A stretch of 64,000 bases of DNA from Mucilaginibacter sp. L294 (GTDB lineage Bacteria > Bacteroidota > Bacteroidia > Sphingobacteriales > Sphingobacteriaceae). The translations under genes were made by a program, and so were the position numbers. The stretch spans positions 1 through 64,000 of the forward strand of contig NZ_LGEK01000015.1 of assembly GCF_001636615.1 (NCBI RefSeq), in the 5' to 3' direction. Positions 1 through 64,000 of the stretch are shown here, piece by piece (within the stretch, counting starts at the first letter, position 1; each line of letters starts with the position of its first letter). The notes under the pieces are model-generated. The model did no database searches and was not told the DNA's origin. It worked only from the letters and a program-made list of their open reading frames with translations.

Positions 1-19
1 AGATGTGTATAAGAGACAG
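1..19 (+). other. Tn5/Nextera mosaic-end adapter (library artefact)
   Basis: The first 19 bases, AGATGTGTATAAGAGACAG, are identical to the Tn5 transposase mosaic end used in Nextera tagmentation libraries. A coding sequence in an open frame begins directly after it at base 21. This is untrimmed adapter at a contig end and not genomic sequence. Confidence 0.96.
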
Positions 20-20
20 A

Positions 21-116
21 CGTGGTAGCTATTTAATGATAGAAAAAGTTGGCCTTTACTGGCACTTTGTAGACCTTGTTTGGGTATTCGTATTTACCTT
101 CTTTTACTTAGTTTAA
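21..116 (+). CDS. Cytochrome c oxidase subunit III, C-terminal fragment
   Basis: The open frame encodes about 31 residues ending at TAA 114-116. They include GLYWHFVDLVWVFVF, the last transmembrane helix typical of heme-copper oxidase subunit III, where the WHFVDxVW motif is conserved. The gene is cut by the contig end and adapter, so its start and most of its helices are missing. It lies 19 bp before subunit IV in the same direction, which supports a cox operon. Identification rests on the short motif plus context and is strong for the family. Confidence 0.85.
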   Translation, partial: RGSYLMIEKVGLYWHFVDLVWVFVFTFFYLV

Positions 117-135
117 AAATTTAACTGATATACAT

Positions 136-477
136 ATGTCATCAGAAACAACAGAAATTCATCACGCCGAACACGGCGAAGGAATGACCCGTAAAAAGAT
201 AGTACAGATATTCCTGGTATTGTTAGGTATAACTGTAGTGGAATTTATAATAGCGCTTTGGTTAGTGCCTTCAAACATTATTCCGTTGCACTATGCTAAC
301 CCTATTTATATTGTATTAACCCTATTTAAAGCGTTTTACATTGTTGCATACTTTATGCACTTAAAATTCGAAAAAATTGGGTTAGCCTTAGCTATCATTG
401 TACCTATATTATTTATTATAGGCCTGATATTAGTGCTTACAAATGAAAGCCATTACTGGATAGACTTGCGAAAATAA
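136..477 (+). CDS. Cytochrome c oxidase subunit IV (COX4_pro family)
   Basis: A 113-residue membrane protein that would sit in the inner membrane as the small subunit of a heme-copper terminal oxidase. A charged, His-rich N-terminus of about 20 residues is followed by three hydrophobic helices at roughly 21-43, 52-72 and 80-101. The segment FKAFYIVAYFMHLKFE is characteristic of prokaryotic subunit IV. It starts 19 bp after the subunit III stop, and its own stop overlaps the start of the SCO gene (TAATG), indicating translational coupling. The small subunit has no catalytic residues and is usually needed for assembly or stability. Confidence 0.85.
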   Translation: MSSETTEIHHAEHGEGMTRKKIVQIFLVLLGITVVEFIIALWLVPSNIIPLHYANPIYIVLTLFKAFYIVAYFMHLKFEKIGLALAIIVPILFIIGLILVLTNESHYWIDLRK

Positions 478-1175
478 TGCGTAAAGGATCAGTCCTGAAA
501 AAAATAATAATCCTGGTAATGATATTAGCTTTACCGGGATTTTTATATTATTTACTAACCGCAAAGGGTAAAAACAGGTACAAACCTCTATCGTTTTACG
601 GCCCGAAAGAGGTTGCTAAAACCGGGCACAAGTTTCATGGTACGTTTATCCCCGATACCATTTACCACAAGCTAAGCGATTTTAACCTTACGGACCAGAA
701 CGGTAACCCGGTATCTTTCAAAAACTTCGATAAGAAGATATTTGTAGCCAGCTTTTTTTACAGCAATTGCCCTACAGTTTGCAATGTGGTGAATAAGAAC
801 ATTAGCGAGCAGGCGTACGCCTATCGTAAAAACCCCATGGTGTACTTTACCAGCATAACGGTAGACACGCAACGGGATACCCCGCAGGCATTAAAAAAAT
901 ATGCGGCGCAGTACGAGGAAACAAAGAAATGGTTGTTCCTTTCGGGTGATACCGCTACTATTTACAACCTTGCCCGTAAAGGGTTTTTGGTAAACGCACT
1001 ACAGGCCGGTAAAAATGATTTTATTTATAGCGATAAGCTGATATTGATAGACGCGGAAAAGCGCATCAGAGGATATTATAGCGGCACTTCAGCTACCGAC
1101 CTTACCAAACTTAACGACGAAATAAAAGTGCTGATAGCCGAAGAGTTGCGTAAAGTTGATAAAGCGTTGTATTAG
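477..1175 (+). CDS. SCO1/SenC-family copper chaperone for cytochrome oxidase, atypical ligand
   Basis: A 232-residue protein with an N-terminal membrane anchor (about 9-27) and a thioredoxin-like SCO domain facing the periplasm. SCO proteins deliver copper to the CuA site of cytochrome oxidase. The copper-binding CxxxC motif is present (Cys98 and Cys102 in NCPTVC), followed by the conserved TVDTQRDTPQALKKYA block. The third ligand of the family is a His before the last core strand; here the matching segment reads DFIYSDKLILID, so Tyr184 (TAT, 1026-1028) stands where His is expected. The gene overlaps the subunit IV stop by one base. The family call is firm; copper binding by this copy is uncertain. 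Confidence 0.9.
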   Translation: MRKGSVLKKIIILVMILALPGFLYYLLTAKGKNRYKPLSFYGPKEVAKTGHKFHGTFIPDTIYHKLSDFNLTDQNGNPVSFKNFDKKIFVASFFYSNCPTVCNVVNKNISEQAYAYRKNPMVYFTSITVDTQRDTPQALKKYAAQYEETKKWLFLSGDTATIYNLARKGFLVNALQAGKNDFIYSDKLILIDAEKRIRGYYSGTSATDLTKLNDEIKVLIAEELRKVDKALY

Positions 1176-1176
1176 A

Positions 1177-1268
1177 AACAAGAAATCAAGAGAAAGACAA
1201 GCTCTCTGATCAAGAATATATGTAGAACGAATCCTGGCTCTTGTTGCCTTGATTCCTGACTCTCTTAA
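1177..1268 (+). repeat. Imperfect inverted intergenic repeat
   Basis: The gap between the SCO and DUF420 genes contains two degenerate arms: an AAATCAAGAGAAAGACAAGCTC stretch near 1183 and, on the other strand, the complement of a CTTGTTGCCTTGATTCCTGACTCTC stretch near 1240-1264. The arms pair with mismatches and small gaps. Low-complexity CAAGA/TCTTG palindromes of this kind are common between Sphingobacteriaceae genes. It may shape mRNA folding inside the cox operon; no coding role is seen. Confidence 0.5.
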
Positions 1269-1272
1269 AAGA

Positions 1273-1848
1273 ATGACCGATAAATTCATTTTCCGATTTG
1301 TTGCCGGCATAACCATCGTTGTAGTGGCATTAGTTATTGTACTAAACCGTCACCTTATACCCGGGCCCGCAACACCACCTGCTTTTACGCCTTACCTGCC
1401 TTTGCTAAATGCTATATTAAATGGTACATGCAGCGTATTGCTGTTAACATCATTATATTTTATAAAGCAAGGAAATATCACTGTGCATAAAAGGCTTAAT
1501 ATTTTAACTTTTTGTTTATCATCAATATTCCTGGCATCGTACGTACTATTCCATTACCTGATGCGTACCGACACTGTATACGGTGACATAGATGGGAATG
1601 GCTTGTTATCTGACGATGAGCGAACGGCAGCAGGAAGTTTAAGAACAATCTATCTAACTATACTTGTTCCGCACATTATATTGGCTGCCGGTGTTTTACC
1701 ATTAATATTGCTGAGTTTTTACCGGGGCTTACAAATGCAGGTACAAAAACATAAGAAATTGGTAAGATGGACGTTTCCTATATGGTTATTCGTTACAATA
1801 TCAGGCGTTGTTGTATATTTGATGATTAAGCCATACTACCATTTTTAA
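1273..1848 (+). CDS. DUF420 family protein, probable cytochrome oxidase assembly factor (CtaM-like)
   Basis: A membrane protein of 191 residues from the ATG at 1273; an in-frame TTG at 1249 would add eight residues and lies in the intergenic repeat, so it is not preferred. About five hydrophobic helices are visible (near 7-26, 41-61, 75-93, 124-146 and 160-182). The family signature HKKLVRWTFPIWLFVTISGVVVYLM is at the C-terminus. DUF420 includes B. subtilis YozB/CtaM, needed for oxidase assembly, which fits the position after SCO. Residues 105-116 (DIDGNGLLSDDE, bases 1585-1620) form a complete EF-hand-type calcium loop between two helices. Confidence 0.85.
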   Translation: MTDKFIFRFVAGITIVVVALVIVLNRHLIPGPATPPAFTPYLPLLNAILNGTCSVLLLTSLYFIKQGNITVHKRLNILTFCLSSIFLASYVLFHYLMRTDTVYGDIDGNGLLSDDERTAAGSLRTIYLTILVPHIILAAGVLPLILLSFYRGLQMQVQKHKKLVRWTFPIWLFVTISGVVVYLMIKPYYHF

Positions 1849-1858
1849 TCAGGGTGAA

Positions 1859-2134
1859 ATGAAAAAATTGAAGTTCTTATATCTTGCATTAGTATTAGGT
1901 TTATTAGTGATAAGCGTTGTACCTGTAAAAGCGCAATGCGCCATGTGTGCTGCAACCGTTGAAAGCGGTTCAAAAAATGGCAGTACTAAAGCTAATGGGT
2001 TAAACAACGGTATTATGTACCTGTTGGGCGCGCCTTACCTTGCGGTTGCTGCTGTGGCGTACATTTGGTATAAAAAATACCGCCGTAAGGATGTTGACCT
2101 TAACATGCGCAGCGAAAAGCTTAATTTAAATTAA
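1859..2134 (+). CDS. Small membrane protein with CxxC motif, end of cox cluster
   Basis: A 91-residue protein starting 10 bp after the DUF420 gene. A signal-like helix (about 4-24) ends in VKAQCAMCAATVESG, giving a CxxC pair just after the predicted cleavage or membrane exit. A second helix (about 51-70) is followed by a basic tail. Similar short proteins with a QCAMC motif occur at the end of Bacteroidota cox clusters. A role in heme or copper handling is possible but is inferred only from the Cys pair and neighbours; no function is established. Confidence 0.75.
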   Translation: MKKLKFLYLALVLGLLVISVVPVKAQCAMCAATVESGSKNGSTKANGLNNGIMYLLGAPYLAVAAVAYIWYKKYRRKDVDLNMRSEKLNLN

Positions 2135-2278
2135 GTATGACTATCCCCCGGTAAAGTGGTGATTTACACCGCCAAAAAACGACTTTAAAACGTTTTAAAA
2201 CGCCATAGAAAGTCCGGGATTGGCAGCAAAACGCCTTAGTTAGCCTGCATTTTTCATTTTAATATTTTTTGTTCTGTA

Positions 2279-2941
2279 ATGATAGAATCGCAAACGCTTG
2301 ATTTTTTAAAAGAGCTTGTTGAGAATAACAACAGGGAGTGGTTCCAGGCCAATAAAGATAAATACGATAAAGCCCGCGCTAATGTAATAGAACTTGCTGC
2401 CGCGGTGATTGCCAAACTACACAAGGTAGATCCCAGCGTTAGCGCCGACCTTGACCCTAAGAAATGTGTAATGCGCATCTACCGCGATATCCGTTTCAGC
2501 AAAAACAAAACGCCTTATAAAAACAACTTCGGTGTAAGCCTGCCTACACAGGGCTCAAAATTGGGCGGTGTGGAATATTACCTGCAGATACAGCCCGGCA
2601 AATCATTCATTGCGGGTGGTTACTGGATGCCCGAGGCTGAACATCTGAAAGCCATTCGCCAGGAAATTGATTATAATGCGGCCGACCTGAAAAAGATAGT
2701 TGACGAGAAAGAATTTGTGAGCTTGTTTGGCGAATTCAGGAAACAGGACCAGCTGAAAACAACCCCTAAAGGTTATGATGCAGATAACGAGAATATTGAC
2801 TTATTAAGGTTAAAAAGCTTTATTGTGGTGCATCAGTTAAAAGATAAAGAAATAACAAGCGCGAAAGCCGCCGATGAGATAGTTGATATGTGCAGCAGGA
2901 TCTACCCGCTAAATGTTTTTTTAAAGAACGCAATTGCTTAA
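2279..2941 (+). CDS. DUF2461 family protein
   Basis: A 220-residue soluble protein beginning LDFLKELVENNNREWFQANKDKYD-like, the signature opening of the DUF2461 (TIGR02453) family, with a further conserved block MRIYRDIRFSKNKTPYKNNFG at about 61-81. There is no signal peptide. The family is widespread in Bacteroidota and its biochemical role is unknown. It follows a 144-bp gap after the cox cluster and precedes the OmpA-like gene by 18 bp, so the two are probably co-transcribed. Confidence 0.85.
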   Translation: MIESQTLDFLKELVENNNREWFQANKDKYDKARANVIELAAAVIAKLHKVDPSVSADLDPKKCVMRIYRDIRFSKNKTPYKNNFGVSLPTQGSKLGGVEYYLQIQPGKSFIAGGYWMPEAEHLKAIRQEIDYNAADLKKIVDEKEFVSLFGEFRKQDQLKTTPKGYDADNENIDLLRLKSFIVVHQLKDKEITSAKAADEIVDMCSRIYPLNVFLKNAIA

Positions 2942-2959
2942 ACACTAATCTACATATTC

Positions 2960-3787
2960 ATGAAACTTAAACACTTATTATTAGCCGTTCTGTTCGTTTC
3001 CGCGCTTCAATCGTGTGTGGTAATGTCGCCTAAAAAGCATAAGGCCTTGCTTGCCGAACGCGACTCATTGGCAACGCGCACCACCACGTTAGAAGATCAG
3101 GTATCAAAGCTGATGGCCGATACTTCACGCATCCGCCAGGAGTTGGCCGGGCTAAAGGGCAACTACAGGTCATTAAACGATAAATATAACTCGTTAGATA
3201 AAAACTATAACGCAAGCTCGTCAAAAGTTACCCAGCTATCTTCCGATCTGCAAAAACGCGAAGCCCGCTTAAAAGAGGTGGAAGAAATTTTGCGTAAACG
3301 CGATGAAGCTACAAACGCCCTGAAAGAAAAATTACAGAAAGCCCTGCTTGGTTTCCAGCAAAGCGGTTTAACGGTTGATATCCGTAACGGTAAAGTGTAC
3401 GTATCATTAACCGATAAATTGTTGTTCCCATCGGGCAGTATTGTTATCGACGAGAAAGGTAAGCAGGCGCTTAAACAGCTGGCGGCCGTTTTAAATAAAG
3501 AAGCCGACATCAATATTGCTGTTGAAGGCCATACTGATAATAAGAAAATAAAAAACCTGGGCCAGATAAAAGATAACTGGGACCTGAGTGTGTTGCGCGC
3601 AACATCGGTAACCCGTTATTTAACCGAGACAGAGAGTATCGATCCTAAAAGGTTGACCGCTACAGGTAAGGGCGAGTTCCAGCCGATAGATACGGCAAAC
3701 ACACCCGAAGCACTTTCTAAGAATCGCCGTATAGAGATCGTATTGTCGCCAAAACTGGATGAATTGTATAATTTGATCAGTAAATAA
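2960..3787 (+). CDS. OmpA-family peptidoglycan-binding lipoprotein
   Basis: A 275-residue protein with a lipoprotein signal (SALQSCVVMS, lipid Cys about residue 19). It continues with a heptad-like coiled coil over roughly 30-125 (two segments rich in L, K, E and S) and ends in an OmpA C-terminal domain (about 145-268). The domain has the typical VEGHTDN block, the helix NWDLSVLRATSV and NRRIEIVLSP. These domains bind peptidoglycan non-covalently, so the protein probably links outer membrane and cell wall, with the coiled coil as spacer. A strong terminator lies 39 bp downstream, ending the unit with DUF2461. Confidence 0.9.
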   Translation: MKLKHLLLAVLFVSALQSCVVMSPKKHKALLAERDSLATRTTTLEDQVSKLMADTSRIRQELAGLKGNYRSLNDKYNSLDKNYNASSSKVTQLSSDLQKREARLKEVEEILRKRDEATNALKEKLQKALLGFQQSGLTVDIRNGKVYVSLTDKLLFPSGSIVIDEKGKQALKQLAAVLNKEADINIAVEGHTDNKKIKNLGQIKDNWDLSVLRATSVTRYLTETESIDPKRLTATGKGEFQPIDTANTPEALSKNRRIEIVLSPKLDELYNLISK

Positions 3788-3825
3788 GATAATCCATCCT
3801 GATAATAGGATAGTCCATTATAGTT

Positions 3826-3854
3826 AATCCCTCACCCATGTGAGGGATTTTTTT
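3826..3854 (+). terminator. Rho-independent terminator after OmpA-like gene
   Basis: A perfect 10-bp stem, AATCCCTCAC with GTGAGGGATT, closes a 4-base CCAT loop and runs into a T-tract through 3854. It follows the OmpA-like gene and separates it from the sugar-acid cluster. Confidence 0.93.
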
Positions 3855-3910
3855 GTTAATATTATTTTACATTAGAGGCGTTTTTTACATTAAATAATTA
3901 TAAGCTTTTA

Positions 3911-3918
3911 TATATTCG
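3911..3918 (+). promoter_or_regulatory. Candidate -7 box for the sugar-acid cluster
   Basis: TATATTCG matches the Bacteroidota -7 consensus TAnnTTTG at all but one position and lies 38 bp before the dehydratase start, after a terminator. No clear TTTG -33 element is seen at the usual spacing, so this is a weak call. Confidence 0.4.
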
Positions 3919-3955
3919 TAAATCAGATAACCAATTTAAGCTTACCCTATAAGCT

Positions 3956-5620
3956 ATGCCTGCAGAGAAACATACCTATATACAAATACACCCGGCAGAT
4001 AATGTGTTGGTGGCGCTTACCAATCTTGCGGCGGGCACCACGGTAACCTTTAAGGGGCAAAGTTTTACTTTGCTTACCCCGGTAGAAATTAAGCACAAGT
4101 TTACCCTGACTGCATTACAGCCCGGCTCACCGATACACATGTACGGCGTTTTGGTTGGCAAGGCCGATGAGTATATTGCGCAGGGAACAGCCTTAACGGT
4201 AGATAACATTAAGCATGCCTCTGATGATTTTAAATTGGGCAATCGTAAAACGGAATGGACAGTACCCGCGGCTGCAGAAAACTATCGCGATAAAACTTTT
4301 ATGGGTTTCCACCGGGCGGATGGCTCGGTAGGCACGGCCAATTACTGGCTGGTTATCCCACTGGTTTTTTGCGAGAACAGGAATATTAACGTTTTAAAAG
4401 AGGCCTTATCTGCCAAACTTGGTTTTGCTAAGCCACGTGGATACGAGAGCGAGGTTGACAGCCTGGTAGAGATGTACCAATCGGGTAAGTCGGCAGCAGA
4501 GATACTGAATGCCGATCTGCAATTATCGCCCGAAGGGCAATCCTCTAAAAAATTATTCGAGCATATCGATGGGATCAAATTCCTGAACCATGATATGGGC
4601 TGCGGCGGTACCCGTACCGATAGTGATGCCCTTTGCGGTTTGCTGGCCGGATACATCACCCATCCAAATGTGGCTGGCGCAACCGTGCTTAGTTTGGGTT
4701 GCCAGCATGCGCAGGCCGGTATACTGCAAGCCGAAATACAAAAACGCGATCCCAACTTCAGCAAACCCCTGGTAATGCTGGAACAGCAAAAAATAGGTAC
4801 GGAAAGTAAGCTGTTGCACGAAGCCCTTAAACAGACGTTTGCCGGTTTAATGGAAGCCAATAAACAACAACGCCAGCCGGCGCCTATCTCAAAACTTTGC
4901 ATTGGGTTAGAGTGTGGCGGCTCTGACGGGTTCTCGGGTATTTCGGCAAACCCAACGTTGGGGTATTTGTCAGATATTTTAGTAGGCCTTGGCGGGAGTG
5001 TTGTGCTTGCCGAATTCCCTGAACTTTGCGGGGTGGAACAAGAGTTGAGCGACCGCTGCATCGATGAAACAGAAGCTATGAAATTTATGGACCTGATGCG
5101 CACCTACAACGCGCGCGCCGAGGCAGACGGATCGGGCTTTTACGCCAACCCATCGCCGGGCAATATCAGGGATGGGTTAATAACCGATGCTATTAAATCT
5201 GCAGGGGCGGCAAAAAAGGGCGGTACATCGCCGGTAACAGATGTGTTGGATTACCCCGAAAAAGTAACCAAACCCGGCCTAAACCTGCTATGCACCCCGG
5301 GCAGCGATGTGGAAAGTACCACAGCCGAAGTAGCATCAGGCGCTAACGTGGTTTTATTTACAACCGGCTTGGGTACGCCAACTGGTAACCCTATAACGCC
5401 GGTAATAAAAGTGGCTACCAACACGGCTGTATTTAACCGTATGCCCGATATTATGGATATCAACTGCGGTACCATTATAGAGGGTGAAGAAACTATCGAA
5501 CAATCGGCCACACGGATGCTGGATTATGTGATAGAGGTAGCCAGTGGCCGCAAACAGCCCAAGGCGGTAATTTTAGGACAAGACGATTTTATCCCCTGGA
5601 AAAGAGGGGTCTCATTATAA
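3956..5620 (+). CDS. UxaA-family sugar-acid dehydratase (altronate dehydratase-like)
   Basis: A 554-residue cytoplasmic enzyme with an N-terminal SAF domain (about 1-100) and a long UxaA catalytic region. The hallmark HDMGCGGTRTDSDALCG (about 209-225) is followed by a conserved GCQHAQ segment and, later, LECGGSDGFSG. UxaA enzymes are iron-dependent dehydratases that turn sugar acids into 2-keto-3-deoxy acids. No uronate isomerase or tagaturonate reductase is nearby. The neighbours are an SDR, an FAH hydrolase and a COG3618 lactonase, so the substrate is more likely a 6-deoxy sugar acid such as L-fuconate or L-rhamnonate than altronate; Campylobacter fucose loci also carry a uxaA-like gene. 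First gene of a four-gene unit. Confidence 0.85.
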   Translation: MPAEKHTYIQIHPADNVLVALTNLAAGTTVTFKGQSFTLLTPVEIKHKFTLTALQPGSPIHMYGVLVGKADEYIAQGTALTVDNIKHASDDFKLGNRKTEWTVPAAAENYRDKTFMGFHRADGSVGTANYWLVIPLVFCENRNINVLKEALSAKLGFAKPRGYESEVDSLVEMYQSGKSAAEILNADLQLSPEGQSSKKLFEHIDGIKFLNHDMGCGGTRTDSDALCGLLAGYITHPNVAGATVLSLGCQHAQAGILQAEIQKRDPNFSKPLVMLEQQKIGTESKLLHEALKQTFAGLMEANKQQRQPAPISKLCIGLECGGSDGFSGISANPTLGYLSDILVGLGGSVVLAEFPELCGVEQELSDRCIDETEAMKFMDLMRTYNARAEADGSGFYANPSPGNIRDGLITDAIKSAGAAKKGGTSPVTDVLDYPEKVTKPGLNLLCTPGSDVESTTAEVASGANVVLFTTGLGTPTGNPITPVIKVATNTAVFNRMPDIMDINCGTIIEGEETIEQSATRMLDYVIEVASGRKQPKAVILGQDDFIPWKRGVSL

Positions 5621-5629
5621 AACGGATAT

Positions 5630-6394
5630 ATGTTTAGCTTAAAAAACAAACACGCGGTAATTACCGGCGGCGGTAGCGGTATAGGCAGGGCCATCTCGGT
5701 ATTGTTTGCCAAACAGGGTGCAACTGTTCACATTATTGAATTGAATGCTGATGCAGCCGCGCAAACCATCGAAGAAATTAAAAGTACCGGCGGCGATGCC
5801 TTTGGCTACACTGCTGATATTAGTAAACAAGAGCAGGTGCTGGATGTATTTAAGCAAGTTGGCCGGGTTGATATACTGGTGAACAATGCCGGTATAGCAC
5901 ACGTTGGCAACCTGGAAGGCACAACCGAGGCCGATCTTGATCGTATATACAATGTAAACGTTAAAGGCGCTTACAACGCGCTGTATGCCGCCATCCCGGT
6001 GATGAAGGCCAACGGTGGCGGTGTTATCCTTAACATGGCATCAATAGCGGCATGGGTTGGCATTACCGATAGGTTTGCTTACTCCATGAGTAAAGGCGCT
6101 ATTATGGCCATGAGCCTGTCTGTAGCGCGCGATTACTTAGCGGATAATATTCGCTGTAACAGCATATCCCCGGCAAGGGTACATACCCCTTTTGTGGATG
6201 GATTTATAGCTAAAAACTATGCAGGCCGCGAAGATGAGATCTTTGAGAAACTATCAAAAAGCCAACCCATAGGCCGCATGGGCAAACCTGAAGAGGTTGC
6301 CTCGCTTGCTCTGTACCTGTGCAGTGACGAGGCGGGCTTTATCACCGGCAGCGATTACCCTATTGATGGCGGCTTTATAAAATTGAACAATTAA
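5630..6394 (+). CDS. Short-chain dehydrogenase/reductase of the sugar-acid cluster
   Basis: A 254-residue classical SDR with the cofactor motif TGGGSGIG (12-19), NNAG (85-88), Ser138 and the catalytic pair YxxxK (Tyr151, Lys155). IIELN (35-39) ends strand 2 with an acidic residue, which favours NAD. It starts 9 bp after the dehydratase. In the oxidative L-fucose/L-rhamnose route an SDR oxidises either the free sugar or the 2-keto-3-deoxy acid. The FAH-family hydrolase downstream needs a 2,4-diketo product, so 2-keto-3-deoxy-acid dehydrogenase is the better guess. No separate sugar dehydrogenase is present here. Confidence 0.88.
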   Translation: MFSLKNKHAVITGGGSGIGRAISVLFAKQGATVHIIELNADAAAQTIEEIKSTGGDAFGYTADISKQEQVLDVFKQVGRVDILVNNAGIAHVGNLEGTTEADLDRIYNVNVKGAYNALYAAIPVMKANGGGVILNMASIAAWVGITDRFAYSMSKGAIMAMSLSVARDYLADNIRCNSISPARVHTPFVDGFIAKNYAGREDEIFEKLSKSQPIGRMGKPEEVASLALYLCSDEAGFITGSDYPIDGGFIKLNN

Positions 6395-6412
6395 TTTGGA
6401 GTAAATAGAGAA

Positions 6413-6498
6413 TGGTTGATTGGTAAGTGGTTGAATAGTTTGCAGAACTATCAGGTACGGGCACATATTCAACCATTCACCACTTAACTAATCAACCA
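6413..6498. repeat. Long imperfect inverted repeat between SDR and FAH genes
   Basis: A TGGTTGATTGGTAAGTGG-type left arm (6413-6437) pairs with a right arm at 6466-6498 that ends in TAATCAACCA, with one insertion and a central loop. The element fills most of the 114-bp gap inside an otherwise tightly packed operon. Its GGTTGATTGG-like arms resemble sequences at 57862-57893 and 61925-62039, suggesting a dispersed palindromic family. It may act as an mRNA-stability or attenuation hairpin. Confidence 0.65.
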
Positions 6499-6508
6499 CT
6501 CACTAAAT

Positions 6509-7366
6509 ATGAAACTGATAAGATACGGCGCTGCCGGTAAAGAGAAAACCGGGGTTATTATTGACGATGTAAAATACGATACATCTGCCTTTGGCGAAGA
6601 TTATAACGAAGCTTTTTTTGAGAACGACGGGCTGAACAGGTTGCAGCAGTTCATCAATACAAATAAAGATGCTTTAACTAAAGTTGCTGATGGTGAACGT
6701 TTGGGTAGCCCGGTTGCGCGCCCATCAAAAATTGTATGTATTGGGTTGAACTATAAAGACCACGCCGAAGAGACAAACGCGCCGTTGCCAAAAGAACCTA
6801 TCCTGTTCTTTAAATCAACCACCGCTTTGGTTGGGCCGAATGATGATATCATCATCCCTAAAAATTCGGTGAAAACAGATTGGGAGGTGGAGCTTGCCGT
6901 AGTAATAGGCAAAAAAGCATCATACGTAGAAGAAAGCGAAGCGATGGACTACGTGGCTGGTTACGCGCTGCATAATGATGTATCTGAACGGGAGTTTCAA
7001 CTGGAACGTAACGGCACCTGGGACAAAGGGAAAGGCTGCGACACCTTCGCCCCGATTGGCCCGTTTTTGGCTACTGCCGATGAAATTAAAGATGTACACA
7101 ACCTGCGCCTTTGGCTAACCCTTAACGGTAAAACCATGCAAGATGGCAGCACCTCAAACCTGATATTTAACATAGCGCACCTAATATCGTACACCAGTCA
7201 GTTTATGACCTTACTGCCCGGTGATATTATTTCTACCGGTACGCCTGCAGGTGTTGGCCTGGGCTTTAAACCGCCGCTTTATTTAAAACCCGGCGATGTG
7301 GTTGAGTTAGGTATTGATGGCCTGGGCCAGGCCAGGCAAGTGTTAAAAGCTTATGCAAAAAATTGA
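6509..7366 (+). CDS. Fumarylacetoacetate hydrolase-family protein (probable 2,4-diketo-3-deoxy-sugar-acid hydrolase)
   Basis: A 285-residue FAH-fold enzyme. A small N-terminal domain (about 1-70) precedes the catalytic domain, with KIVCIGLNYKDHAEE (74-88) and the metal ligands Glu126 and Glu128 in DWEVEL and Asp157 in LHNDVSERE. The C-terminal GDIISTGTPAGVG is also conserved. The family includes the hydrolase that splits 2,4-diketo-3-deoxy-L-fuconate or -rhamnonate into pyruvate and L-lactate, which fits the dehydratase and SDR upstream. Ureidoglycolate lyase is a common alternative label, but no purine genes are nearby. Its end overlaps the lactonase start by 14 bp. Confidence 0.85.
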   Translation: MKLIRYGAAGKEKTGVIIDDVKYDTSAFGEDYNEAFFENDGLNRLQQFINTNKDALTKVADGERLGSPVARPSKIVCIGLNYKDHAEETNAPLPKEPILFFKSTTALVGPNDDIIIPKNSVKTDWEVELAVVIGKKASYVEESEAMDYVAGYALHNDVSEREFQLERNGTWDKGKGCDTFAPIGPFLATADEIKDVHNLRLWLTLNGKTMQDGSTSNLIFNIAHLISYTSQFMTLLPGDIISTGTPAGVGLGFKPPLYLKPGDVVELGIDGLGQARQVLKAYAKN

Positions 7367-8192
7367 TAGTCACCAGCATTTTTGGCTTTACGATAAAGAA
7401 AGGCATGCCTGGATAGACGATAGCATGCAGGCATGTCAACAAAACTCTTTACCGGCCCACCTGCAACCCATTTTACAACAAAACGGGTTTGCAGGGTGCG
7501 TTGCCGTGCAGGTAGACCAAACCGAAGCCGACAATGATTTTACGCTTGGCCTGGCCGAAAACAACAGTTTTATTAAAGGCATAGTTGGCTGGGTTGACTT
7601 GCAGGCAGATAATATTGAAGAACGACTGGAATACTATAGCCATATAAAACAGATGAAAGGCTTTCGCCATATTTTGCAGGGGGAGTCGGATGATAAATTT
7701 ATGCTGAGTGCAAAGTTTAAACACGGCATAAGCCTGTTAAATAAATACGGATTTAGTTATGATATCCTCATTAAACCCAACCATTTACCTTACGCAAAAG
7801 AACTGGCAGCCGCTTTTCCTGATCAACGGTTTGTGATAGACCACTTAGCCAAACCCTATATAAAGGCTGGGAAGATAGGTGGCTGGAAACATGATATACA
7901 GGCATTGGCCGCTTGCCCCAATGTATCATGCAAAGTATCGGGTATGGTAACTGAAGCCGACTGGCAAAATTGGAAACCCGAAGATTTTACGCCTTACCTT
8001 GATGCTGTTTTTAACGCATTCGGTGCAAAACGCATTATGTATGGTTCAGACTGGCCGGTGTGTAATGTAGCTGGCGGATATAAAGGTGTATTAAAGGTTG
8101 CCGAAAATTATATTGGCCATTTAACTCAAAACGAACAGGAACTTTTCTGGGCTAAGAACGCTATTGAATTTTACCGCTTAGATAAGTTGTAA
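7353..8192 (+). CDS. COG3618 amidohydrolase, probable L-fucono/L-rhamnono-lactonase
   Basis: A 279-residue TIM-barrel amidohydrolase. The metal motif HxH is present in IDSHQHFW (His7, His9), with FVIDHLAKP in the middle and the late Asp in MYGSDWPV. This COG3618 group contains L-fucono-1,5-lactonase and L-rhamnono-lactonase, which open sugar lactones to the acids used by the UxaA-type dehydratase. The gene overlaps the FAH gene by 14 bp, so the two are translationally coupled. It closes the four-gene unit; no transporter, mutarotase or dedicated regulator is adjacent. Confidence 0.85.
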   Translation: MQKIDSHQHFWLYDKERHAWIDDSMQACQQNSLPAHLQPILQQNGFAGCVAVQVDQTEADNDFTLGLAENNSFIKGIVGWVDLQADNIEERLEYYSHIKQMKGFRHILQGESDDKFMLSAKFKHGISLLNKYGFSYDILIKPNHLPYAKELAAAFPDQRFVIDHLAKPYIKAGKIGGWKHDIQALAACPNVSCKVSGMVTEADWQNWKPEDFTPYLDAVFNAFGAKRIMYGSDWPVCNVAGGYKGVLKVAENYIGHLTQNEQELFWAKNAIEFYRLDKL

Positions 8193-8211
8193 GATATTAG
8201 GCGACAAAATA

Positions 8212-8219
8212 TAAATTTA
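8212..8219 (+). promoter_or_regulatory. Candidate -7 box for TPR-protein gene
   Basis: TAAATTTA differs from TAnnTTTG at the last position. A TTG at 8187-8189 sits near the expected -33 spacing. The start codon is 17 bp downstream, so the 5' leader would be very short. Confidence 0.35.
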
Positions 8220-8235
8220 GTTATCTTCATCTGTC

Positions 8236-9882
8236 ATGACTAAAAGCCTAATCATAATACTTCTCCTGGTATTTCTATGCCTGGGTTTACAAAGCAACGC
8301 CATCGGCATTGCGGATACTACTACCCATAACCCTGCGTCTATCAATAAAGCCCTTGGTTATCAAATGGGTGATTATACCGCCTATTTTAAGGAAGCGTTA
8401 TCATACATCACAAAAAACGACCTTGTTAAAGGCGCGCCTTTACTTTCAACCGGCCTTACACACGTTTTTACTGAAAAAATGGTTGACAGGATAATGCCAT
8501 ATCAAACTTATGAGATACTTCAACTTATTATACAAACAGGTAAAGGTAATTTGTCAAAAGAAGAGAAACGTTTAGGGGAGGCACTTATAAAAGGAATGTT
8601 TGCTAAAGACAAACCGTCGGACAAAACAATGCTATCATACTTAAAACAGTCATCAAATAGTTTATTCATAAACCGTTTTAGGCTTCTTTTTTTAACATTA
8701 ACAAATGATACAACAGCCAACATTCAGGTTGATAAATTATTGGCAGATGAACCAAAGCTAATTTCTGCCAACCTTTTAAAAGCAGAGATTTTAAATAAGG
8801 GAGAACAATATGAGGAGTGCATAAAGTTTTGCGATAAGGTTATAGCGCAATGGCCAAACTATGCTTATGCATACAAACTAAAGGGTGATTGTTACGCCAG
8901 TTTGGATCAAAACGAACAGGCGCTAACCCAATATACCAAGGCAATAGAGCTTTTCCCTAAATATTATGAAGCAATATACGAAAGGGCTGAGGCCTTATTA
9001 GATATTAAAAGCTATAAAGCCTCTATCGACGGATTTAGGGTCATCAACCCATCATACAAGTGGGCGGCTTATAATTTAGCAAGGGCTTATAGGAAAATAG
9101 ATATGGCCGATAGCGCGCTGTACTACATTAATATGCACATAAAGCAAAACCCCGACGATGGAGATGGTTATAATATAAAAGGCAGTATTTATTATGATAA
9201 GAACGAATATGGTACCGCAATTAATTTCCTGACCCAAGCTATACAGCTGGATACACTTAAGGATTATTATTATGAGGATAGAGGTGATGCGTATTTTTAT
9301 GCGGACTCTATTGGTTATGCATTAAAAGATTTTGAAAAGCTTGTTGAGCTCGACAAAAAATCCGAATATGGACTCAGGCGTATCGGTGATTGTTATTATG
9401 CGAATAAAGATTATGCAAAAGCCATAATGTATCAACAGAAAGCTATTGAGATTTTGCCTGAAAATAAATATGCTTTTGTTTCATTGAACCTCTGTTATGA
9501 AAAACTTAATAAGTTTAAAGAGGCTATAGAAGCTGGCAAAAAAGCCGTGGCTATAGATAGCACCTACCGGATGGCATTAGGAAACTTGGGGTGGACCTAC
9601 TACCGCGTCGGTGAGTATAATTTATGTATAGATTATTCTTATCGCGCGCTTAAATACGATAAAACGGCCGCCTATGCTATGTTTAATATAGCACTTGCCA
9701 CCTTAAGAAAAGGGGAGTTTGAAAAAGCGAAAGGCCTTTATGGTAAGTTTATAAAAGAATGTAAGGATAATGGTTACACAGTAAATGATGGGGCAATTAC
9801 CGACTTGAAAGATTTGATAGATCAAAAAGTAATGGTCAAGGAATCAAAATTCATTATCAAAAACATCTTTAACAAAGAATAG
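8236..9882 (+). CDS. Secreted TPR-repeat protein
   Basis: A 548-residue protein with a clear signal peptide (hydrophobic core about 4-19, then QSNAIG). An N-terminal region of about 160 residues has no recognised domain. It is followed by tandem tetratricopeptide repeats from about residue 180 to 520, with units such as AYKLKGDCYASLDQNEQALTQ, GYNIKGSIYYDKNEYGTAI and ALGNLGWTYYRVGEYNLCI. It is probably periplasmic or anchored to the outer membrane and acts as a protein-binding scaffold. It runs convergent with the APC permease, 6 bp apart, and does not obviously belong to the sugar-acid unit. Confidence 0.85.
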   Translation: MTKSLIIILLLVFLCLGLQSNAIGIADTTTHNPASINKALGYQMGDYTAYFKEALSYITKNDLVKGAPLLSTGLTHVFTEKMVDRIMPYQTYEILQLIIQTGKGNLSKEEKRLGEALIKGMFAKDKPSDKTMLSYLKQSSNSLFINRFRLLFLTLTNDTTANIQVDKLLADEPKLISANLLKAEILNKGEQYEECIKFCDKVIAQWPNYAYAYKLKGDCYASLDQNEQALTQYTKAIELFPKYYEAIYERAEALLDIKSYKASIDGFRVINPSYKWAAYNLARAYRKIDMADSALYYINMHIKQNPDDGDGYNIKGSIYYDKNEYGTAINFLTQAIQLDTLKDYYYEDRGDAYFYADSIGYALKDFEKLVELDKKSEYGLRRIGDCYYANKDYAKAIMYQQKAIEILPENKYAFVSLNLCYEKLNKFKEAIEAGKKAVAIDSTYRMALGNLGWTYYRVGEYNLCIDYSYRALKYDKTAAYAMFNIALATLRKGEFEKAKGLYGKFIKECKDNGYTVNDGAITDLKDLIDQKVMVKESKFIIKNIFNKE

Positions 9883-9888
9883 ATTTTG

Positions 9889-11232
9889 CTATTTAACAGG
9901 TTTAAAAGGCCATTCTTTATTCACTTTTGCTTTGGTGAAGTACACAATCGTGCCTAAAGCTATAGCACTCAATCCACCCAACACCATATGGAACCCGGTT
10001 GAAATGAGGATGCCCACCCACATAGCAATGGCCAAAAATATAGGCAGTGGGAACAAGGGCATTTTATAAGGGAAATTGGTTTCGCTTTTACGCCTGCGCA
10101 GCAAATACAAGCCTAATGCTTGAGATATGAATTGGATCAATATCCTCATAGCCAGTATGGCGCTGATCACATCGCTTAGCTTAAACAACAGGCTAAACAC
10201 AAAAGCTATCCCCCCTAAAACCAATAACGATACATAAGGAAAGTTGCCTTTTGGGTGCAATTTAGCAAACACTTTAAAAAACGCGCCATCTGCCGCTGCG
10301 GCATAAGGGATACGGCTGTAACCTAACGTAGCCGAAAATACCGACGAAAACGCAACCAGTAATATTAAACACGTAACCACTTTTGCAGCTACATGGCCCG
10401 ATAACCGTTCCATAAACTCGCTTACAACAAACTGACTATCCTTGGCCTGGTGCCAGGGTATTACGCTTACAACACTCACATTCATCAGCATATAAAGTAT
10501 GGCAATGCCCGCTATAGAAATAAACATACTCTTTGGTATGTTTTTAGAAGGGTTAACAATTTCGCCGCCTAAATGGCAAACATTATAGTAGCCCAGGTAG
10601 CTGTACACGCTTTTTACACTGGCAAAACCTATAGCTGCTACAAAGGCGTAGTTAACGGTTAAACCATCATTAATATGTTTTATGGGTGATAGGAAATTGC
10701 CATGCGCCAGGCCACCTGCTATGATCCAGATCATGGTGAGCAACACGCCAACCCACAGCACCATACTTATTTTACCTATCGATTCTATTTTGCGATACAA
10801 AAGGATAATAATGCAGATCACCACACTCCCGCTCATAACTTTTGCCTGTATAGCCGATAGCGGGAACAGGTATGAAAAATAGGAAGCAAAGCCAATAGCA
10901 GCCGATGCGATAACGAGGGGAGCTTGTATCATGGTTTGCCATACAAACAAAAAGCTCATGAGCTTCCCCGGGCCTTTTTTACCGTAGGTTTCTTTCAGGA
11001 AATTGTAGGAGCCACCGGCCATAGGGAAGGCTGCGCCAAGTTCGCTCCAAACCATGGCATCTATAAATGATAGTAGCGCACCGGCCAGCCAGGCGTATAA
11101 AAACCACGGCCCATTCATCATACTGATTACCATAGGTAAAGTAATGAACGGCCCAATGCCGACCATGTCGGTCATGTTTATTGCGGTGGCTTGTGCCAGG
11201 CCCAAACGTCTTGCTAAAGTAGTTTCAGCCAT
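9889..11232 (-). CDS. APC-superfamily amino acid/amine permease
   Basis: A 447-residue integral membrane protein with about 12 hydrophobic helices. The first carries the APC substrate-binding motif in NMTDMVGIGPFITLPM (about 19-34). Other family segments are AFPMAGGSYNFLKETYG and LGGEIVNPSKNIPKSM, typical of the loop after helix 6. Members import amino acids or amines with protons or exchange them. The substrate cannot be read from sequence, and no metabolic genes for a particular amino acid are adjacent. It stands alone on the minus strand with a 398-bp divergent upstream region. Confidence 0.88.
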   Translation of the reverse strand: MAETTLARRLGLAQATAINMTDMVGIGPFITLPMVISMMNGPWFLYAWLAGALLSFIDAMVWSELGAAFPMAGGSYNFLKETYGKKGPGKLMSFLFVWQTMIQAPLVIASAAIGFASYFSYLFPLSAIQAKVMSGSVVICIIILLYRKIESIGKISMVLWVGVLLTMIWIIAGGLAHGNFLSPIKHINDGLTVNYAFVAAIGFASVKSVYSYLGYYNVCHLGGEIVNPSKNIPKSMFISIAGIAILYMLMNVSVVSVIPWHQAKDSQFVVSEFMERLSGHVAAKVVTCLILLVAFSSVFSATLGYSRIPYAAAADGAFFKVFAKLHPKGNFPYVSLLVLGGIAFVFSLLFKLSDVISAILAMRILIQFISQALGLYLLRRRKSETNFPYKMPLFPLPIFLAIAMWVGILISTGFHMVLGGLSAIALGTIVYFTKAKVNKEWPFKPVK

Positions 11233-11469
11233 GCAGTTATTATAAGCGAAAAAAAATCAATCAGTTAACAGTACAAAAATAACTTTAAGGTGTAACGGTT
11301 AAAATTTATTGGGTCAGCGGTTTGTAATGAGTTATTTAATACTTGCTCATATTTTAAATATACCAGCTTTCGGATATATACAGGGCTTTTTTTAAGGTAT
11401 GTTTCAGGTGATGCCTGCCAATTTAATCGGCACATTTACAGCCCTTACCGATACATTCTTGTATAAGTT

Positions 11470-11509
11470 GTTACAAACCGTGTTATTTAGCCGTATGGCT
11501 AATTGTAAC
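11470..11509. promoter_or_regulatory. Nested inverted repeat in the divergent 11233-11630 region
   Basis: GTTACAA (11470-11476) and TTGTAAC (11503-11509) flank a perfect inner hairpin, TTAGCC-GTAT-GGCTAA (11487-11502). It lies 238 bp upstream of the permease and 122 bp before the NHL gene, with no T-tract, so an operator or RNA structure is more likely than a terminator. No open frame or clear TAnnTTTG box was found in the rest of this 398-bp region. Confidence 0.4.
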
Positions 11510-11630
11510 ATGCTTGTTTCTTTAACATTAATTAACAATAGCAGCCTTACATATTATTAGAATAACACTCAAATTAGCATCCAAATCCTATTACCTGCAT
11601 TTACTTGTTAACCCTCTTACTTCAATTTAA

Positions 11631-12980
11631 ATGAAACTAAAAACTACTCTGTTAAAATTATTACTTTTTGCGTTTGTTGCCGTGCTTGCCGCGTGCGGTA
11701 AAAGCTCACCCGTAACGTATGATTTACCCCAACTTGTAACTTATGATGTTGTTATCGACCCTACATCTACCATAGCATGGACAGGGGGGGTAATCACAAA
11801 CAGTGTACCTGTAACAGCCTATGGCGTTTGCTATAGTACTACCAATAGCGAACCTACTATTACCGATAGTAAAACAACAGAAACCATCAGTACATTTTTG
11901 TTTGGCAGCAAACTTAAAGGGCTCTCTTTAAATACGGTATATTACGTAAGAGCTTATGGAACCAACTCGTCAGGTAACACCGGTTATGGTAACGTGGTAC
12001 AGTTTAAAACAGGTGGTGGTATAGCCGACGCATACGGAACGGTAAGTACCATTGCAGGCTCGGCCGCGGGTTATGAAAACAACACCGGTACGGCAGCTTT
12101 ATTTAACCGCCCCACTGCTGTTGCAACCGATGCAGCAGGTAATATTTACGTTGCCGATTCTTACAACTCAGTTATCAGGAAAATAACCCCTGGTGGTGTA
12201 ACTACTACGGTTGCCGGTACCGGTACTTTTGGATATACGGACGGCCCTGCCGATAAAGCGCAATTTTATGTGCCATCGGGCCTGGTAATTGATGCCACCG
12301 GAAATATCTTTGTAGCAGACCTGGGTAATAATATTATCAGGAAAATAACCCCTGCCGGTGTTGTAAGCAGCTTTGCAGGCAATGGTTCGTCAGGCTCAGG
12401 CGATGGCACCGGAAGTGCTGCAACGTTTAGCGGCCCGGCTGGTATAGCTATGGATGCTAACGGGAATTTTTATGTTACGGATAGCAATAATAACCTTATC
12501 AGAAAAATCACCCCTGCGGGCGTTGTAACAACAGTTGCCGGTAACCGCGTGGGTGCCTATACAAATGGTATTGGTACGGCCACATCTTTTAACAAACCCA
12601 CAGGTATAGCATTTGATGCTGCCGGTAATATGTATGTTGCCGAAGCGGCTAACAATGCCATCAGGAAAATAACAAAGGATTATACAGTAACCACATTTGC
12701 CGGTGGGGTAGATACCGCGGCACTTAAACTGGGCAGCCCCCAGGATTTGAAAATAGATGCTAATAACAACGTTTATATTACAGATGCTAACGGCCGAGTG
12801 CTTAAAGTAAATAAGGATAGGATATTTAGTGTTGTAGCAGGTAAAGCATCAACAGGCACTACAGATGGTGATGGCAACACAGCTTTGTTTAATGGCCCTA
12901 AAGGTATAGCGTTAGATGCGCAAGGCAATATCATTATTGCCGATTATAATAATAACCGGATACGAAAGATTGTTCAATAG
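11631..12980 (+). CDS. NHL-repeat beta-propeller lipoprotein
   Basis: A 449-residue protein with a lipoprotein signal (FVAVLAACGKSS, lipid Cys about 22). A fibronectin-like beta domain over roughly 30-128 ends YVRAYGTNSSGNTGYGNVVQF. Then come five or six NHL repeats, each with phrases such as DAAGNIYVADSYNSVIRKITPGG, forming a beta-propeller (about 135-449). Such proteins are probably anchored to the outer membrane and bind carbohydrate or protein ligands. A strong terminator follows, so the gene is monocistronic. It sits before the PUL regulator but has its own termination and need not be part of that locus. Confidence 0.85.
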   Translation: MKLKTTLLKLLLFAFVAVLAACGKSSPVTYDLPQLVTYDVVIDPTSTIAWTGGVITNSVPVTAYGVCYSTTNSEPTITDSKTTETISTFLFGSKLKGLSLNTVYYVRAYGTNSSGNTGYGNVVQFKTGGGIADAYGTVSTIAGSAAGYENNTGTAALFNRPTAVATDAAGNIYVADSYNSVIRKITPGGVTTTVAGTGTFGYTDGPADKAQFYVPSGLVIDATGNIFVADLGNNIIRKITPAGVVSSFAGNGSSGSGDGTGSAATFSGPAGIAMDANGNFYVTDSNNNLIRKITPAGVVTTVAGNRVGAYTNGIGTATSFNKPTGIAFDAAGNMYVAEAANNAIRKITKDYTVTTFAGGVDTAALKLGSPQDLKIDANNNVYITDANGRVLKVNKDRIFSVVAGKASTGTTDGDGNTALFNGPKGIALDAQGNIIIADYNNNRIRKIVQ

Positions 12981-13003
12981 AAACATGCTGTTAAATATAA
13001 AAG

Positions 13004-13027
13004 AAGCCGCGATAAGCGGCTTTTTTT
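13004..13027 (+). terminator. Rho-independent terminator after NHL gene
   Basis: A 7-bp stem, AAGCCGC with GCGGCTT, closes a GATAA loop and is followed by a run of T. It lies 23 bp after the NHL-protein stop. Confidence 0.9.
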
Positions 13028-13087
13028 ATGGCCATGCTGTGTAAAATAAACCTGAATTTCATGTAAATTATTAAGTAAAAAAAAGTA

Positions 13088-13095
13088 TAATTTTG
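13088..13095 (+). promoter_or_regulatory. -7 box for PUL regulator gene
   Basis: TAATTTTG matches the Bacteroidota TAnnTTTG box exactly and lies 40 bp before the regulator start and just past the preceding terminator. A clear TTTG at -33 is not visible. Confidence 0.6.
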
Positions 13096-13135
13096 TCAGT
13101 GTCCACACATCTGTATTTGATGGTTACTTGCATAA

Positions 13136-15694
13136 ATGATAAGAAAAGATAAAATTTTATTGCTGCTGCCCCAGGCATATAAAATAGTGTTTCTTTTGCT
13201 GATGTTGTTGCCTGCTGTTAAAGGTAAAGCACAAGGGTTACAGTTCAATTCGAACGACAGCTTAATGAGCCAGCGTACCTCATATGTTGTTTTTGCTAAA
13301 GAAACACCTACGTTTAACAATCACCTGTCCATTAGTTTCGATTTGTCTTTATGGGATAACGACCACTTAGGCTATGTATTCAACATAATAGATGCAAAAA
13401 GCAATTCATACAGCTTAACTTATATTTATAATTACAATGGGTCGCCAACCTTAAATTTTAATATTGATAGTAAAAGCAATAAGATAGAGATACCACTTAG
13501 CCTGGCCCAGTTAAAAAAGCGCAAGTGGATAAAAATTAAGGCCGATATCGATCTGAAGAATAATACGGTAGTCTTTTTAGTAAATGGCAAATGGTACAAG
13601 GCCCGCGATTTTGGGTTTGAAAGCAGTATAACGCCAAAAATCACCTTCGGCAAAAACCCGCACTACTCTGATGTGCCTAAAATGGCAATAAAAAACCTGG
13701 TTATTAATGATGACAGCAAAAGTTACTCTTTCCCGCTAAATGAGTGGAAGGGGAAAAATGTACATACCGCCGATGGCGATGTGCTGGGAGCTGTAGACCA
13801 CCCCGTGTGGCTTATTAACGAATCATATTTTTGGACGCCAAAGTTTGAAAGGCATTTTAATGAAGTTGCCGGGTTAAACTTTGATGTAAACCAGCAAACC
13901 CTGTTTATGTACCAAACAGATTCGCTGATAATTTATAACGCTCAGGGCGGCAATACTACAAGCAAAGCGTATAAAAACAAACTGCCTGTTAAGCTTTTGC
14001 TTGGTAAAAGCATCATCAACAATAAGCAAAACAAGTGTTATGTGTATGAGGTGCAGCCACCCGATTCATTGCACAGTATAGCGTCGCTTGATCTGAACAC
14101 TTTAGAGTGGCAGCATGTTGGCAAAGGTTTTATAAAAGAACAAAGGCACCACCACAATATCTTTTTTGATAAGGATCAGGCTAACATCTATCTTTTTGGC
14201 GGGTACGGTTCATTCTCATACCATAAAGATTTTCTTAAGTATGAGCAGGCTACCGATAGTTGGAAAAAGGTTGCTTTTACCGGCGATACGATAACCCCTC
14301 GTTTCTTCTCGGGGAGCAGCCAGGCAGATGAGAATAATGAAGTGTATATATTTGGTGGTTATGGTAATCAATCGGGCAACCAGATAGTTGGTGGTACCCA
14401 TTTTTATGACTTGTATAGGGTTAATTTAACCAAACATACCATAAAAAAATGCTGGGAAATTACCCCCAACGAAGAGCCGTTTGTATCGGCAAATAACCTC
14501 GTCATATCAAAGGATAAAAAACACTTTTACGCTTTATGCTACCCGCACGAAAAACCCAAAACTAACCTGCGGTTATACAAGTTCTCTATTAAAGATGGCA
14601 CGTATGAGGTGGTGAGCGGCACTATCCCGGTTGCATCTGAAAGAATTGAAAGTGATTTTAACCTATTTTATAACCCTAAGCAGGACGCGTTTTATTGTAC
14701 CGCGCAGGAGTTTACCTCCCCCTTGCAATCAACAGTAAAGATCTATGCACTTACCGGTACGCCAGTAAGCCAACAGGCATATTTAGCCTCGCAACAGCCT
14801 GATAAGCCCAAGTTTAATAAGGCCTATATATACCTTCTACTGTTTGTGATATTTGCAGCTGGTAGCGCATGGTATTTTATAAAAAAGAAAAAGCGGCAGG
14901 CCCCAATTATTGATATTGATAGTGAAATAGCAGCTGATTTTTATACTCCGAAAAAAGAAACAGATAAAAAGCCCAACGCGGTTTATTTGCTTGGCGAATT
15001 TACCGTGTTTAGTAAAAACGGCCGGGATATAACTTACCTGTTTAGCCCCAAAATAAAGCAGTTGTTTATACTGATTCTGCTAAACAGTAAGGATGAGCAG
15101 GGAGTTGTTTCCAAAAAGATATCTACAACGTTATGGCCCGATAAAGAGGTTGTAAAAACCAAAAATATAAAAGGGGTTACCATTAATCACCTCAGGAGCA
15201 TTATTGCTGATATTGATGGTATAGAACTAACTTTTTTAAATGATACCTATTGCTTTAAACTAAGCAATACCTTTTTCTGCGATTACTTTTTAGTTAACGA
15301 TGCAATAGCCAGTGTACACCAGCATACTGTAACTGCCGGGCAGTTTATAACGGAGAATTTTGACCTGTTTGCACGTGGGGGATTATTACAACAAGTACCC
15401 GAGACCTGGCTTGATGATGTTAAACTGAATTTTGAAGAAACACTTGCCGGGGTCATCTTACCCGAACTTCAAAAGATCTATGACGACGGCGATCATAAGA
15501 AAGCGCTTGAGTTATCGCGCGTAGTATTGAGCATAGACCCGTTTAGCGATGGCGCGTTAAAGTACAAGTTAAAATCCTTGCGCAAAATAAAGGGGATTGA
15601 CTATGCTAAAAAGGTATATGATGAGTTTGTAGCCGAATATCACAAATCATTAGGGGGCGAATACCCTATTCATTTCGACAAGATCTGTAAGTAA
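13136..15694 (+). CDS. Membrane-spanning one-component regulator: kelch-like sensor with SARP/BTAD-like output domain
   Basis: An 852-residue multidomain protein. A hydrophobic signal or anchor (about 16-32, then KGKAQ) leads to a LamG-like beta domain (about 35-215) and a kelch-type propeller (about 225-550) with repeats such as IYLFGGYGSFS and VYIFGGYGNQ. A single transmembrane helix (about 562-580) precedes KKKKR, placing the C-terminus in the cytoplasm. The cytoplasmic part starts VYLLGEFTVFSKNG (about 613), continues as a winged-helix-like domain (to about 715) and ends in a TPR-like helical region resembling BTAD (about 745-850), with VVLSIDPFSDGALKYKL. It should sense an extracytoplasmic ligand and bind DNA directly, without a histidine kinase. 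It lies 297 bp upstream of susC. Domain order is seen; DNA binding and target are inferred. Confidence 0.75.
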   Translation: MIRKDKILLLLPQAYKIVFLLLMLLPAVKGKAQGLQFNSNDSLMSQRTSYVVFAKETPTFNNHLSISFDLSLWDNDHLGYVFNIIDAKSNSYSLTYIYNYNGSPTLNFNIDSKSNKIEIPLSLAQLKKRKWIKIKADIDLKNNTVVFLVNGKWYKARDFGFESSITPKITFGKNPHYSDVPKMAIKNLVINDDSKSYSFPLNEWKGKNVHTADGDVLGAVDHPVWLINESYFWTPKFERHFNEVAGLNFDVNQQTLFMYQTDSLIIYNAQGGNTTSKAYKNKLPVKLLLGKSIINNKQNKCYVYEVQPPDSLHSIASLDLNTLEWQHVGKGFIKEQRHHHNIFFDKDQANIYLFGGYGSFSYHKDFLKYEQATDSWKKVAFTGDTITPRFFSGSSQADENNEVYIFGGYGNQSGNQIVGGTHFYDLYRVNLTKHTIKKCWEITPNEEPFVSANNLVISKDKKHFYALCYPHEKPKTNLRLYKFSIKDGTYEVVSGTIPVASERIESDFNLFYNPKQDAFYCTAQEFTSPLQSTVKIYALTGTPVSQQAYLASQQPDKPKFNKAYIYLLLFVIFAAGSAWYFIKKKKRQAPIIDIDSEIAADFYTPKKETDKKPNAVYLLGEFTVFSKNGRDITYLFSPKIKQLFILILLNSKDEQGVVSKKISTTLWPDKEVVKTKNIKGVTINHLRSIIADIDGIELTFLNDTYCFKLSNTFFCDYFLVNDAIASVHQHTVTAGQFITENFDLFARGGLLQQVPETWLDDVKLNFEETLAGVILPELQKIYDDGDHKKALELSRVVLSIDPFSDGALKYKLKSLRKIKGIDYAKKVYDEFVAEYHKSLGGEYPIHFDKICK

Positions 15695-15725
15695 TTCTTT
15701 TCCAGTGCTTATATAATTAAATAAG

Positions 15726-15740
15726 TATCCGTTTCGGATA
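15726..15740. promoter_or_regulatory. Short perfect palindrome after the regulator gene
   Basis: TATCCG-TTT-CGGATA is a perfect 6-bp-arm inverted repeat 32 bp after the regulator stop. The T content that follows is modest, so it could be a weak terminator or an operator half-site pair. Confidence 0.4.
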
Positions 15741-15759
15741 ATTTATTTCCTTAATAAAC

Positions 15760-15880
15760 GGGTTAAAATACGGCGGTTAATGAAATTTTAACTGTATTAA
15801 CCCCTTTTTTAACCCTTATTTTAATACACTCCCATCTATACTTGTGTGCCGGTAAAAGCAACGTGCATTAAGGGTTAACC
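15760..15880. promoter_or_regulatory. Cluster of GGTTAA motifs upstream of susC
   Basis: Five copies of GGTTAA occur within 121 bp: plus strand at 15761-15766 and 15775-15780, minus strand (TTAACC) at 15797-15802 and 15809-15814, and a palindromic GGTTAACC at 15873-15880. The first four form a symmetric pair of pairs. A candidate -7 box, TATACTTG (15837-15844, one mismatch to TAnnTTTG), lies inside the cluster, about 148 bp before the preferred susC start. The arrangement suits an operator, possibly for the regulator encoded just upstream. Confidence 0.5.
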
Positions 15881-15991
15881 ATCCCCCTGCATATAGCCGG
15901 TGTTATTATAAACCAAGTTTAAACCAATTTACCTATGGATGAAATTTTTACCTATTGTGGTGAATGCCGTGGCATTTACTATAGTGTAAAA

Positions 15992-18900
15992 ATGAAAAAG
16001 GCAGTGCAGTTTTGCATTACGTCGTTTTTGTTTTTATTGATGTGCAGCTCAGCCTTTGCACAAAGCAAACCAGTTACGGGAACCGTATCTGACGATGCCG
16101 GCGCCTTGCCCGGGGTTACCGTGAAAATTAAAGGCTCGGATGTTGGTACGGTAACCGATGTTAATGGGAAGTACTCGCTAAACGCGGCCTCGGGGCAAAC
16201 GCTTATTTTTTCGTTTGTTGGTTACGCCAACCAGGAGGTAGCCATTACCACTCAGCAAAACGTTAATGTAAAGTTAGCGCAAAACTCTTCCTCATTAAAC
16301 GAGGTGGTGGTAGTGGGTTACGGTACACAAAAGAAAGCTACTGTTACCGGGGCCATCGCGTCGGTAAGCAACAGCGAAATTGTTAACACCAAAAACGAGA
16401 ACGTTTTAAACTCGTTAACCGGTAAAGTAGCCGGTTTGCGTGTTACACAAAACTCTGCCGAACCGGGGTCATTCGATAACTCATTTAGCATTCGCGGGTT
16501 TGGCGATCCGCTGGTTGTGATTGATGGTATCCCCCGCGATAATATTACCCGCCTTGATCCTAACGATATCGAAAGTGTATCGGTACTGAAAGATGCATCG
16601 GCAGCTATTTACGGTGTGCGTGCAGCCAACGGTGTAATATTGGTTACCACCAAAAAAGGGAAAAAGGGGTCGCTTGAACTAAATTATTCTGGCACTTATG
16701 GTTTCCAGGTACCTTCGGGCCTGCCAAAAGCAGTAGGCGCAATTGATTATATGACTCTGGTTAACGAGCAGCTATTGCACAACGTTAGCGGTGGCCAGGT
16801 AAAATATTCCCAGACTGATTTCGACGCGTATAGAAATGGCAGCAGGGTAAGTACAGATTGGTACACTCCCGTTATAAAAAGCAGCGTTCCGCAATCACAG
16901 CATAACCTTAATGCTACCGGTGGTAACGAAAATACCCAATACTTTATCAGTATGGGTATCACCAATCAGGACGGCTTTCTGCGCAGTGGCGACCTTAATT
17001 ATAAAAGGTACAACCTCCGGTCAAACCTATCTACCAGGATAAATAAAAACCTTACGGTTGATCTGAACCTGAATGCGACTATGGATCAAAAGAACCAACC
17101 ATATCAGGACGCATGGAACATCATCAGATCGTTTTGGAGGCAGATCCCTACCGAACCTATTTATGCCAATAACAATCCCGATTACCTGCTTAAAGGTACC
17201 GTTGATGGTACAAACCCGATAGCGCTTTCAAATTCTGATGTAAGCGGTTACAAAGTGTACAACAATAAGTGGTTCCAGTCGCAGGTATCTGCTACCTACA
17301 CTGTGCCATCTGTGCCCGGTTTAAGCGCCAAAGGTTTATTTAGCTATGATTATTATAACTCAAGTAACAGGTTATACCAAAAAGCATATAACCAATATAC
17401 ATATAACGAACAAGACGATAGCTACCCGGCAACAGCATACCAAACGCCGGCTACCTTTAGGCGCGAGTTTTTTGAACGGCCTTCAACTTTAACCCAGCTG
17501 TCTTTAAACTACGACCACAGCTTTGGTAACCATAGTTTTACCGGTTTGCTGATGTATGAAGAAAGTAACCGCCAGCAGGATAATTTTTATGCTCAGCGCG
17601 AATTGGCTTTAGCTGTCGATCAGTTGTTTTCGGGTAGTGCTACCAACCAGGTAGGATCGGCTAACTCGGGTGATATTTACAACTATGTAAATAAATCTAT
17701 TATTGGCCGTGTAAACTATAACTACAAATCTAAATACCTTGCCGAGTTCAGTTTCAGGAACGATGGGTCATCAAGGTTTTCGCCGCTTAAACAATGGGGC
17801 TTTTTCCCTGCGGGATCAATAGGATGGAGGATCTCTCAAGAAGATTTCTGGAAAAATTCATCTGCCCTGTCATTCATAAACGACCTGAAATTGCGTGCAT
17901 CATACGGTAAAGTAGGTGACGACTCGGCTTTGGCTTACCAGTTTTTAACCGGTTATCGCTACCCATCAAATGGCGACAGTAATCAGTTGCCTCCGGGTTC
18001 TGTTTTCGACGGTACTTTTGTCAATGGCGCGCAAAGCCTGGGTATTGCCAACCCCAACTTAACCTGGTTTAATGCCGAAACTTACAACATCGGTGTTGAT
18101 CTTGAAGCATGGAACGGATTATTAGGTGCAACGGTTAACGTTTTCAGGCGAGACAGAACGGGACTGTTAGGTACCCAGGCATTAACCCTTCCGGGTGTAG
18201 CCGGCGCCGACCTTCCGCAGGAAAACCTGAACAGCGACCGCACGCAAGGTTTTGAGGTAGAACTTAGCCACCGCAACCACTTTGGCGCATTCAATTATTT
18301 TGTAAAAGGAAACCTTGCCTTTAGCCGTACAAAAAACCGTACGGTTATCAGAGCAGCTTCGGGTAACTCGCAAGACAACTGGCATGACAATAGCAACGAT
18401 CGCTGGAACAATATCTATTGGGGACAGGGTGCTGCTGGTCAGTTTCAAAACTATCAGGATATCTTAAACAGCACGCAGTTTGTATCACGTAACGCGGTAG
18501 TAGGCGATTATCAATATGAAGACTGGAACGGCGATGGTATAATCGACGATAAAGACAAGCATCCTATAGCTTACAACAGCGCACCCTTAACCCAGTTTGG
18601 TTTAACGCTTGGCGGCTCATACAAAGGGTTTGATTTTAATACTGTGTGGCAGGGCGCTACAGGTGTAACTGTTTCATACATCGAACAACTGAACATACCA
18701 CTTTGGGGTGGAGGCAGTGCGCTAACCCAGTTTATGGATAGGTGGCACCCGGCCGATCCTAATGCAGATCCTTACAATCCAAATACCGTATGGGTTCCCG
18801 GTAAATATGCCTTAACAGGCACTACAGCCGATGTTAACTCTATGTTCAATATCCAGGATGCTTCTTACGTAAGGTTAAAATCTGCCGAGATAGGTTATTC

Positions 18901-19081
18901 TATTTCGCCAAACTTCGCTAAAATAATAGGTATAAAAGGGGCAAGGATATTTGTGAATGGTTACAACATATTAACCTTCACCGGCTTAAAGTACCTCGAT
19001 CCGGAACATCCGTCAAGTACTTACGGTTACTTGTATCCACTCAACAAGACATTCTCTTTAGGCGTAAATGTTAAGTTATAA
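15992..19081 (+). CDS. SusC/RagA-family TonB-dependent outer-membrane transporter
   Basis: A 1029-residue protein from the ATG at 15992, where MKKAVQFCITSFLFLLMCSSAFAQ-type signal sequence begins; an upstream in-frame ATG at 15935 would put 19 polar residues before the signal and is disfavoured. A carboxypeptidase-D-like domain (about 25-105) is followed by the SusC signature VVVGYGTQKKATVTGAI, a plug domain with DPLVVIDGIPRD, and a 22-strand barrel to a C-terminal aromatic-rich end. No DUF4974-type extension for anti-sigma signalling is present. It imports oligosaccharides with the SusD partner encoded 13 bp downstream. The neighbouring GH92 and GH76 suggest manno-oligosaccharides. Confidence 0.95.
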   Translation: MKKAVQFCITSFLFLLMCSSAFAQSKPVTGTVSDDAGALPGVTVKIKGSDVGTVTDVNGKYSLNAASGQTLIFSFVGYANQEVAITTQQNVNVKLAQNSSSLNEVVVVGYGTQKKATVTGAIASVSNSEIVNTKNENVLNSLTGKVAGLRVTQNSAEPGSFDNSFSIRGFGDPLVVIDGIPRDNITRLDPNDIESVSVLKDASAAIYGVRAANGVILVTTKKGKKGSLELNYSGTYGFQVPSGLPKAVGAIDYMTLVNEQLLHNVSGGQVKYSQTDFDAYRNGSRVSTDWYTPVIKSSVPQSQHNLNATGGNENTQYFISMGITNQDGFLRSGDLNYKRYNLRSNLSTRINKNLTVDLNLNATMDQKNQPYQDAWNIIRSFWRQIPTEPIYANNNPDYLLKGTVDGTNPIALSNSDVSGYKVYNNKWFQSQVSATYTVPSVPGLSAKGLFSYDYYNSSNRLYQKAYNQYTYNEQDDSYPATAYQTPATFRREFFERPSTLTQLSLNYDHSFGNHSFTGLLMYEESNRQQDNFYAQRELALAVDQLFSGSATNQVGSANSGDIYNYVNKSIIGRVNYNYKSKYLAEFSFRNDGSSRFSPLKQWGFFPAGSIGWRISQEDFWKNSSALSFINDLKLRASYGKVGDDSALAYQFLTGYRYPSNGDSNQLPPGSVFDGTFVNGAQSLGIANPNLTWFNAETYNIGVDLEAWNGLLGATVNVFRRDRTGLLGTQALTLPGVAGADLPQENLNSDRTQGFEVELSHRNHFGAFNYFVKGNLAFSRTKNRTVIRAASGNSQDNWHDNSNDRWNNIYWGQGAAGQFQNYQDILNSTQFVSRNAVVGDYQYEDWNGDGIIDDKDKHPIAYNSAPLTQFGLTLGGSYKGFDFNTVWQGATGVTVSYIEQLNIPLWGGGSALTQFMDRWHPADPNADPYNPNTVWVPGKYALTGTTADVNSMFNIQDASYVRLKSAEIGYSISPNFAKIIGIKGARIFVNGYNILTFTGLKYLDPEHPSSTYGYLYPLNKTFSLGVNVKL

Positions 19082-19094
19082 AAAAGATAAGATC

Positions 19095-21008
19095 ATGAAA
19101 AAATATACATACATCATATTATGCCTTTTAGTGTGCTGGACAACAGCATGTAAAAAGTTGGACGTACCACCAATTAACGTAGTACAGGATAAAGATATAT
19201 TTACCAGTTCAGGTGGTATACAAGCCTACATGGCGCGTATCTATAGCGAATTACCAATTGAAGATTTCAGATATTCACCGCAACGGGGGTTAAACTTTTT
19301 CTGGATAATAAGCCCATTCCCCGCCGTTACCGGCGAAGCCCTGAGCCGCGACCAGACAGGCGCCATGCAGGAAAACGTAGACGAATCGCCCTGGGGCGAC
19401 TCTTATAAACTGATAAGGGATGTAAACTACTTTTTAGAAAACCTGCCAAAATATGCATCCACTTTCACACCTGAGCAGGTTAACTCCTGGTTGGGCGAAG
19501 CACGGTTTATACGTGCGGCAACTTATTTTGCACTGGTAAAACGTTACGGCGGCGTACCTATTGTTGATAAGGTACTACAAATCCCTGCATCGAATGTGGA
19601 TGACCTGAATATACCGCGCTCGTCAGAAGAAGCCGTGTATGATTACATTGCTGCCGATTTGGATTTTGCTTACACCAACATGGGCGAAACCAACCAGGCA
19701 GGCCGTGCCAATAAATATGTGGCGGCGGGTTTTAAATCGCGGGCTATGCTTTACGCGGGTTCTATTGCCAAATACAACCAAATAACATTGGTTGACCCAT
19801 CCGGCAACAGGGTTTGCGGTATCTCCGCTACAAAAGCGATAACTTATTTTAAAGCGGCTTATGATGCTGCTGTTTTGTTAGAAAGTAAATACAGCCTTTA
19901 TAAAAACAGCTGGAAAGCCGGCGATAAAGTCGCCCAATATCAAAACTTTATTGATATGTTTTTTGATAAGAATAGCTCAGAAAATATTTTTGTAAGGCAA
20001 TACCATTACCCCGAATCTGTACACGGGTATGATGCATACAATGTTCCGCGCCAGCTAATGGGTGGTAACGGTTATTCATCAGAAGTTAACCCGACTTTGA
20101 ATTTTGTGGAGATGTTTGATGGCCTGCCTAAAAATGCCGATGGCACCATCAAAACCATGACAGCCGGTAAATACGACCTGTATACCAATACGATGGACCT
20201 TTTTGCCAATGCCGAACCAAGGTTAAGGGCAACGGTTATCCTTCCGGGCGATGTGTTTAAAGGCCAAAGCATCGAAATTCGTCGTGGTATCTACACTGGC
20301 AGTTCGGCAGGTGGTATAAGCCCACTTTTGCCTGCTGGGGCAACCGGGAATTATCCCACAGCTAATATTGTGCAATCATCAAACGCTACGCAAACTCCTT
20401 ATACATTGCCAGACGGTTCAAAAATGAACCCCGCGGGTTTAAGCGGCGTGTTTAGCGGTGATGGAACAGCTGCTATATCTGGTTTCTCGATACGTAAATG
20501 GCTGGCCCCTGATAAGCCAACGTCAGAAGTATTAGAGAACCGTTCAGACCAAACCTGGATAGAGTTACGTTACGCCGAAGTATTACTGAACCGTGCCGAA
20601 GCTGCTTATGAGCTGAATGTATTAGGCCAAAATGACAAGAACTATCTGCAGGATGCTTTTGCAGCTATTAACCAGATCCGCGAGCGTGCGGGTGCCGATA
20701 TGTTGGCCAGTGCAGCCAACCTGAACAGTATTGACATCGTGCGTAAAGAGCGTAGAAAAGAACTGGGTTTCGAAAATAAAACCTGGTGGGATATGAGGAG
20801 ATGGAGAATTGCTGATAAAGAGCAAAACTCAACCATTTACAAAATTTTAATGCCTTTCTACTCTGCTAATGATAAGAAATACTTTTTTGATGCACGTACC
20901 GACGAAAGAAACGCACGCTACACATTTGATGTACGCTGGTATTACGAGCAGATCCCGAATGGTGAGATCCAGAAAAGTCAGAAGTTAATTCAAAACCCGG
21001 GCTATTAA
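19095..21008 (+). CDS. SusD/RagB-family glycan-binding outer-membrane lipoprotein
   Basis: A 637-residue protein from the ATG at 19095; an earlier in-frame ATG at 19068 overlaps the susC end and would displace the signal. The lipoprotein signal ends CWTTACKKLD. The helical SusD fold is shown by SWLGEARFIRAATYFALVKRYGGVPIV in the N-terminal half and by EVLLNRAEAAYELN, INQIRERAGAD and the late VRKERRKELGFENKTWWDMRRW block. It forms the lid of the SusC barrel and binds the incoming glycan at the cell surface. It is 11 bp from the next lipoprotein gene. Confidence 0.95.
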   Translation: MKKYTYIILCLLVCWTTACKKLDVPPINVVQDKDIFTSSGGIQAYMARIYSELPIEDFRYSPQRGLNFFWIISPFPAVTGEALSRDQTGAMQENVDESPWGDSYKLIRDVNYFLENLPKYASTFTPEQVNSWLGEARFIRAATYFALVKRYGGVPIVDKVLQIPASNVDDLNIPRSSEEAVYDYIAADLDFAYTNMGETNQAGRANKYVAAGFKSRAMLYAGSIAKYNQITLVDPSGNRVCGISATKAITYFKAAYDAAVLLESKYSLYKNSWKAGDKVAQYQNFIDMFFDKNSSENIFVRQYHYPESVHGYDAYNVPRQLMGGNGYSSEVNPTLNFVEMFDGLPKNADGTIKTMTAGKYDLYTNTMDLFANAEPRLRATVILPGDVFKGQSIEIRRGIYTGSSAGGISPLLPAGATGNYPTANIVQSSNATQTPYTLPDGSKMNPAGLSGVFSGDGTAAISGFSIRKWLAPDKPTSEVLENRSDQTWIELRYAEVLLNRAEAAYELNVLGQNDKNYLQDAFAAINQIRERAGADMLASAANLNSIDIVRKERRKELGFENKTWWDMRRWRIADKEQNSTIYKILMPFYSANDKKYFFDARTDERNARYTFDVRWYYEQIPNGEIQKSQKLIQNPGY

Positions 21009-21019
21009 TAACAAAAAAC

Positions 21020-21775
21020 ATGAAAAAGATATTATATACACTTGCTATTTGCGCAGTTGCCTTAACAACCAGCTCTTGCAGTAAACTCGACAATCAGGAA
21101 GCCCCTTCCGAAACATTAACAGGAAGCGTGGTTGATGCAGGTACAGGTAAAACAGTACAAACAGAAAATGGCAGCGGCACCCGTATAAAGCTGTTGGAAA
21201 CAAGCTGGAGCGATAACCCAACGCCTTTCTACATTGCTTCTATGCAGGATGGTACATTTAATTATACTAAACTTTTCCCGGGGACTAACAAAATAAGTGC
21301 CGAGGGCCCGTTTGTGCCTATGGTGCAAACAGATGCTTCCGGGGCTACTACAGTAGATAAAAGCCAGACAGTTCAAATAAAAGGTACCACAACCGTTAAA
21401 TTTTCGGTTGAGCCATTCCTAAGGATTGAATGGGTTGGCGAACCGGTAATTAATGCCGATGGCACTATAACTGCCAGCTTTAAATTTACACGAGGTACAA
21501 ATGACCCTGCCTTTCAGCAGGATATAAGTGATGTGCAGTTGTTTGTAAACTCTAACAAGTTTGTGGGCAATAATAATTTCGATAACCGTTATTCGCCAAA
21601 AATTGAATACAACGGTTCTGACGGTAACGCCCAGGTTGGGCAAACCCTAACATTTACCACCATTGGCGGCCCGCTGCCAACAAATAGGGAATACTTTATA
21701 AGGATAGGCGGCCGCACAAACTATGGCCTTAAATACTATAACTATACCGATGTTAAAGTAGTAACTGTCCCTTAA
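21020..21775 (+). CDS. DUF3823 lipoprotein, candidate surface glycan-binding protein
   Basis: A 251-residue lipoprotein (signal TTSSCSKLD, lipid Cys about 20). The N-terminal beta domain (about 30-130) reads like a carboxypeptidase-regulatory fold, LTGSVVDAGTGKTVQ, and the second domain (about 131-250) ends FIRIGGRTNYGLKYYNYT. This matches the DUF3823 family, regularly encoded after susD. In other PULs the third lipoprotein is a surface glycan-binding protein, so ligand capture is the likely role. It is followed by a perfect hairpin before the enzyme genes. Confidence 0.82.
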   Translation: MKKILYTLAICAVALTTSSCSKLDNQEAPSETLTGSVVDAGTGKTVQTENGSGTRIKLLETSWSDNPTPFYIASMQDGTFNYTKLFPGTNKISAEGPFVPMVQTDASGATTVDKSQTVQIKGTTTVKFSVEPFLRIEWVGEPVINADGTITASFKFTRGTNDPAFQQDISDVQLFVNSNKFVGNNNFDNRYSPKIEYNGSDGNAQVGQTLTFTTIGGPLPTNREYFIRIGGRTNYGLKYYNYTDVKVVTVP

Positions 21776-21790
21776 TAACAGCCAAATAAT

Positions 21791-21826
21791 ACCTGCTTAA
21801 GCGTACTTAATTGTGCTTAAGCAGGT
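21791..21826. repeat. Perfect intercistronic hairpin (12-bp arms) in the PUL
   Basis: ACCTGCTTAAGC (21791-21802) and GCTTAAGCAGGT (21815-21826) are perfect complements around a 12-base loop. It falls in the 67-bp gap between the binding-protein genes and the first enzyme gene. There is no T-tract, so it looks like an mRNA processing or stability element that could set unequal expression of the two halves of the operon. Confidence 0.75.
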
Positions 21827-21842
21827 TAATAAACAAAATCCT

Positions 21843-24023
21843 ATGAAACAACTTTTATTATCCTGCTGCCTGGCAGCGCTAACTGTTAGTGCCCATGCCC
21901 AGGCAACAAAACCGGCCCAGTTAAAGCAAAAAACCGCTTTCCAGACCAGCAGCCCGTGGATGCCCGAAATTGATGTACGATCAGACATCGCCATTGTTTA
22001 CGGTGTAAATGACAGGCCGGGGATGACATTTGAGCAGCGCGTAAAAACCTGGCGCGACCATGGTTACCAGGCCCAGTTTATGACAGGTATAGCCTGGGGC
22101 GATTACAAGGATTATTTTTTAGGCAAGTGGGATGGCATTAACCATTTGGGTGTTGGCCAGGTTACGCAAAAAGGCGATACCATATTTCATGGTAGGGATA
22201 TGCCTTATGTAGTGCCGGTAAAATCATTCATCGAGTATATGAAAACCGCGGTAATCAAACGTGTTATTGATGCGGGTATCACCGACATTTTTTTAGAAGA
22301 GCCCGAGTTTTGGGCGAGGGCGGGTTACAGTGCGCCGTTTAAAGAAGAATGGCAAAAATATTATGGCTTCCCATGGAAACCGCAGGATGCATCGGCCGAG
22401 AATACCTATCTGTCCAGCAAGCTTAAATACCACCTGTATTACGAGGCTATAAAAGAAACATCCAACTACGCCAAAGCCTATGGCAAAAGCAAGGGCAAAA
22501 ATATCAAGGTGTTTATAGCCACCCACTCGCTGGTTAACTATTCATCATGGCAAATTGTTAGCCCGGAGGCCAGCCTGGCATCACTACCCGGTATTGACGG
22601 CTATATAGCACAGGTATGGACAGGCACCTCGCGCGAGCCGACCTATTTTGACGGACAGAAGAAAGAACGTGTATTTGAGAACGCTTTTTTAGAATACGGT
22701 TCAATGGTATCCATGACAGCCCCAACAGGCCGCAAAATGTTTTTCCTGACAGACCCGATTGAAGACTGGCCACGTGATTGGGCCGATTATAAAAAGAACT
22801 ACCAGGCAACCTTCACCGCAAAACTATTATACCCAACCGTATCCGATTATGAAGTAATGCCATGGCCGGAACGGATCTACACGCATCCGTATAAAGTGGC
22901 TAATAGCAACGAGAAAGTGCTGATACCGCAATATTATTCAACCCAAATGCAGGTAATGGTAAATGCTTTGAATAGTATGCCGGCATCACCCAACAGGGTA
23001 ACGGGTGTAAATGGTATTGGCGTATTAATGAGCAATTCGCTGATGTTCCAGCGTTTCCCAACCCATAACGGGTTCGAGGATCCGCAGTTCTCTAATTTCT
23101 ACGGGCAAACTTTGCCATTGTTAAAACGTGGTGTACCGGTACAAACCGTCCATATGGAGAACCTTACCTATGCGGCTACTTTAAAAAATATAAAGGTGTT
23201 GGTGGTGAGCTATTCTAATATGAAGCCCGTATCGGCCGAAATTCACACGGCTTTGGCAAAGTGGGTTAAAGAGGGCGGTGTTTTAATTTACACCGGCCGG
23301 GATGACGATCCATACCAATCGGTAATGGAATGGTGGAACACCAAGGGTAACAAGTTTACCGCGCCGTCGCAGCATTTGTTTAAACTGTTAAATATTAATG
23401 CAGTATCTGGCAAGCAAAAATTTAGTGTTGGCAAAGGCACGGTGTACATTGTTAGGCAAAATCCTAAAGAGTTTGTTTTAGAAGGCAATGCCGATTCGAA
23501 GTTTGTTGACCTGGTAAAACAAGGTTATGAAGCCGATGCAAAAGCAGGCAAACTAACCTTTAAAAATAGCCTGTACCTGCAACGCGGCCCTTACGATGTA
23601 GTATCGGTAATGGACGAAAACCCCGATAGCAAACCATATACTATAAAAGGACCGGTTATCGACCTGTTTGACCCGCAACTACCGGTATTAGCTGAAAAGG
23701 TTGTTAACCCTGGCGAGCAATCATTATTATATAACGTTAACCGTGTTGCCAATAAAACCAAACCACAGGTTTTGGCTGCCGCAGCAAGGGCTTACAACGA
23801 AGTGATCCAGGCTAAAAACTATTCATTCGTGGTAAAAAGCCCTGTAAAAACACTGAATAGTATGCGTGTATTACTGCCGGCAAAACCTAAAACTACAAAG
23901 GTTACCGATAGTAAAGGGCAAGAAGTTACCGATGTTAAAACATCGTGGGATGCATCCTCAAACACCGTGTACCTGGGTTTCCCAAATGATCCCGAAGGAA
24001 TTAAAGTTAGTTTAAGTTGGTAA
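21843..24023 (+). CDS. Putative secreted glycoside hydrolase of unassigned family (TIM barrel plus amidotransferase-like domain)
   Basis: A 726-residue protein from the ATG at 21843 with signal peptide CCLAALTVSAHAQ; an in-frame GTG at 21813 lies inside the upstream hairpin. The first 400 residues look like a (beta/alpha)8 barrel: RSDIAIVYGV, YQAQFMTGIAWG, DAGITDIFLEEPEFW, IKVFIATHSL and GIDGYIAQVW could be successive strands. An acidic cluster at Glu152, Glu153 and Glu155 would follow one strand. The next domain (about 400-520; ALKNIKVLVVSYSNMKPVS, WVKEGGVLIYTGRDD) resembles the class I amidotransferase-like trimerisation domain of GH42-type enzymes. A beta-rich C-terminus follows. I cannot place it in a named CAZy family. 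Its position before GH92 implies action on the same glycan. Confidence 0.6.
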   Translation: MKQLLLSCCLAALTVSAHAQATKPAQLKQKTAFQTSSPWMPEIDVRSDIAIVYGVNDRPGMTFEQRVKTWRDHGYQAQFMTGIAWGDYKDYFLGKWDGINHLGVGQVTQKGDTIFHGRDMPYVVPVKSFIEYMKTAVIKRVIDAGITDIFLEEPEFWARAGYSAPFKEEWQKYYGFPWKPQDASAENTYLSSKLKYHLYYEAIKETSNYAKAYGKSKGKNIKVFIATHSLVNYSSWQIVSPEASLASLPGIDGYIAQVWTGTSREPTYFDGQKKERVFENAFLEYGSMVSMTAPTGRKMFFLTDPIEDWPRDWADYKKNYQATFTAKLLYPTVSDYEVMPWPERIYTHPYKVANSNEKVLIPQYYSTQMQVMVNALNSMPASPNRVTGVNGIGVLMSNSLMFQRFPTHNGFEDPQFSNFYGQTLPLLKRGVPVQTVHMENLTYAATLKNIKVLVVSYSNMKPVSAEIHTALAKWVKEGGVLIYTGRDDDPYQSVMEWWNTKGNKFTAPSQHLFKLLNINAVSGKQKFSVGKGTVYIVRQNPKEFVLEGNADSKFVDLVKQGYEADAKAGKLTFKNSLYLQRGPYDVVSVMDENPDSKPYTIKGPVIDLFDPQLPVLAEKVVNPGEQSLLYNVNRVANKTKPQVLAAAARAYNEVIQAKNYSFVVKSPVKTLNSMRVLLPAKPKTTKVTDSKGQEVTDVKTSWDASSNTVYLGFPNDPEGIKVSLSW

Positions 24024-24057
24024 ATATTGGGGTTGGTTTAAGAACAGTTACTGCTAC

Positions 24058-24080
24058 CATACATGGGTTACCCGTGTATG
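24058..24080. repeat. Intercistronic hairpin before GH92 gene
   Basis: CATACATGGG-TTA-CCCGTGTATG forms a 10-bp stem with one G-T wobble and a 3-base loop. It lies in the 107-bp gap between the putative glycosidase and GH92 genes and has no T-tract. It is the second such hairpin in this operon. Confidence 0.65.
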
Positions 24081-24130
24081 CGTAGTGTAGCTGAATAATC
24101 AACATGTATTTATCACATCAAAATAGTTAA

Positions 24131-26407
24131 ATGAAAAAATTATTATTAGTTGCTCTTTTTGCTCTCCCGGTAATTGCATCGGCACAGGTTAACAAAACAA
24201 ACCTTGCCGACCTGGTTAACCCGCTGATGGGTACCGATTCCAAACCCTCGTTATCTAACGGGAACACTTACCCCGCCATAGCATTACCCTGGGGCATGAA
24301 TTTTTGGACACCTCAAACAGGCAAAATGGGCAGCGGATGGCAATACACCTACAATGCCGATAAATTAGTTGGCTTTAAACAAACGCACCAACCATCGCCC
24401 TGGATGAATGATTATGGGCAATTCTCTATCTTCCCCGAAACTGGTAAGATAAGGGTTGATGAAAGCGAACGCGCCAGTTGGTACTCGCATAAGGCAGAAA
24501 TTTCCAAACCCTATTATTACAGCGTTTACCTGGCCGATTATGACATTACAACCGAAATTACGCCGACAGAGCGTGCCGCCAGCTTTAAGTTCACGTTCCC
24601 CAAAAGCGATAGCTCGCACATTGTAATAGATGCTTTTGATAAAGGATCGTACGTGAAAATAATCCCCGGCGAGAATAAAATAGTAGGCTACAGCACCCGT
24701 AACAGCGGCGCAGTGCCCGGGAATTTCAAGAACTATTTTGTTATATATATAGATAAGCCATTCAAAAATGCCTCGACATGGCACAATAAAGATATTGAGG
24801 ATGGCAAGCTGGAATACACCGGCGACCATGCAGGCGCGGTGATCAGCTTTAAAACTACCAAAGGCGAAGCCGTTAACTTGCGCGTTGCATCATCTTTCAT
24901 CAGTATTGAGCAGGCAGAGCTTAATTTAAAGCGCGAGTTGGGTAAGGAAAGCTTTGAGGCCACCAAGCAAAAGGCCAAAGCCATCTGGAACAATACCTTA
25001 AGCCGCTTAACAGTTGATGGCGGTACGGTTGACCAAACCCGCACATTTTACTCGTGCCTGTACCGCATGCTTTTCTTCCCTAATAAATTGTATGAGCTGG
25101 ATGCTAAAGATCAGATAGTTCATTATAGCCCGTACAACGGTAAAGTACTGCCGGGGTACATGTTTGGAGGCACAGGCTTTTGGGATACCTTCCGGGCCTT
25201 GTATCCATTCCTGAACCTGGTTTATCCGTCCATCAATAAAGAAATGCAGGCCGGTTTAGTGAACGATTACAAAGAAGGCGGCTGGTTACCCGAATGGAGC
25301 AGCCCCGGTTATGCCGATGTAATGGTGGGTAATAACTCCGCATCTGTAGTATCTGAAGCCTATTTAAAAGGCGGCCGCGGATATGATATCAACACCCTAT
25401 ACCAGGCATTGCTGCATGGCGCTAATAATACTGGGCCCGGCGCGGCAGGCAGGCGTGGGGTTGATTATTATAACACATTAGGTTATGTGCCTTATGATGT
25501 AAAAATAAACGAAAATGCAGCACGTACATTGGAGTACGCTTATGACGATTTTGCTATTTACAAGTTGGGGAAAGCTTTAGGTCGCCCGGCGTCAGAAACC
25601 GAGATCTACAAAAAGCGCAGCCTGAACTATAAAAACCTGTTCGACCCGCAAACCGGATTGATGAGGGGTAAAAATAAGGATGGTAAATTCCAAACTCCGT
25701 TTAATCCATTTAAATGGGGCGATGCCTTTACTGAGGGTAACAGCTGGCACTATACCTGGAGCGTTTTTCATGACGTACAAGGGCTGATAGGCCTGATGGG
25801 TGGCAACCAAAAGTTTGTAAACAAACTCGATTCGGTGTTCATTCTTCCGCCGGTATTTGATGATAGTTATTATAACAGCGTAATTCACGAAATACGCGAA
25901 ATGCAGATAGCCGGCATGGGGCAGTACGCACATGGTAACCAGCCCATACAACACATGGTATATCTGTACAACTACGCCAGCCAACCCTGGAAAACCCAAT
26001 TACACGTGCGCGATGTAATGGATAAAATGTACAAACCAACACCAGATGGCTACTGCGGCGATGAAGATAACGGGCAAACATCGGCCTGGTATGTATTTTC
26101 ATCGATGGGCTTTTACCCGGTAACACCGGCCAGCGACCAATATGTGCTTGGTGCGCCACTATTTAAAAAAGTAACGGTTACGCTGGAGAATGGTAAAACC
26201 ATCAGCATTAATGCACCTAATAACAACGCGCAAAACAGGTATGTAAGCAGCTTAAATGTTAACGGAAAACCTTACTCGTTTAACTGGCTCAGTCATTCGG
26301 CTTTGTTAAAGGGCGCTACACTTAATTTTAATATGTCGGCACAGCCAAATAAACAAAAGGGCATTAAAGCTGCTGATGCACCCTACTCATTATCTAACGA
26401 AAAATAA
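24131..26407 (+). CDS. GH92 family alpha-mannosidase
   Basis: A 758-residue enzyme with a signal peptide (about 1-19, ending VIASAQ). It has the GH92 N-terminal block VNPLMGTDSKPSLSNGNTYP and the (alpha/alpha)6 catalytic domain. Glu535 in FTEGNSWHYTW is the expected general acid, and Asp644 and Asp646 in CGDEDNGQTSAWYVFSSMGFYPV match the paired aspartates of the catalytic base region. GH92 enzymes are calcium-dependent exo-alpha-mannosidases acting on alpha-1,2, 1,3, 1,4 or 1,6 links; the linkage cannot be read here. A plain signal peptide without a lipid Cys points to the periplasm. It is 15 bp before GH76. Confidence 0.92.
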   Translation: MKKLLLVALFALPVIASAQVNKTNLADLVNPLMGTDSKPSLSNGNTYPAIALPWGMNFWTPQTGKMGSGWQYTYNADKLVGFKQTHQPSPWMNDYGQFSIFPETGKIRVDESERASWYSHKAEISKPYYYSVYLADYDITTEITPTERAASFKFTFPKSDSSHIVIDAFDKGSYVKIIPGENKIVGYSTRNSGAVPGNFKNYFVIYIDKPFKNASTWHNKDIEDGKLEYTGDHAGAVISFKTTKGEAVNLRVASSFISIEQAELNLKRELGKESFEATKQKAKAIWNNTLSRLTVDGGTVDQTRTFYSCLYRMLFFPNKLYELDAKDQIVHYSPYNGKVLPGYMFGGTGFWDTFRALYPFLNLVYPSINKEMQAGLVNDYKEGGWLPEWSSPGYADVMVGNNSASVVSEAYLKGGRGYDINTLYQALLHGANNTGPGAAGRRGVDYYNTLGYVPYDVKINENAARTLEYAYDDFAIYKLGKALGRPASETEIYKKRSLNYKNLFDPQTGLMRGKNKDGKFQTPFNPFKWGDAFTEGNSWHYTWSVFHDVQGLIGLMGGNQKFVNKLDSVFILPPVFDDSYYNSVIHEIREMQIAGMGQYAHGNQPIQHMVYLYNYASQPWKTQLHVRDVMDKMYKPTPDGYCGDEDNGQTSAWYVFSSMGFYPVTPASDQYVLGAPLFKKVTVTLENGKTISINAPNNNAQNRYVSSLNVNGKPYSFNWLSHSALLKGATLNFNMSAQPNKQKGIKAADAPYSLSNEK

Positions 26408-26422
26408 TTAGCACATCTACCT

Positions 26423-27544
26423 ATGAAAAAATTATTTTATGTTCTGCTAACCGGCGTGTTTATTACGGTAACGGGCTGCAGTAAAGGCTCGGAGAACAAA
26501 CCACCTGCGGTAAAACCCGATGGCCCGCAAACAACCGACCCTACATTTACCGAAGCTGATGCAACAACAGCTTACACGGCCTTCAATAAATACTATTATA
26601 ATCCAACAAAAAAGCTGTATTACAGTACCACCCTGCAAGACGGCCTTGGCGCTATATGGACACAGGCTATTTACTGGGATATGGCCATGAATGTTTATGA
26701 GCGTACCAAAGCCCCCGCACAGCTTACCATGGTTAATGATATTTACCAGGGTGGCTTTGACCAATACGATGGTTACAATTGGGATAACACCACCACCTGG
26801 TTTATTTATGACGACATGATGTGGTGGGTAATGGCTTTAGCCCGTGCCAACCAGATAACCGGCAATCAGGTGTATCTGCAAAAGGCCGTTGCCGGGTTTA
26901 ACCGGGTGTGGAACGGATCATACGATGCCGTTGACGGTGGGATGTTCTGGGATTTTCAGCATAGCGGCAAAAACGCTTGTATCAATTATCCAACGGTTAT
27001 TGCGGCTATGCGTTTGTATAAATTAACTGGCGATGCAAGTTATCTTACAAAAGCAAAATCGATATATACCTGGGCCAAAACTAATTTGATGGATGCCACC
27101 GGCCGCATAGCCGACCATAAAATTGGTAACAATGCGCCCGGCTATGAGGATTATACCTACAACCAGGGTACCGCTATTGGCGCGGCTATGGCTTTGTATA
27201 ACGAAACCAAGGACGATACCTACCTGAATGATGCCAAGTTAGTAGCCGATTATACCAAAACTAAAATGGGTACTAATGGCATTTTGCCCGCCGAAGGAGA
27301 TTTTAACGAGCAGGGTGTATTGAAAGCTATTTTTGCGCAGTACATCATGCAGCTGATAACCGATGGTAAACAAAGCCAGTATTTGGATTGGGTTAAAACC
27401 AACATTAACACCGGCTGGAACAACCGCGATAAGGACCGCAACCTTACCTGGCGTAATTATGCGTTACCTGCACCGAGGGGTTCCATGCAATCGTACGAAA
27501 GCAGCAGCATTGTAACCTTTATTCAGTTGTATTTTAAAAAGTAA
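26423..27544 (+). CDS. GH76 family endo-alpha-1,6-mannanase lipoprotein
   Basis: A 373-residue lipoprotein (signal TVTGCSKGSE, lipid Cys about 19). The (alpha/alpha)6 catalytic domain carries the GH76 Asp pair, Asp130 and Asp131 in WFIYDDMMWWVMALARA, and further family segments such as AIYWDMAMNVYE, DGGMFWDFQHSGKNACINYPT and YTYNQGTAIGAAMALY. GH76 enzymes cut alpha-1,6-mannan backbones internally. The lipid anchor suggests a surface enzyme that makes fragments for the SusC/SusD pair. It is the last gene of the PUL, followed by a strong terminator. Confidence 0.92.
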   Translation: MKKLFYVLLTGVFITVTGCSKGSENKPPAVKPDGPQTTDPTFTEADATTAYTAFNKYYYNPTKKLYYSTTLQDGLGAIWTQAIYWDMAMNVYERTKAPAQLTMVNDIYQGGFDQYDGYNWDNTTTWFIYDDMMWWVMALARANQITGNQVYLQKAVAGFNRVWNGSYDAVDGGMFWDFQHSGKNACINYPTVIAAMRLYKLTGDASYLTKAKSIYTWAKTNLMDATGRIADHKIGNNAPGYEDYTYNQGTAIGAAMALYNETKDDTYLNDAKLVADYTKTKMGTNGILPAEGDFNEQGVLKAIFAQYIMQLITDGKQSQYLDWVKTNINTGWNNRDKDRNLTWRNYALPAPRGSMQSYESSSIVTFIQLYFKK

Positions 27545-27588
27545 CCTTACTATCATCTACCTATCATACATCCAATAAATCAATTCTA

Positions 27589-27615
27589 AAAGCGCCCTCA
27601 GAAAGGGCGCTTTTT
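27589..27615 (+). terminator. Rho-independent terminator ending the PUL
   Basis: AAAGCGCCCT (27589-27598) pairs perfectly with AGGGCGCTTT (27604-27613) around a 5-base loop, with a T-run to 27615. It marks the 3' end of the mannan operon. Confidence 0.93.
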
Positions 27616-27728
27616 CGTTATTGGCAAGTTTTTAATATTTTAAAAACCTGTTGCTCATAAATTGGTTTCTATAGCATTAATATTCCACTTATAGTTAAAC
27701 TACGGAGCGCTAATACAAAGATCGTTGC

Positions 27729-28553
27729 ATGAGCAAAAACCGATACTCAACAATAAAAAAAAGCCTCATCTTATGTTTACTGATGCTGAATGCAAATGCG
27801 GTTTTAGCAACAGAGGGTGTCAAATCTGTTTTTAAGTTTCGTTATGTGGAGCTTTCACTCATCCAAAACTATTCTTCCTTTCGCGAAACCCGGAACCTGT
27901 TATTTAAAGGCAGAACTCAACTTCTTAATAATATAGTAGCTAAAAAAGTAGCCGGCGGCGAGCTCAAAAACATAAAGTTTGATATTCAGATCTACGATGC
28001 GGTTATCAGCAGGCCACAACTAATTATCAGGCAACATAAAAAGCGATATGAAATTGTCCTTTCCGGGTATCCGTCAATTCAGCAGTTAAATAGTATTATT
28101 GCTTATGCCTTAACACATAAAAAAAACCTTGAATATACAGGTGAAGGCGCAGAGGAGAACATAAGCCGATTTTATACGCAATATGCTAAGCCGGATGATT
28201 CGTTTACCGCCAGTAACTTTACTGTTTGGGCTAAATCGGGATTGTCTTTACGGTACACTGCGGATAGCTTGCAATACCGGTTCAATAGTATGCCGCTGGG
28301 TTATCCGGCAAATGCCAACCTGCCGATAAAAATAAAGGATCGTTTCCTGGTGTTTACTAATGGTGCTATTTCGGTCATTAAAAAGAGGAGGCAAATAGCA
28401 ATGATTAGTCTTCAAAAGCCGGCAAATGCCGATTTTGATTGCAACGTATATACTGCCTGGATAAATATTTGCGATGGTGGCGCTCAAAACTGGTTGTACA
28501 GCTATTCCTACAAACAAAATCATTTTTTTAAGAACCCTAAGTATATTCAATAA
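27729..28553 (+). CDS. Secreted protein of unknown function
   Basis: A 274-residue protein with a signal peptide (hydrophobic core about 12-26, NANAVLATEG). No family is recognised. The first half has a YVELSLIQNYSSFRETRNLLFKGR-like helical stretch and a charged beta-rich segment (QLIIRQHKKRYEIVLSGYP). The C-terminus holds two Cys (DFDCNVYTAWINICDGG) that may pair. It starts 114 bp after the PUL terminator and ends 6 bp before the next secreted unknown, so the two form a small operon. Base composition does not stand out from its surroundings. Confidence 0.65.
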   Translation: MSKNRYSTIKKSLILCLLMLNANAVLATEGVKSVFKFRYVELSLIQNYSSFRETRNLLFKGRTQLLNNIVAKKVAGGELKNIKFDIQIYDAVISRPQLIIRQHKKRYEIVLSGYPSIQQLNSIIAYALTHKKNLEYTGEGAEENISRFYTQYAKPDDSFTASNFTVWAKSGLSLRYTADSLQYRFNSMPLGYPANANLPIKIKDRFLVFTNGAISVIKKRRQIAMISLQKPANADFDCNVYTAWINICDGGAQNWLYSYSYKQNHFFKNPKYIQ

Positions 28554-28559
28554 ACCATT

Positions 28560-29156
28560 ATGCTTAAAAACACCATTTTTATTTTACTAATGATGACTGG
28601 GATACAATCATATGCTCAAACTTCTAAAAGATATTTAAAAGATCAATTAGAGCTATCAACCGTAGATTTTGATACGTTTAACGCTGCTGATTTTTATAGT
28701 CAGGCGGGTAATGTTGTTTATAAACAATCGATAAGCGGCCTTACCGATCCTGCCGTTTTTGGTTACGTGTACAGTACCCAGACAGTGGGCCAGGCCGATA
28801 TTGCAGGTGCCTTTAACGGGGCTAAATACTGTGCCCTGAGTATGGTGGTAAACAAAGATGGAAAACTGATAGGTATATGTGCTGAGGCCGCCCCTGCGCG
28901 AATAGGGGAGATCGATAAAAGGTTAAAAGTAATAGAAAGTAAATATGGTAAGGCAAGCGCCTTGCCAAAACAGGGATATGCATTTACGGAAAGCGAAAAG
29001 TATTTACAGCTTTCGCTGGTGCAGGCAATGGACGATTATAACAAACCTATCCCCGATACCTTTACTACCTACCTGTATATGGTAGATAAGGCGTATTTAG
29101 AAAGGATAAAGGAGGGGCTAAACGGCAACGAGTTTAAGCCATTAAGCGGGATGTAA
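28560..29156 (+). CDS. Secreted protein of unknown function
   Basis: A 198-residue protein with a signal peptide (about 1-19, MTGIQSYAQ). No family is recognised. It is mixed alpha/beta, with TDPAVFGYVYSTQTVGQADIAG and CALSMVVNKDGKLIGICAEA suggesting a compact two-layer fold and a possible Cys pair at about 101 and 114. It begins 6 bp after the preceding unknown secreted gene, so the two products are probably made together and may interact. Confidence 0.65.
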   Translation: MLKNTIFILLMMTGIQSYAQTSKRYLKDQLELSTVDFDTFNAADFYSQAGNVVYKQSISGLTDPAVFGYVYSTQTVGQADIAGAFNGAKYCALSMVVNKDGKLIGICAEAAPARIGEIDKRLKVIESKYGKASALPKQGYAFTESEKYLQLSLVQAMDDYNKPIPDTFTTYLYMVDKAYLERIKEGLNGNEFKPLSGM

Positions 29157-29258
29157 ATAAAATGTTAGCCCCATTGCAGGCTAAAATCAGTTAAATAAAG
29201 ATTTTACATCTGATTTGTAGGATAGTATCAATTGTTTAACAAGTATTGATAAGTTTTG

Positions 29259-29295
29259 AGCCGGTTTTTGAATATAAAAGCCGGCTTTATTTATT
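29259..29295 (+). terminator. Weak terminator-like hairpin in the 29157-29448 gap
   Basis: AGCCGGTTTTT pairs with AAAAGCCGGCT-like sequence with one bulge, followed by a T/A-rich stretch. It probably ends the two-gene unit upstream. Nothing else is seen in this 292-bp gap. Confidence 0.5.
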
Positions 29296-29448
29296 ATTTT
29301 AGATTTTCAATTCAGCATCGGTTCAGGTTACGCGTAATCAGCAAATCTAAACCCACTTTTAATAGGTAATTAAGAATTATTACATCTGCAATGCTCTTAT
29401 TAAATAACAGATCTCCAAATTTTTATTAACATCTAATTATCAAAAACG

Positions 29449-30270
29449 ATGAGTACCATTACAGTAAAAGACGGAACAGAAATTTATTACAAGGATTGGG
29501 GAACAGGGCAACCACTTTTCTTTCATCACGGCTGGCCTTTGTCTGGCGATGACTGGGATGGGCAAATGATGTTTTTCCTGGCCCAGGGGTACAGGGTTAT
29601 CGCTCATGACCGCCGGGGGCATGGCCGGTCGAGCCAAACCGCCAACGGGCACGATATGGATACCTATGCAGCCGACGTGGCCGAACTTACCCAGGCGCTT
29701 GATCTGAAGGATGCTATACACATCGGGCACTCAACCGGTGGCGGCGAGGTTATCCGCTACGTTGCCAGGTATGGAAAAGGCCGTGTAGCCAAAGCCGTAC
29801 TGATTAGTGCAGTTACCCCGATAATGGTACAAACTGACAATAACCCCGACGGTATCCCATTAGCTATATTTAATGAGATACGTGAAGGCACGGCATCAAA
29901 AAGGCCACAATACTTCCAGGATTTTACCCTGCCATTTTATGGTTACAACCGCGAGGGGGCTAAAGTATCGCAAGGCGTTAGAGATAATTGGTGGCGCCAG
30001 GGAATGATGGGTGCGATAAAAGCCCATTATGATTGTATTAAAGCTTTTTCGGAAACAGATTTTACAGAAGACCTTAAAAGTGTAGATGTGCCGGTACTTG
30101 TTTTGCATGGCGAGGACGATCAGATCGTTCCATTCCCGCTTACAGGGTTAAAGGCTGTAAAGCTATTAAAGGATGGGAAATTAATTTCATATCCGGGCTT
30201 CCCGCATGGTATGCCAACTACCGAAGCTGCAACCATCAATAAAGATTTGCTGGCTTTTATTAAAGCTTAA
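29449..30270 (+). CDS. Alpha/beta hydrolase, cofactor-free haloperoxidase/arylesterase type
   Basis: A 273-residue cytoplasmic alpha/beta hydrolase. The oxyanion segment HHGWPLSGDDWDGQM (26-40), the DRRGHGRS loop, the nucleophile elbow GHSTGGGE (Ser about 95), Asp in LHGEDDQIVP and His in GFPHGMP complete the triad. This matches the group often called non-heme chloroperoxidase, which in practice are esterases or perhydrolases. The physiological substrate is unknown. It stands alone with a terminator immediately downstream. Confidence 0.88.
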   Translation: MSTITVKDGTEIYYKDWGTGQPLFFHHGWPLSGDDWDGQMMFFLAQGYRVIAHDRRGHGRSSQTANGHDMDTYAADVAELTQALDLKDAIHIGHSTGGGEVIRYVARYGKGRVAKAVLISAVTPIMVQTDNNPDGIPLAIFNEIREGTASKRPQYFQDFTLPFYGYNREGAKVSQGVRDNWWRQGMMGAIKAHYDCIKAFSETDFTEDLKSVDVPVLVLHGEDDQIVPFPLTGLKAVKLLKDGKLISYPGFPHGMPTTEAATINKDLLAFIKA

Positions 30271-30295
30271 AATATTTAGCATTAATTACCGTATA

Positions 30296-30328
30296 AAAGC
30301 TGCCGCCATTTATGGTTGGCAGCTTTTA
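30296..30328 (+). terminator. Terminator after alpha/beta hydrolase gene
   Basis: AAAGCTGCC pairs with GGCAGCTTT through an inner CCA/TGG extension and a short loop, followed by TTTTATA. The position just after the hydrolase stop also argues against starting the next gene at the ATG at 30316, which lies inside this hairpin. Confidence 0.8.
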
Positions 30329-30351
30329 TATTTACAGGCAAATTATACGCT

Positions 30352-32235
30352 ATGCTTTTTGAAAAAATACTGCGCCGGTTCGCGGTTGTATGTCTAACCG
30401 TTCTTTCCAATATCGTGTATGCCCAGGCACAGTTGCCGGTAGCTACAAATCTGAATAAAGCATATGAACGGCATACCCGCAGTTTGAGCGGGGCGCCGGG
30501 CAAGGCCTACTGGCAAAATAATGCAGACTACCAAATTAATGCGAGCTTTACCCCAAACACAAGGGTGTTAACCGGTACGGTTAGCATAAACTATAAAAAC
30601 AACAGCCCGGATACCCTTAAGCAGGTGGTTTTTAAACTTTACCCCAATTTATACCAGCAACAGGCCATGCGTAATACGCAGGTATCCCCAGAAGACTTAA
30701 CCACCGGGGTAGATATCACTGCAATACAGCTCGATAATAAGCCCGTAGATGCTAAAAAAAGGATTATAAGAGGCACTAATATGTATATCAAAGGGGTTGT
30801 TATACCGCCCGGCGGCAAAGCTCATTTTGATGTAAATTACAATTATACCTTAAACAAAGGGTCGTTCATCAGGACAGGAGAGGTTGATAGCGGTGCCTTT
30901 ATGGTCGCTTATTTTTTCCCACGGATTGCGGTTTATGATGATACCGACGGGTGGAACGAATACCCTTACATAGGTAAAGAAGAATTTTATAACGATTACT
31001 GTAATTTTAAGGTGGATATAACCATCCCGGGAAATTACCAGTGCTGGGCAACCGGCGATCTTACCAATGCGGATACGGTGTATCAGCCAAAATTTGCCAA
31101 ACGCATAACGCAGGCAACCAACAGCGATTCGGTTACCAATATTATTACGGCTGCGGATGTAAAAGAAGGTAATATCACCCGGGCCAACCAAACTAATACC
31201 TGGAAGTTTGAGGCTAAAAACGTTACCGACTTTGTATTCGCCATTAGCAACCATTATGTTTGGCAGGCATCAAGCGTTCTTGTAGACCCCCAAACAAAGC
31301 GGCGTACCCGGGTTGATGCTGTTTATAACCCGGAACATAAAGCCTATGAGCCGGTTATTGATTATGCCCGCAAAACGGTTGAACTGATCAGTTATAAGAT
31401 TCCCGGCGTACCATTCCCTTATGCGCATCAAACAATTTTTGAAGGGCTCGATGCCACCGAGTACCCTATGATGGTGAATAACCTGCCTTTTGAAAAAGAT
31501 GAAGCTGTTGAATTTACTGTTCATGAGGTTTTTCATGCACTTTTCCCTTTTTATGTAGGCAACAATGAAACAAAGCATTCCTTTTTGGATGAAGGATGGG
31601 CCACATTTTCTGAATTTAGCCTTTCGCCATTAATAGACCCTAAATTAGCCGGGACGTATGATATGAGCGACATTAACAACAGCGCAGGTTCTGACCAGGA
31701 TGTACCCATCATGACCCTTACACCCCAATTGTACGGCAAGGCGCGGTTCTCTGATAAAGACCTGAAACCGGCAATAGGGTTTCATTACGTACGCGAGATG
31801 TTAGGCGATAGTCTGTTCTTAAAAGCCATCCGGCACTATATCAAACAATGGAATGGTAAACACCCTACCCCGTACGATTTCTTTTACTGTATGAATACAG
31901 GGGCAGGTAAAGACCTGAACTGGTTTTGGAAAAACTGGTACTTTGAAAAATTTGCCCCCGATCTGGCTATTACAAAAGTTACCCGCCACCAGCAGCAATA
32001 TAGTGTTATAGTAGCCAATAAGGGAGGTGCCGCGGTACCCGTGCATCTTTTAGTATATTATAAAGATGGCAGCACAAAAGCGATAGATTTGAGTATAGCT
32101 TGTTGGGAAAAGGGGAATAAAACAATAACCGCATTTTTTAAGGCAAACAAGCCTTTAAGTAAGATAGTGTTGGGCAAACCTTATGATGTGGATATCAATC
32201 CCAAAAACAATGTTTGGCTGGCCGGGGGCAACTAA
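30352..32235 (+). CDS. M1-family zinc metallopeptidase, secreted
   Basis: A 627-residue protein from the ATG at 30352, chosen because it puts a normal signal peptide (VVCLTVLSNIVYAQ) at the N-terminus; the ATG at 30316 lies in the upstream terminator. The gluzincin motif is complete: HEVFHALF, then exactly 18 residues to Glu in FLDEGWATF. An N-terminal beta domain (about 40-250) and a helical C-terminal part with DLNWFWKNWYFEKFAPDLAI are as in the family. The canonical GxMEN motif is replaced by DATEYPMM, as in a common bacterial subgroup. It is probably a periplasmic aminopeptidase. Confidence 0.9.
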   Translation: MLFEKILRRFAVVCLTVLSNIVYAQAQLPVATNLNKAYERHTRSLSGAPGKAYWQNNADYQINASFTPNTRVLTGTVSINYKNNSPDTLKQVVFKLYPNLYQQQAMRNTQVSPEDLTTGVDITAIQLDNKPVDAKKRIIRGTNMYIKGVVIPPGGKAHFDVNYNYTLNKGSFIRTGEVDSGAFMVAYFFPRIAVYDDTDGWNEYPYIGKEEFYNDYCNFKVDITIPGNYQCWATGDLTNADTVYQPKFAKRITQATNSDSVTNIITAADVKEGNITRANQTNTWKFEAKNVTDFVFAISNHYVWQASSVLVDPQTKRRTRVDAVYNPEHKAYEPVIDYARKTVELISYKIPGVPFPYAHQTIFEGLDATEYPMMVNNLPFEKDEAVEFTVHEVFHALFPFYVGNNETKHSFLDEGWATFSEFSLSPLIDPKLAGTYDMSDINNSAGSDQDVPIMTLTPQLYGKARFSDKDLKPAIGFHYVREMLGDSLFLKAIRHYIKQWNGKHPTPYDFFYCMNTGAGKDLNWFWKNWYFEKFAPDLAITKVTRHQQQYSVIVANKGGAAVPVHLLVYYKDGSTKAIDLSIACWEKGNKTITAFFKANKPLSKIVLGKPYDVDINPKNNVWLAGGN

Positions 32236-32313
32236 CGGCTTAAACTTAAGCACCTTTGGTAAGGCATTCACTAACAATACTGCTTTTTGATAGAGGTTTA
32301 TCGTAACTTAATA

Positions 32314-32321
32314 TATCTTTG
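32314..32321 (+). promoter_or_regulatory. -7 box of elongation factor P gene
   Basis: TATCTTTG is an exact TAnnTTTG match 27 bp before the efp start. A TTTG lies at 32286-32289, about four bases farther upstream than the usual spacing. Confidence 0.65.
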
Positions 32322-32348
32322 CACTTTAAATTTTACAATCACATTTTC

Positions 32349-32909
32349 ATGGCAAAGGCATCTGAAATTAAAGTAGGGAACATATTACGCTTCAACGGCG
32401 AACTGGTAACTGTTACAGAAGTTTTACATCGTACACCGGGTAAAGGCGGCGCATTCTATTTAGATAAGTTTCGCAATATTAAAACAGGCAAAATTGTTGA
32501 GGCCCGTTTGGCTACCGACGAGCAGGTAGAGATATGCAGGGTAGAAACCAACGATTTTCAATACCTGTACGAAGAGGGTGAGTATATGGTGATCATGGAT
32601 AACACTACTTACGATCAGCATAATATACCAAAAGCACTGTTTGGCCCGGCTATTAAATTCCTGAAAGAAGGGATGAACGTTATCGTATCATTTGAAAGCG
32701 AAGAGCCTATCATGGCAACTGCGCCAAACTTTGTAGAACTGGAAGTTACCTATACCGAACCTGCCGTTAAAGGCGACACCTCATCGGGTGCGCTTAAAAA
32801 TGCCACTACTGAAAACGGTGTAGAAATAAAAGTGCCCCTGTTTGTGAACCAGGGCGATAAAATAAAAGTAGATACACGCACTGGCGACTATGTTGAGCGA
32901 GTGAAATAG
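32349..32909 (+). CDS. efp: Elongation factor P
   Basis: A 186-residue protein from the ATG at 32349 (an in-frame ATG 30 bp earlier overlaps the promoter box and is rejected). The N-terminal KOW-like domain carries the tip loop HRTPGKGGAFY with the Lys at about residue 33 that is modified in many bacteria. The two OB domains follow, with the C-terminal VPLFVNQGDKIKVDTRTGDYVERV signature. EF-P relieves ribosome stalling at consecutive prolines. It is monocistronic between its own -7 box and a strong bidirectional terminator. Confidence 0.97.
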   Translation: MAKASEIKVGNILRFNGELVTVTEVLHRTPGKGGAFYLDKFRNIKTGKIVEARLATDEQVEICRVETNDFQYLYEEGEYMVIMDNTTYDQHNIPKALFGPAIKFLKEGMNVIVSFESEEPIMATAPNFVELEVTYTEPAVKGDTSSGALKNATTENGVEIKVPLFVNQGDKIKVDTRTGDYVERVK

Positions 32910-32925
32910 ATAATCATACTAACAG

Positions 32926-32953
32926 AAAAAGCCGCTCTTTTGAGCGGCTTTTT
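32926..32953. terminator. Bidirectional terminator between efp and rph
   Basis: AAAAAGCCGCTC and GAGCGGCTTTTT are perfect 12-bp arms around a TTTT loop, with A-rich and T-rich flanks on either side. It can end both efp (plus) and the phosphotransferase gene (minus, stop at 32974). Confidence 0.93.
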
Positions 32954-32973
32954 GTTTGATATATGGTTTCTGT

Positions 32974-35670
<2,697 letters not shown>

Positions 35671-35809
35671 TTATTAAAATGCCGTTTTTTAACTATAATT
35701 TTTTATATACAATATGATGATATTTAGGGCGTTATCCTTACAACTGCAGACATAAAAAATGGCGTTTTTGCAAGCTCTTTTTTTATGCCTGAGTTGTTTG
35801 ATTCCAGAA

Positions 35810-37357
35810 TTACAAGCTAACAAACCATCGGGCAGCAGCTTTTTGTAGCTCGTTGCTGTCTGGGTTATTGTCAGTAGCCCAAGCGACAACCCCATCCGGG
35901 CGTATCAGTACGGCGCTCAATCCTAATTGCTCTTTCGCGTGGCCCGAAACATATTTTATTTTATCGCCATAATCAGCCGCCAAGGTTTTAAGTAAAACGT
36001 TCCCTTCAAAATCAAGCAGTATTCCTTGTCCATTATGCATTAACCCGCCAATTTGTGTGCCGTTTTCAAATTCAAAATTGGGAACGCTGCGGCCTACCTG
36101 GGGATGATCGCCACCAAGGTTGTAATGCATGTTAATGCCCCACACCCGGCCTGCAAAATAGGTGGCGCCATCGCGTGTTTCCATCAAGTCGCGGATAATG
36201 GCATTTAGCGCGCGGGCTTCTGGCTTTGGCCCCATGATTGCAACTTGCGCACGCGACCAGTCCAGCACCTGTGCACCAATTGGGTGCCGTTCTGTATAAT
36301 AACTGTCTAACAAACCTTCGGGAGCTTCGTTATGGATGGTTGCTGCGAGTTTCCAACCCAGGTTCATGGCATCGCCCAGGCCAAGGTTAAGCCCCTGGCC
36401 GCCTAACGGCGCGTGAATGTGCGCGGCATCCCCGGCTAAAAGTACCCGCCCGTTTCTATAGGTTGTAGCCTGTCGGGCCCGGTCGGTCCATGTGGTTGCA
36501 ATATGCAGGGCGCTGATGGTAACATCGGTGTTGGAGACCCGGCGTAACACCTCTTGCACATGTTGAAGCGTGATTGGCTTTTCTGAACCATGAAATGCCC
36601 CGCCATCAAAATCCTGTATCACAACATAACCGGGTTGCGATTGAAGATACATACCTGCCGGTGTTACGTTTCGTCCCGACTTGAGTTTCTCCGGGTCGGC
36701 AATATCAATCCGGGTAGTGTAGCCGGTAAACTCCGGCTCCGTACCGGCAAACTCAAAACCGCCAGCTTTGCGGACAACACTACGGCTTCCATCGCAACCA
36801 ATGAGCCATTTGCCTTGAAAAAATTGATCGCCGGATTGAACGGTTACTCCATCCCCGTTTTGATGAAAGTTTGTAATAGCAACTCCGCGCTTAATTACTA
36901 CACCCAACGTTTCCGCACGTCGGGCCAGCACTGTTTCAAGTTCCTCCATTTCAGAAATTAGACTGGCATCGGTTGAGCTTGGCAGCCTATACCTCCACTG
37001 CGCGGTATCAATATCACCTTCATGAAACGGAATGCCGGCGAAGTGCCCCACCTGGCGACCAAGGCCTTGTTTGATATGCTGATGCGGGTTTTTGAGGCGT
37101 TTATGTATCTCCAGGTCACTTAGTAACCCACGGCGGTAAAGAGATTCAATAGTAGGCGCCGAGAGCCCCCGGATGCCGAAGGGAAGCTGCTTCAATGGTG
37201 AATGCGGATCCGCCGCCTTTTCCAGTACCAGCACCGAACATTTGGCCAGGGCCAGTTCGCATGCGAGGAATAGTCCTACAGGACCTGCGCCAGCAATGAT
37301 TACATCGTGAATAAAATGATTTTGTGCCGATTTATTGTTTTGGGGTGTTGTGTTCAT
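35810..37357 (-). CDS. Class A FAD-dependent monooxygenase (aromatic hydroxylase, Rox-like)
   Basis: A 515-residue flavoprotein with all class A hydroxylase fingerprints: GxGxxG in VIIAGAGPVGLFLACEL (about 19-35), the DG motif in GCDGSRSVVRKAGG and the GD motif in VLLAGDAAHIHAPLGGQGLNLGLGD. A C-terminal thioredoxin-like domain ends VLIRPDGVVAWATDN. Relatives hydroxylate aromatic rings and include polyketide and phenylpropionate hydroxylases and the rifampicin monooxygenase Rox, with similar C-terminal architecture. It is 187 bp upstream of rph on the same strand, which makes a rifamycin-type substrate attractive but unproven. It does not look like TetX, which lacks the C-terminal domain. Confidence 0.85.
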   Translation of the reverse strand: MNTTPQNNKSAQNHFIHDVIIAGAGPVGLFLACELALAKCSVLVLEKAADPHSPLKQLPFGIRGLSAPTIESLYRRGLLSDLEIHKRLKNPHQHIKQGLGRQVGHFAGIPFHEGDIDTAQWRYRLPSSTDASLISEMEELETVLARRAETLGVVIKRGVAITNFHQNGDGVTVQSGDQFFQGKWLIGCDGSRSVVRKAGGFEFAGTEPEFTGYTTRIDIADPEKLKSGRNVTPAGMYLQSQPGYVVIQDFDGGAFHGSEKPITLQHVQEVLRRVSNTDVTISALHIATTWTDRARQATTYRNGRVLLAGDAAHIHAPLGGQGLNLGLGDAMNLGWKLAATIHNEAPEGLLDSYYTERHPIGAQVLDWSRAQVAIMGPKPEARALNAIIRDLMETRDGATYFAGRVWGINMHYNLGGDHPQVGRSVPNFEFENGTQIGGLMHNGQGILLDFEGNVLLKTLAADYGDKIKYVSGHAKEQLGLSAVLIRPDGVVAWATDNNPDSNELQKAAARWFVSL

Positions 37358-37399
37358 AATAACATTATTTGAAACACAAAATTCTGAAATACCGCTGCG

Positions 37400-38218
37400 T
37401 TAGGCTTGTACAAATGCGACAAAATCGTTGCTTACAACCTGTTTCCCTTTCTTTGCCTTCCGCGCGAAGGCGGCCGGCGTAGTACCGCTGTAGCGTTTAA
37501 ACTCCCTGCTTAGGTGGGATTGATCCGTATACCCCAGCTCGTGAGCTAAAGCAGAAAGTTTGGCATCCGGATAATGCCATAAGCGGTTTCGCACCTGTTC
37601 AAAACGCATCAATGCGGATACGTCTTTTACGGTATAGCCAGACGATTGCTTGAAATTCCTTTCCAGTGTACGTACCGTAGCATGGGCCGCCGCTGCTACC
37701 TGGCTTACCGGCAGGGTGCCGTTTGCTTCCCGCATGGCAACCCCCGCTTTGAATAGCAGGCTGCTGTTAGAATTTGCCGACCGTGCATTAAGGAAATACT
37801 GTTTTACAACGGCCAGCGCTTCATCAATTTTACTTGCATAAATCAACTCATTTAACGTGGGTTGAAGCCCGGCGATAGGGTGCTCAAATTTGTGCACACC
37901 GCCTTTACCAGAGGGCAGCCCAAGCAAATCGAAAACCGTCCAGGGGTAACATCGGATACCAATGATCTCTAAACGGTTTTTAGTGTGAAAAATAGCAGGC
38001 TGATTAAGCAAGCCCATCATAAACGGAGATGGTAATGGCTGCAAGCCCCCATTGGAGGCCATGCTGATTGCGCTCCCGAAATAAAAAATAATTTCAGCGT
38101 AGCCATCAGGTTGTACCTCAAAACTCGATTCCGGTTCTCCGGATTCTTTTACGTTGTACCAAAAGCACCTGATGATATCCCGTAACTCTTCAGGAGGTTC
38201 AAATTCTTGGTGCTGCAT
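37400..38218 (-). CDS. AraC-family transcriptional regulator
   Basis: A 272-residue regulator from the ATG at 38218; upstream in-frame ATG codons would run into the aminopeptidase gene. The N-terminal domain begins FEPPEELRDIIRCFWYNVKES, with VQPDGYAEIIFYFG (DUF6597 type). The C-terminal pair of helix-turn-helices includes LSALAHELGYTDQSHLSREFKRYSG-type sequence (about 208-242). It is in line with, and 42 bp upstream of, the monooxygenase gene, so it may control that gene and perhaps rph. No ligand can be inferred. Confidence 0.85.
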   Translation of the reverse strand: MQHQEFEPPEELRDIIRCFWYNVKESGEPESSFEVQPDGYAEIIFYFGSAISMASNGGLQPLPSPFMMGLLNQPAIFHTKNRLEIIGIRCYPWTVFDLLGLPSGKGGVHKFEHPIAGLQPTLNELIYASKIDEALAVVKQYFLNARSANSNSSLLFKAGVAMREANGTLPVSQVAAAAHATVRTLERNFKQSSGYTVKDVSALMRFEQVRNRLWHYPDAKLSALAHELGYTDQSHLSREFKRYSGTTPAAFARKAKKGKQVVSNDFVAFVQA

Positions 38219-38264
38219 TTTTAAAGATAGTGTATTTGGAAGTGTGGTGGATAAATTTACGTGT

Positions 38265-39029
38265 TTAATCCCAAATCCCGTTTTGTTCAGTAAGGATAAT
38301 AGGAAGCCCGTCCGTAACAATTATTGTATGCTCATGCTGCACGCTAAAGCCACCTTTATCACCAACTAATGTAAAACCATCAGGAAGTTCTACAGCCCAG
38401 GAAGAATCGGTTGTTATAAAAGTCTCTATAGCAACCACGGTATTTTTCCGGAACCTTCTTTCATCAGATCGGTCCCGATAATTCAAAATTCCGTCGGGTA
38501 GTTCGTGTAAAGCCCTGCCTATTCCGTGGCCACCCAGGTTCTTAATAACTTTGTAGCCATTTTTTTTAGCTTCGCTTTCAATCAACCCACCAATCTCATT
38601 TATTTTAACGCCTCCTCTGATGGTGTTGATCGCTTTTCTCAGTATCTCCCGGGAAGTATAGATCAGATCGGTTTTCTTATGGATATCCTCACCAACAATA
38701 AATGAACCGCCGTTGTCAGACCAAAAGCCCGCCAATTCGGCAGAAACGTCGATATTCAACAGATCACCTTCCTGGATAATCCTATCAGCTGAAGGTATAC
38801 CATGGCATACCTCATTGTTGATGCTGATACAGGTATAACCGGGGAACTTATAGGTTACATAAGGTGCAGATTTTGCACCAAACTTGTCCAGTAATTGGCC
38901 GCCATAATTATCCAATTCTTTAGTACTCATCCCCGGGCGGGCATATGCGCGCATTTCCCTTAAAGTTAATGCTACCGCATCACTAACTTTTTTCATCCCG
39001 GCAAGGTCTGTTTCATTTGCTATTATCAT
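38265..39029 (-). CDS. map: Type I methionine aminopeptidase
   Basis: A 254-residue enzyme from the ATG at 39029 (MIIANETDLAG); a longer frame to 39092 adds an unusual 21 residues. All metal ligands and the substrate His are seen: His in EVCHGIPS, Asp in LNIDVSAE and SDNGGSF, His in GGHGIGRALHE, Glu in AIETFIT and Glu in VQHEHTI. It removes N-terminal Met from new proteins. A housekeeping map is usually linked to ribosomal-protein genes in Bacteroidota, so this copy, between two AraC genes, may be an accessory paralogue. Confidence 0.92.
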   Translation of the reverse strand: MIIANETDLAGMKKVSDAVALTLREMRAYARPGMSTKELDNYGGQLLDKFGAKSAPYVTYKFPGYTCISINNEVCHGIPSADRIIQEGDLLNIDVSAELAGFWSDNGGSFIVGEDIHKKTDLIYTSREILRKAINTIRGGVKINEIGGLIESEAKKNGYKVIKNLGGHGIGRALHELPDGILNYRDRSDERRFRKNTVVAIETFITTDSSWAVELPDGFTLVGDKGGFSVQHEHTIIVTDGLPIILTEQNGIWD

Positions 39030-39108
39030 AAGCTTATTTGTTGGCTCAAAATTATGGGATATGTACCATCCCCGATAGTATAAGTTAGACATTTAAAGGT
39101 TTTCGATC

Positions 39109-39978
39109 ATGAAATTGAATATATTTGTCTTAATGCCCATCAATTTTTTTAAACATTTAGCCAATCAAAATGGCGATCATATCCTCAGAATTATTCCCCC
39201 TGAGTATTTAAAAGAGGTTGTGGAAGGCTTTTATATATTTAAAGCTGGCTACCCCGCAGAAAGAGAACTGTTTTTTAACGATGGTTACCCTGTGATAGCC
39301 TTGATGCAAAATAAAAACGGAAACATTAGGCTAAGTGTAGATGGGGATACAAAATGTGTAGGTAACACCTGGGTTTGCGGTGGTGTGCTAAGGAATATTT
39401 ATTGTGAACCTGAGGCTCATTTCGGGGATTGCTTAGTTATCCGGTTTTACGCTGTAACTTTCTTCAAATTATTTGGTATTAATGAAGATTGTTTTCAGAA
39501 AAAACAAGTTTTTGATCTTTCCGAAATAGCCGGATATGGGTTTGAAAAGTTTAAGGAAGCCTATTATCAGTCCTCTTCCTTTGAAGAAAGAATAAAAGTA
39601 ACTGTAAATTTTCTTTCAGAGAAGATGAGTATCTATTCTTACCCAAAGGTACTGATAGATATCCAAAATTATATTGACAGGCAAGGTAACCTCACCGTTA
39701 AGGATATCCTGGATGGCTACACGGTTCGGCTAAACTATAAATGGCTGGAAAGAAACTTTAAAAAACATTTGGGTATTTCGCCTCAAGGCTACCTTTTAAT
39801 GAGGCGTTTTCTGAACGCTTATATGGATTTGGATTCTTTGACCTCTAAAGATCTTTTACAAATTGCTATAGATAACGGTTATTATGATGATAATCATTTT
39901 ATAAAGGATTTCCGTCGGTTTTCGGGGATGCCGCCAAAAACCTATTTTAACAGGCCAATAAAGGCACTTGCTATTTAG
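39109..39978 (+). CDS. AraC-family transcriptional regulator
   Basis: A 289-residue regulator divergent from the aminopeptidase gene. An ATG at 39133 is an equally plausible start. The N-terminal half contains IIPPEYLKEVVEGFYIFKAGYPAERELFFNDGYPVIALM, a DUF6597-like sensory domain. The C-terminal AraC region has YKWLERNFKKHLGISPQGYLLMRRFLNAY and IDNGYYDDNHFIKDFRRFSGMPPKTYF. Targets are unknown; divergence suggests control of the short shared promoter region (39030-39108). It has the same domain layout as the AraC gene at 37400 but is not a close copy. Confidence 0.85.
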   Translation: MKLNIFVLMPINFFKHLANQNGDHILRIIPPEYLKEVVEGFYIFKAGYPAERELFFNDGYPVIALMQNKNGNIRLSVDGDTKCVGNTWVCGGVLRNIYCEPEAHFGDCLVIRFYAVTFFKLFGINEDCFQKKQVFDLSEIAGYGFEKFKEAYYQSSSFEERIKVTVNFLSEKMSIYSYPKVLIDIQNYIDRQGNLTVKDILDGYTVRLNYKWLERNFKKHLGISPQGYLLMRRFLNAYMDLDSLTSKDLLQIAIDNGYYDDNHFIKDFRRFSGMPPKTYFNRPIKALAI

Positions 39979-40077
39979 TATGATTATCTTCTCTTGCCAA
40001 GTAACCATACTTGAGTGTTTTGATGAGTAATTATTCCCGATATTTTAAATCAAAAAGATACATTAAAATAGCGCCCA

Positions 40078-40114
40078 TATTTTTGTTGAAATAAATTGCA
40101 ACTATAAGTGCAAT
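40078..40114 (+). promoter_or_regulatory. -7 box and palindrome upstream of ECF sigma gene
   Basis: TATTTTTG (40078-40085) matches TAnnTTTG exactly. It is followed by an imperfect 20-bp palindrome, ATTGCA-ACTATAAG-TGCAAT (40095-40114), located between the box and the GTG start at 40132. The palindrome could be an operator or the initiation-region target of the sigma unit. Confidence 0.55.
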
Positions 40115-40131
40115 GGCAGGTCTAATCAACA

Positions 40132-40725
40132 GTGAGCAACCAAAACGAATATAATTTAGCTGATCGGCACCTGGTAACAGCTGTGTTGAGAGGTGACCAT
40201 AACGCTTTTGGTATAATCATTAAACAAACAGAGCGACTGGTTGCACAGATGACCTTTAAAATGATTAGTAGCCCCGGCGACCGTAAGGATATTGCCCAGG
40301 ATGTTTACCTGAAGGTGTTCAAAAATTTGCCGGGCTTTAAATTCCAGTCTAAACTCTCTACCTGGATTGCCCAGATCACCTATAATACCTGTCTGAATTA
40401 CTTAAGGAAAAAGAAACTTGTATTATTAGACAATTTCGGGAAAGACGGGGAAATGCCAGAAGACCACACGAGCGAAGATGCGGAGAATGGCACTGAAGAA
40501 ATACTGTTTGGTAAAGAACTGGCCGGTATCCTCAATTCGGAGATAGACCAGCTTAAACCTCTTTATAAAATGCTTGTATCCCTATACCACCAGGAAGAAT
40601 TAAGCTATGCGGAGATTGCCGAAATTACCTCCCTGCCCGAGGGGACAGTTAAAAGCTATATATTCAGGGCCAGAAGAACACTAAAAGAAAATATATTACT
40701 AAAATATAAAAGGAACGAGTTATGA
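40132..40725 (+). CDS. ECF-type RNA polymerase sigma factor
   Basis: A 197-residue sigma-70 family factor starting at GTG; the nearest ATG (40113) is out of frame. Region 2 includes DRKDIAQDVYLKVFKNLPGFKFQSKLSTWIAQITYNTCLNYLRKKK (split motif about 49-96). Region 4 is YHQEELSYAEIAEITSLPEGTVKSYIFRARRTLKE-like (about 145-185). The stop overlaps the anti-sigma start (ATGA), a typical sigma/anti-sigma coupling. Together with the membrane protein and TonB receptor downstream it forms a likely cell-surface-signalling unit. Confidence 0.92.
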   Translation: MSNQNEYNLADRHLVTAVLRGDHNAFGIIIKQTERLVAQMTFKMISSPGDRKDIAQDVYLKVFKNLPGFKFQSKLSTWIAQITYNTCLNYLRKKKLVLLDNFGKDGEMPEDHTSEDAENGTEEILFGKELAGILNSEIDQLKPLYKMLVSLYHQEELSYAEIAEITSLPEGTVKSYIFRARRTLKENILLKYKRNEL

Positions 40726-41177
40726 TAACAGCACATCTTACCGAAACGGAGATACAGCTTTATGTAGCTGAACCGGAAGCGATCAGCAGGCAACTGGTAA
40801 CCCATCTTGAAGACTGCGCCCTCTGCCGGGCTAAAGTTGCTAATTATGTATCGCTATTTAAGCAGATTCAGGAAGCGCCAAAACCCACATTTGATTTTGA
40901 CCTTACGGCACTGGTACTGGAACAATTGCCAGCACCAAAAATGGCTTTCCCATGGGCGGCTATCCTGATCTCGGTGCTGGCTACGGCGTTGGTAGCTGTG
41001 TCGGCGGTTTTCTTTTGGTCGGGCATTGTTGTGTTGATCAAGGGCGTATCTGGGGTGCTGCTTGCTGTTGCAGCTACTGGCGCAGTTGTGATTGTTGGTT
41101 TCCAGGCCATAGAATTGCTTAAACAACATCAAAAACAGATGGATACGTTATTAGCCCAAAAAACATTGCAACTTTAA
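40722..41177 (+). CDS. Putative zinc-binding anti-sigma factor
   Basis: A 151-residue protein with an HxxxCxxC motif in THLEDCALCRAK (about 27-38), the hallmark of zinc-containing anti-sigma domains. Two hydrophobic helices follow (about 78-101 and 104-126) and then a short charged coil. The cytoplasmic N-terminus should hold the ECF sigma factor whose gene it overlaps by 4 bp. It has no long periplasmic domain, so signal input probably comes through the neighbouring membrane protein or through lipid or redox state. Confidence 0.82.
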   Translation: MITAHLTETEIQLYVAEPEAISRQLVTHLEDCALCRAKVANYVSLFKQIQEAPKPTFDFDLTALVLEQLPAPKMAFPWAAILISVLATALVAVSAVFFWSGIVVLIKGVSGVLLAVAATGAVVIVGFQAIELLKQHQKQMDTLLAQKTLQL

Positions 41178-41223
41178 TTCAGGTGGCCGGTCTCATGGGG
41201 TATAAACAGTAATAAAATAAAAC

Positions 41224-41655
41224 ATGAAAAAGATATTCACATTAACGCTATTGCTATCGGCTACCATTGGAGCCCATGCGCAAAGCAATTCTTACACACT
41301 TAACCAAAAAGCCTCTTTCGAGGAGTTCGTTCGTAATATTGTTATTCTTCTGATGATCTATATGGTTACGAGTTTTATCCTCAATATGATCAAGCTTTTT
41401 CTGGATGATCGCCTTAAAAGGAAAATTGTAGAAACAGGTACTCCAGAAGTAGTGGTGGCCCAATTGTTGGCTACTGGTAAAAACGAGAATAAAAATAGCC
41501 TTAAATGGTTCTGCGCACTCGGTGCCATTGCTGTTGGCCTTGGAATAATAGGTTGTTACAATCTAACAGACATCTATGCCCTCATGATCATAGCCTTTTG
41601 TTTAGCGATAGGCTTTTTAGCGCACTTCTTCATGGTCAGTCGACTGAGTAAGTAA
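41224..41655 (+). CDS. Small membrane protein in sigma/anti-sigma operon
   Basis: A 143-residue protein with a signal-like N-terminus (about 1-19, ATIGAHAQ). A transmembrane helix lies at about 38-58, then a cytoplasmic stretch (FLDDRLKRKIVETGTPEVVVAQLLATGKNENKN) and two more helices (about 94-111 and 115-137). No family is confidently recognised. It is co-oriented with the sigma pair, 46 bp after the anti-sigma gene, and 120 bp before the TonB-dependent receptor, so it may belong to the same signalling unit. Confidence 0.75.
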   Translation: MKKIFTLTLLLSATIGAHAQSNSYTLNQKASFEEFVRNIVILLMIYMVTSFILNMIKLFLDDRLKRKIVETGTPEVVVAQLLATGKNENKNSLKWFCALGAIAVGLGIIGCYNLTDIYALMIIAFCLAIGFLAHFFMVSRLSK

Positions 41656-41775
41656 TACCACCTTTTTTCTTTCTGAAAAATTAAAATCCCGTACGGGCGG
41701 GGCGTGCTATGGCCTGTTCTAAGTAAACTCTACGGGTTAACATTCCCCATCATCTTATAAACTAACAACACCACA

Positions 41776-44229
41776 ATGATGAAACTGATAATGACCTTTT
41801 GGGCCATAGGGCTTTGCCTTGCCTCAAATTTTGTAAATGCGCAAACCATAAGCGGTAAAATAATGGGGAAGGTGGTGGATGAAAACGGCCACCCCGCTTA
41901 CGGCGCTACTGCATCGCTTATCCGTATAACGGATTCTATTACAGTTAAATATGAATTGGTGGCTGCTGATGGTAGTTTTAATTTTGATGCTGTAAAATAT
42001 GGGGGTTATCGTATCCTTATCTTATCCGTAGGCAAGGTGCCTTATAAAAGCGATAGGTTTGAGGTTGATGCGCAGCATCTGGTTACTCAGTTACCTGTCA
42101 TCGCCATTCATCCGGATATCAAAGCTTTACAGGAAGTGGTAATCACCTCGAAAAAGCCTTTCCTTGAACATAAGATAGACCGAACTGTCGTTAACGTGGA
42201 CGCGCTGATCAGTAACGCAGGGACCACAGTGCTGGAAGTGTTGGAAAAATCACCCGGGGTAAGCATTGATCAGGGCGGCGCGATCAGCTTTCACGGAAAA
42301 TCAGGTGTAGCGATTTATATAGATGATAAGCCAACCTACCTCTCCGGGAACGACCTGGAAAACTACTTGCGCTCGATGCCGTCATCCATGCTAAGCCAGA
42401 TAGAGTTAATGACCAATCCACCGGCCAAATATGATGCCGCCGGAACAGCCGGTATAATTAATATCAAAACCAAAAAGAGCAAGATAAAGGGGTTTAACCT
42501 GGGAATTAGCCTTGGCCTGCGACAAAGCCGTTACACCGCTACTAACAACAGTATGGATTTCAATTACCGTAAGGATAAGGTAAATGTGTTCGGCATCTTT
42601 GCTTATACACTAACTAACAGTTTTAACGATGTCGATATCAACCGTCAGTATTTTTACAATGCCGGGCAGCCATCAGGCGCGTTTAGCCAGAACTCCTATA
42701 TCCGAAGGAACGGCAGTGGGTATAATGCGAAACTGGGGATGGATATTTATGCATCCGAAAAAACTACCGTCGGTGTTCTGTTCAACGGCATCATCCGTTC
42801 ACCCCAAAGCAGCAATAACAGTAAAGGGCAATTGTTTAATGCAGCAGGCCAACCAGATTCATCGGTTATTTCACAAAACAATGAGCATGGTAAATTAAAA
42901 AATGGCAGCGCTAATGTGAACTATAAACATACCTTTAAAAAAGACGGACCGGAAATTACCGCCAACCTGGACTATCTAAGTTTTGTTACGAACAATGATC
43001 AACTATTCCTGAACCAAAACTATAACACTGCGGGCGCGCTTTTATCAAATGATCAGCTCAATGGGAGCCTGCCTGCAGCTATCCATATTTATGCGGCCAA
43101 GGCAGATTACAGCGCACCAATAGTAAGTGGCTGGAAACTGGAGTCGGGCGTAAAAAGCAGTTACACCAGCACTGATAACCAGGCAAATTATTTTAATACA
43201 GTTGCGGGCAGTGCTATTCCGGATTACGATAAAACCAATCATTTTTTATACAAGGAGGCCATTAATGCTGCCTACTTGAACCTAAATAAAGACTTTAAAA
43301 GGTTAAGCATTCAGGCCGGGCTTCGCCTGGAGAATACAGATTCACGCGGGCACCAGTTGGGTAATGCACAAAAGCCAGATTCGGCGTTTAATCGCAACTA
43401 TACAGGCATATTTCCTACGCTGTATTTCCTTTACAAACTGGATACACTGGGTAATCATCAATTAAAACTAACTTATGGACGCCGTATAGAGCGGCCCTAT
43501 TACCAGGACCTGAACCCTTTTATTTCGCCGTTGGATAAATACACTTACTATATTGGAAACCCATACCTGCTGCCGTCTTATTCAGGTAATTTTGAATTGG
43601 GGTATATTTATAAGGACAGAATTACGGTGACGCTGAATTACATGGATATCAGTGACCGGGTAACCGAAACCATCGAGATCCGTAACGGCTACTATTACGA
43701 CCGGCCGGGAAATATTGGCAGCACTAAAGTATATGACCTGAATGTAGATGCCGGTTTTGATCCCGCCACGTGGTTTAGTTTGCAATTAAGCGGTGATGTA
43801 TGGCAAATTCGCGAGAAAAGCGATTTTTACACCGGAACCTTGAATACCCACAGCACTAACTTTTCAGGCCAGGCGGTGTTAATGTTCAAGCTCAAAAAAG
43901 GCTGGAACCTGCAGACTGATGGTAAATATCAGAGTAAACAAACTGATTCTCAATTCGCACTCGCTGCCAAAGGGCGCTTTAATGTAGCAGCTTCAAAAGT
44001 CCTTTCGCCGCGGGCTACCCTTAAGCTAAGTATAAATGATGTATTGAATACTAACATTAATAGTGGTGCTATAGGCAACTTATACCAAACGAAGGCAAGC
44101 TTCCGCACGTTGAGTGATACCCGCGCTGTGCTGCTTACATTAAGTATGCGCTTTGGGAAATCCGTTGCTGGTCAGCGCAAGCATAACCAGACAGGTGCAG
44201 GTGAGGAGTTTGATAGGGTGAAAAATTAG
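41776..44229 (+). CDS. TonB-dependent receptor, outer-membrane beta-barrel family
   Basis: An 817-residue outer-membrane protein with signal peptide (about 1-22, SNFVNAQ). It has a carboxypeptidase-regulatory-like N-terminal domain (ISGKIMGKVVDENGHPAYGATASL, about 24-115), a plug domain (VITSKKPFLEHKIDRTVVNVD; LEKSPGVSIDQGG; AIYIDDKPTYLSG) and a barrel ending SMRFGKS. The plug-barrel type is the OMP_b-brl_3 group. It is not a SusC protein and has no SusD partner. It may be the target or the sensor of the upstream ECF sigma unit. The substrate is unknown. Confidence 0.9.
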   Translation: MMKLIMTFWAIGLCLASNFVNAQTISGKIMGKVVDENGHPAYGATASLIRITDSITVKYELVAADGSFNFDAVKYGGYRILILSVGKVPYKSDRFEVDAQHLVTQLPVIAIHPDIKALQEVVITSKKPFLEHKIDRTVVNVDALISNAGTTVLEVLEKSPGVSIDQGGAISFHGKSGVAIYIDDKPTYLSGNDLENYLRSMPSSMLSQIELMTNPPAKYDAAGTAGIINIKTKKSKIKGFNLGISLGLRQSRYTATNNSMDFNYRKDKVNVFGIFAYTLTNSFNDVDINRQYFYNAGQPSGAFSQNSYIRRNGSGYNAKLGMDIYASEKTTVGVLFNGIIRSPQSSNNSKGQLFNAAGQPDSSVISQNNEHGKLKNGSANVNYKHTFKKDGPEITANLDYLSFVTNNDQLFLNQNYNTAGALLSNDQLNGSLPAAIHIYAAKADYSAPIVSGWKLESGVKSSYTSTDNQANYFNTVAGSAIPDYDKTNHFLYKEAINAAYLNLNKDFKRLSIQAGLRLENTDSRGHQLGNAQKPDSAFNRNYTGIFPTLYFLYKLDTLGNHQLKLTYGRRIERPYYQDLNPFISPLDKYTYYIGNPYLLPSYSGNFELGYIYKDRITVTLNYMDISDRVTETIEIRNGYYYDRPGNIGSTKVYDLNVDAGFDPATWFSLQLSGDVWQIREKSDFYTGTLNTHSTNFSGQAVLMFKLKKGWNLQTDGKYQSKQTDSQFALAAKGRFNVAASKVLSPRATLKLSINDVLNTNINSGAIGNLYQTKASFRTLSDTRAVLLTLSMRFGKSVAGQRKHNQTGAGEEFDRVKN

Positions 44230-44340
44230 TTTTTGCACATTATAAGAATTGCATTTATAGTATCAACGGAATAGTTTGAGTGAGCTGCCTGGTCGAAATT
44301 TTAAACTTTGGTATAAATAGCGCAAATATCTGTAATAAAA

Positions 44341-44372
44341 AAGCCTTGAATCGAAAGATTCAAGGCTTTTTT
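44341..44372. terminator. Terminator between TonB receptor and tRNA-Met
   Basis: AAGCCTTGAATC and GATTCAAGGCTT are perfect 12-bp arms around a GAAA loop, with AAAA before and TTTT after. It can end both the plus-strand receptor unit and the minus-strand tRNA. Confidence 0.92.
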
Positions 44373-44383
44373 GACTTCATGTG

Positions 44384-44457
44384 TAGCGGGGAGCAGGATC
44401 GAACTGCCGACCTCAGGGTTATGAATCCTGCGCTCTAACCATCTGAGCTACCCCGCC
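44384..44457 (-). tRNA. tRNA-Met (CAT anticodon)
   Basis: The minus strand folds into a complete 74-nt cloverleaf: 7-bp acceptor (GGCGGGG with CCCCGCT, one terminal G-U), D-arm TAGCTCAGATGGTTAGAGC, anticodon loop TTCATAA with CAT at 44421-44423, and T-loop TTCGATC. CCA is not encoded. The body is that of an elongator Met tRNA; a lysidine-modified Ile tRNA with a CAT gene anticodon is the alternative. Confidence 0.93.
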
Positions 44458-44510
44458 GTATATATTTCTCCTTATCAACTTATATTTTGATGGTTGCTGA
44501 AAAAGGTTTG

Positions 44511-44542
44511 CAAATATAGTAGAAATTCGCTTCCTTTAGAAA
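44511..44542 (-). promoter_or_regulatory. Promoter of tRNA-Met
   Basis: On the minus strand TTTC (44539-44542), a 20-bp spacer and TATATTTG (44511-44518) fit the Bacteroidota TTTG-N20-TAnnTTTG pattern with one mismatch in the -33 element. The tRNA begins 54 bp downstream. Confidence 0.65.
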
Positions 44543-44590
44543 AAATGTTCACTTTTGCTGCCTTGATTGATTTGTAACAATTAAACCCCT

Positions 44591-44971
44591 ATGTCCGAGA
44601 AGAAAAAATTTAACCTTGAGTACGAGATAAAATCGTCGCCCAGAATACTATATACTTTCCTGAACGAAGCTAATGGCTTAACCCAATGGTTTGCCGATGA
44701 TGTAACCGTACGCGACCAGATATACACGTTTACCTGGGATGATGAAAAGCAAAACGCAAAACTGGTAGCCATTAAAGAAAACAAACTGGTAAGGTTTAAA
44801 TGGCTGGATGACGAACCGCAATGTTATTTTGAGATGGAAATAATACAGGATGAGCTTACTAATGATGTAGCCTTAAGTATTACAGATTTTGCTACAGAAG
44901 AAACTATTACCGAGCGGAAGCAAATATGGGATAACCAAATTGATTACCTGATTAGCACATTGGGCGCTTAA
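44591..44971 (+). CDS. START-like (SRPBCC) domain protein
   Basis: A 126-residue soluble protein, FNLEYEIKSSPRILYTFLNEANGLTQWFADDVTV at the N-terminus and a C-terminal helix WDNQIDYLISTLGA. This matches the START-like domain family (AHSA1-related) that is nearly universal in Bacteroidota as a single compact gene. It should form a helix-grip fold with a hydrophobic cavity; the ligand is unknown. It is followed by the LptF/G-family gene, which has its own -7 box. Confidence 0.87.
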   Translation: MSEKKKFNLEYEIKSSPRILYTFLNEANGLTQWFADDVTVRDQIYTFTWDDEKQNAKLVAIKENKLVRFKWLDDEPQCYFEMEIIQDELTNDVALSITDFATEETITERKQIWDNQIDYLISTLGA

Positions 44972-44985
44972 AATTTTAATTTCCC

Positions 44986-44993
44986 TATTTTTG
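44986..44993 (+). promoter_or_regulatory. -7 box of LptF/G permease gene
   Basis: TATTTTTG is an exact TAnnTTTG match 75 bp before the permease start codon, between the START-like gene and the permease gene. No good -33 element is seen. Confidence 0.5.
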
Positions 44994-45068
44994 TATCGTG
45001 AAACAAGCTTACAGATAAACAATTATTTGTAAGCGTAAACGTTTCATTGCCTGTATACAATTGCCCTG

Positions 45069-46490
45069 ATGAAGAAAATACATCTTTTACTGCTCAAATC
45101 ATTTATAAGGCCTTTTATAGTAACCTTGGTAATAGTGATGTTTGTGCTGCTGATGTTATTTTTGTTTAAATACATTGATGATCTTATCGGTAAGGGTTTC
45201 CAGTGGTATATCATACTGGAGCTGATGATGTATAATTCGGCTACTAACGTGGCTATGGCGTTGCCGCTTTCGGTGCTATTGTCATCTATCATGACTTACG
45301 GCAGCCTTGGCGAAAATTATGAGCTTGTTGCCATTAAATCAGCTGGGATATCCTTACGGCGCGCTATGTACCCAATGATGATCGTAGTAGTGGTACTTAG
45401 TATAGCGGCTTTTGCCTTTTCTGATTATATGCTACCCGTGGCCAACCTTAAATACTACTCTTTACTGTACGACGCCCGAAAACAAAAATCGGCCGACTTG
45501 CTGCCCGAGAATATTTTTAGTAACCGTTTCCCCGGCTACTCTATTCGTGTAAAAAGGAAGGACGCAGACGGCCAAACCCTGCGTGATATCATGATCTATT
45601 CAAAGGGTAAGATGGAGACTAACCAAGTGGTTACGTTTGCAAAATCGGGGTTAATGTACCGCACTAAGGATGATCTATACCTGGTTTTAAGATTATACGA
45701 TGGTGTACGCTATGAAGAAGAAGCGGGTAATGAAGGGTATAACCCAAGGCAACAGCTAAGGCGTTTCCGCTTTAAGGAAACCGAGCAAAAACTTTCTCTC
45801 GAGGACTTTAAAATTCAGCGTACTGATGAAAACGAGTTTCGTAATGCATCAGCAATGATGAACCTGCGCCAGTTACAACATTATATAGATTCGGCACATA
45901 AGGAGGTAGATAGTAATGTGAATGTTAACTATTCACTCATAACACCTTATATTAAATATACCACTGTTCCCGCTAAGTCAGCTAACGTTAAAAAGCCTAT
46001 CCCTGCAGATAGCATTAAGGCAAACACCGTTAGCGAAAAAACCAATGTGTTTAACAATGCTTTAAGCGAGGTACACCAGATACAGGAATTTTTAAAGAAC
46101 CGTACCGACAGGCATAAGGAAACATCTAAAAGCATACGCCGGTATGTTATGGAGTATCAAAAAAAGTTTACACTTGGTGCCGCATGTATTGTGTTGTTTT
46201 TAATTGGTGCGCCGTTGGGTGCAATTATCCGTAAAGGGGGGCTGGGCTTACCGGTTGTGGTGTCGGTTATCTTCTTTTTAATATACTATATTATTGGTAC
46301 CATTGGCGAAAAATCAGCCAAGGAGGGCGACTTGTCGCCCTTGATAGGCGCCTGGATCTCTATAGTAGTATTATTCCCTATTGGGTTGTTCCTAACCTAT
46401 AAAGCAGCTACAGATTCGGCACTGTTTGATGCGGATATGTATAAACGCTTCTTTAAACGCTTTAAGCTGCGCAAAGCCAAGGCCATATAG
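45069..46490 (+). CDS. LptF/LptG-family lipopolysaccharide export permease
   Basis: A 473-residue membrane protein of the YjgP/YjgQ family. N-terminal helices (about 9-31 and 50-70, with MYNSATNVAMALPLSVLLSSIMTYG), a third at about 97-117, a large beta-jellyroll periplasmic region (about 120-350) and three C-terminal helices (about 363-455) give the usual layout. The conserved VAIKSAGISLRRAMYPM loop and FFLIYYIIGTIGEKSAKEGDLSPLIGAWI are present. It works with LptB in moving lipopolysaccharide from the inner membrane to the periplasmic bridge. Only one such gene is here; its partner must be elsewhere. Confidence 0.92.
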   Translation: MKKIHLLLLKSFIRPFIVTLVIVMFVLLMLFLFKYIDDLIGKGFQWYIILELMMYNSATNVAMALPLSVLLSSIMTYGSLGENYELVAIKSAGISLRRAMYPMMIVVVVLSIAAFAFSDYMLPVANLKYYSLLYDARKQKSADLLPENIFSNRFPGYSIRVKRKDADGQTLRDIMIYSKGKMETNQVVTFAKSGLMYRTKDDLYLVLRLYDGVRYEEEAGNEGYNPRQQLRRFRFKETEQKLSLEDFKIQRTDENEFRNASAMMNLRQLQHYIDSAHKEVDSNVNVNYSLITPYIKYTTVPAKSANVKKPIPADSIKANTVSEKTNVFNNALSEVHQIQEFLKNRTDRHKETSKSIRRYVMEYQKKFTLGAACIVLFLIGAPLGAIIRKGGLGLPVVVSVIFFLIYYIIGTIGEKSAKEGDLSPLIGAWISIVVLFPIGLFLTYKAATDSALFDADMYKRFFKRFKLRKAKAI

Positions 46491-46528
46491 TTTTACAAAT
46501 TACCGACTGTAATAACCTGATTATCGTA

Positions 46529-46536
46529 TAACTTTG
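46529..46536 (+). promoter_or_regulatory. -7 box of ribBA
   Basis: TAACTTTG is an exact TAnnTTTG match 55 bp before the ribBA start. No FMN riboswitch fold was recognised in the 101-bp leader region. Confidence 0.6.
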
Positions 46537-46591
46537 TTGAAGTATCGGCAAATCGAAACAGGGTAAACCGATCCTCCTTAGAAACATAGAA

Positions 46592-47797
46592 ATGCTAAAT
46601 ACTATACCGGAAGCCATAGAAGCTATTAAAGCAGGTAAAACCATTATTGTTGTAGATGATGAAGACCGCGAGAACGAAGGTGATTTTTTAACTGCCGCCC
46701 GTAACGCTACGCCCGAAACCATCAACTTTATGGTAAAATACGGGCGCGGGCTTGTTTGCGCCCCCATAACCAAGCAGCGCGCACACGAACTTGAGCTGGA
46801 GCCGATGGTTAGCAGAAACACAACATCGCACGAAACGAATTTTACGGTATCGGTAGATCTGTTAGGGAATGGTTGTACTACAGGCATATCGGCAACAGAC
46901 CGTTCAAAAACCACACTGGCTTTAATTGACCCGGCAACCAAACCTGCCGACCTGGGAAGGCCTGGCCATATATTCCCGTTGATAGCTAAAGATGGTGGCG
47001 TTTTACGCCGCTCGGGCCATACCGAGGCTGCTATAGACCTTTCGGTACTGGCAGGGTTTGAACCCGCAGGCGTTATCTGCGAGATAATGAAGGAAGACGG
47101 CGATATGGCCCGCTTACCCGAGTTGTTGGTGATGGCGAAAGAGTTCGACCTGAAAATAGTTTCGATAAAAGACCTGATAGCATATCGTTTAAATACCGAA
47201 TCGTTGGTGCGTAAAGAAGTGTCTGTAAAGATGCCTACCGAGTGGGGAGACTTTGATATGATAGCCTATACCCAATTGGATACCGGCGAGAACCATTTGG
47301 CGCTTGTAAAGGGCGAATGGGAGCCGGGCGAGGCCGTTTTAGTACGCGTGCATAGTTCATGCGTTACCGGCGATATATTTGGCTCGTGCCGTTGCGATTG
47401 TGGCCCTCAGTTACACAAGGCGATGGAGATCATCAGCAAAGAAGGTAAAGGAGTTATTGTATACATGAACCAGGAAGGCCGTGGCATTGGCCTGGTTAAT
47501 AAGTTAAAAGCCTACCATTTACAAGAGAATGGCCTGGACACAGTTGAGGCTAATATTAAACTTGGTTTCCAGATGGACCAGCGCGACTATGGTATCGGCG
47601 CGCAAATTTTGCGCAGCCTGGGCATATCAAAAATGCGCCTGTTAACTAACAATCCTAAAAAGCGCGCAGGCCTTATTGGCTACGGGCTGGAAGTGGTTGA
47701 GAACCTGCCGATAGAGATTGCATCAAACCCGCATAACGAGGCCTATTTGCGTACAAAAAGAGATAAGATGGACCACACCATCATGCGCGAGCATTAA
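46592..47797 (+). CDS. ribBA: Bifunctional 3,4-dihydroxy-2-butanone-4-phosphate synthase / GTP cyclohydrolase II
   Basis: A 401-residue riboflavin enzyme. The N-terminal DHBP synthase (about 1-200) has [12 protein letters not shown] and [11 protein letters not shown]. The C-terminal GTP cyclohydrolase II (about 205-398) has the zinc cysteines in [19 protein letters not shown] and the GRGIGL and [12 protein letters not shown] segments. It makes both precursors of the riboflavin pathway, from ribulose 5-phosphate and from GTP. Its stop codon abuts that of tamB on the other strand (TAATTA, 47795-47800) with no terminator between. Confidence 0.96.
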
Positions 47798-50700
47798 TTA
47801 ATCATCACCTTCAGTATCCTCATTATTCTTATCATCTGATGATTTTGAGGGTGTTGGGGTTGTAATGTTTGTAGCAGGTACCGGTGCCGGGTTGGTTGGT
47901 GCTTTATTACGGCCCTGCCTGAATATGTTACGCAGGAATTCGCCCAGTGTATCAAAATCACGCTGGTACACCAAGCCAATACCGTTTACGTACTGTGCCG
48001 TAAGGTTATCATTAAGACTGTTTAGTGTGGTGCTGTTTAGTGCACGGTATGAGTACCTTGCCCTTAAGTTACCATCTTTACGTATCAGGTATTGAATTTC
48101 AAAATCCTTTGTTAGCGTTCTGAAATCGGTGTTCAACAGATTGGTGCGGTTGTTAAACAGATCGCTCGTGCCGCTGTTTGAGTACAAACTACCGTTGATG
48201 ATAAGCCTGTCATTTAAAAATTTCAGTGACGCGCTCGCGTCATTGAACGACCGGATGTTTAAATCGAAGTATTTTATGTTTGATTGCGATATAAAACTGT
48301 TCAGTTTATTAAACGCAAACTCGCTCACAGCCTCGCCGGCGGTGCCCAATACCTGGTTGGTTAAATTACTACCGGTACCTGATGCAAAACTTCGCCTTAC
48401 AATGATGCTTAGCGCCTGCTGGCTGCGGTTATTATTATCGGCCAGGTAAGTGTTCAAGTCATCTTTAATTGATGGGTCTACCGGGAAATTAAAGTTAAAA
48501 TCGATATTAGGTTGTAGCAGGGATTTGGTTAATATCAATTCGGCCTGTACCAATACCTGTTTTGGCTGCGCGGCCTGCAAACCTGCTGCTGTATACAGCG
48601 GTGCAATATTGGTACGCACTTCATATATGGCCTTTAAATTTATTTCCGCGTTTGATGGGTTCCCCGTCCATCGAATGGTTCCGCCCTGGTTAACCACAAA
48701 GTTTTTACTGATGAAATCCTTAGCGGTAAATTCAAATTTACCCGATGTGATCAGAAAGTCACCAAACATCTCAAAGTCGCCAAGGCTGTTAATATTTAGT
48801 TTAAGGTTACGGGCTTGGCCGGTACCTTCTAAAACGCCGTAATCTGTGCTTATTCTAACCGTTGTACTTTCGTCAACGGTTAGGTCAAAGTTTAGTGTTA
48901 CGCCGTTAAAGGCGTTTTTCTTTTCAATAACTTTTTGGGTGGTATCATTATGGTTCACCCATCTTATGAAATCATATTCGGCAGCGGTTGAAGATGTATT
49001 TAACGGGATATTAAACACCGTGCCCTCTCCGGTTGATGCCTTAATATCGATCTTCATATTATCTATTGGCCCGGTAAAGCTAAAAGTACCTGAGCCGTAA
49101 GCCGTGCCGTAATAAAGGTGATTATCTTTAAAAGTGGTGTTAAGCGCCATCAGGTTATTGGCTTCGAGTTTAATATCCAGGGTTGGGTTTGATATGTTGT
49201 TCAGATCAACCGTTCCGTTTGCTTCGCCTGTACCGCCACGGATATCCTTTAATATCATTTTATTTATTTTGATAACACTGTTACTTACATCCAGTTTGTC
49301 GTTTACGGTGTACGCGGTTTTTAGATAGTTAACGGTAATGCCAGTATTGTTTAAGGATACATCGCCATTAAGCTCGGGCTTAGCCGGTGAGCCGCTGAGT
49401 TTAAGATTTGCTGATACCGCGCCTTTTATGTTCGATACCAGGTCTTTAATAAAAGGCTCAAATATAATGGCCTCGGTATGGTCCATCTTTACATCAAAAT
49501 CAAGCTTGTCATCAGTTTCTTTGCCTAATATATAGGCGCCTGTAACATTCATGGTTTCAAGGCCGTGGTTGGTGATATTTAATTTTACGTTGGCCAGCCC
49601 TTTATCGTTATCAAGGTTAGAAACAATCTTTACATCGCCCACCAGGGTTTTATTCATCGCCAGCGAATCAATAACCAGGTTGGCATCTACCCCAGGTTTT
49701 TTAATGATAGAGTTTAGGGTTACATCACCATTTAACGATCCCTTTAATAAAATGCCCGATGTTTTGGTAAGCTGGTTAATTGTAGCCATGCTAAACTTCT
49801 CAAAAGTAACCTTCAATTTATCATCTGGGTTATCAGATATAAAGCCGTTTATTCTTACCTTTTGTTTGCCGTTTGATAATTCAAAGCCCGATACCTTTGT
49901 TTTACCGTTAAGTAAACGGATACTTACCTGATCCTGGATCTTCCAGTTCTCGCGCTCTAAGATCACATCCGACGGAAGTACAGATATTTTGGCGGTTGTA
50001 TCCTTGCCAAATTCTACAAGGCCGTAAAGGTCTAACTGGTTGGCAGCGTCTTTATCAGATAATTTAATGTTGAAGTTTAAGCTATCGTTCTTTAAAAAGT
50101 TGGTAACGTTTATGTTTTTGATATATAGGCTATCGGTAAGGTCAACCCGGTTTAATGATACGTTCAGGCCTAAAAAATCTTCGCTTGTACTTTCATCAAT
50201 AATAAAATCATGAAACACAATTTTGCCCAGCTTTATAGTTTTAATATATCCATTCAAGGTGGCTGTCTTATTATTCGAATTAAATTTCCCTACAAAAGTG
50301 CCCTGATCAGGTATTTTAAGGTCGGGCATAAAAATAGCTGTGAACGGATCAATATTTTTGAGCGTTAAGTTAAAATCAAAGGTTTGCGGTTTGGGAGGGG
50401 TAATATCTGCCTTTAATGATGGGATATATTTTTTAGCAATGGTTTTAAAATAAGAAGGTAAAGTGGCCAGGTCATAGTTGCCTTTAATACTGCCATCAGC
50501 AATGTCAGACCGTAATGATATTAACCGTTCATCGCCTTTACCACTTGCTGTTAGTGCGAGCGAGTCAACTACGTAATCATTTCGCGGGTCGGCAATACGA
50601 ATTTTAGTCAGCAAAATACTGCCGTCCAGGTTATCCAGGTTATTGCCCGAGAAATTGGTATTAATATCGGTACTAATGGTAATAGTGTCTTTTAATAACT

Positions 50701-52267
50701 TAAGCTGCTGCAGTTTTGCATTACTAACGTTACCGGTGATATTATATACCGGTAACTTAGGGTTAAGGTTAATAAGGCCGGCCAGGTTAAGCTTTAAGTT
50801 CCTGTCGTTAATGGCTACTTTACCCTGTGCTGTTTTGTTTTTAAAAGTGCCGCTGGTGGTTAGGTTGCTATAATTATAACCCTTAAATTGAAAATAGGCT
50901 ATCCGTGCGTCGCCTTTAATATTTAAGTTCTTTATTTCATCGCCACTACCACTTATGTTTCCGGATAAAGTAGTGCGGCCAACGGTGTTGTTGTCAATTA
51001 AAGCGCCAACGTCAAAGTTACTGGTGGTAAGCTTGCCGCTATAGCTTGGTATGCCGGCTTTATTTATTTTAAGGTTAATATCAGGGTCAAACCGGCCCAA
51101 TTTGGTTTTAAATGTACCAAAAGCCACAAAGTCGTTTTGCAAACCGGTAAACCGCCCATTAAAGTTTACATTGCCAAACTTGCTTACTATGGCAGGCACT
51201 TTTGCATTAGGTTTGCCTGTAAAATGGCTGTACAGGTAATCCAGATCTTTTTTGTTGGTGGCTATCTGTTCAAATTTTAACTGCATAAAGGTATTATTCC
51301 AATCGGGTAGTCCGGTTAGGTTAAAATCGCCTTTAATGAAGGTGGCTTGTGCTGCTGTAATAGTAAGGCTTTTAGCTTTAAGGTTATTTACCATGCCACG
51401 TACCCGGCCATCCAGCCCCAGTTCAAAGGTTGTTTTATCAAGCGAACTGGTAAAATAAGCAACATCTTTTGATGACAGGTGCGACGTTTTAAAATCGGCA
51501 TCCATGGTAACGGTGTTCTCAAAATCGTCAAAGTCATCAAACGATCTGAACTTCATTTTGAAGAAGTTTTTAACGTTGGAATAAGCCGTTTGGATATTGA
51601 GGTTTTGCAGTAGTACCTGGTTAGTATCAATAGTAGCGTTAGCATTTAGGTTACGCACAAAAAAGCCACTTTTTTCACGTAATGTCATGCCACCTATGCG
51701 GGCCTTAAACAGGTGGTTTTGCAAATCCATATTACGGATGATGGTGCTGAAATTACTAACATCAACATCGTTAAAGTTTACGCCCTTTACCAATTCCGTC
51801 CTCAGGAAGTTTTTGTACCTGAAATGGAAATTGTTGATTGTGATCTTCTCGAAGGTTAGCGTCCAGGGTTTGCTTTTGGTTTTTGTGGTATCGCCCGAGC
51901 TGAAGTAATCGAGCACAAACTTAAGGTTGGTGGTGCTATCCTTTTGTTTTTTAAGATAAAAGGTACCGCTATCCAATTGTATAGATGCGAAATCTATCTT
52001 CTTTTTTTTGATACTGTTGAAAATAGAAAAACCGCTAAGTTCAACAGCAAGTTTTGGGGTGCTCAGCAGCGTGTCCTGTTGCTTGTCGAGGATATATAAA
52101 CCCTCTAATACAACCGACGAAAAAGGCTTAATGTACAGGCTTTTTATATCAACTTTAGTGTTAAGCTCTTTTGATAAGTAAGCGGTGGCCTTTTTTGCAG
52201 CCCATGTTTGTACCGGCTTGTACTGAAAGAGCATTAAAACTATGCTCACCAGTAACAAAATTATCAA
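47798..52267 (-). CDS. tamB: Translocation and assembly module protein TamB (DUF490)
   Basis: A 1489-residue AsmA-like protein: one N-terminal hydrophobic helix, then a very long series of beta-strand repeats forming a groove across the periplasm, and a C-terminal DUF490 domain (about 1050-1430) with GGTIRWTGNPSNAEINLKAIYEV. TamB-type proteins help outer-membrane protein assembly or phospholipid transport between membranes. The listed start is a TTG at 52267, but the frame stays open to a stop at 52316-52318 and the extra codons (KVIKKVLKIALSIV) supply the basic N-region expected of a signal anchor; no ATG, GTG or TTG is available there, so an ATT at 52301-52303 may be the real start. The C-terminus (KSSDDKNNEDTEGDD) is acidic. 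Confidence 0.9.
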   Translation of the reverse strand: MIILLLVSIVLMLFQYKPVQTWAAKKATAYLSKELNTKVDIKSLYIKPFSSVVLEGLYILDKQQDTLLSTPKLAVELSGFSIFNSIKKKKIDFASIQLDSGTFYLKKQKDSTTNLKFVLDYFSSGDTTKTKSKPWTLTFEKITINNFHFRYKNFLRTELVKGVNFNDVDVSNFSTIIRNMDLQNHLFKARIGGMTLREKSGFFVRNLNANATIDTNQVLLQNLNIQTAYSNVKNFFKMKFRSFDDFDDFENTVTMDADFKTSHLSSKDVAYFTSSLDKTTFELGLDGRVRGMVNNLKAKSLTITAAQATFIKGDFNLTGLPDWNNTFMQLKFEQIATNKKDLDYLYSHFTGKPNAKVPAIVSKFGNVNFNGRFTGLQNDFVAFGTFKTKLGRFDPDINLKINKAGIPSYSGKLTTSNFDVGALIDNNTVGRTTLSGNISGSGDEIKNLNIKGDARIAYFQFKGYNYSNLTTSGTFKNKTAQGKVAINDRNLKLNLAGLINLNPKLPVYNITGNVSNAKLQQLKLLKDTITISTDINTNFSGNNLDNLDGSILLTKIRIADPRNDYVVDSLALTASGKGDERLISLRSDIADGSIKGNYDLATLPSYFKTIAKKYIPSLKADITPPKPQTFDFNLTLKNIDPFTAIFMPDLKIPDQGTFVGKFNSNNKTATLNGYIKTIKLGKIVFHDFIIDESTSEDFLGLNVSLNRVDLTDSLYIKNINVTNFLKNDSLNFNIKLSDKDAANQLDLYGLVEFGKDTTAKISVLPSDVILERENWKIQDQVSIRLLNGKTKVSGFELSNGKQKVRINGFISDNPDDKLKVTFEKFSMATINQLTKTSGILLKGSLNGDVTLNSIIKKPGVDANLVIDSLAMNKTLVGDVKIVSNLDNDKGLANVKLNITNHGLETMNVTGAYILGKETDDKLDFDVKMDHTEAIIFEPFIKDLVSNIKGAVSANLKLSGSPAKPELNGDVSLNNTGITVNYLKTAYTVNDKLDVSNSVIKINKMILKDIRGGTGEANGTVDLNNISNPTLDIKLEANNLMALNTTFKDNHLYYGTAYGSGTFSFTGPIDNMKIDIKASTGEGTVFNIPLNTSSTAAEYDFIRWVNHNDTTQKVIEKKNAFNGVTLNFDLTVDESTTVRISTDYGVLEGTGQARNLKLNINSLGDFEMFGDFLITSGKFEFTAKDFISKNFVVNQGGTIRWTGNPSNAEINLKAIYEVRTNIAPLYTAAGLQAAQPKQVLVQAELILTKSLLQPNIDFNFNFPVDPSIKDDLNTYLADNNNRSQQALSIIVRRSFASGTGSNLTNQVLGTAGEAVSEFAFNKLNSFISQSNIKYFDLNIRSFNDASASLKFLNDRLIINGSLYSNSGTSDLFNNRTNLLNTDFRTLTKDFEIQYLIRKDGNLRARYSYRALNSTTLNSLNDNLTAQYVNGIGLVYQRDFDTLGEFLRNIFRQGRNKAPTNPAPVPATNITTPTPSKSSDDKNNEDTEGDD

Positions 52268-52442
52268 TACGATGCTTAACGCTATTTTGAGTACTTTTTT
52301 AATAACTTTGCCTCTTTAGTAATGTTTGGATTGCTGAATTAGTGATTGATAGAATAATCTATATCGCTATACGTTTTTATAGCTTAATAGTTTGCTATTT
52401 ACTTTAAAAATTCACCAATTCCATTAATCAATATTTTATAAA

Positions 52443-53444
52443 GTGCCTGTAATTTTAGCAATCGAATCTTCATGTGATGAAACCTCCGCATCTGTTTGTG
52501 TGGATGGTGAGATATTGAGCAATGTTATTGCAAATCAAACCATTCACGAATTATATGGAGGTGTTGTCCCCGAGCTTGCCTCAAGGGTTCATCAGCAAAA
52601 TATTGTTCCGGCCGTACAGCAAGCACTATTAAACGCAAAAGTAAACAAAAATGATATTGATGCGGTAGCTTTTACGCGCGGCCCGGGGCTTTTAGGTTCA
52701 CTTTTAGTGGGTGTTTCGTTCGCGAAGGCGTTTGCGCTGGCAAAAGGCATCCCATTGATAGACATTAACCACATGCAGGCGCATATCCTTGCGCACTTTA
52801 TTGCCGAAAAAAAACCATCGTTCCCATTTTTGTGCTTAACAGCATCGGGTGGGCATACACAGATAGTTTTGGTGAAAGATTATTTTGATATGGAAGTAAT
52901 TGGCCAAACACTTGATGACGCTGCCGGCGAGGCTATGGACAAAACCAGTAAAATATTAGGCTTGCCATACCCTGGCGGCCCACTGATAGATAAAAATGCC
53001 CGAACCGGTAACCCCGATGCTTATAAATTCCCGGAACCACAGATACCCGGTTTTGATTTTAGCTTTAGTGGTGTTAAAACAGCCATACTTTATTTTATAA
53101 GGGATAATGTTGCCGCTAACCCCGATTTTATACAACAGAACCTGGGTGATATTTGTGCATCGGTTGAAAAGCGTATCACTACCATCCTACTGAACAAATT
53201 AAAAAGAGCCGCGGAAGAGTACGGTATTAAAGATATTGCGCTGGCTGGTGGGGTATCGGCCAATACGGGCCTGCGCGAAGGGTTAACCAAACTGGGTGCA
53301 GAAAAGGGCTGGAACGTTTTTATACCCAAATTTGAATACTGTACCGATAACGCGGCCATGATAGCTATTGCCGGTTATTATAAATATTTAAAAGGCGAAT
53401 TTGCCGGGCAGGGGATAGCCCCGCTGGCAAGAATGCCGATGTAG
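52443..53444 (+). CDS. tsaD: tRNA N6-adenosine threonylcarbamoyltransferase
   Basis: A 333-residue ASKHA-fold enzyme starting at GTG. It opens VILAIESSCDETSASV, and the metal-binding HMQAH motif has His110 and His114 in INHMQAH. ALAGGVSANTGLRE and CTDNAAMIA complete the signature. With TsaB, TsaC and TsaE it makes the t6A base at position 37 of ANN-decoding tRNAs. It is divergent from tamB, and a 175-bp shared upstream region has no exact TAnnTTTG box. Confidence 0.96.
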   Translation: MPVILAIESSCDETSASVCVDGEILSNVIANQTIHELYGGVVPELASRVHQQNIVPAVQQALLNAKVNKNDIDAVAFTRGPGLLGSLLVGVSFAKAFALAKGIPLIDINHMQAHILAHFIAEKKPSFPFLCLTASGGHTQIVLVKDYFDMEVIGQTLDDAAGEAMDKTSKILGLPYPGGPLIDKNARTGNPDAYKFPEPQIPGFDFSFSGVKTAILYFIRDNVAANPDFIQQNLGDICASVEKRITTILLNKLKRAAEEYGIKDIALAGGVSANTGLREGLTKLGAEKGWNVFIPKFEYCTDNAAMIAIAGYYKYLKGEFAGQGIAPLARMPM

Positions 53445-53511
53445 CCCCTGACTCCTTTAAGGTGGAATGGATACGATTATTAATAAGTTAATTTATACTT
53501 TTGAAGAAATT

Positions 53512-53542
53512 CTATACCCCCTTCAGGGGGTTAGGGGGTAAA
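53512..53542. repeat. CCCCC/GGGGG intergenic repeat
   Basis: The stretch TACCCCCTTCAGGGGGTTAG followed by GGGGT contains a palindromic CCCCC-TTCA-GGGGG and an extra G-run. Similar C- and G-run elements are frequent between genes in Bacteroidota. It precedes the start of the small membrane protein by only 3 bp and may reduce its translation. Confidence 0.55.
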
Positions 53543-53544
53543 CT

Positions 53545-53715
53545 ATGAACATTCCTTCTTTCATATTCTGGGCGGTTTTTGTGCTGCCGCTTGTTGCTTT
53601 TTTAATATGGCTTATGCGCCAGGATAAGCGTAAGGGTATAACAGGCCTTATTGTTTTGGCTATAACCGTTGTTGGCTGCATAGCTTACATGTATTGGAAA
53701 ACCGGCGGTAAATAG
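53545..53715 (+). CDS. Small two-helix membrane protein
   Basis: A 56-residue open frame, MNIPSFIFWAVFVLPLVAFL at the N-terminus, with helices at about 6-24 and 33-51 separated by the basic turn RQDKRKG and ending WKTGGK. The hydrophobicity and positive-inside pattern look like a real small membrane protein rather than a chance frame. It lies 100 bp after tsaD in the same direction. No family is recognised. Confidence 0.55.
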   Translation: MNIPSFIFWAVFVLPLVAFLIWLMRQDKRKGITGLIVLAITVVGCIAYMYWKTGGK

Positions 53716-53718
53716 CGA

Positions 53719-53751
53719 CAATAGCCCCTGCATTGCTGCATGGGGCTATTG
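53719..53751. repeat. Long hairpin after small membrane protein gene
   Basis: CAATAGCCCC and GGGGCTATTG form a 10-bp stem with an inner TGCA/TGCA extension. It is not followed by a T-tract on either strand, so termination would be Rho-assisted or absent. It lies between two convergent genes. Confidence 0.6.
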
Positions 53752-53790
53752 AGAAAAAACACGTACAAAATAACCAACCGTTTCTATTGG

Positions 53791-55824
53791 TTAGAATGTC
53801 CTTTTATATATTTTAATGCTTTGCCCGCCTGGTGCAGTGCAGAAGATGAAGAACACATTTTCTATCCGCTCTATACCGGTTATCACATTGCCCTGCGGTA
53901 TGGTGTAATGTTTATAGGTAGCACCCACATCGTTAGACATGCTGAAGCTTTCGCCACCATAGGCAACATAATCACCCCATTGTTTTACAACATTCACCTG
54001 TTCATCAATCACACTAACAAACACATCGCCTTGCCCGCGCGATTGGTATAAACGGTTGCCTGTAAGTTGTGTGCCTGTACTAAATATAGCGTAAGTATAG
54101 GTGGGAGATAAGAGGATATTCTTATAGCCCTCGCCCAGGAAGTAGTTTCCTGTTGTTCCGGTAGTGGCCGACCAGTTTTGCCCTTGATTTGTTGATTTGT
54201 AAAATTTATTTGTTGTTGGGTCTATAGCGTAAAAATATTTTCCGTTACCATCGCTGGTAATGTAATCAAGTCTTGTTGCACCACCCAGCGTCATTGGGTA
54301 TGACTGAAAAGTTGCACCGCCATTTAACGATACATAGTTTGAAGTTCCAAGCAGCAGATAGATCTTATCGTTTTTGGCAACTATACCATTAAAGCCAAGG
54401 TTTGGCTGGTTAGGGCTTACGGTAAGTTTAGTGAAGCTTGTGCCATCTGTTTTGATAACACCAAGGTTTGTGGTGATATAAAAGTAGTTGCCATCAGCTA
54501 CTATATAATTAACTTTTAGCGTGTCTTTTGTAAGCGGTAAGCTATTGAATACGTTGGTAAAGGTTACCCCCTTGTCACTGCTGTAATAAAGGTATTTACC
54601 TGTTTTACCATTGCTGAAAAACATTTTGCTGCCCGAGGATGCCGAGATAATACCCGCTTGCGGGCTTACTGTAAGCTCTAATTGCGTCCATCCATTAGTT
54701 TGCGAAGGTACTGTTAAAGTAAAATCGGTAGCACTGGTTAGTTTTAGGCCGCTATTTACGGTTAGATATATTTTGCCTGTTACAGCACCTTGCGGCACAG
54801 TAACTTTTAATTGTGTTTCGGTAGCGGCTGTTACGGTGCCTGTAAATACAGTGTTTTGTGCGCCGCTAAAATGTACTATGTTATCAGCTAATGTTTCGCT
54901 GAAGTTTGTGCCCGTAATGGTAATGATATCGCCAGCTTTGGCACTTGCCGGGGCAAAAGAGGTGAAAGTAGCAGCCCCGATGTAACTATACACAGGGCCG
55001 GTTGCAACCTCGCTGTTTTTAACCTTTACAGTTACTGCTCCCGTAGTGCCTTCTGTTGGTGCCTTAACCGTCAATTTTGTTGCTGTGGCCGATGTTACTA
55101 CAGCATTTACGCCATTGAACTTTACAATATTATCGGCAATAGTGGTACTGTAGTTAACACCTGCAATGGCAACAACATCGCCTGCACGCCCCCTATTAGG
55201 GGTGATGCTTTCAATTGTAGGTTTATCAGCAACGGGTGTAGGGTCTTTCACCTCAGATTTTGACTTGGTTACTACCGATGCATATGTTATGCTGAACGAA
55301 CCGGATGAGTTAAACTCGCGGCCGCTTGCATCTTTAAACATAATATTCCATTTAATGGTAATATCGGTATCGGTAACGGTAATTTCGATCGATCCTGAAA
55401 ATGCATAATACTCATTACCGCTGCTGTAGTAGTATACATAACTTTGTACCGGTGTAGTCGAATTTATTCTAATGGTTCTGGTGCCCGGGTTAAGCGATGT
55501 ACCCGATTTTTTGCTTAACGCGATGGCTCCGTTCTTGAGGTCATCAATAAAGAAGGTTAGCTTGCTGCCATCTGCATCAAGTGTGGCTGCTGTTTCCAAC
55601 GACTTTACACCGTCGCCCGAGGTACTGTACAGGGTTGATGTTATCCCGCTCTCCTTTATGGCGAAGTCCTTACCATCAATTTTACCTTTTATGGATGAGG
55701 TTTTAACCTCAGGTGTAGGCGGGATCGGCTTAATGGTAGTTTCTTTTTTACATGATGGGATTACAGCCAGTAAGAGCAGTAACAGGCCTGATGTTTTTAA
55801 TAGTTTTTGTAAGTATGTTTTCAT
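53791..55824 (-). CDS. IPT/TIG-domain lipoprotein with C-terminal beta-propeller
   Basis: A 677-residue lipoprotein from the ATG at 55824 (an in-frame ATG 9 bp earlier is possible). The signal ends LLAVIPSCKKE. An N-terminal DUF5017-like or beta-sandwich region (about 40-190) is followed by two IPT/TIG domains (about 200-285, PTIESITPNRGRAGDVVAIAG; and 286-375, FTSFAPASAKAGDIITITG). Then comes a sortilin/BNR-type propeller (about 380-677) with units like LYYSSDKGVTFTNVF, FYKSTNQGQNWSATTG and MSNDVGATYKHY. This surface-exposed architecture suits glycan or protein binding. No enzyme motif is seen. It is monocistronic. Confidence 0.82.
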   Translation of the reverse strand: MKTYLQKLLKTSGLLLLLLAVIPSCKKETTIKPIPPTPEVKTSSIKGKIDGKDFAIKESGITSTLYSTSGDGVKSLETAATLDADGSKLTFFIDDLKNGAIALSKKSGTSLNPGTRTIRINSTTPVQSYVYYYSSGNEYYAFSGSIEITVTDTDITIKWNIMFKDASGREFNSSGSFSITYASVVTKSKSEVKDPTPVADKPTIESITPNRGRAGDVVAIAGVNYSTTIADNIVKFNGVNAVVTSATATKLTVKAPTEGTTGAVTVKVKNSEVATGPVYSYIGAATFTSFAPASAKAGDIITITGTNFSETLADNIVHFSGAQNTVFTGTVTAATETQLKVTVPQGAVTGKIYLTVNSGLKLTSATDFTLTVPSQTNGWTQLELTVSPQAGIISASSGSKMFFSNGKTGKYLYYSSDKGVTFTNVFNSLPLTKDTLKVNYIVADGNYFYITTNLGVIKTDGTSFTKLTVSPNQPNLGFNGIVAKNDKIYLLLGTSNYVSLNGGATFQSYPMTLGGATRLDYITSDGNGKYFYAIDPTTNKFYKSTNQGQNWSATTGTTGNYFLGEGYKNILLSPTYTYAIFSTGTQLTGNRLYQSRGQGDVFVSVIDEQVNVVKQWGDYVAYGGESFSMSNDVGATYKHYTIPQGNVITGIERIENVFFIFCTAPGGQSIKIYKRTF

Positions 55825-55919
55825 GAGTGGCAAGGGTTAATATTTTATAAAATTCTATAAATTAACTCCTTACGCATATACCGCATATGCAGTATATTTC
55901 TGTGCGTATTGGTACGTAC

Positions 55920-55948
55920 AAAAAAAGCCTCCCTAAAAGGGAGGCTTT
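55920..55948 (-). terminator. Rho-independent terminator of recA
   Basis: On the minus strand a perfect 11-bp stem, AAAGCCTCCCT with AGGGAGGCTTT (55924-55948), is followed by a run of T (complement of A at 55920-55926). It lies 30 bp after the recA stop. Confidence 0.92.
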
Positions 55949-55977
55949 AAATATGTTGTTCTAAATAAATTTATCTG

Positions 55978-56985
55978 TTAAACTTCTGCTAAACTATCGC
56001 CGGTTACGGTCGCCTTTATTTTGGCTTCCAGTTCTTCTGCTAACTCCGGGTTATCCAGTATCAGTTGTTTAACCGCGTCGCGGCCCTGGCCAAGGCGGGT
56101 TTCGCCATAGCTAAACCATGAACCTGCTTTTTTTATGATATTGTATTCAACACCCAGATCAATGATCTCGCCTGCTTTTGAAATTCCTTCGCCAAACATA
56201 ATATCAAATTCGGCTATACGGAACGGAGGTGCAACTTTGTTTTTTACGATTTTCACCTTAACGCGGTTACCTGATACTTCGTCGGTATCTTTAATTTGTG
56301 ATATACGGCGTACATCCAAACGCACCGAAGCATAGAATTTTAAGGCGTTACCCCCGGTGGTAGTTTCGGGGTTGCCAAACATAACACCAATTTTATCACG
56401 CAGCTGGTTAATGAATATGCAGCAACATCCGGTTTTGCTGATTGTACCGGTTAGCTTACGTAATGCTTGCGACATTAAACGGGCGTGTAACCCCATTTTA
56501 GAATCGCCCATTTCGCCTTCAATCTCGGCTTTTGGCACCAGGGCCGCAACAGAGTCAATAACCAAAATATCAATAGCTCCTGAACGGATCAGATTATCGG
56601 CAATTTCTAAAGCCTGCTCGCCATTGTCAGGTTGTGATATCAAAAGGTTCTCTACATCTACACCTAATTTTTTAGCGTAAAAACGGTCGAACGCGTGTTC
56701 TGCATCTATAAAAGCAGCAATGCCACCTTTCTTTTGTGATTCGGCTATGGCATGTATAGCTAAGGTTGTTTTACCAGACGACTCGGGGCCGTAGATCTCT
56801 ATAACCCTGCCTTTTGGTAAACCGCCTACACCTAAAGCAATATCAAGGCCTAATGACCCGGTTGATATTGTTTCTGTTGCTTCAATAACGGAGTCGCCCA
56901 ATTTCATGATGGTACCCTTGCCGTATGATTTTTCCAGCTTATCTAACGTTAGCTGTAATGCCTTTAATTTATCTGCGTTGCTCAT
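55978..56985 (-). CDS. recA: Recombinase RecA
   Basis: A 335-residue RecA with Walker [10 protein letters not shown] (66-74), the Walker B-like [13 protein letters not shown] and the L2/MAW segments [29 protein letters not shown]. It forms filaments on single-stranded DNA, drives strand exchange and stimulates SOS repressor cleavage where present. A TATATTTG box lies 18 bp upstream, and a perfect palindrome covers the -33 region. It is downstream of nth on the same strand but has its own promoter and terminator. Confidence 0.98.
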
Positions 56986-57002
56986 ATTAAACTAATGTGA
57001 AA

Positions 57003-57010
57003 CAAATATA
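57003..57010 (-). promoter_or_regulatory. -7 box of recA
   Basis: On the minus strand TATATTTG exactly matches TAnnTTTG and ends 18 bp before the recA start. TTAG within the neighbouring palindrome sits near the -33 position. Confidence 0.7.
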
Positions 57011-57022
57011 AAACATAATTTT

Positions 57023-57049
57023 ATAATTACTAATATTTTTAGTAATTAT
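57023..57049. promoter_or_regulatory. Perfect 11-bp-arm palindrome over recA -33 region
   Basis: ATAATTACTAA (57023-57033), TATTT and TTAGTAATTAT (57039-57049) form a perfect inverted repeat. It begins 12 bp beyond the recA -7 box. No T-tract follows on the minus strand, which argues against a terminator for nth. Size, symmetry and place fit a repressor operator, but the sequence is very A+T-rich and could be fortuitous. Confidence 0.5.
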
Positions 57050-57099
57050 TTTTTATTTGTTTGGTTTACCTGTAAACTTAGCTATCTGCTGCCTACCAA

Positions 57100-57861
57100 T
57101 CAAATATCTTTATCAACACTGCGTTTTGCTAACTCCTTACTGATGGTATTAAGTGCCTTTTTCTTTTTGGCATCTTTCGCTTTGCGGATGTTTGCCGCTT
57201 CGGCCTTTAGTAAAGCTGTTTCGGTGTTGTGCTGCTCGTAATATTTACAGAACCAGGTAAGGGGGCAAATCTCGCATTTAGGAGTACGCGCCACGCATAT
57301 ATAACGGCCATGCAATATCAGCCAGTGGTGGGCAATGGCAAGAGTGTTTTCGGGCAGGTGTTGTACCAATTGTTTTTCTACCGCCAGCGGTGTGGTGGCC
57401 CGGGTGGTCAGGCCTATGCGGTTAGCAACCCTAAAAACGTGCGTATCAACAGCAATAGCCGGTGCATCAAACACCACCGATGCAATTACATTAGCGGTTT
57501 TGCGCCCAACGCCTGGCATTTGTTGCAATTCATCCAGCCCCGATGGTACTACGCCATGAAATTTCTCCATCAGCATTTTACCCATACCAGCCAAATGCTT
57601 GGCCTTATTGTTTGGATAACTCACACTGCGGATGTAAGTGAAGATCTCGTCTGCATCAGATGCAGCAAGGGCGGCCGCGTCCGGGAAACGTTTAAACAGG
57701 GCCGGGGTAACTTGATTGATACGCTTATCGGTGCATTGGGCCGAAAGTATAACCGCTACAAGCAACTCATAAGGGCTGTTATAATGCAATTCGGTAACCG
57801 CGTTAGGTTGGTTTTTTGAAAAGTATTCTACAAAATGGCGGTAGCGTTCCTGTTTAAGCAT
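57100..57861 (-). CDS. nth: Endonuclease III
   Basis: A 253-residue DNA glycosylase/AP lyase. The helix-hairpin-helix LQQMPGVGRKTANVI contains catalytic Lys121, and Asp139 is in IAVDTHVFRV. The 4Fe-4S cysteines Cys189, Cys196, Cys199 and Cys205 have the usual C-x6-C-x2-C-x5-C spacing. It removes oxidised pyrimidines in base-excision repair. A C-terminal extension of about 40 residues (206-253), rich in Lys and Ala, goes beyond the usual length of about 211. Confidence 0.96.
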   Translation of the reverse strand: MLKQERYRHFVEYFSKNQPNAVTELHYNSPYELLVAVILSAQCTDKRINQVTPALFKRFPDAAALAASDADEIFTYIRSVSYPNNKAKHLAGMGKMLMEKFHGVVPSGLDELQQMPGVGRKTANVIASVVFDAPAIAVDTHVFRVANRIGLTTRATTPLAVEKQLVQHLPENTLAIAHHWLILHGRYICVARTPKCEICPLTWFCKYYEQHNTETALLKAEAANIRKAKDAKKKKALNTISKELAKRSVDKDI

Positions 57862-57893
57862 CTATTAGTTCATTAGTTCAGTGGTTTATTGGT
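57862..57893. repeat. TTAGTTCATTAGTTC-type intergenic repeat
   Basis: CTATTAGTTCATTAGTTCAG followed by TGGTTTATTGGT directly precedes the nth start and resembles the left arm of the 6413-6498 element in both words and order. It appears as a single arm here. The rest of the 57862-58132 gap holds no clear exact promoter box. Confidence 0.45.
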
Positions 57894-58132
57894 ACTTGCT
57901 TAAAGCGTAGCGCCAATACATGCAAAAGTCTTTAATAATTGGCAGATGAACAAGAAACAAAATATGTTTGCTTATTAAAGTATAACTACTTATAAATCAA
58001 TCCGAAAACGAACGGTTGATTGTATCGTAACCGCACACCTAATAGTTTGTTTATTGTCGTAAATATTTGAAAGTCAATATATTAAATATGTGGCATTTTC
58101 TTAGTTGGTATTTAGATGCAAAAGTATAAGCC

Positions 58133-60502
58133 ATGTTTAAAAATTATCTGTTAAGTGCTATCCGCAGTCTCAAAAAGTTCAGGCTGTTTACTTTTCTTAA
58201 TGTATTTGGGTTAGCCAGCGGGATGGCTTGCAGCATACTCATTTTACTGTGGGTGCAGGATGAGCTCAGCTATGATAAGTTTAACGCAGATACTGCTCAC
58301 ACCTATAGATTAGTAGCAAATATTGCCGGGTCGGATGCCGCGGTAACGCCTATACCGGTTGTTGCTGCAATGAAACAGCAGATGCCATTGATTAAAAACA
58401 TAACCAGGTTAGTGCCTTTGAATGCTACGGTTACAGTAGGTAACCAAAAGTTTGCAGAGAAAAGCCTGGAATATGCCGACCCTAACTTTCTGCAGATGTT
58501 TAACTATCCGCTTTTACAGGGCGACAAAAATTCCGTGCTTTCGCGCCCGGATGGTGCCGTTGTTACGGAAGCGGCAGCCTTAAAATACTTTGGTAAGGGT
58601 AATGCTATCGGGAAAGTGCTGCATGTTGATAATAGCATTAACGGGAATAATTATGTGGTAACAGGGGTGTTGAAAAACCTGCCACATAACTCGCATTTGC
58701 AATTTGAAGTGCTGCTCCCTATTGAGTTTTATAATAAAGATAACGGCACCGTATGGGATAATTTTTCTGTTTACAGCTACGTCCAGTTGGATGCATCGGT
58801 TAAGGCCAGCCCCGCGCTTATTGCCAGCCTGGAGAAGCAGATCAATAAGATCTACAAACTTAACGATAAGAGCAATACCAAAACCAGCTATACCTTACAG
58901 CCCCTTACCGATATCCACTTACGTTCTCATTTTTTAGGAGATGTTGCCGGCCAGGGGAACAGCCAAAACGTAACCATTTTTTTACTGATAGCGGTTTTTA
59001 TCCTGATTATCGCCTGTATCAATTTTATGAACCTCTCAACCGCTTTGGGCGCACAAAGGGCTAAAGAAGTTGGCTTGCGTAAAACAATCGGGGCTATGCG
59101 TTTTCAGTTGATCGCCCAATTTATCAGCGAATCGTTATTAGTAGCGTTGCTTTCATTGGTTATTGGTATTGCCATCGCTTGCCTGCTGTTGCCAATATTT
59201 AATATCATTTCGTTCAAAGCCATTACAATCAATCTACTCGATTTTAAAATTATTGGCGAGCTTTTGCTTTTAGCGATTATTGTAGGGGTTATTTCGGGTA
59301 GCTATCCTGCCTTCTTCATGTCGTCTTTTAAACCGGTGGCTGTTTTAAAAGGATTGAAACCTATAAATGGGCAACGATCAATTTTAAGGAGCGGGCTGGT
59401 TATTGTACAATTTAGCATTTCTGTAATATTAATGGTGAGCACACTTGTGGTGAACAGCCAGCTTAAATTTATCCGTAACAGGGATATTGGTTTTAATAAA
59501 CAAAACCTGTTATACATGCAGATGCCGCAAACCGGCGATCTGCAAAATAATTATTCAGCTTTAAAAGCAGCATTACAGCAACAGGCAGGCATGGCTAACT
59601 ACACTATAATAAATAGTTTGCCAACAGACCTGCAAAATGGTTCGAGCCAGGTTATATGGCCTGGCAAGGATCCAAGGCAGCAGATATTATTCCCACAAAT
59701 TGTGGTAGATGGCAGTTTTACAAAAGTGTTTGGTATGCAAATACTGTCAGGGCGTGCTTTTGATGATAATTTAAAAACTGATGAAGGTAAGTATATATTA
59801 AACGAGACCTCTGTTAAAGTGATGGGTATGGCAACCGCCACAGCAGTTGGCCAAAAAATTAGTTTCAACGGTCAGGAAGGTGCCATAATAGGCGTTGTTA
59901 AGGATTTTAATTTCAAACCCGTGCAACAGCCAATTGAGCCTCTGATTTTGAGACACACCAATAAAGGTGGTTTTGTAGTGATCAGAACAAACCCTGCAAA
60001 CATCGCGCAAATTATAACCGGCCTTAAATCGGTATTCCACAGTGTTTATAGAGATGAGCCTTTTTCATACGGTTTTGTAGACCAGGACCTGAATAAGATG
60101 TACTTATCTGAGAGCCGGACGCAGGTATTGTTCAATACCTTCTCGGTGGTTTCTATTATCATCTCTTGCCTTGGCCTTTTTGGGCTGGCTACATTTACTA
60201 CACAGCGGAGACTTAAAGAAATAGGCGTACGGAAAGTGCTTGGTGCCGATACAACAGGTATAGTGGCTATGCTTACTAAAGATTTTGTAAAACTGGTGAT
60301 AATGGCATTGCTGGTTGCGTTCCCGGCTGCGTGGTTTTTGATGAATAAATGGCTGGATAATTATGTTTACCGCATCCAGATCAGTTGGTGGATGTTCGCT
60401 ATTGCGGGGATGGCGGCTATTATGATATCAATTATAACCATAAGCTATCAATCTATAAGGGCTGCGTTGAGTAACCCGGTAGAAAGTTTAAAAACAGAAT
60501 AA
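58133..60502 (+). CDS. MacB/FtsX-type ABC transporter permease
   Basis: A 789-residue permease of the eight-helix (duplicated) type found in Bacteroidota. It has an N-terminal helix (about 18-40, LFTFLNVFGLASGMACSILILLWVQ), a MacB periplasmic domain, an FtsX domain (about 280-400, RAKEVGLRKTIGAMRFQLIAQFI), a second periplasmic domain and a second FtsX domain (about 670-785, RRLKEIGVRKVLGADTTGIV). No ATPase is adjacent. These proteins pass force from ATP hydrolysis to periplasmic partners in export of lipoproteins, peptides or toxic compounds; the cargo here is unknown. Confidence 0.9.
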   Translation: MFKNYLLSAIRSLKKFRLFTFLNVFGLASGMACSILILLWVQDELSYDKFNADTAHTYRLVANIAGSDAAVTPIPVVAAMKQQMPLIKNITRLVPLNATVTVGNQKFAEKSLEYADPNFLQMFNYPLLQGDKNSVLSRPDGAVVTEAAALKYFGKGNAIGKVLHVDNSINGNNYVVTGVLKNLPHNSHLQFEVLLPIEFYNKDNGTVWDNFSVYSYVQLDASVKASPALIASLEKQINKIYKLNDKSNTKTSYTLQPLTDIHLRSHFLGDVAGQGNSQNVTIFLLIAVFILIIACINFMNLSTALGAQRAKEVGLRKTIGAMRFQLIAQFISESLLVALLSLVIGIAIACLLLPIFNIISFKAITINLLDFKIIGELLLLAIIVGVISGSYPAFFMSSFKPVAVLKGLKPINGQRSILRSGLVIVQFSISVILMVSTLVVNSQLKFIRNRDIGFNKQNLLYMQMPQTGDLQNNYSALKAALQQQAGMANYTIINSLPTDLQNGSSQVIWPGKDPRQQILFPQIVVDGSFTKVFGMQILSGRAFDDNLKTDEGKYILNETSVKVMGMATATAVGQKISFNGQEGAIIGVVKDFNFKPVQQPIEPLILRHTNKGGFVVIRTNPANIAQIITGLKSVFHSVYRDEPFSYGFVDQDLNKMYLSESRTQVLFNTFSVVSIIISCLGLFGLATFTTQRRLKEIGVRKVLGADTTGIVAMLTKDFVKLVIMALLVAFPAAWFLMNKWLDNYVYRIQISWWMFAIAGMAAIMISIITISYQSIRAALSNPVESLKTE

Positions 60503-60516
60503 GTATAAAATAGAAA

Positions 60517-60570
60517 GGTTCATAAATCAAGCTGCCCGGATTTGCATCCAAACTGTTTGATCTATGAACC
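60517..60570. repeat. Inverted repeat after permease gene
   Basis: GGTTCATAAATCAAGC (60517-60532) and GTTTGATCTATGAACC (60555-60570) pair with two mismatches around a 22-base loop. It begins 14 bp after the permease stop, and a short CTTTTTGG follows. It may be a weak terminator or a decayed intergenic palindrome. Confidence 0.6.
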
Positions 60571-60593
60571 AGTGCTTTTTGGCGTAGTACTAC

Positions 60594-60791
60594 TTAGCGC
60601 AAGCTTTTTGAATAATCGAGGATGTAATGAATGGTCTGCAGTTTTGGCTTTTTCTTTAAAAGATCCAAATCAGCGCGGATTGAACGATAGAATATCACAT
60701 CGTCTGCCTCCAGATTTTCATGTACCTCTGATTCTTTCACTTGGGCTTTGTTAGTGACCACATTAAAAATTGAAGTAAAGGTTTCACCCAT
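60594..60791 (-). CDS. Small protein of unknown function
   Basis: A 65-residue soluble protein, MGETFTSIFNVVTNKAQVKE at the N-terminus, then an acidic stretch (SEVHENLEADDV) and a charged C-terminal helix DLDLLKKKPKLQTIHYILDYSKSLR. Codon use looks natural, the ATG at 60791 is followed by a balanced helical sequence, and no other gene overlaps it. The remaining gap (60792-61058) holds only the terminator of the sigma-factor gene. No family is recognised; reality is likely but not certain. Confidence 0.5.
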   Translation of the reverse strand: MGETFTSIFNVVTNKAQVKESEVHENLEADDVIFYRSIRADLDLLKKKPKLQTIHYILDYSKSLR

Positions 60792-61003
60792 AAGCTGTTG
60801 TTTGTTTGAGATATAAAAATAACGAGAAATATTTGGTAATATTTTATGAAGATGAAAATTAAATGAAATTTTTTTCTCAAGTTAATTTATGCTTTATATG
60901 CATGGTTCAAATTAAGAATATTAACTCGTTCTTTTGAAATCAGCACCTTCAACAGGATTTTAAACGATATTAAGCAACGCGATATTGTGAATTACCGTAA
61001 ATA

Positions 61004-61033
61004 AAAAAAGCTGCCCCATTTACAGGGCAGCTT
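61004..61033 (-). terminator. Rho-independent terminator of the ECF sigma gene at 61059
   Basis: On the minus strand AAGCTGCCC (61025-61033) pairs with GGGCAGCTT around a short loop and is followed by a run of T (complement of A at 61004-61009). It lies 26 bp after the sigma-factor stop. Confidence 0.9.
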
Positions 61034-61058
61034 GCAATATTTTGTACCGTTTTTAAAA

Positions 61059-61643
61059 TCAGTTTTTTAAACTCAGCTCTTTATTCTGCATCATTTTGCG
61101 CAAATTATTAAGTGCATAACGCATACGGCCAAGGGCGGTGTTAATGCTTACATCGGTAACATCGGCAATTTCTTTGAAGCTCATATCGCCAAAGTGGCGC
61201 ATAATTAGTACTTCCTTTTGCTCGGATGGTAAGAGCTGGATGAGCGATTTTAGGTCTTTATGCGTTTGTTCGCGTACCAAACGGTCTTCCGCGCTCTCGT
61301 CATAATTACCCAATACTTCAAAAATATCAAAGTCGTCGCCGTTGCTTACCATAGGCGCGCGTTTTTCACGGCGGAAATGGTCTATCACCAGGTTATGCCC
61401 AATACGGGTTACCCATGGTAAAAACTTACCTTCCTCGTTGTATTTACCGGCTTTTAGCGTATTAATAACCTTAATAAACGTATCCTGGAAAATATCCTCG
61501 GCAAGGGCTTCGTCCTTAACAAGCAAGTAAATAGAAGTGTAAATTTTTGACTGGTACCGCCTGATGAGTTCAACAAGTCCTGCCTCGTCGCCGGCAATGT
61601 ACAGATGGATTAGATCCTGATCACTTTTCAATTGAAAATCCAT
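61059..61643 (-). CDS. ECF-type RNA polymerase sigma factor
   Basis: A 194-residue sigma factor. Region 2 has EALAEDIFQDTFIKVINTLKAG and FLPWVTRIGHNLVIDHFRREKRA. The acidic linker GDDFDIFEVLGNYDESAEDR leads to region 4, LPSEQKEVLIMRHFGDMSFKEIADVTDVSINTALGRMRYALNNLRK. No anti-sigma gene is next to it. A sigma factor of this type, encoded alone, is widely conserved in Bacteroidota. It has a strong terminator and is divergent from uvrA across a 400-bp region. Confidence 0.92.
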   Translation of the reverse strand: MDFQLKSDQDLIHLYIAGDEAGLVELIRRYQSKIYTSIYLLVKDEALAEDIFQDTFIKVINTLKAGKYNEEGKFLPWVTRIGHNLVIDHFRREKRAPMVSNGDDFDIFEVLGNYDESAEDRLVREQTHKDLKSLIQLLPSEQKEVLIMRHFGDMSFKEIADVTDVSINTALGRMRYALNNLRKMMQNKELSLKN

Positions 61644-61879
61644 AGAAAGCTACTAATAAACTAAATTAATTTTTTTGTCGTTATTAAAAGTAGAGTTCTA
61701 TCTATAGCGTTTCTTTTTAGGGTTAAGAATAATTTTACCCTCAAATATAATAATCTTAAAAAATAAAAACAAATATTTTTTAACGGGGTATGTTGCGTTC
61801 GGCCAAATTATTGTTTGTGTCAGCATATTGCAAACTCTTTTATTAATAACCATTTATCCTTTACAATTACTCAAACTGA

Positions 61880-61911
61880 TTTGGATAAGGCTAAAAATTT
61901 TAGGATTTTTG
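61880..61911 (+). promoter_or_regulatory. Promoter of uvrA
   Basis: TTTG (61880-61883), exactly 20 bp, then GATTTTTG (61904-61911) fit the Bacteroidota TTTG-N20-TAnnTTTG pattern with one mismatch at the first base of the -7 box. The uvrA start is 132 bp downstream of the box, leaving a long leader that contains the repeat at 61925-62039. Nothing else is seen in the 400-bp region 61644-62043. Confidence 0.7.
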
Positions 61912-61924
61912 CACTTCCAAAAAA

Positions 61925-62039
61925 GTTCATAGTTAATGGGTGATAGTTCATTACAAATTACCGGTTAGACCACGGGTTTTCTAAAAGGTTTAACGGATGT
62001 AAGAAACTATTAACCATGGCCCCATGAACCAGGAGCTAT
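61925..62039. repeat. Degenerate palindromic repeat in uvrA leader
   Basis: GTTCATAGTTAATGGGTGAT with ATAGTTCAT after it (61925-61951) and, on the other strand, the AACTATTAACCATGG...CATGAAC stretch (62015-62038) are related arms with several differences. The words resemble the elements at 57862 and 6413. The repeat lies entirely within the probable 5' leader of uvrA. Confidence 0.5.
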
Positions 62040-62043
62040 CAAT

Positions 62044-64000
62044 ATGATCAAAGAAGCAGAAAAAGATCCGCAGAAAAATATCATTATAAAAGGGGCCAGG
62101 GTACATAACCTTAAAAATATGGATGTGGCCATACCTAAAAACAAGCTGGTAGTTATCACCGGTATGTCGGGCTCGGGGAAATCGTCGCTGGCGTTTGATA
62201 CCCTGTACGCCGAAGGGCAGCGCCGCTATGTAGAGAGCCTTTCATCCTACGCGCGCCAGTTTTTGGGCCGTATGAACAAGCCTGATGTTGACTATATTAA
62301 AGGTATAGCCCCGGCAATAGCTATCGAACAGAAGGTTATTACCAGTAACCCGCGCTCAACTGTGGGTACCTCTACCGAGATCTATGATTACCTGAAGCTG
62401 CTTTTTTCGCGGATAGGTAAAACCATATCGCCTATATCGGGCGGTATCGTCAAAAAAGATTCGGTTACCGATGTGATCAATTTTATCACTGCCCTGCCGG
62501 ATGAAACGCAGGTAACTATATTATGCCCGCTGCACCCACACAATAACCGCAACATTAAAGAGGAATTGGCTGTTTTAATGCAAAAAGGTTTTGTTAGGGT
62601 TGAGTTTAACGGACAGGTATCGCGTATCGAATCCTTACTGGAAGATGAAACCATCGACGGTGCATCTATGGTGATGGATGAAGAGGCCGCTCCGGCAAAA
62701 ACTAAAAAGACAAAAGCAAAAGTTAAGGATGAGGTAGTGGAATCGTCGCTTCCGGCAGTTTCTGTAGTACGGATTGTTATAGACAGGATCACCAAGAACG
62801 AGGAGGATGAAACGATCAGCCGATTGGCCGACTCTATACAAACTGCATTTTTTGAAGGCAAAGGCGATTGTTATGTACAATATCGCGAGCCGGATGCTGA
62901 AAACGAAACAGAGCGTTTCTTCTGCGACCGTTTTGAATTGGATAATATCCGCTTTGAAGAGCCTACAGCAAACTTTTTTAGCTTTAATAACCCGTACGGA
63001 GCCTGTAAAAAATGCGAGGGCTACGGCAAGGTAATTGGTATTGACGAGGACCTGGTTATCCCTGATAAAAGTAAAACGGTTTACGAGGGGGCTATTGCCC
63101 CATGGCGCGGCGAAAAAATGCGCGAGTGGAACGATGTATTAGTGAAAAGCGCGTTGAAGTTTGATTTTCCGATACATCGTCAGTATAACCAGCTAACGGA
63201 AGAACAACAACATTTACTATGGACAGGTAACCAATACTTCCGCGGATTGGACGCTTTCTTCAAAGAGATGGAAGAGCAGACCTACAAGATCCAATACCGT
63301 GTGTTGTTATCCCGCTACCGTGGTAAAACTACCTGCCCCGAGTGTAAGGGCAGCAGGTTACGCAAGGATGCATCGTATGTAAAAATAGCAGGTAAATCCA
63401 TCACCGATGTGGTGCTGATGCCTTTGGATACCGCGCTTGATTTTTTCAGCAATATTCAATTAAATGAAACCGATGCCAAAATTGGTAAACGCCTGCTGCT
63501 GGAAATAATCAACCGGCTGGTGTTTTTAAATAATGTAGGTTTAAGTTATTTAACGCTTAATCGCTTATCAAATACCTTATCTGGTGGCGAGTCGCAGCGT
63601 ATTAATCTGGCAACTTCACTGGGTAGCAGTTTGGTGGGGTCGATATATGTATTGGATGAACCAAGCATTGGCCTGCACCCGCGCGATACACAACGCCTGA
63701 TAACCGTGCTAAGATCGTTACGTGATGTGGGAAACACCGTTTTGGTGGTTGAGCACGAAGAAGAGATCATGAAAGCCGCCGACCATATTATAGATATTGG
63801 CCCCGAAGCCGGTACGCATGGCGGTAACCTCATATTTACCGGTACGTATGATCAGATCATCGTTGATGATAACAGCCTTACAGGTAAATACCTGAGCGGT
63901 CGCGAGGAAATAGCCATCCCCAAAACTCGCCGTAAATGGAGCGACTTTATTGAGATAAAAGGCGCGCGCGAAAATAACCTTAAAAATGCCGACGCTAAAT
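62044..64000 (+). CDS. uvrA: Excinuclease ABC subunit A, truncated by the window end
   Basis: The frame runs open for 652 codons from the ATG at 62044 to the window edge, about two thirds of a UvrA. Seen in order: Walker [15 protein letters not shown] (about 41-54), [28 protein letters not shown], the first zinc module with [10 protein letters not shown] and [12 protein letters not shown], and the signature [38 protein letters not shown] with the Walker B Asp-Glu. UvrA finds bulky DNA lesions with UvrB in nucleotide-excision repair. Residues about 209-240 contain a Lys/Ala-rich insert ([15 protein letters not shown]) in the UvrB-binding region. The promoter is at 61880-61911. Confidence 0.97.

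Follow-up and report, generated by a model that had tools for sequence, protein, structure and literature searches.

The window analysed here, a stretch of 64,000 nucleotides, encodes on its forward strand a predicted kelch-SARP-like transmembrane regulator of 852 residues (13136-15694), in an intact reading frame that opens with an ATG at 13136 and whose stop codon ends at 15694. It is not a chance ORF, because relatives are found in 19 of the 60 genomes of a set of related bacteria and at 79 distinct loci of a named collection. A whole-protein AlphaFold2 model, built on a 34-sequence alignment (mean pLDDT 86.7), features in order a helix (residues 12-28), an all-beta domain, a beta-propeller, a second helix (562-586), a linker and a winged helix followed by a helical domain (614-852). 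The first helix lies in a putative signal peptide without a lipobox cysteine (residues 1-33; 13136-13234), and the all-beta domain spans residues 35-222 or thereabouts (13238-13801). The propeller (residues about 234-540; 13835-14755) consists of kelch repeats: the Pfam model PF24681 scores 63.4 bits against a cut-off of 50 in the window protein and matches all 34 aligned members, and structural alignment with solved kelch domains yields a best Z of 22.6. The 25-residue predicted helix at 562-586 (14819-14893) precedes the sequence KKKKR, which fits a single transmembrane helix with the C-terminus inside. The linker that follows (587-608) is modelled with low confidence and leads to a predicted winged helix of the OmpR type (residues about 614-710; 14975-15265) and a predicted BTAD-like TPR domain (residues about 716-852; 15281-15691). 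Domains of histidine kinases, receivers and AraC proteins found no match in Pfam and NCBIfam scans of the regulator that included the 34 aligned members. The initial annotation had described a signal or anchor, a LamG-like domain, a kelch propeller, one transmembrane helix and a winged helix plus TPR region. This layout agrees with the model, the N-terminal segment reading as a signal peptide; the LamG label holds only weakly, as Laminin_G_2 and Laminin_G_3 each match a single member of the 34 (E 0.0022 and 0.0049, respectively).

Searches by sequence gave nothing useful for the C-terminus; its identity is settled by its fold. For instance, phmmer against the PDB returned designed TPRs only, a 40-row profile of the region produced weak matches (best E 0.11), and Pfam and NCBIfam scans of the window protein's C-terminus found nothing beyond a weak TPR-lipoprotein match. 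Residues 605-852, modelled alone on a 40-row alignment, give a pLDDT of 94.5. In Foldseek searches, the PDB matches with E<=0.001 are six chains, all of which are Mycobacterium tuberculosis EmbR or Streptomyces coelicolor AfsR, aligned to residues 4-248 of the model with 12-16% identity over the structural alignments. Comparison with EmbR had been proposed at the outset as a check for a DNA-binding fold, and such a fold is indeed predicted. EmbR and AfsR reach Z-scores of 14.0-15.4 and the next rows at most 9.6, although mostly helical models without kin can reach a Z of about 14 and the Foldseek E-values therefore carry more weight. The models thus argue strongly for a SARP-like output module, in which a winged helix is joined to a BTAD-like TPR domain. 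Trp667 (model residue 63) is invariant in 40 of 40 rows and, when residues are simply counted along, falls at AfsR Trp74, to which it may correspond. AfsR Trp74 contacts DNA, according to the available excerpt of PMC10936776.

Pfam BTAD and Trans_reg_C models find no match in the window protein. Across 40 members, BTAD is the commonest Pfam match (12/40, best E 2.6e-5) and Trans_reg_C the second (7/40); when ten members were scanned singly, BTAD matched three, all below the 22.1-bit cut-off. BTAD matches alone were discarded as a poor test, since the model also rings in control genomes (6 of 14), which include E. coli and Methanosarcina. Although the protein would work like a SARP, we do not file it as one: its module sits at the C-terminus and is bound to the membrane, and the curated Pfam model has no match in the window protein. 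In AfsR and EmbR, an OmpR-type winged helix precedes the BTAD TPR fold, and the window module has the same order. In contrast, the module of SARPs (the AfsR SARP domain, DnrI, ActII-ORF4) is N-terminal and actinobacterial, whereas that of the window lies at the C-terminus behind a transmembrane helix, in a member of the Bacteroidota. The propeller also has weak NanM and mutarotase matches that stay below their cut-offs, so that the protein might be an enzyme or a binding protein of the kelch type whose TPR tail is fortuitous and which has no regulatory role. Given the high-confidence winged helix, the restriction of matches at E<=0.001 to SARP-type proteins and the conserved repeat described below, such a protein is extremely improbable.

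Downstream of the regulator, and on the same strand, Pfam scans identified genes for a SusC/RagA receptor with no STN domain found (15935-19081, with an in-frame alternative start at 15992), a SusD-like lipoprotein (19068-21008), a DUF3823 protein (21020-21775), a GH92 protein of the alpha-mannosidase family (24131-26407) and a GH76 protein of the endo-alpha-1,6-mannanase family (26423-27544). Between the DUF3823 and GH92 genes lies ORF736 (21813-24023), the product of which is a recurrent operon member of 736 residues without a Pfam or NCBIfam match. GH76 together with GH92 presumably points to fungal-type alpha-mannan, and the role of mannan as the signal is suggested from gene context, namely GH92, GH76 and GH99 neighbours. 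As the initial annotation stated, the regulator lies directly upstream of susC, and the polysaccharide utilization locus (PUL) holds neither a hybrid two-component system (HTCS) nor an ECF sigma/anti-sigma pair: a Pfam scan of the PUL genes, in which the 736-residue protein had no match at all, found no member of these families. The ECF sigma genes of the 64-kb window, at 40132 and 61059, are outside the PUL.

Relatives of the 736-residue protein are present in 20 further genomes of the 60, are 54-90% identical in full-length matches and are often encoded inside a mannan operon; the protein may represent a new family of carbohydrate-active proteins.

In Bacteroidota, the sensing of glycans is commonly attributed to SusR, HTCS or ECF systems (PMC3878776, available portion). 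SusR of Bacteroides resembles the window protein in layout, as it combines a periplasmic sensor, a membrane segment and a cytoplasmic DNA-binding domain, and activates the sus operons; its predicted sites, as described in the same portion of that source, are direct repeats at distances of 67 or 77 bp, versus three repeats in a 12-bp register here. HTCS proteins likewise consist of one polypeptide that bears a large sensor in the periplasm and, at one end, a DNA-binding part (PMC3878776, in part), but they have histidine kinase, receiver and AraC domains, none of which is matched by the window regulator. ECF sigma factors with FecR-type anti-sigma factors and an STN-SusC also control PUL operons (PMC3878776, in part), and they were found on an orthologue of the present operon in genome G001. 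These are different proteins, and no STN domain was found in the window SusC; a sigma70 gene and a FecR gene beside an STN-SusC were found at locus L235 and not in the PUL of the window. ToxR and CadC follow the same one-component logic, an OmpR-type winged helix being tethered by one transmembrane helix, but their DNA-binding end comes first, in the opposite order to the window regulator, and they have no BTAD and no kelch domain. Among the papers listed in open-access literature searches, we recognised none on a PUL regulator of SARP or BTAD type from Bacteroidota. The string "BTAD" in the accessible parts of three Bacteroidota-related papers turned out to be article numbers in reference lists and was discarded, and a raffinose paper contained none of five regulator terms.

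Our analysis newly identifies a triple heptameric direct repeat as a candidate operator, TTAACCCCTTTTTTAACCCTTATTTTAATAC (15797-15827), located 102 bp past the regulator stop codon and within the stretch (15695-15991) earlier proposed for a DNA-binding test. The element has the form TTAACCC-N5-TTAACCC-N5-TTAATAC, its heptamers occupying 15797-15803, 15809-15815 and 15821-15827 of the forward strand in a 12-bp register. A window scan allowing up to three mismatches finds this match alone (expected 0.02). Nine nucleotides after the third repeat lies TATACTTG (15837-15844), which we take to be a -7-like box by comparison with the Bacteroidota -7 consensus, assumed to be TAnnTTTG.

In the 60-genome set, all 19 genomes with a regulator match belong to the same genus, and 16 of them carry an orthologue of clade A (46% identity or more). 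The exact triple repeat is present once each in 15 of these 16 genomes and in none of the 44 others (Fisher p 3e-13; 1.7e-9 within the genus; phylogeny not corrected). The sixteenth genome (G032), which has the most divergent clade A orthologue (46%), features a variant third repeat (18/21) before GH92. Of the 15 genomes, 11 have the exact site after the regulator. In the remaining four (G013, G017, G027 and G031), the regulator lies elsewhere, about 720 kb from the operon in G013, and the site still stands before the orthologous SusC-SusD-DUF3823-ORF736-GH92 operon. The G020 site lies before the gene for the 736-residue protein, with no SusC between, and sites with 1-2 mismatches precede separate GH76 relatives in G026, G029 and G009; the G009 site, with two mismatches, occurs without a regulator match in a genome that is 58% complete. 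G001 has a site with 1-2 mismatches, apparently inside a coding sequence. The reversed pattern, used as a control, has one match in the 60 genomes at up to two mismatches (G014).

The operon and the regulator are usually found together, so that a different, unlinked regulator might bind the repeats, the kelch protein being merely co-inherited with the mannan operon. Against this, the repeat tracks the regulator even where the two are unlinked, and does so before different first genes (SusC, ORF736, GH92 and GH76). Moreover, the gene for the 736-residue protein occurs in 21 of the 60 genomes, comprising all 16 with a clade A regulator and five without (G001, G016, G019, G025 and G036), and in the 16-18 kb fetched from each of these five no repeat is found; their best scores, 14-16 of 21, are within the chance range (null maxima 16-17). 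G001 alone of the five keeps the whole orthologous operon, in the order of the window (SusC 60%, SusD 68%, DUF3823 55%, ORF736 75% and GH92 48% identity), and features a FecR-type anti-sigma gene and a sigma70-region-4 gene upstream and an STN domain on SusC. In G036, a FecR gene lies beside the SusC gene of a GH76-ORF736-GH92 locus, this SusC being 31% identical and without an STN match. G016, G019 and G025 have no orthologous SusC beside the gene and are weaker controls. The sister clade B, too, has a related but different repeat (see below). Mere co-inheritance, with a separate regulator binding the repeats, is improbable. Binding of the window regulator to the repeats at 15797-15827 is, as a reading of sequence patterns, well supported.

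Relatives of the regulator are encoded by 374 stretches of the named collection, from which 79 distinct loci were retained. Since loci of the 60-genome set and of the named contigs overlap, the PUL-linkage, period-scan and 45-promoter counts refer to distinct loci, whereas the shuffle comparison and the TTAA counts of distant loci include overlapping ones; the window itself is counted in the 45-promoter set only, and not in the period-scan or PUL-linkage counts. The homologue survey proposed initially bears out the linkage to PULs: a relative of SusC, GH92, GH76 or the 736-residue protein is encoded within the stretches fetched around 41 of 50 clade A and 30 of 37 clade B loci. The motif scan took in 61 of the 79 named loci, 48 of them of clade A. 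A site matching 18-21 of 21 positions was found at 39 of these 48, all of which have a SusC, ORF736 or GH92 gene after the regulator. The nine without a site (L099, L110-L114, L117, L123 and L139) have no such gene after it; L123 stops at the contig end, with GH76- and GH92-like genes on the regulator's other side.

Conservation averages 97% in the repeat columns of 45 distinct promoters, that of the window among them, versus 51-55% in the flanks; as TTAA was required when the promoters were picked, the fair measure is that of the CCC/TAC columns, 84-100%. The spacer between the third repeat and a TAnnnTTG box is 9 nt in 34 promoters and 8 nt in seven, and four have no such box. Counted from the -7-like box, the third repeat stands where a -33 element would be, and the regulator might hence repress the operon, with the glycan relieving repression. 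However, SARP sites consist of two or three heptamers and commonly overlap the -35 element (PMC10972967, available excerpt), and SARPs usually activate (PMC10972967 and PMC10936776, both in part), which makes repression quite improbable. In SARP sites, the 3' repeat lies 8 bp from the -10 element and the spacing is 11 or 22 bp (PMC10936776, in part). As a sequence pattern, clade A promoters match such sites in their heptameric direct repeats near -35 and in the distance from the last repeat to the promoter box, but the register is 12 bp in clade A and 11 bp in classical SARP repeats. Activation of the mannan operon is the reading that we adopt.

A quick tree built from 80 regulators sets off clade A by a branch with a support of 100 and clade B by one of 99. 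Clade B is a paralogous clade often found at GH92 loci, GH92 being present at 24 of 37 distinct loci. GH92 proximity was rejected as proof of function, as GH92 genes are numerous across the genus, with 10 in G000 and up to 19 per genome, and is kept as context. Searching for a clade B operator by exact 6-mer repeats gave no clear signal. The core of clade B was picked once promoters had been read, and is thus post hoc, with other periods and shuffles as controls: TTAA triples occur at period 11 at 19 of 37 distinct clade B loci (0-2 at other periods from 7 to 16) and at period 12 at 43 of 54 clade A loci (0-5 at other periods), and shuffled promoters give means of 0-0.35. The 54 clade A loci include L086-L089, unlinked operons with no regulator, which the 50 of the PUL-linkage count omit. 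The pattern TTAATSN5TTAATN6TTAAG has 20 sites in 14 of the 60 genomes, and its reverse has none in the 60; a clade B regulator lies at most 10 kb away from 14 of the 20 sites; a site is found in 11 of 15 genomes with a clade B regulator versus 3 of 45 others. Locus L058, representative of clade B, adds GH99, GH3, a GDSL esterase and a GH95-like protein. The window's own genome carries a clade B paralogue (L046, G000:C213), with GH92 nearby and a repeat in the 11-bp register before the next gene.

Three more distant regulators (L145-L147, from Coprobacter, Dysgonomonadaceae and Prevotellaceae, respectively) join the clade A side as a trio with a support of 88 and long branches. The Coprobacter regulator is 31% identical, and an 18/21 site precedes susC (0 of 200 null runs as good). 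The sites of L146 and L147 (17/21) are borderline, a score that 2 and 4 of 200 null runs, respectively, also reach. The scan found none near L140-L142, L144, L148 and L150-L153 (best 13-16 of 21). At the TTAA level, one of the 12 distant loci (L140-L142, L144-L148 and L150-L153) has the 12-bp triple and none the 11-bp triple; six of the 12 have a relative of SusC, GH92, GH76 or the 736-residue protein. At the Dysgonomonadaceae locus, a sigma-70 family gene (L146:6258-6887) lies divergently beside the regulator, with the borderline site between them.

The distribution of the regulator in the phylum is widespread but sparse. In genomes drawn evenly over the phylum, the window's own genome counted, full-length relatives (E<=1e-40) are found in 6 of 296 and module relatives (E<=1e-6) in 7 of 148. 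One weaker module match (L188) belongs to a protein that, by eye, starts like a classical SARP. Elsewhere, a homologue is split into two neighbouring frames in the propeller region (L178/L181; G188:C1:1152946-1155452), which is either a broken gene or an assembly error.

These data make it highly probable that the window protein spans the membrane as a one-component activator and controls an alpha-mannan PUL by a SARP-like output. The initial reading, that glycan sensing is coupled directly to transcription by one membrane protein, is supported by the predicted fold, the PUL linkage and the conserved repeats. The periplasmic kelch propeller and the all-beta N-domain would sense an oligosaccharide derived from alpha-mannan, or a PUL protein carrying one, and the signal would cross the single transmembrane helix to the cytoplasmic module. 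Protomers may then sit side by side on the three direct repeats, just upstream of the -7 box, and the bound regulator would recruit RNA polymerase, which SARPs contact together with sigma region 4 when they activate transcription, and turn on susC-susD-DUF3823-ORF736-GH92-GH76. With the same operator, the module might instead be freed from the membrane by regulated proteolysis and act as a soluble activator, in keeping with the low-confidence linker that separates the transmembrane helix from the winged helix; tethered one-component activators are known, and we consider release unlikely. By either route, a single membrane protein of a soil-living Bacteroidota very probably detects sugar on the outer side of the inner membrane and turns on the adjoining mannan-digestion operon, through a predicted DNA-binding part that resembles antibiotic regulators of Streptomyces in shape.

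One polypeptide would join a periplasmic sensor to an activator module of actinobacterial type, with a candidate operator readable from sequence. We think it reasonably probable that transmembrane kelch-SARP activators make up an additional class of PUL regulators in Bacteroidota, next to SusR, HTCS and ECF/anti-sigma systems, ranging from Sphingobacteriaceae and Chitinophagaceae to Flavobacteriaceae and Bacteroidales, using a 12-bp TTAACCC code in clade A, with traces to Coprobacter, and an 11-bp TTAATC/G code in the sister clade, located mostly at alpha-mannan loci and exchangeable for ECF sigma/FecR. The repeats are readable in dozens of related genomes, and target operons, including unlinked ones, should be predictable genome by genome. 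The 12-bp and 11-bp codes of the paralogues may offer a natural pair in which to examine how SARP-like modules recognise the spacing of repeats, and G001 appears to be a natural regulator swap on an orthologous operon.

Two other genes of the window were noted. The gene preceding the regulator (11631-12980) encodes an NHL-repeat protein with what we take to be a lipoprotein-like start, and a homologue with 54% identity lies beside the unlinked operon of L088. The reverse-strand gene at 32974-35622 passes the curated cut-offs of phosphoenolpyruvate-synthase models and also that of the rifamycin-inactivating phosphotransferase model NF041857 (1466.9 over a cut-off of 999).
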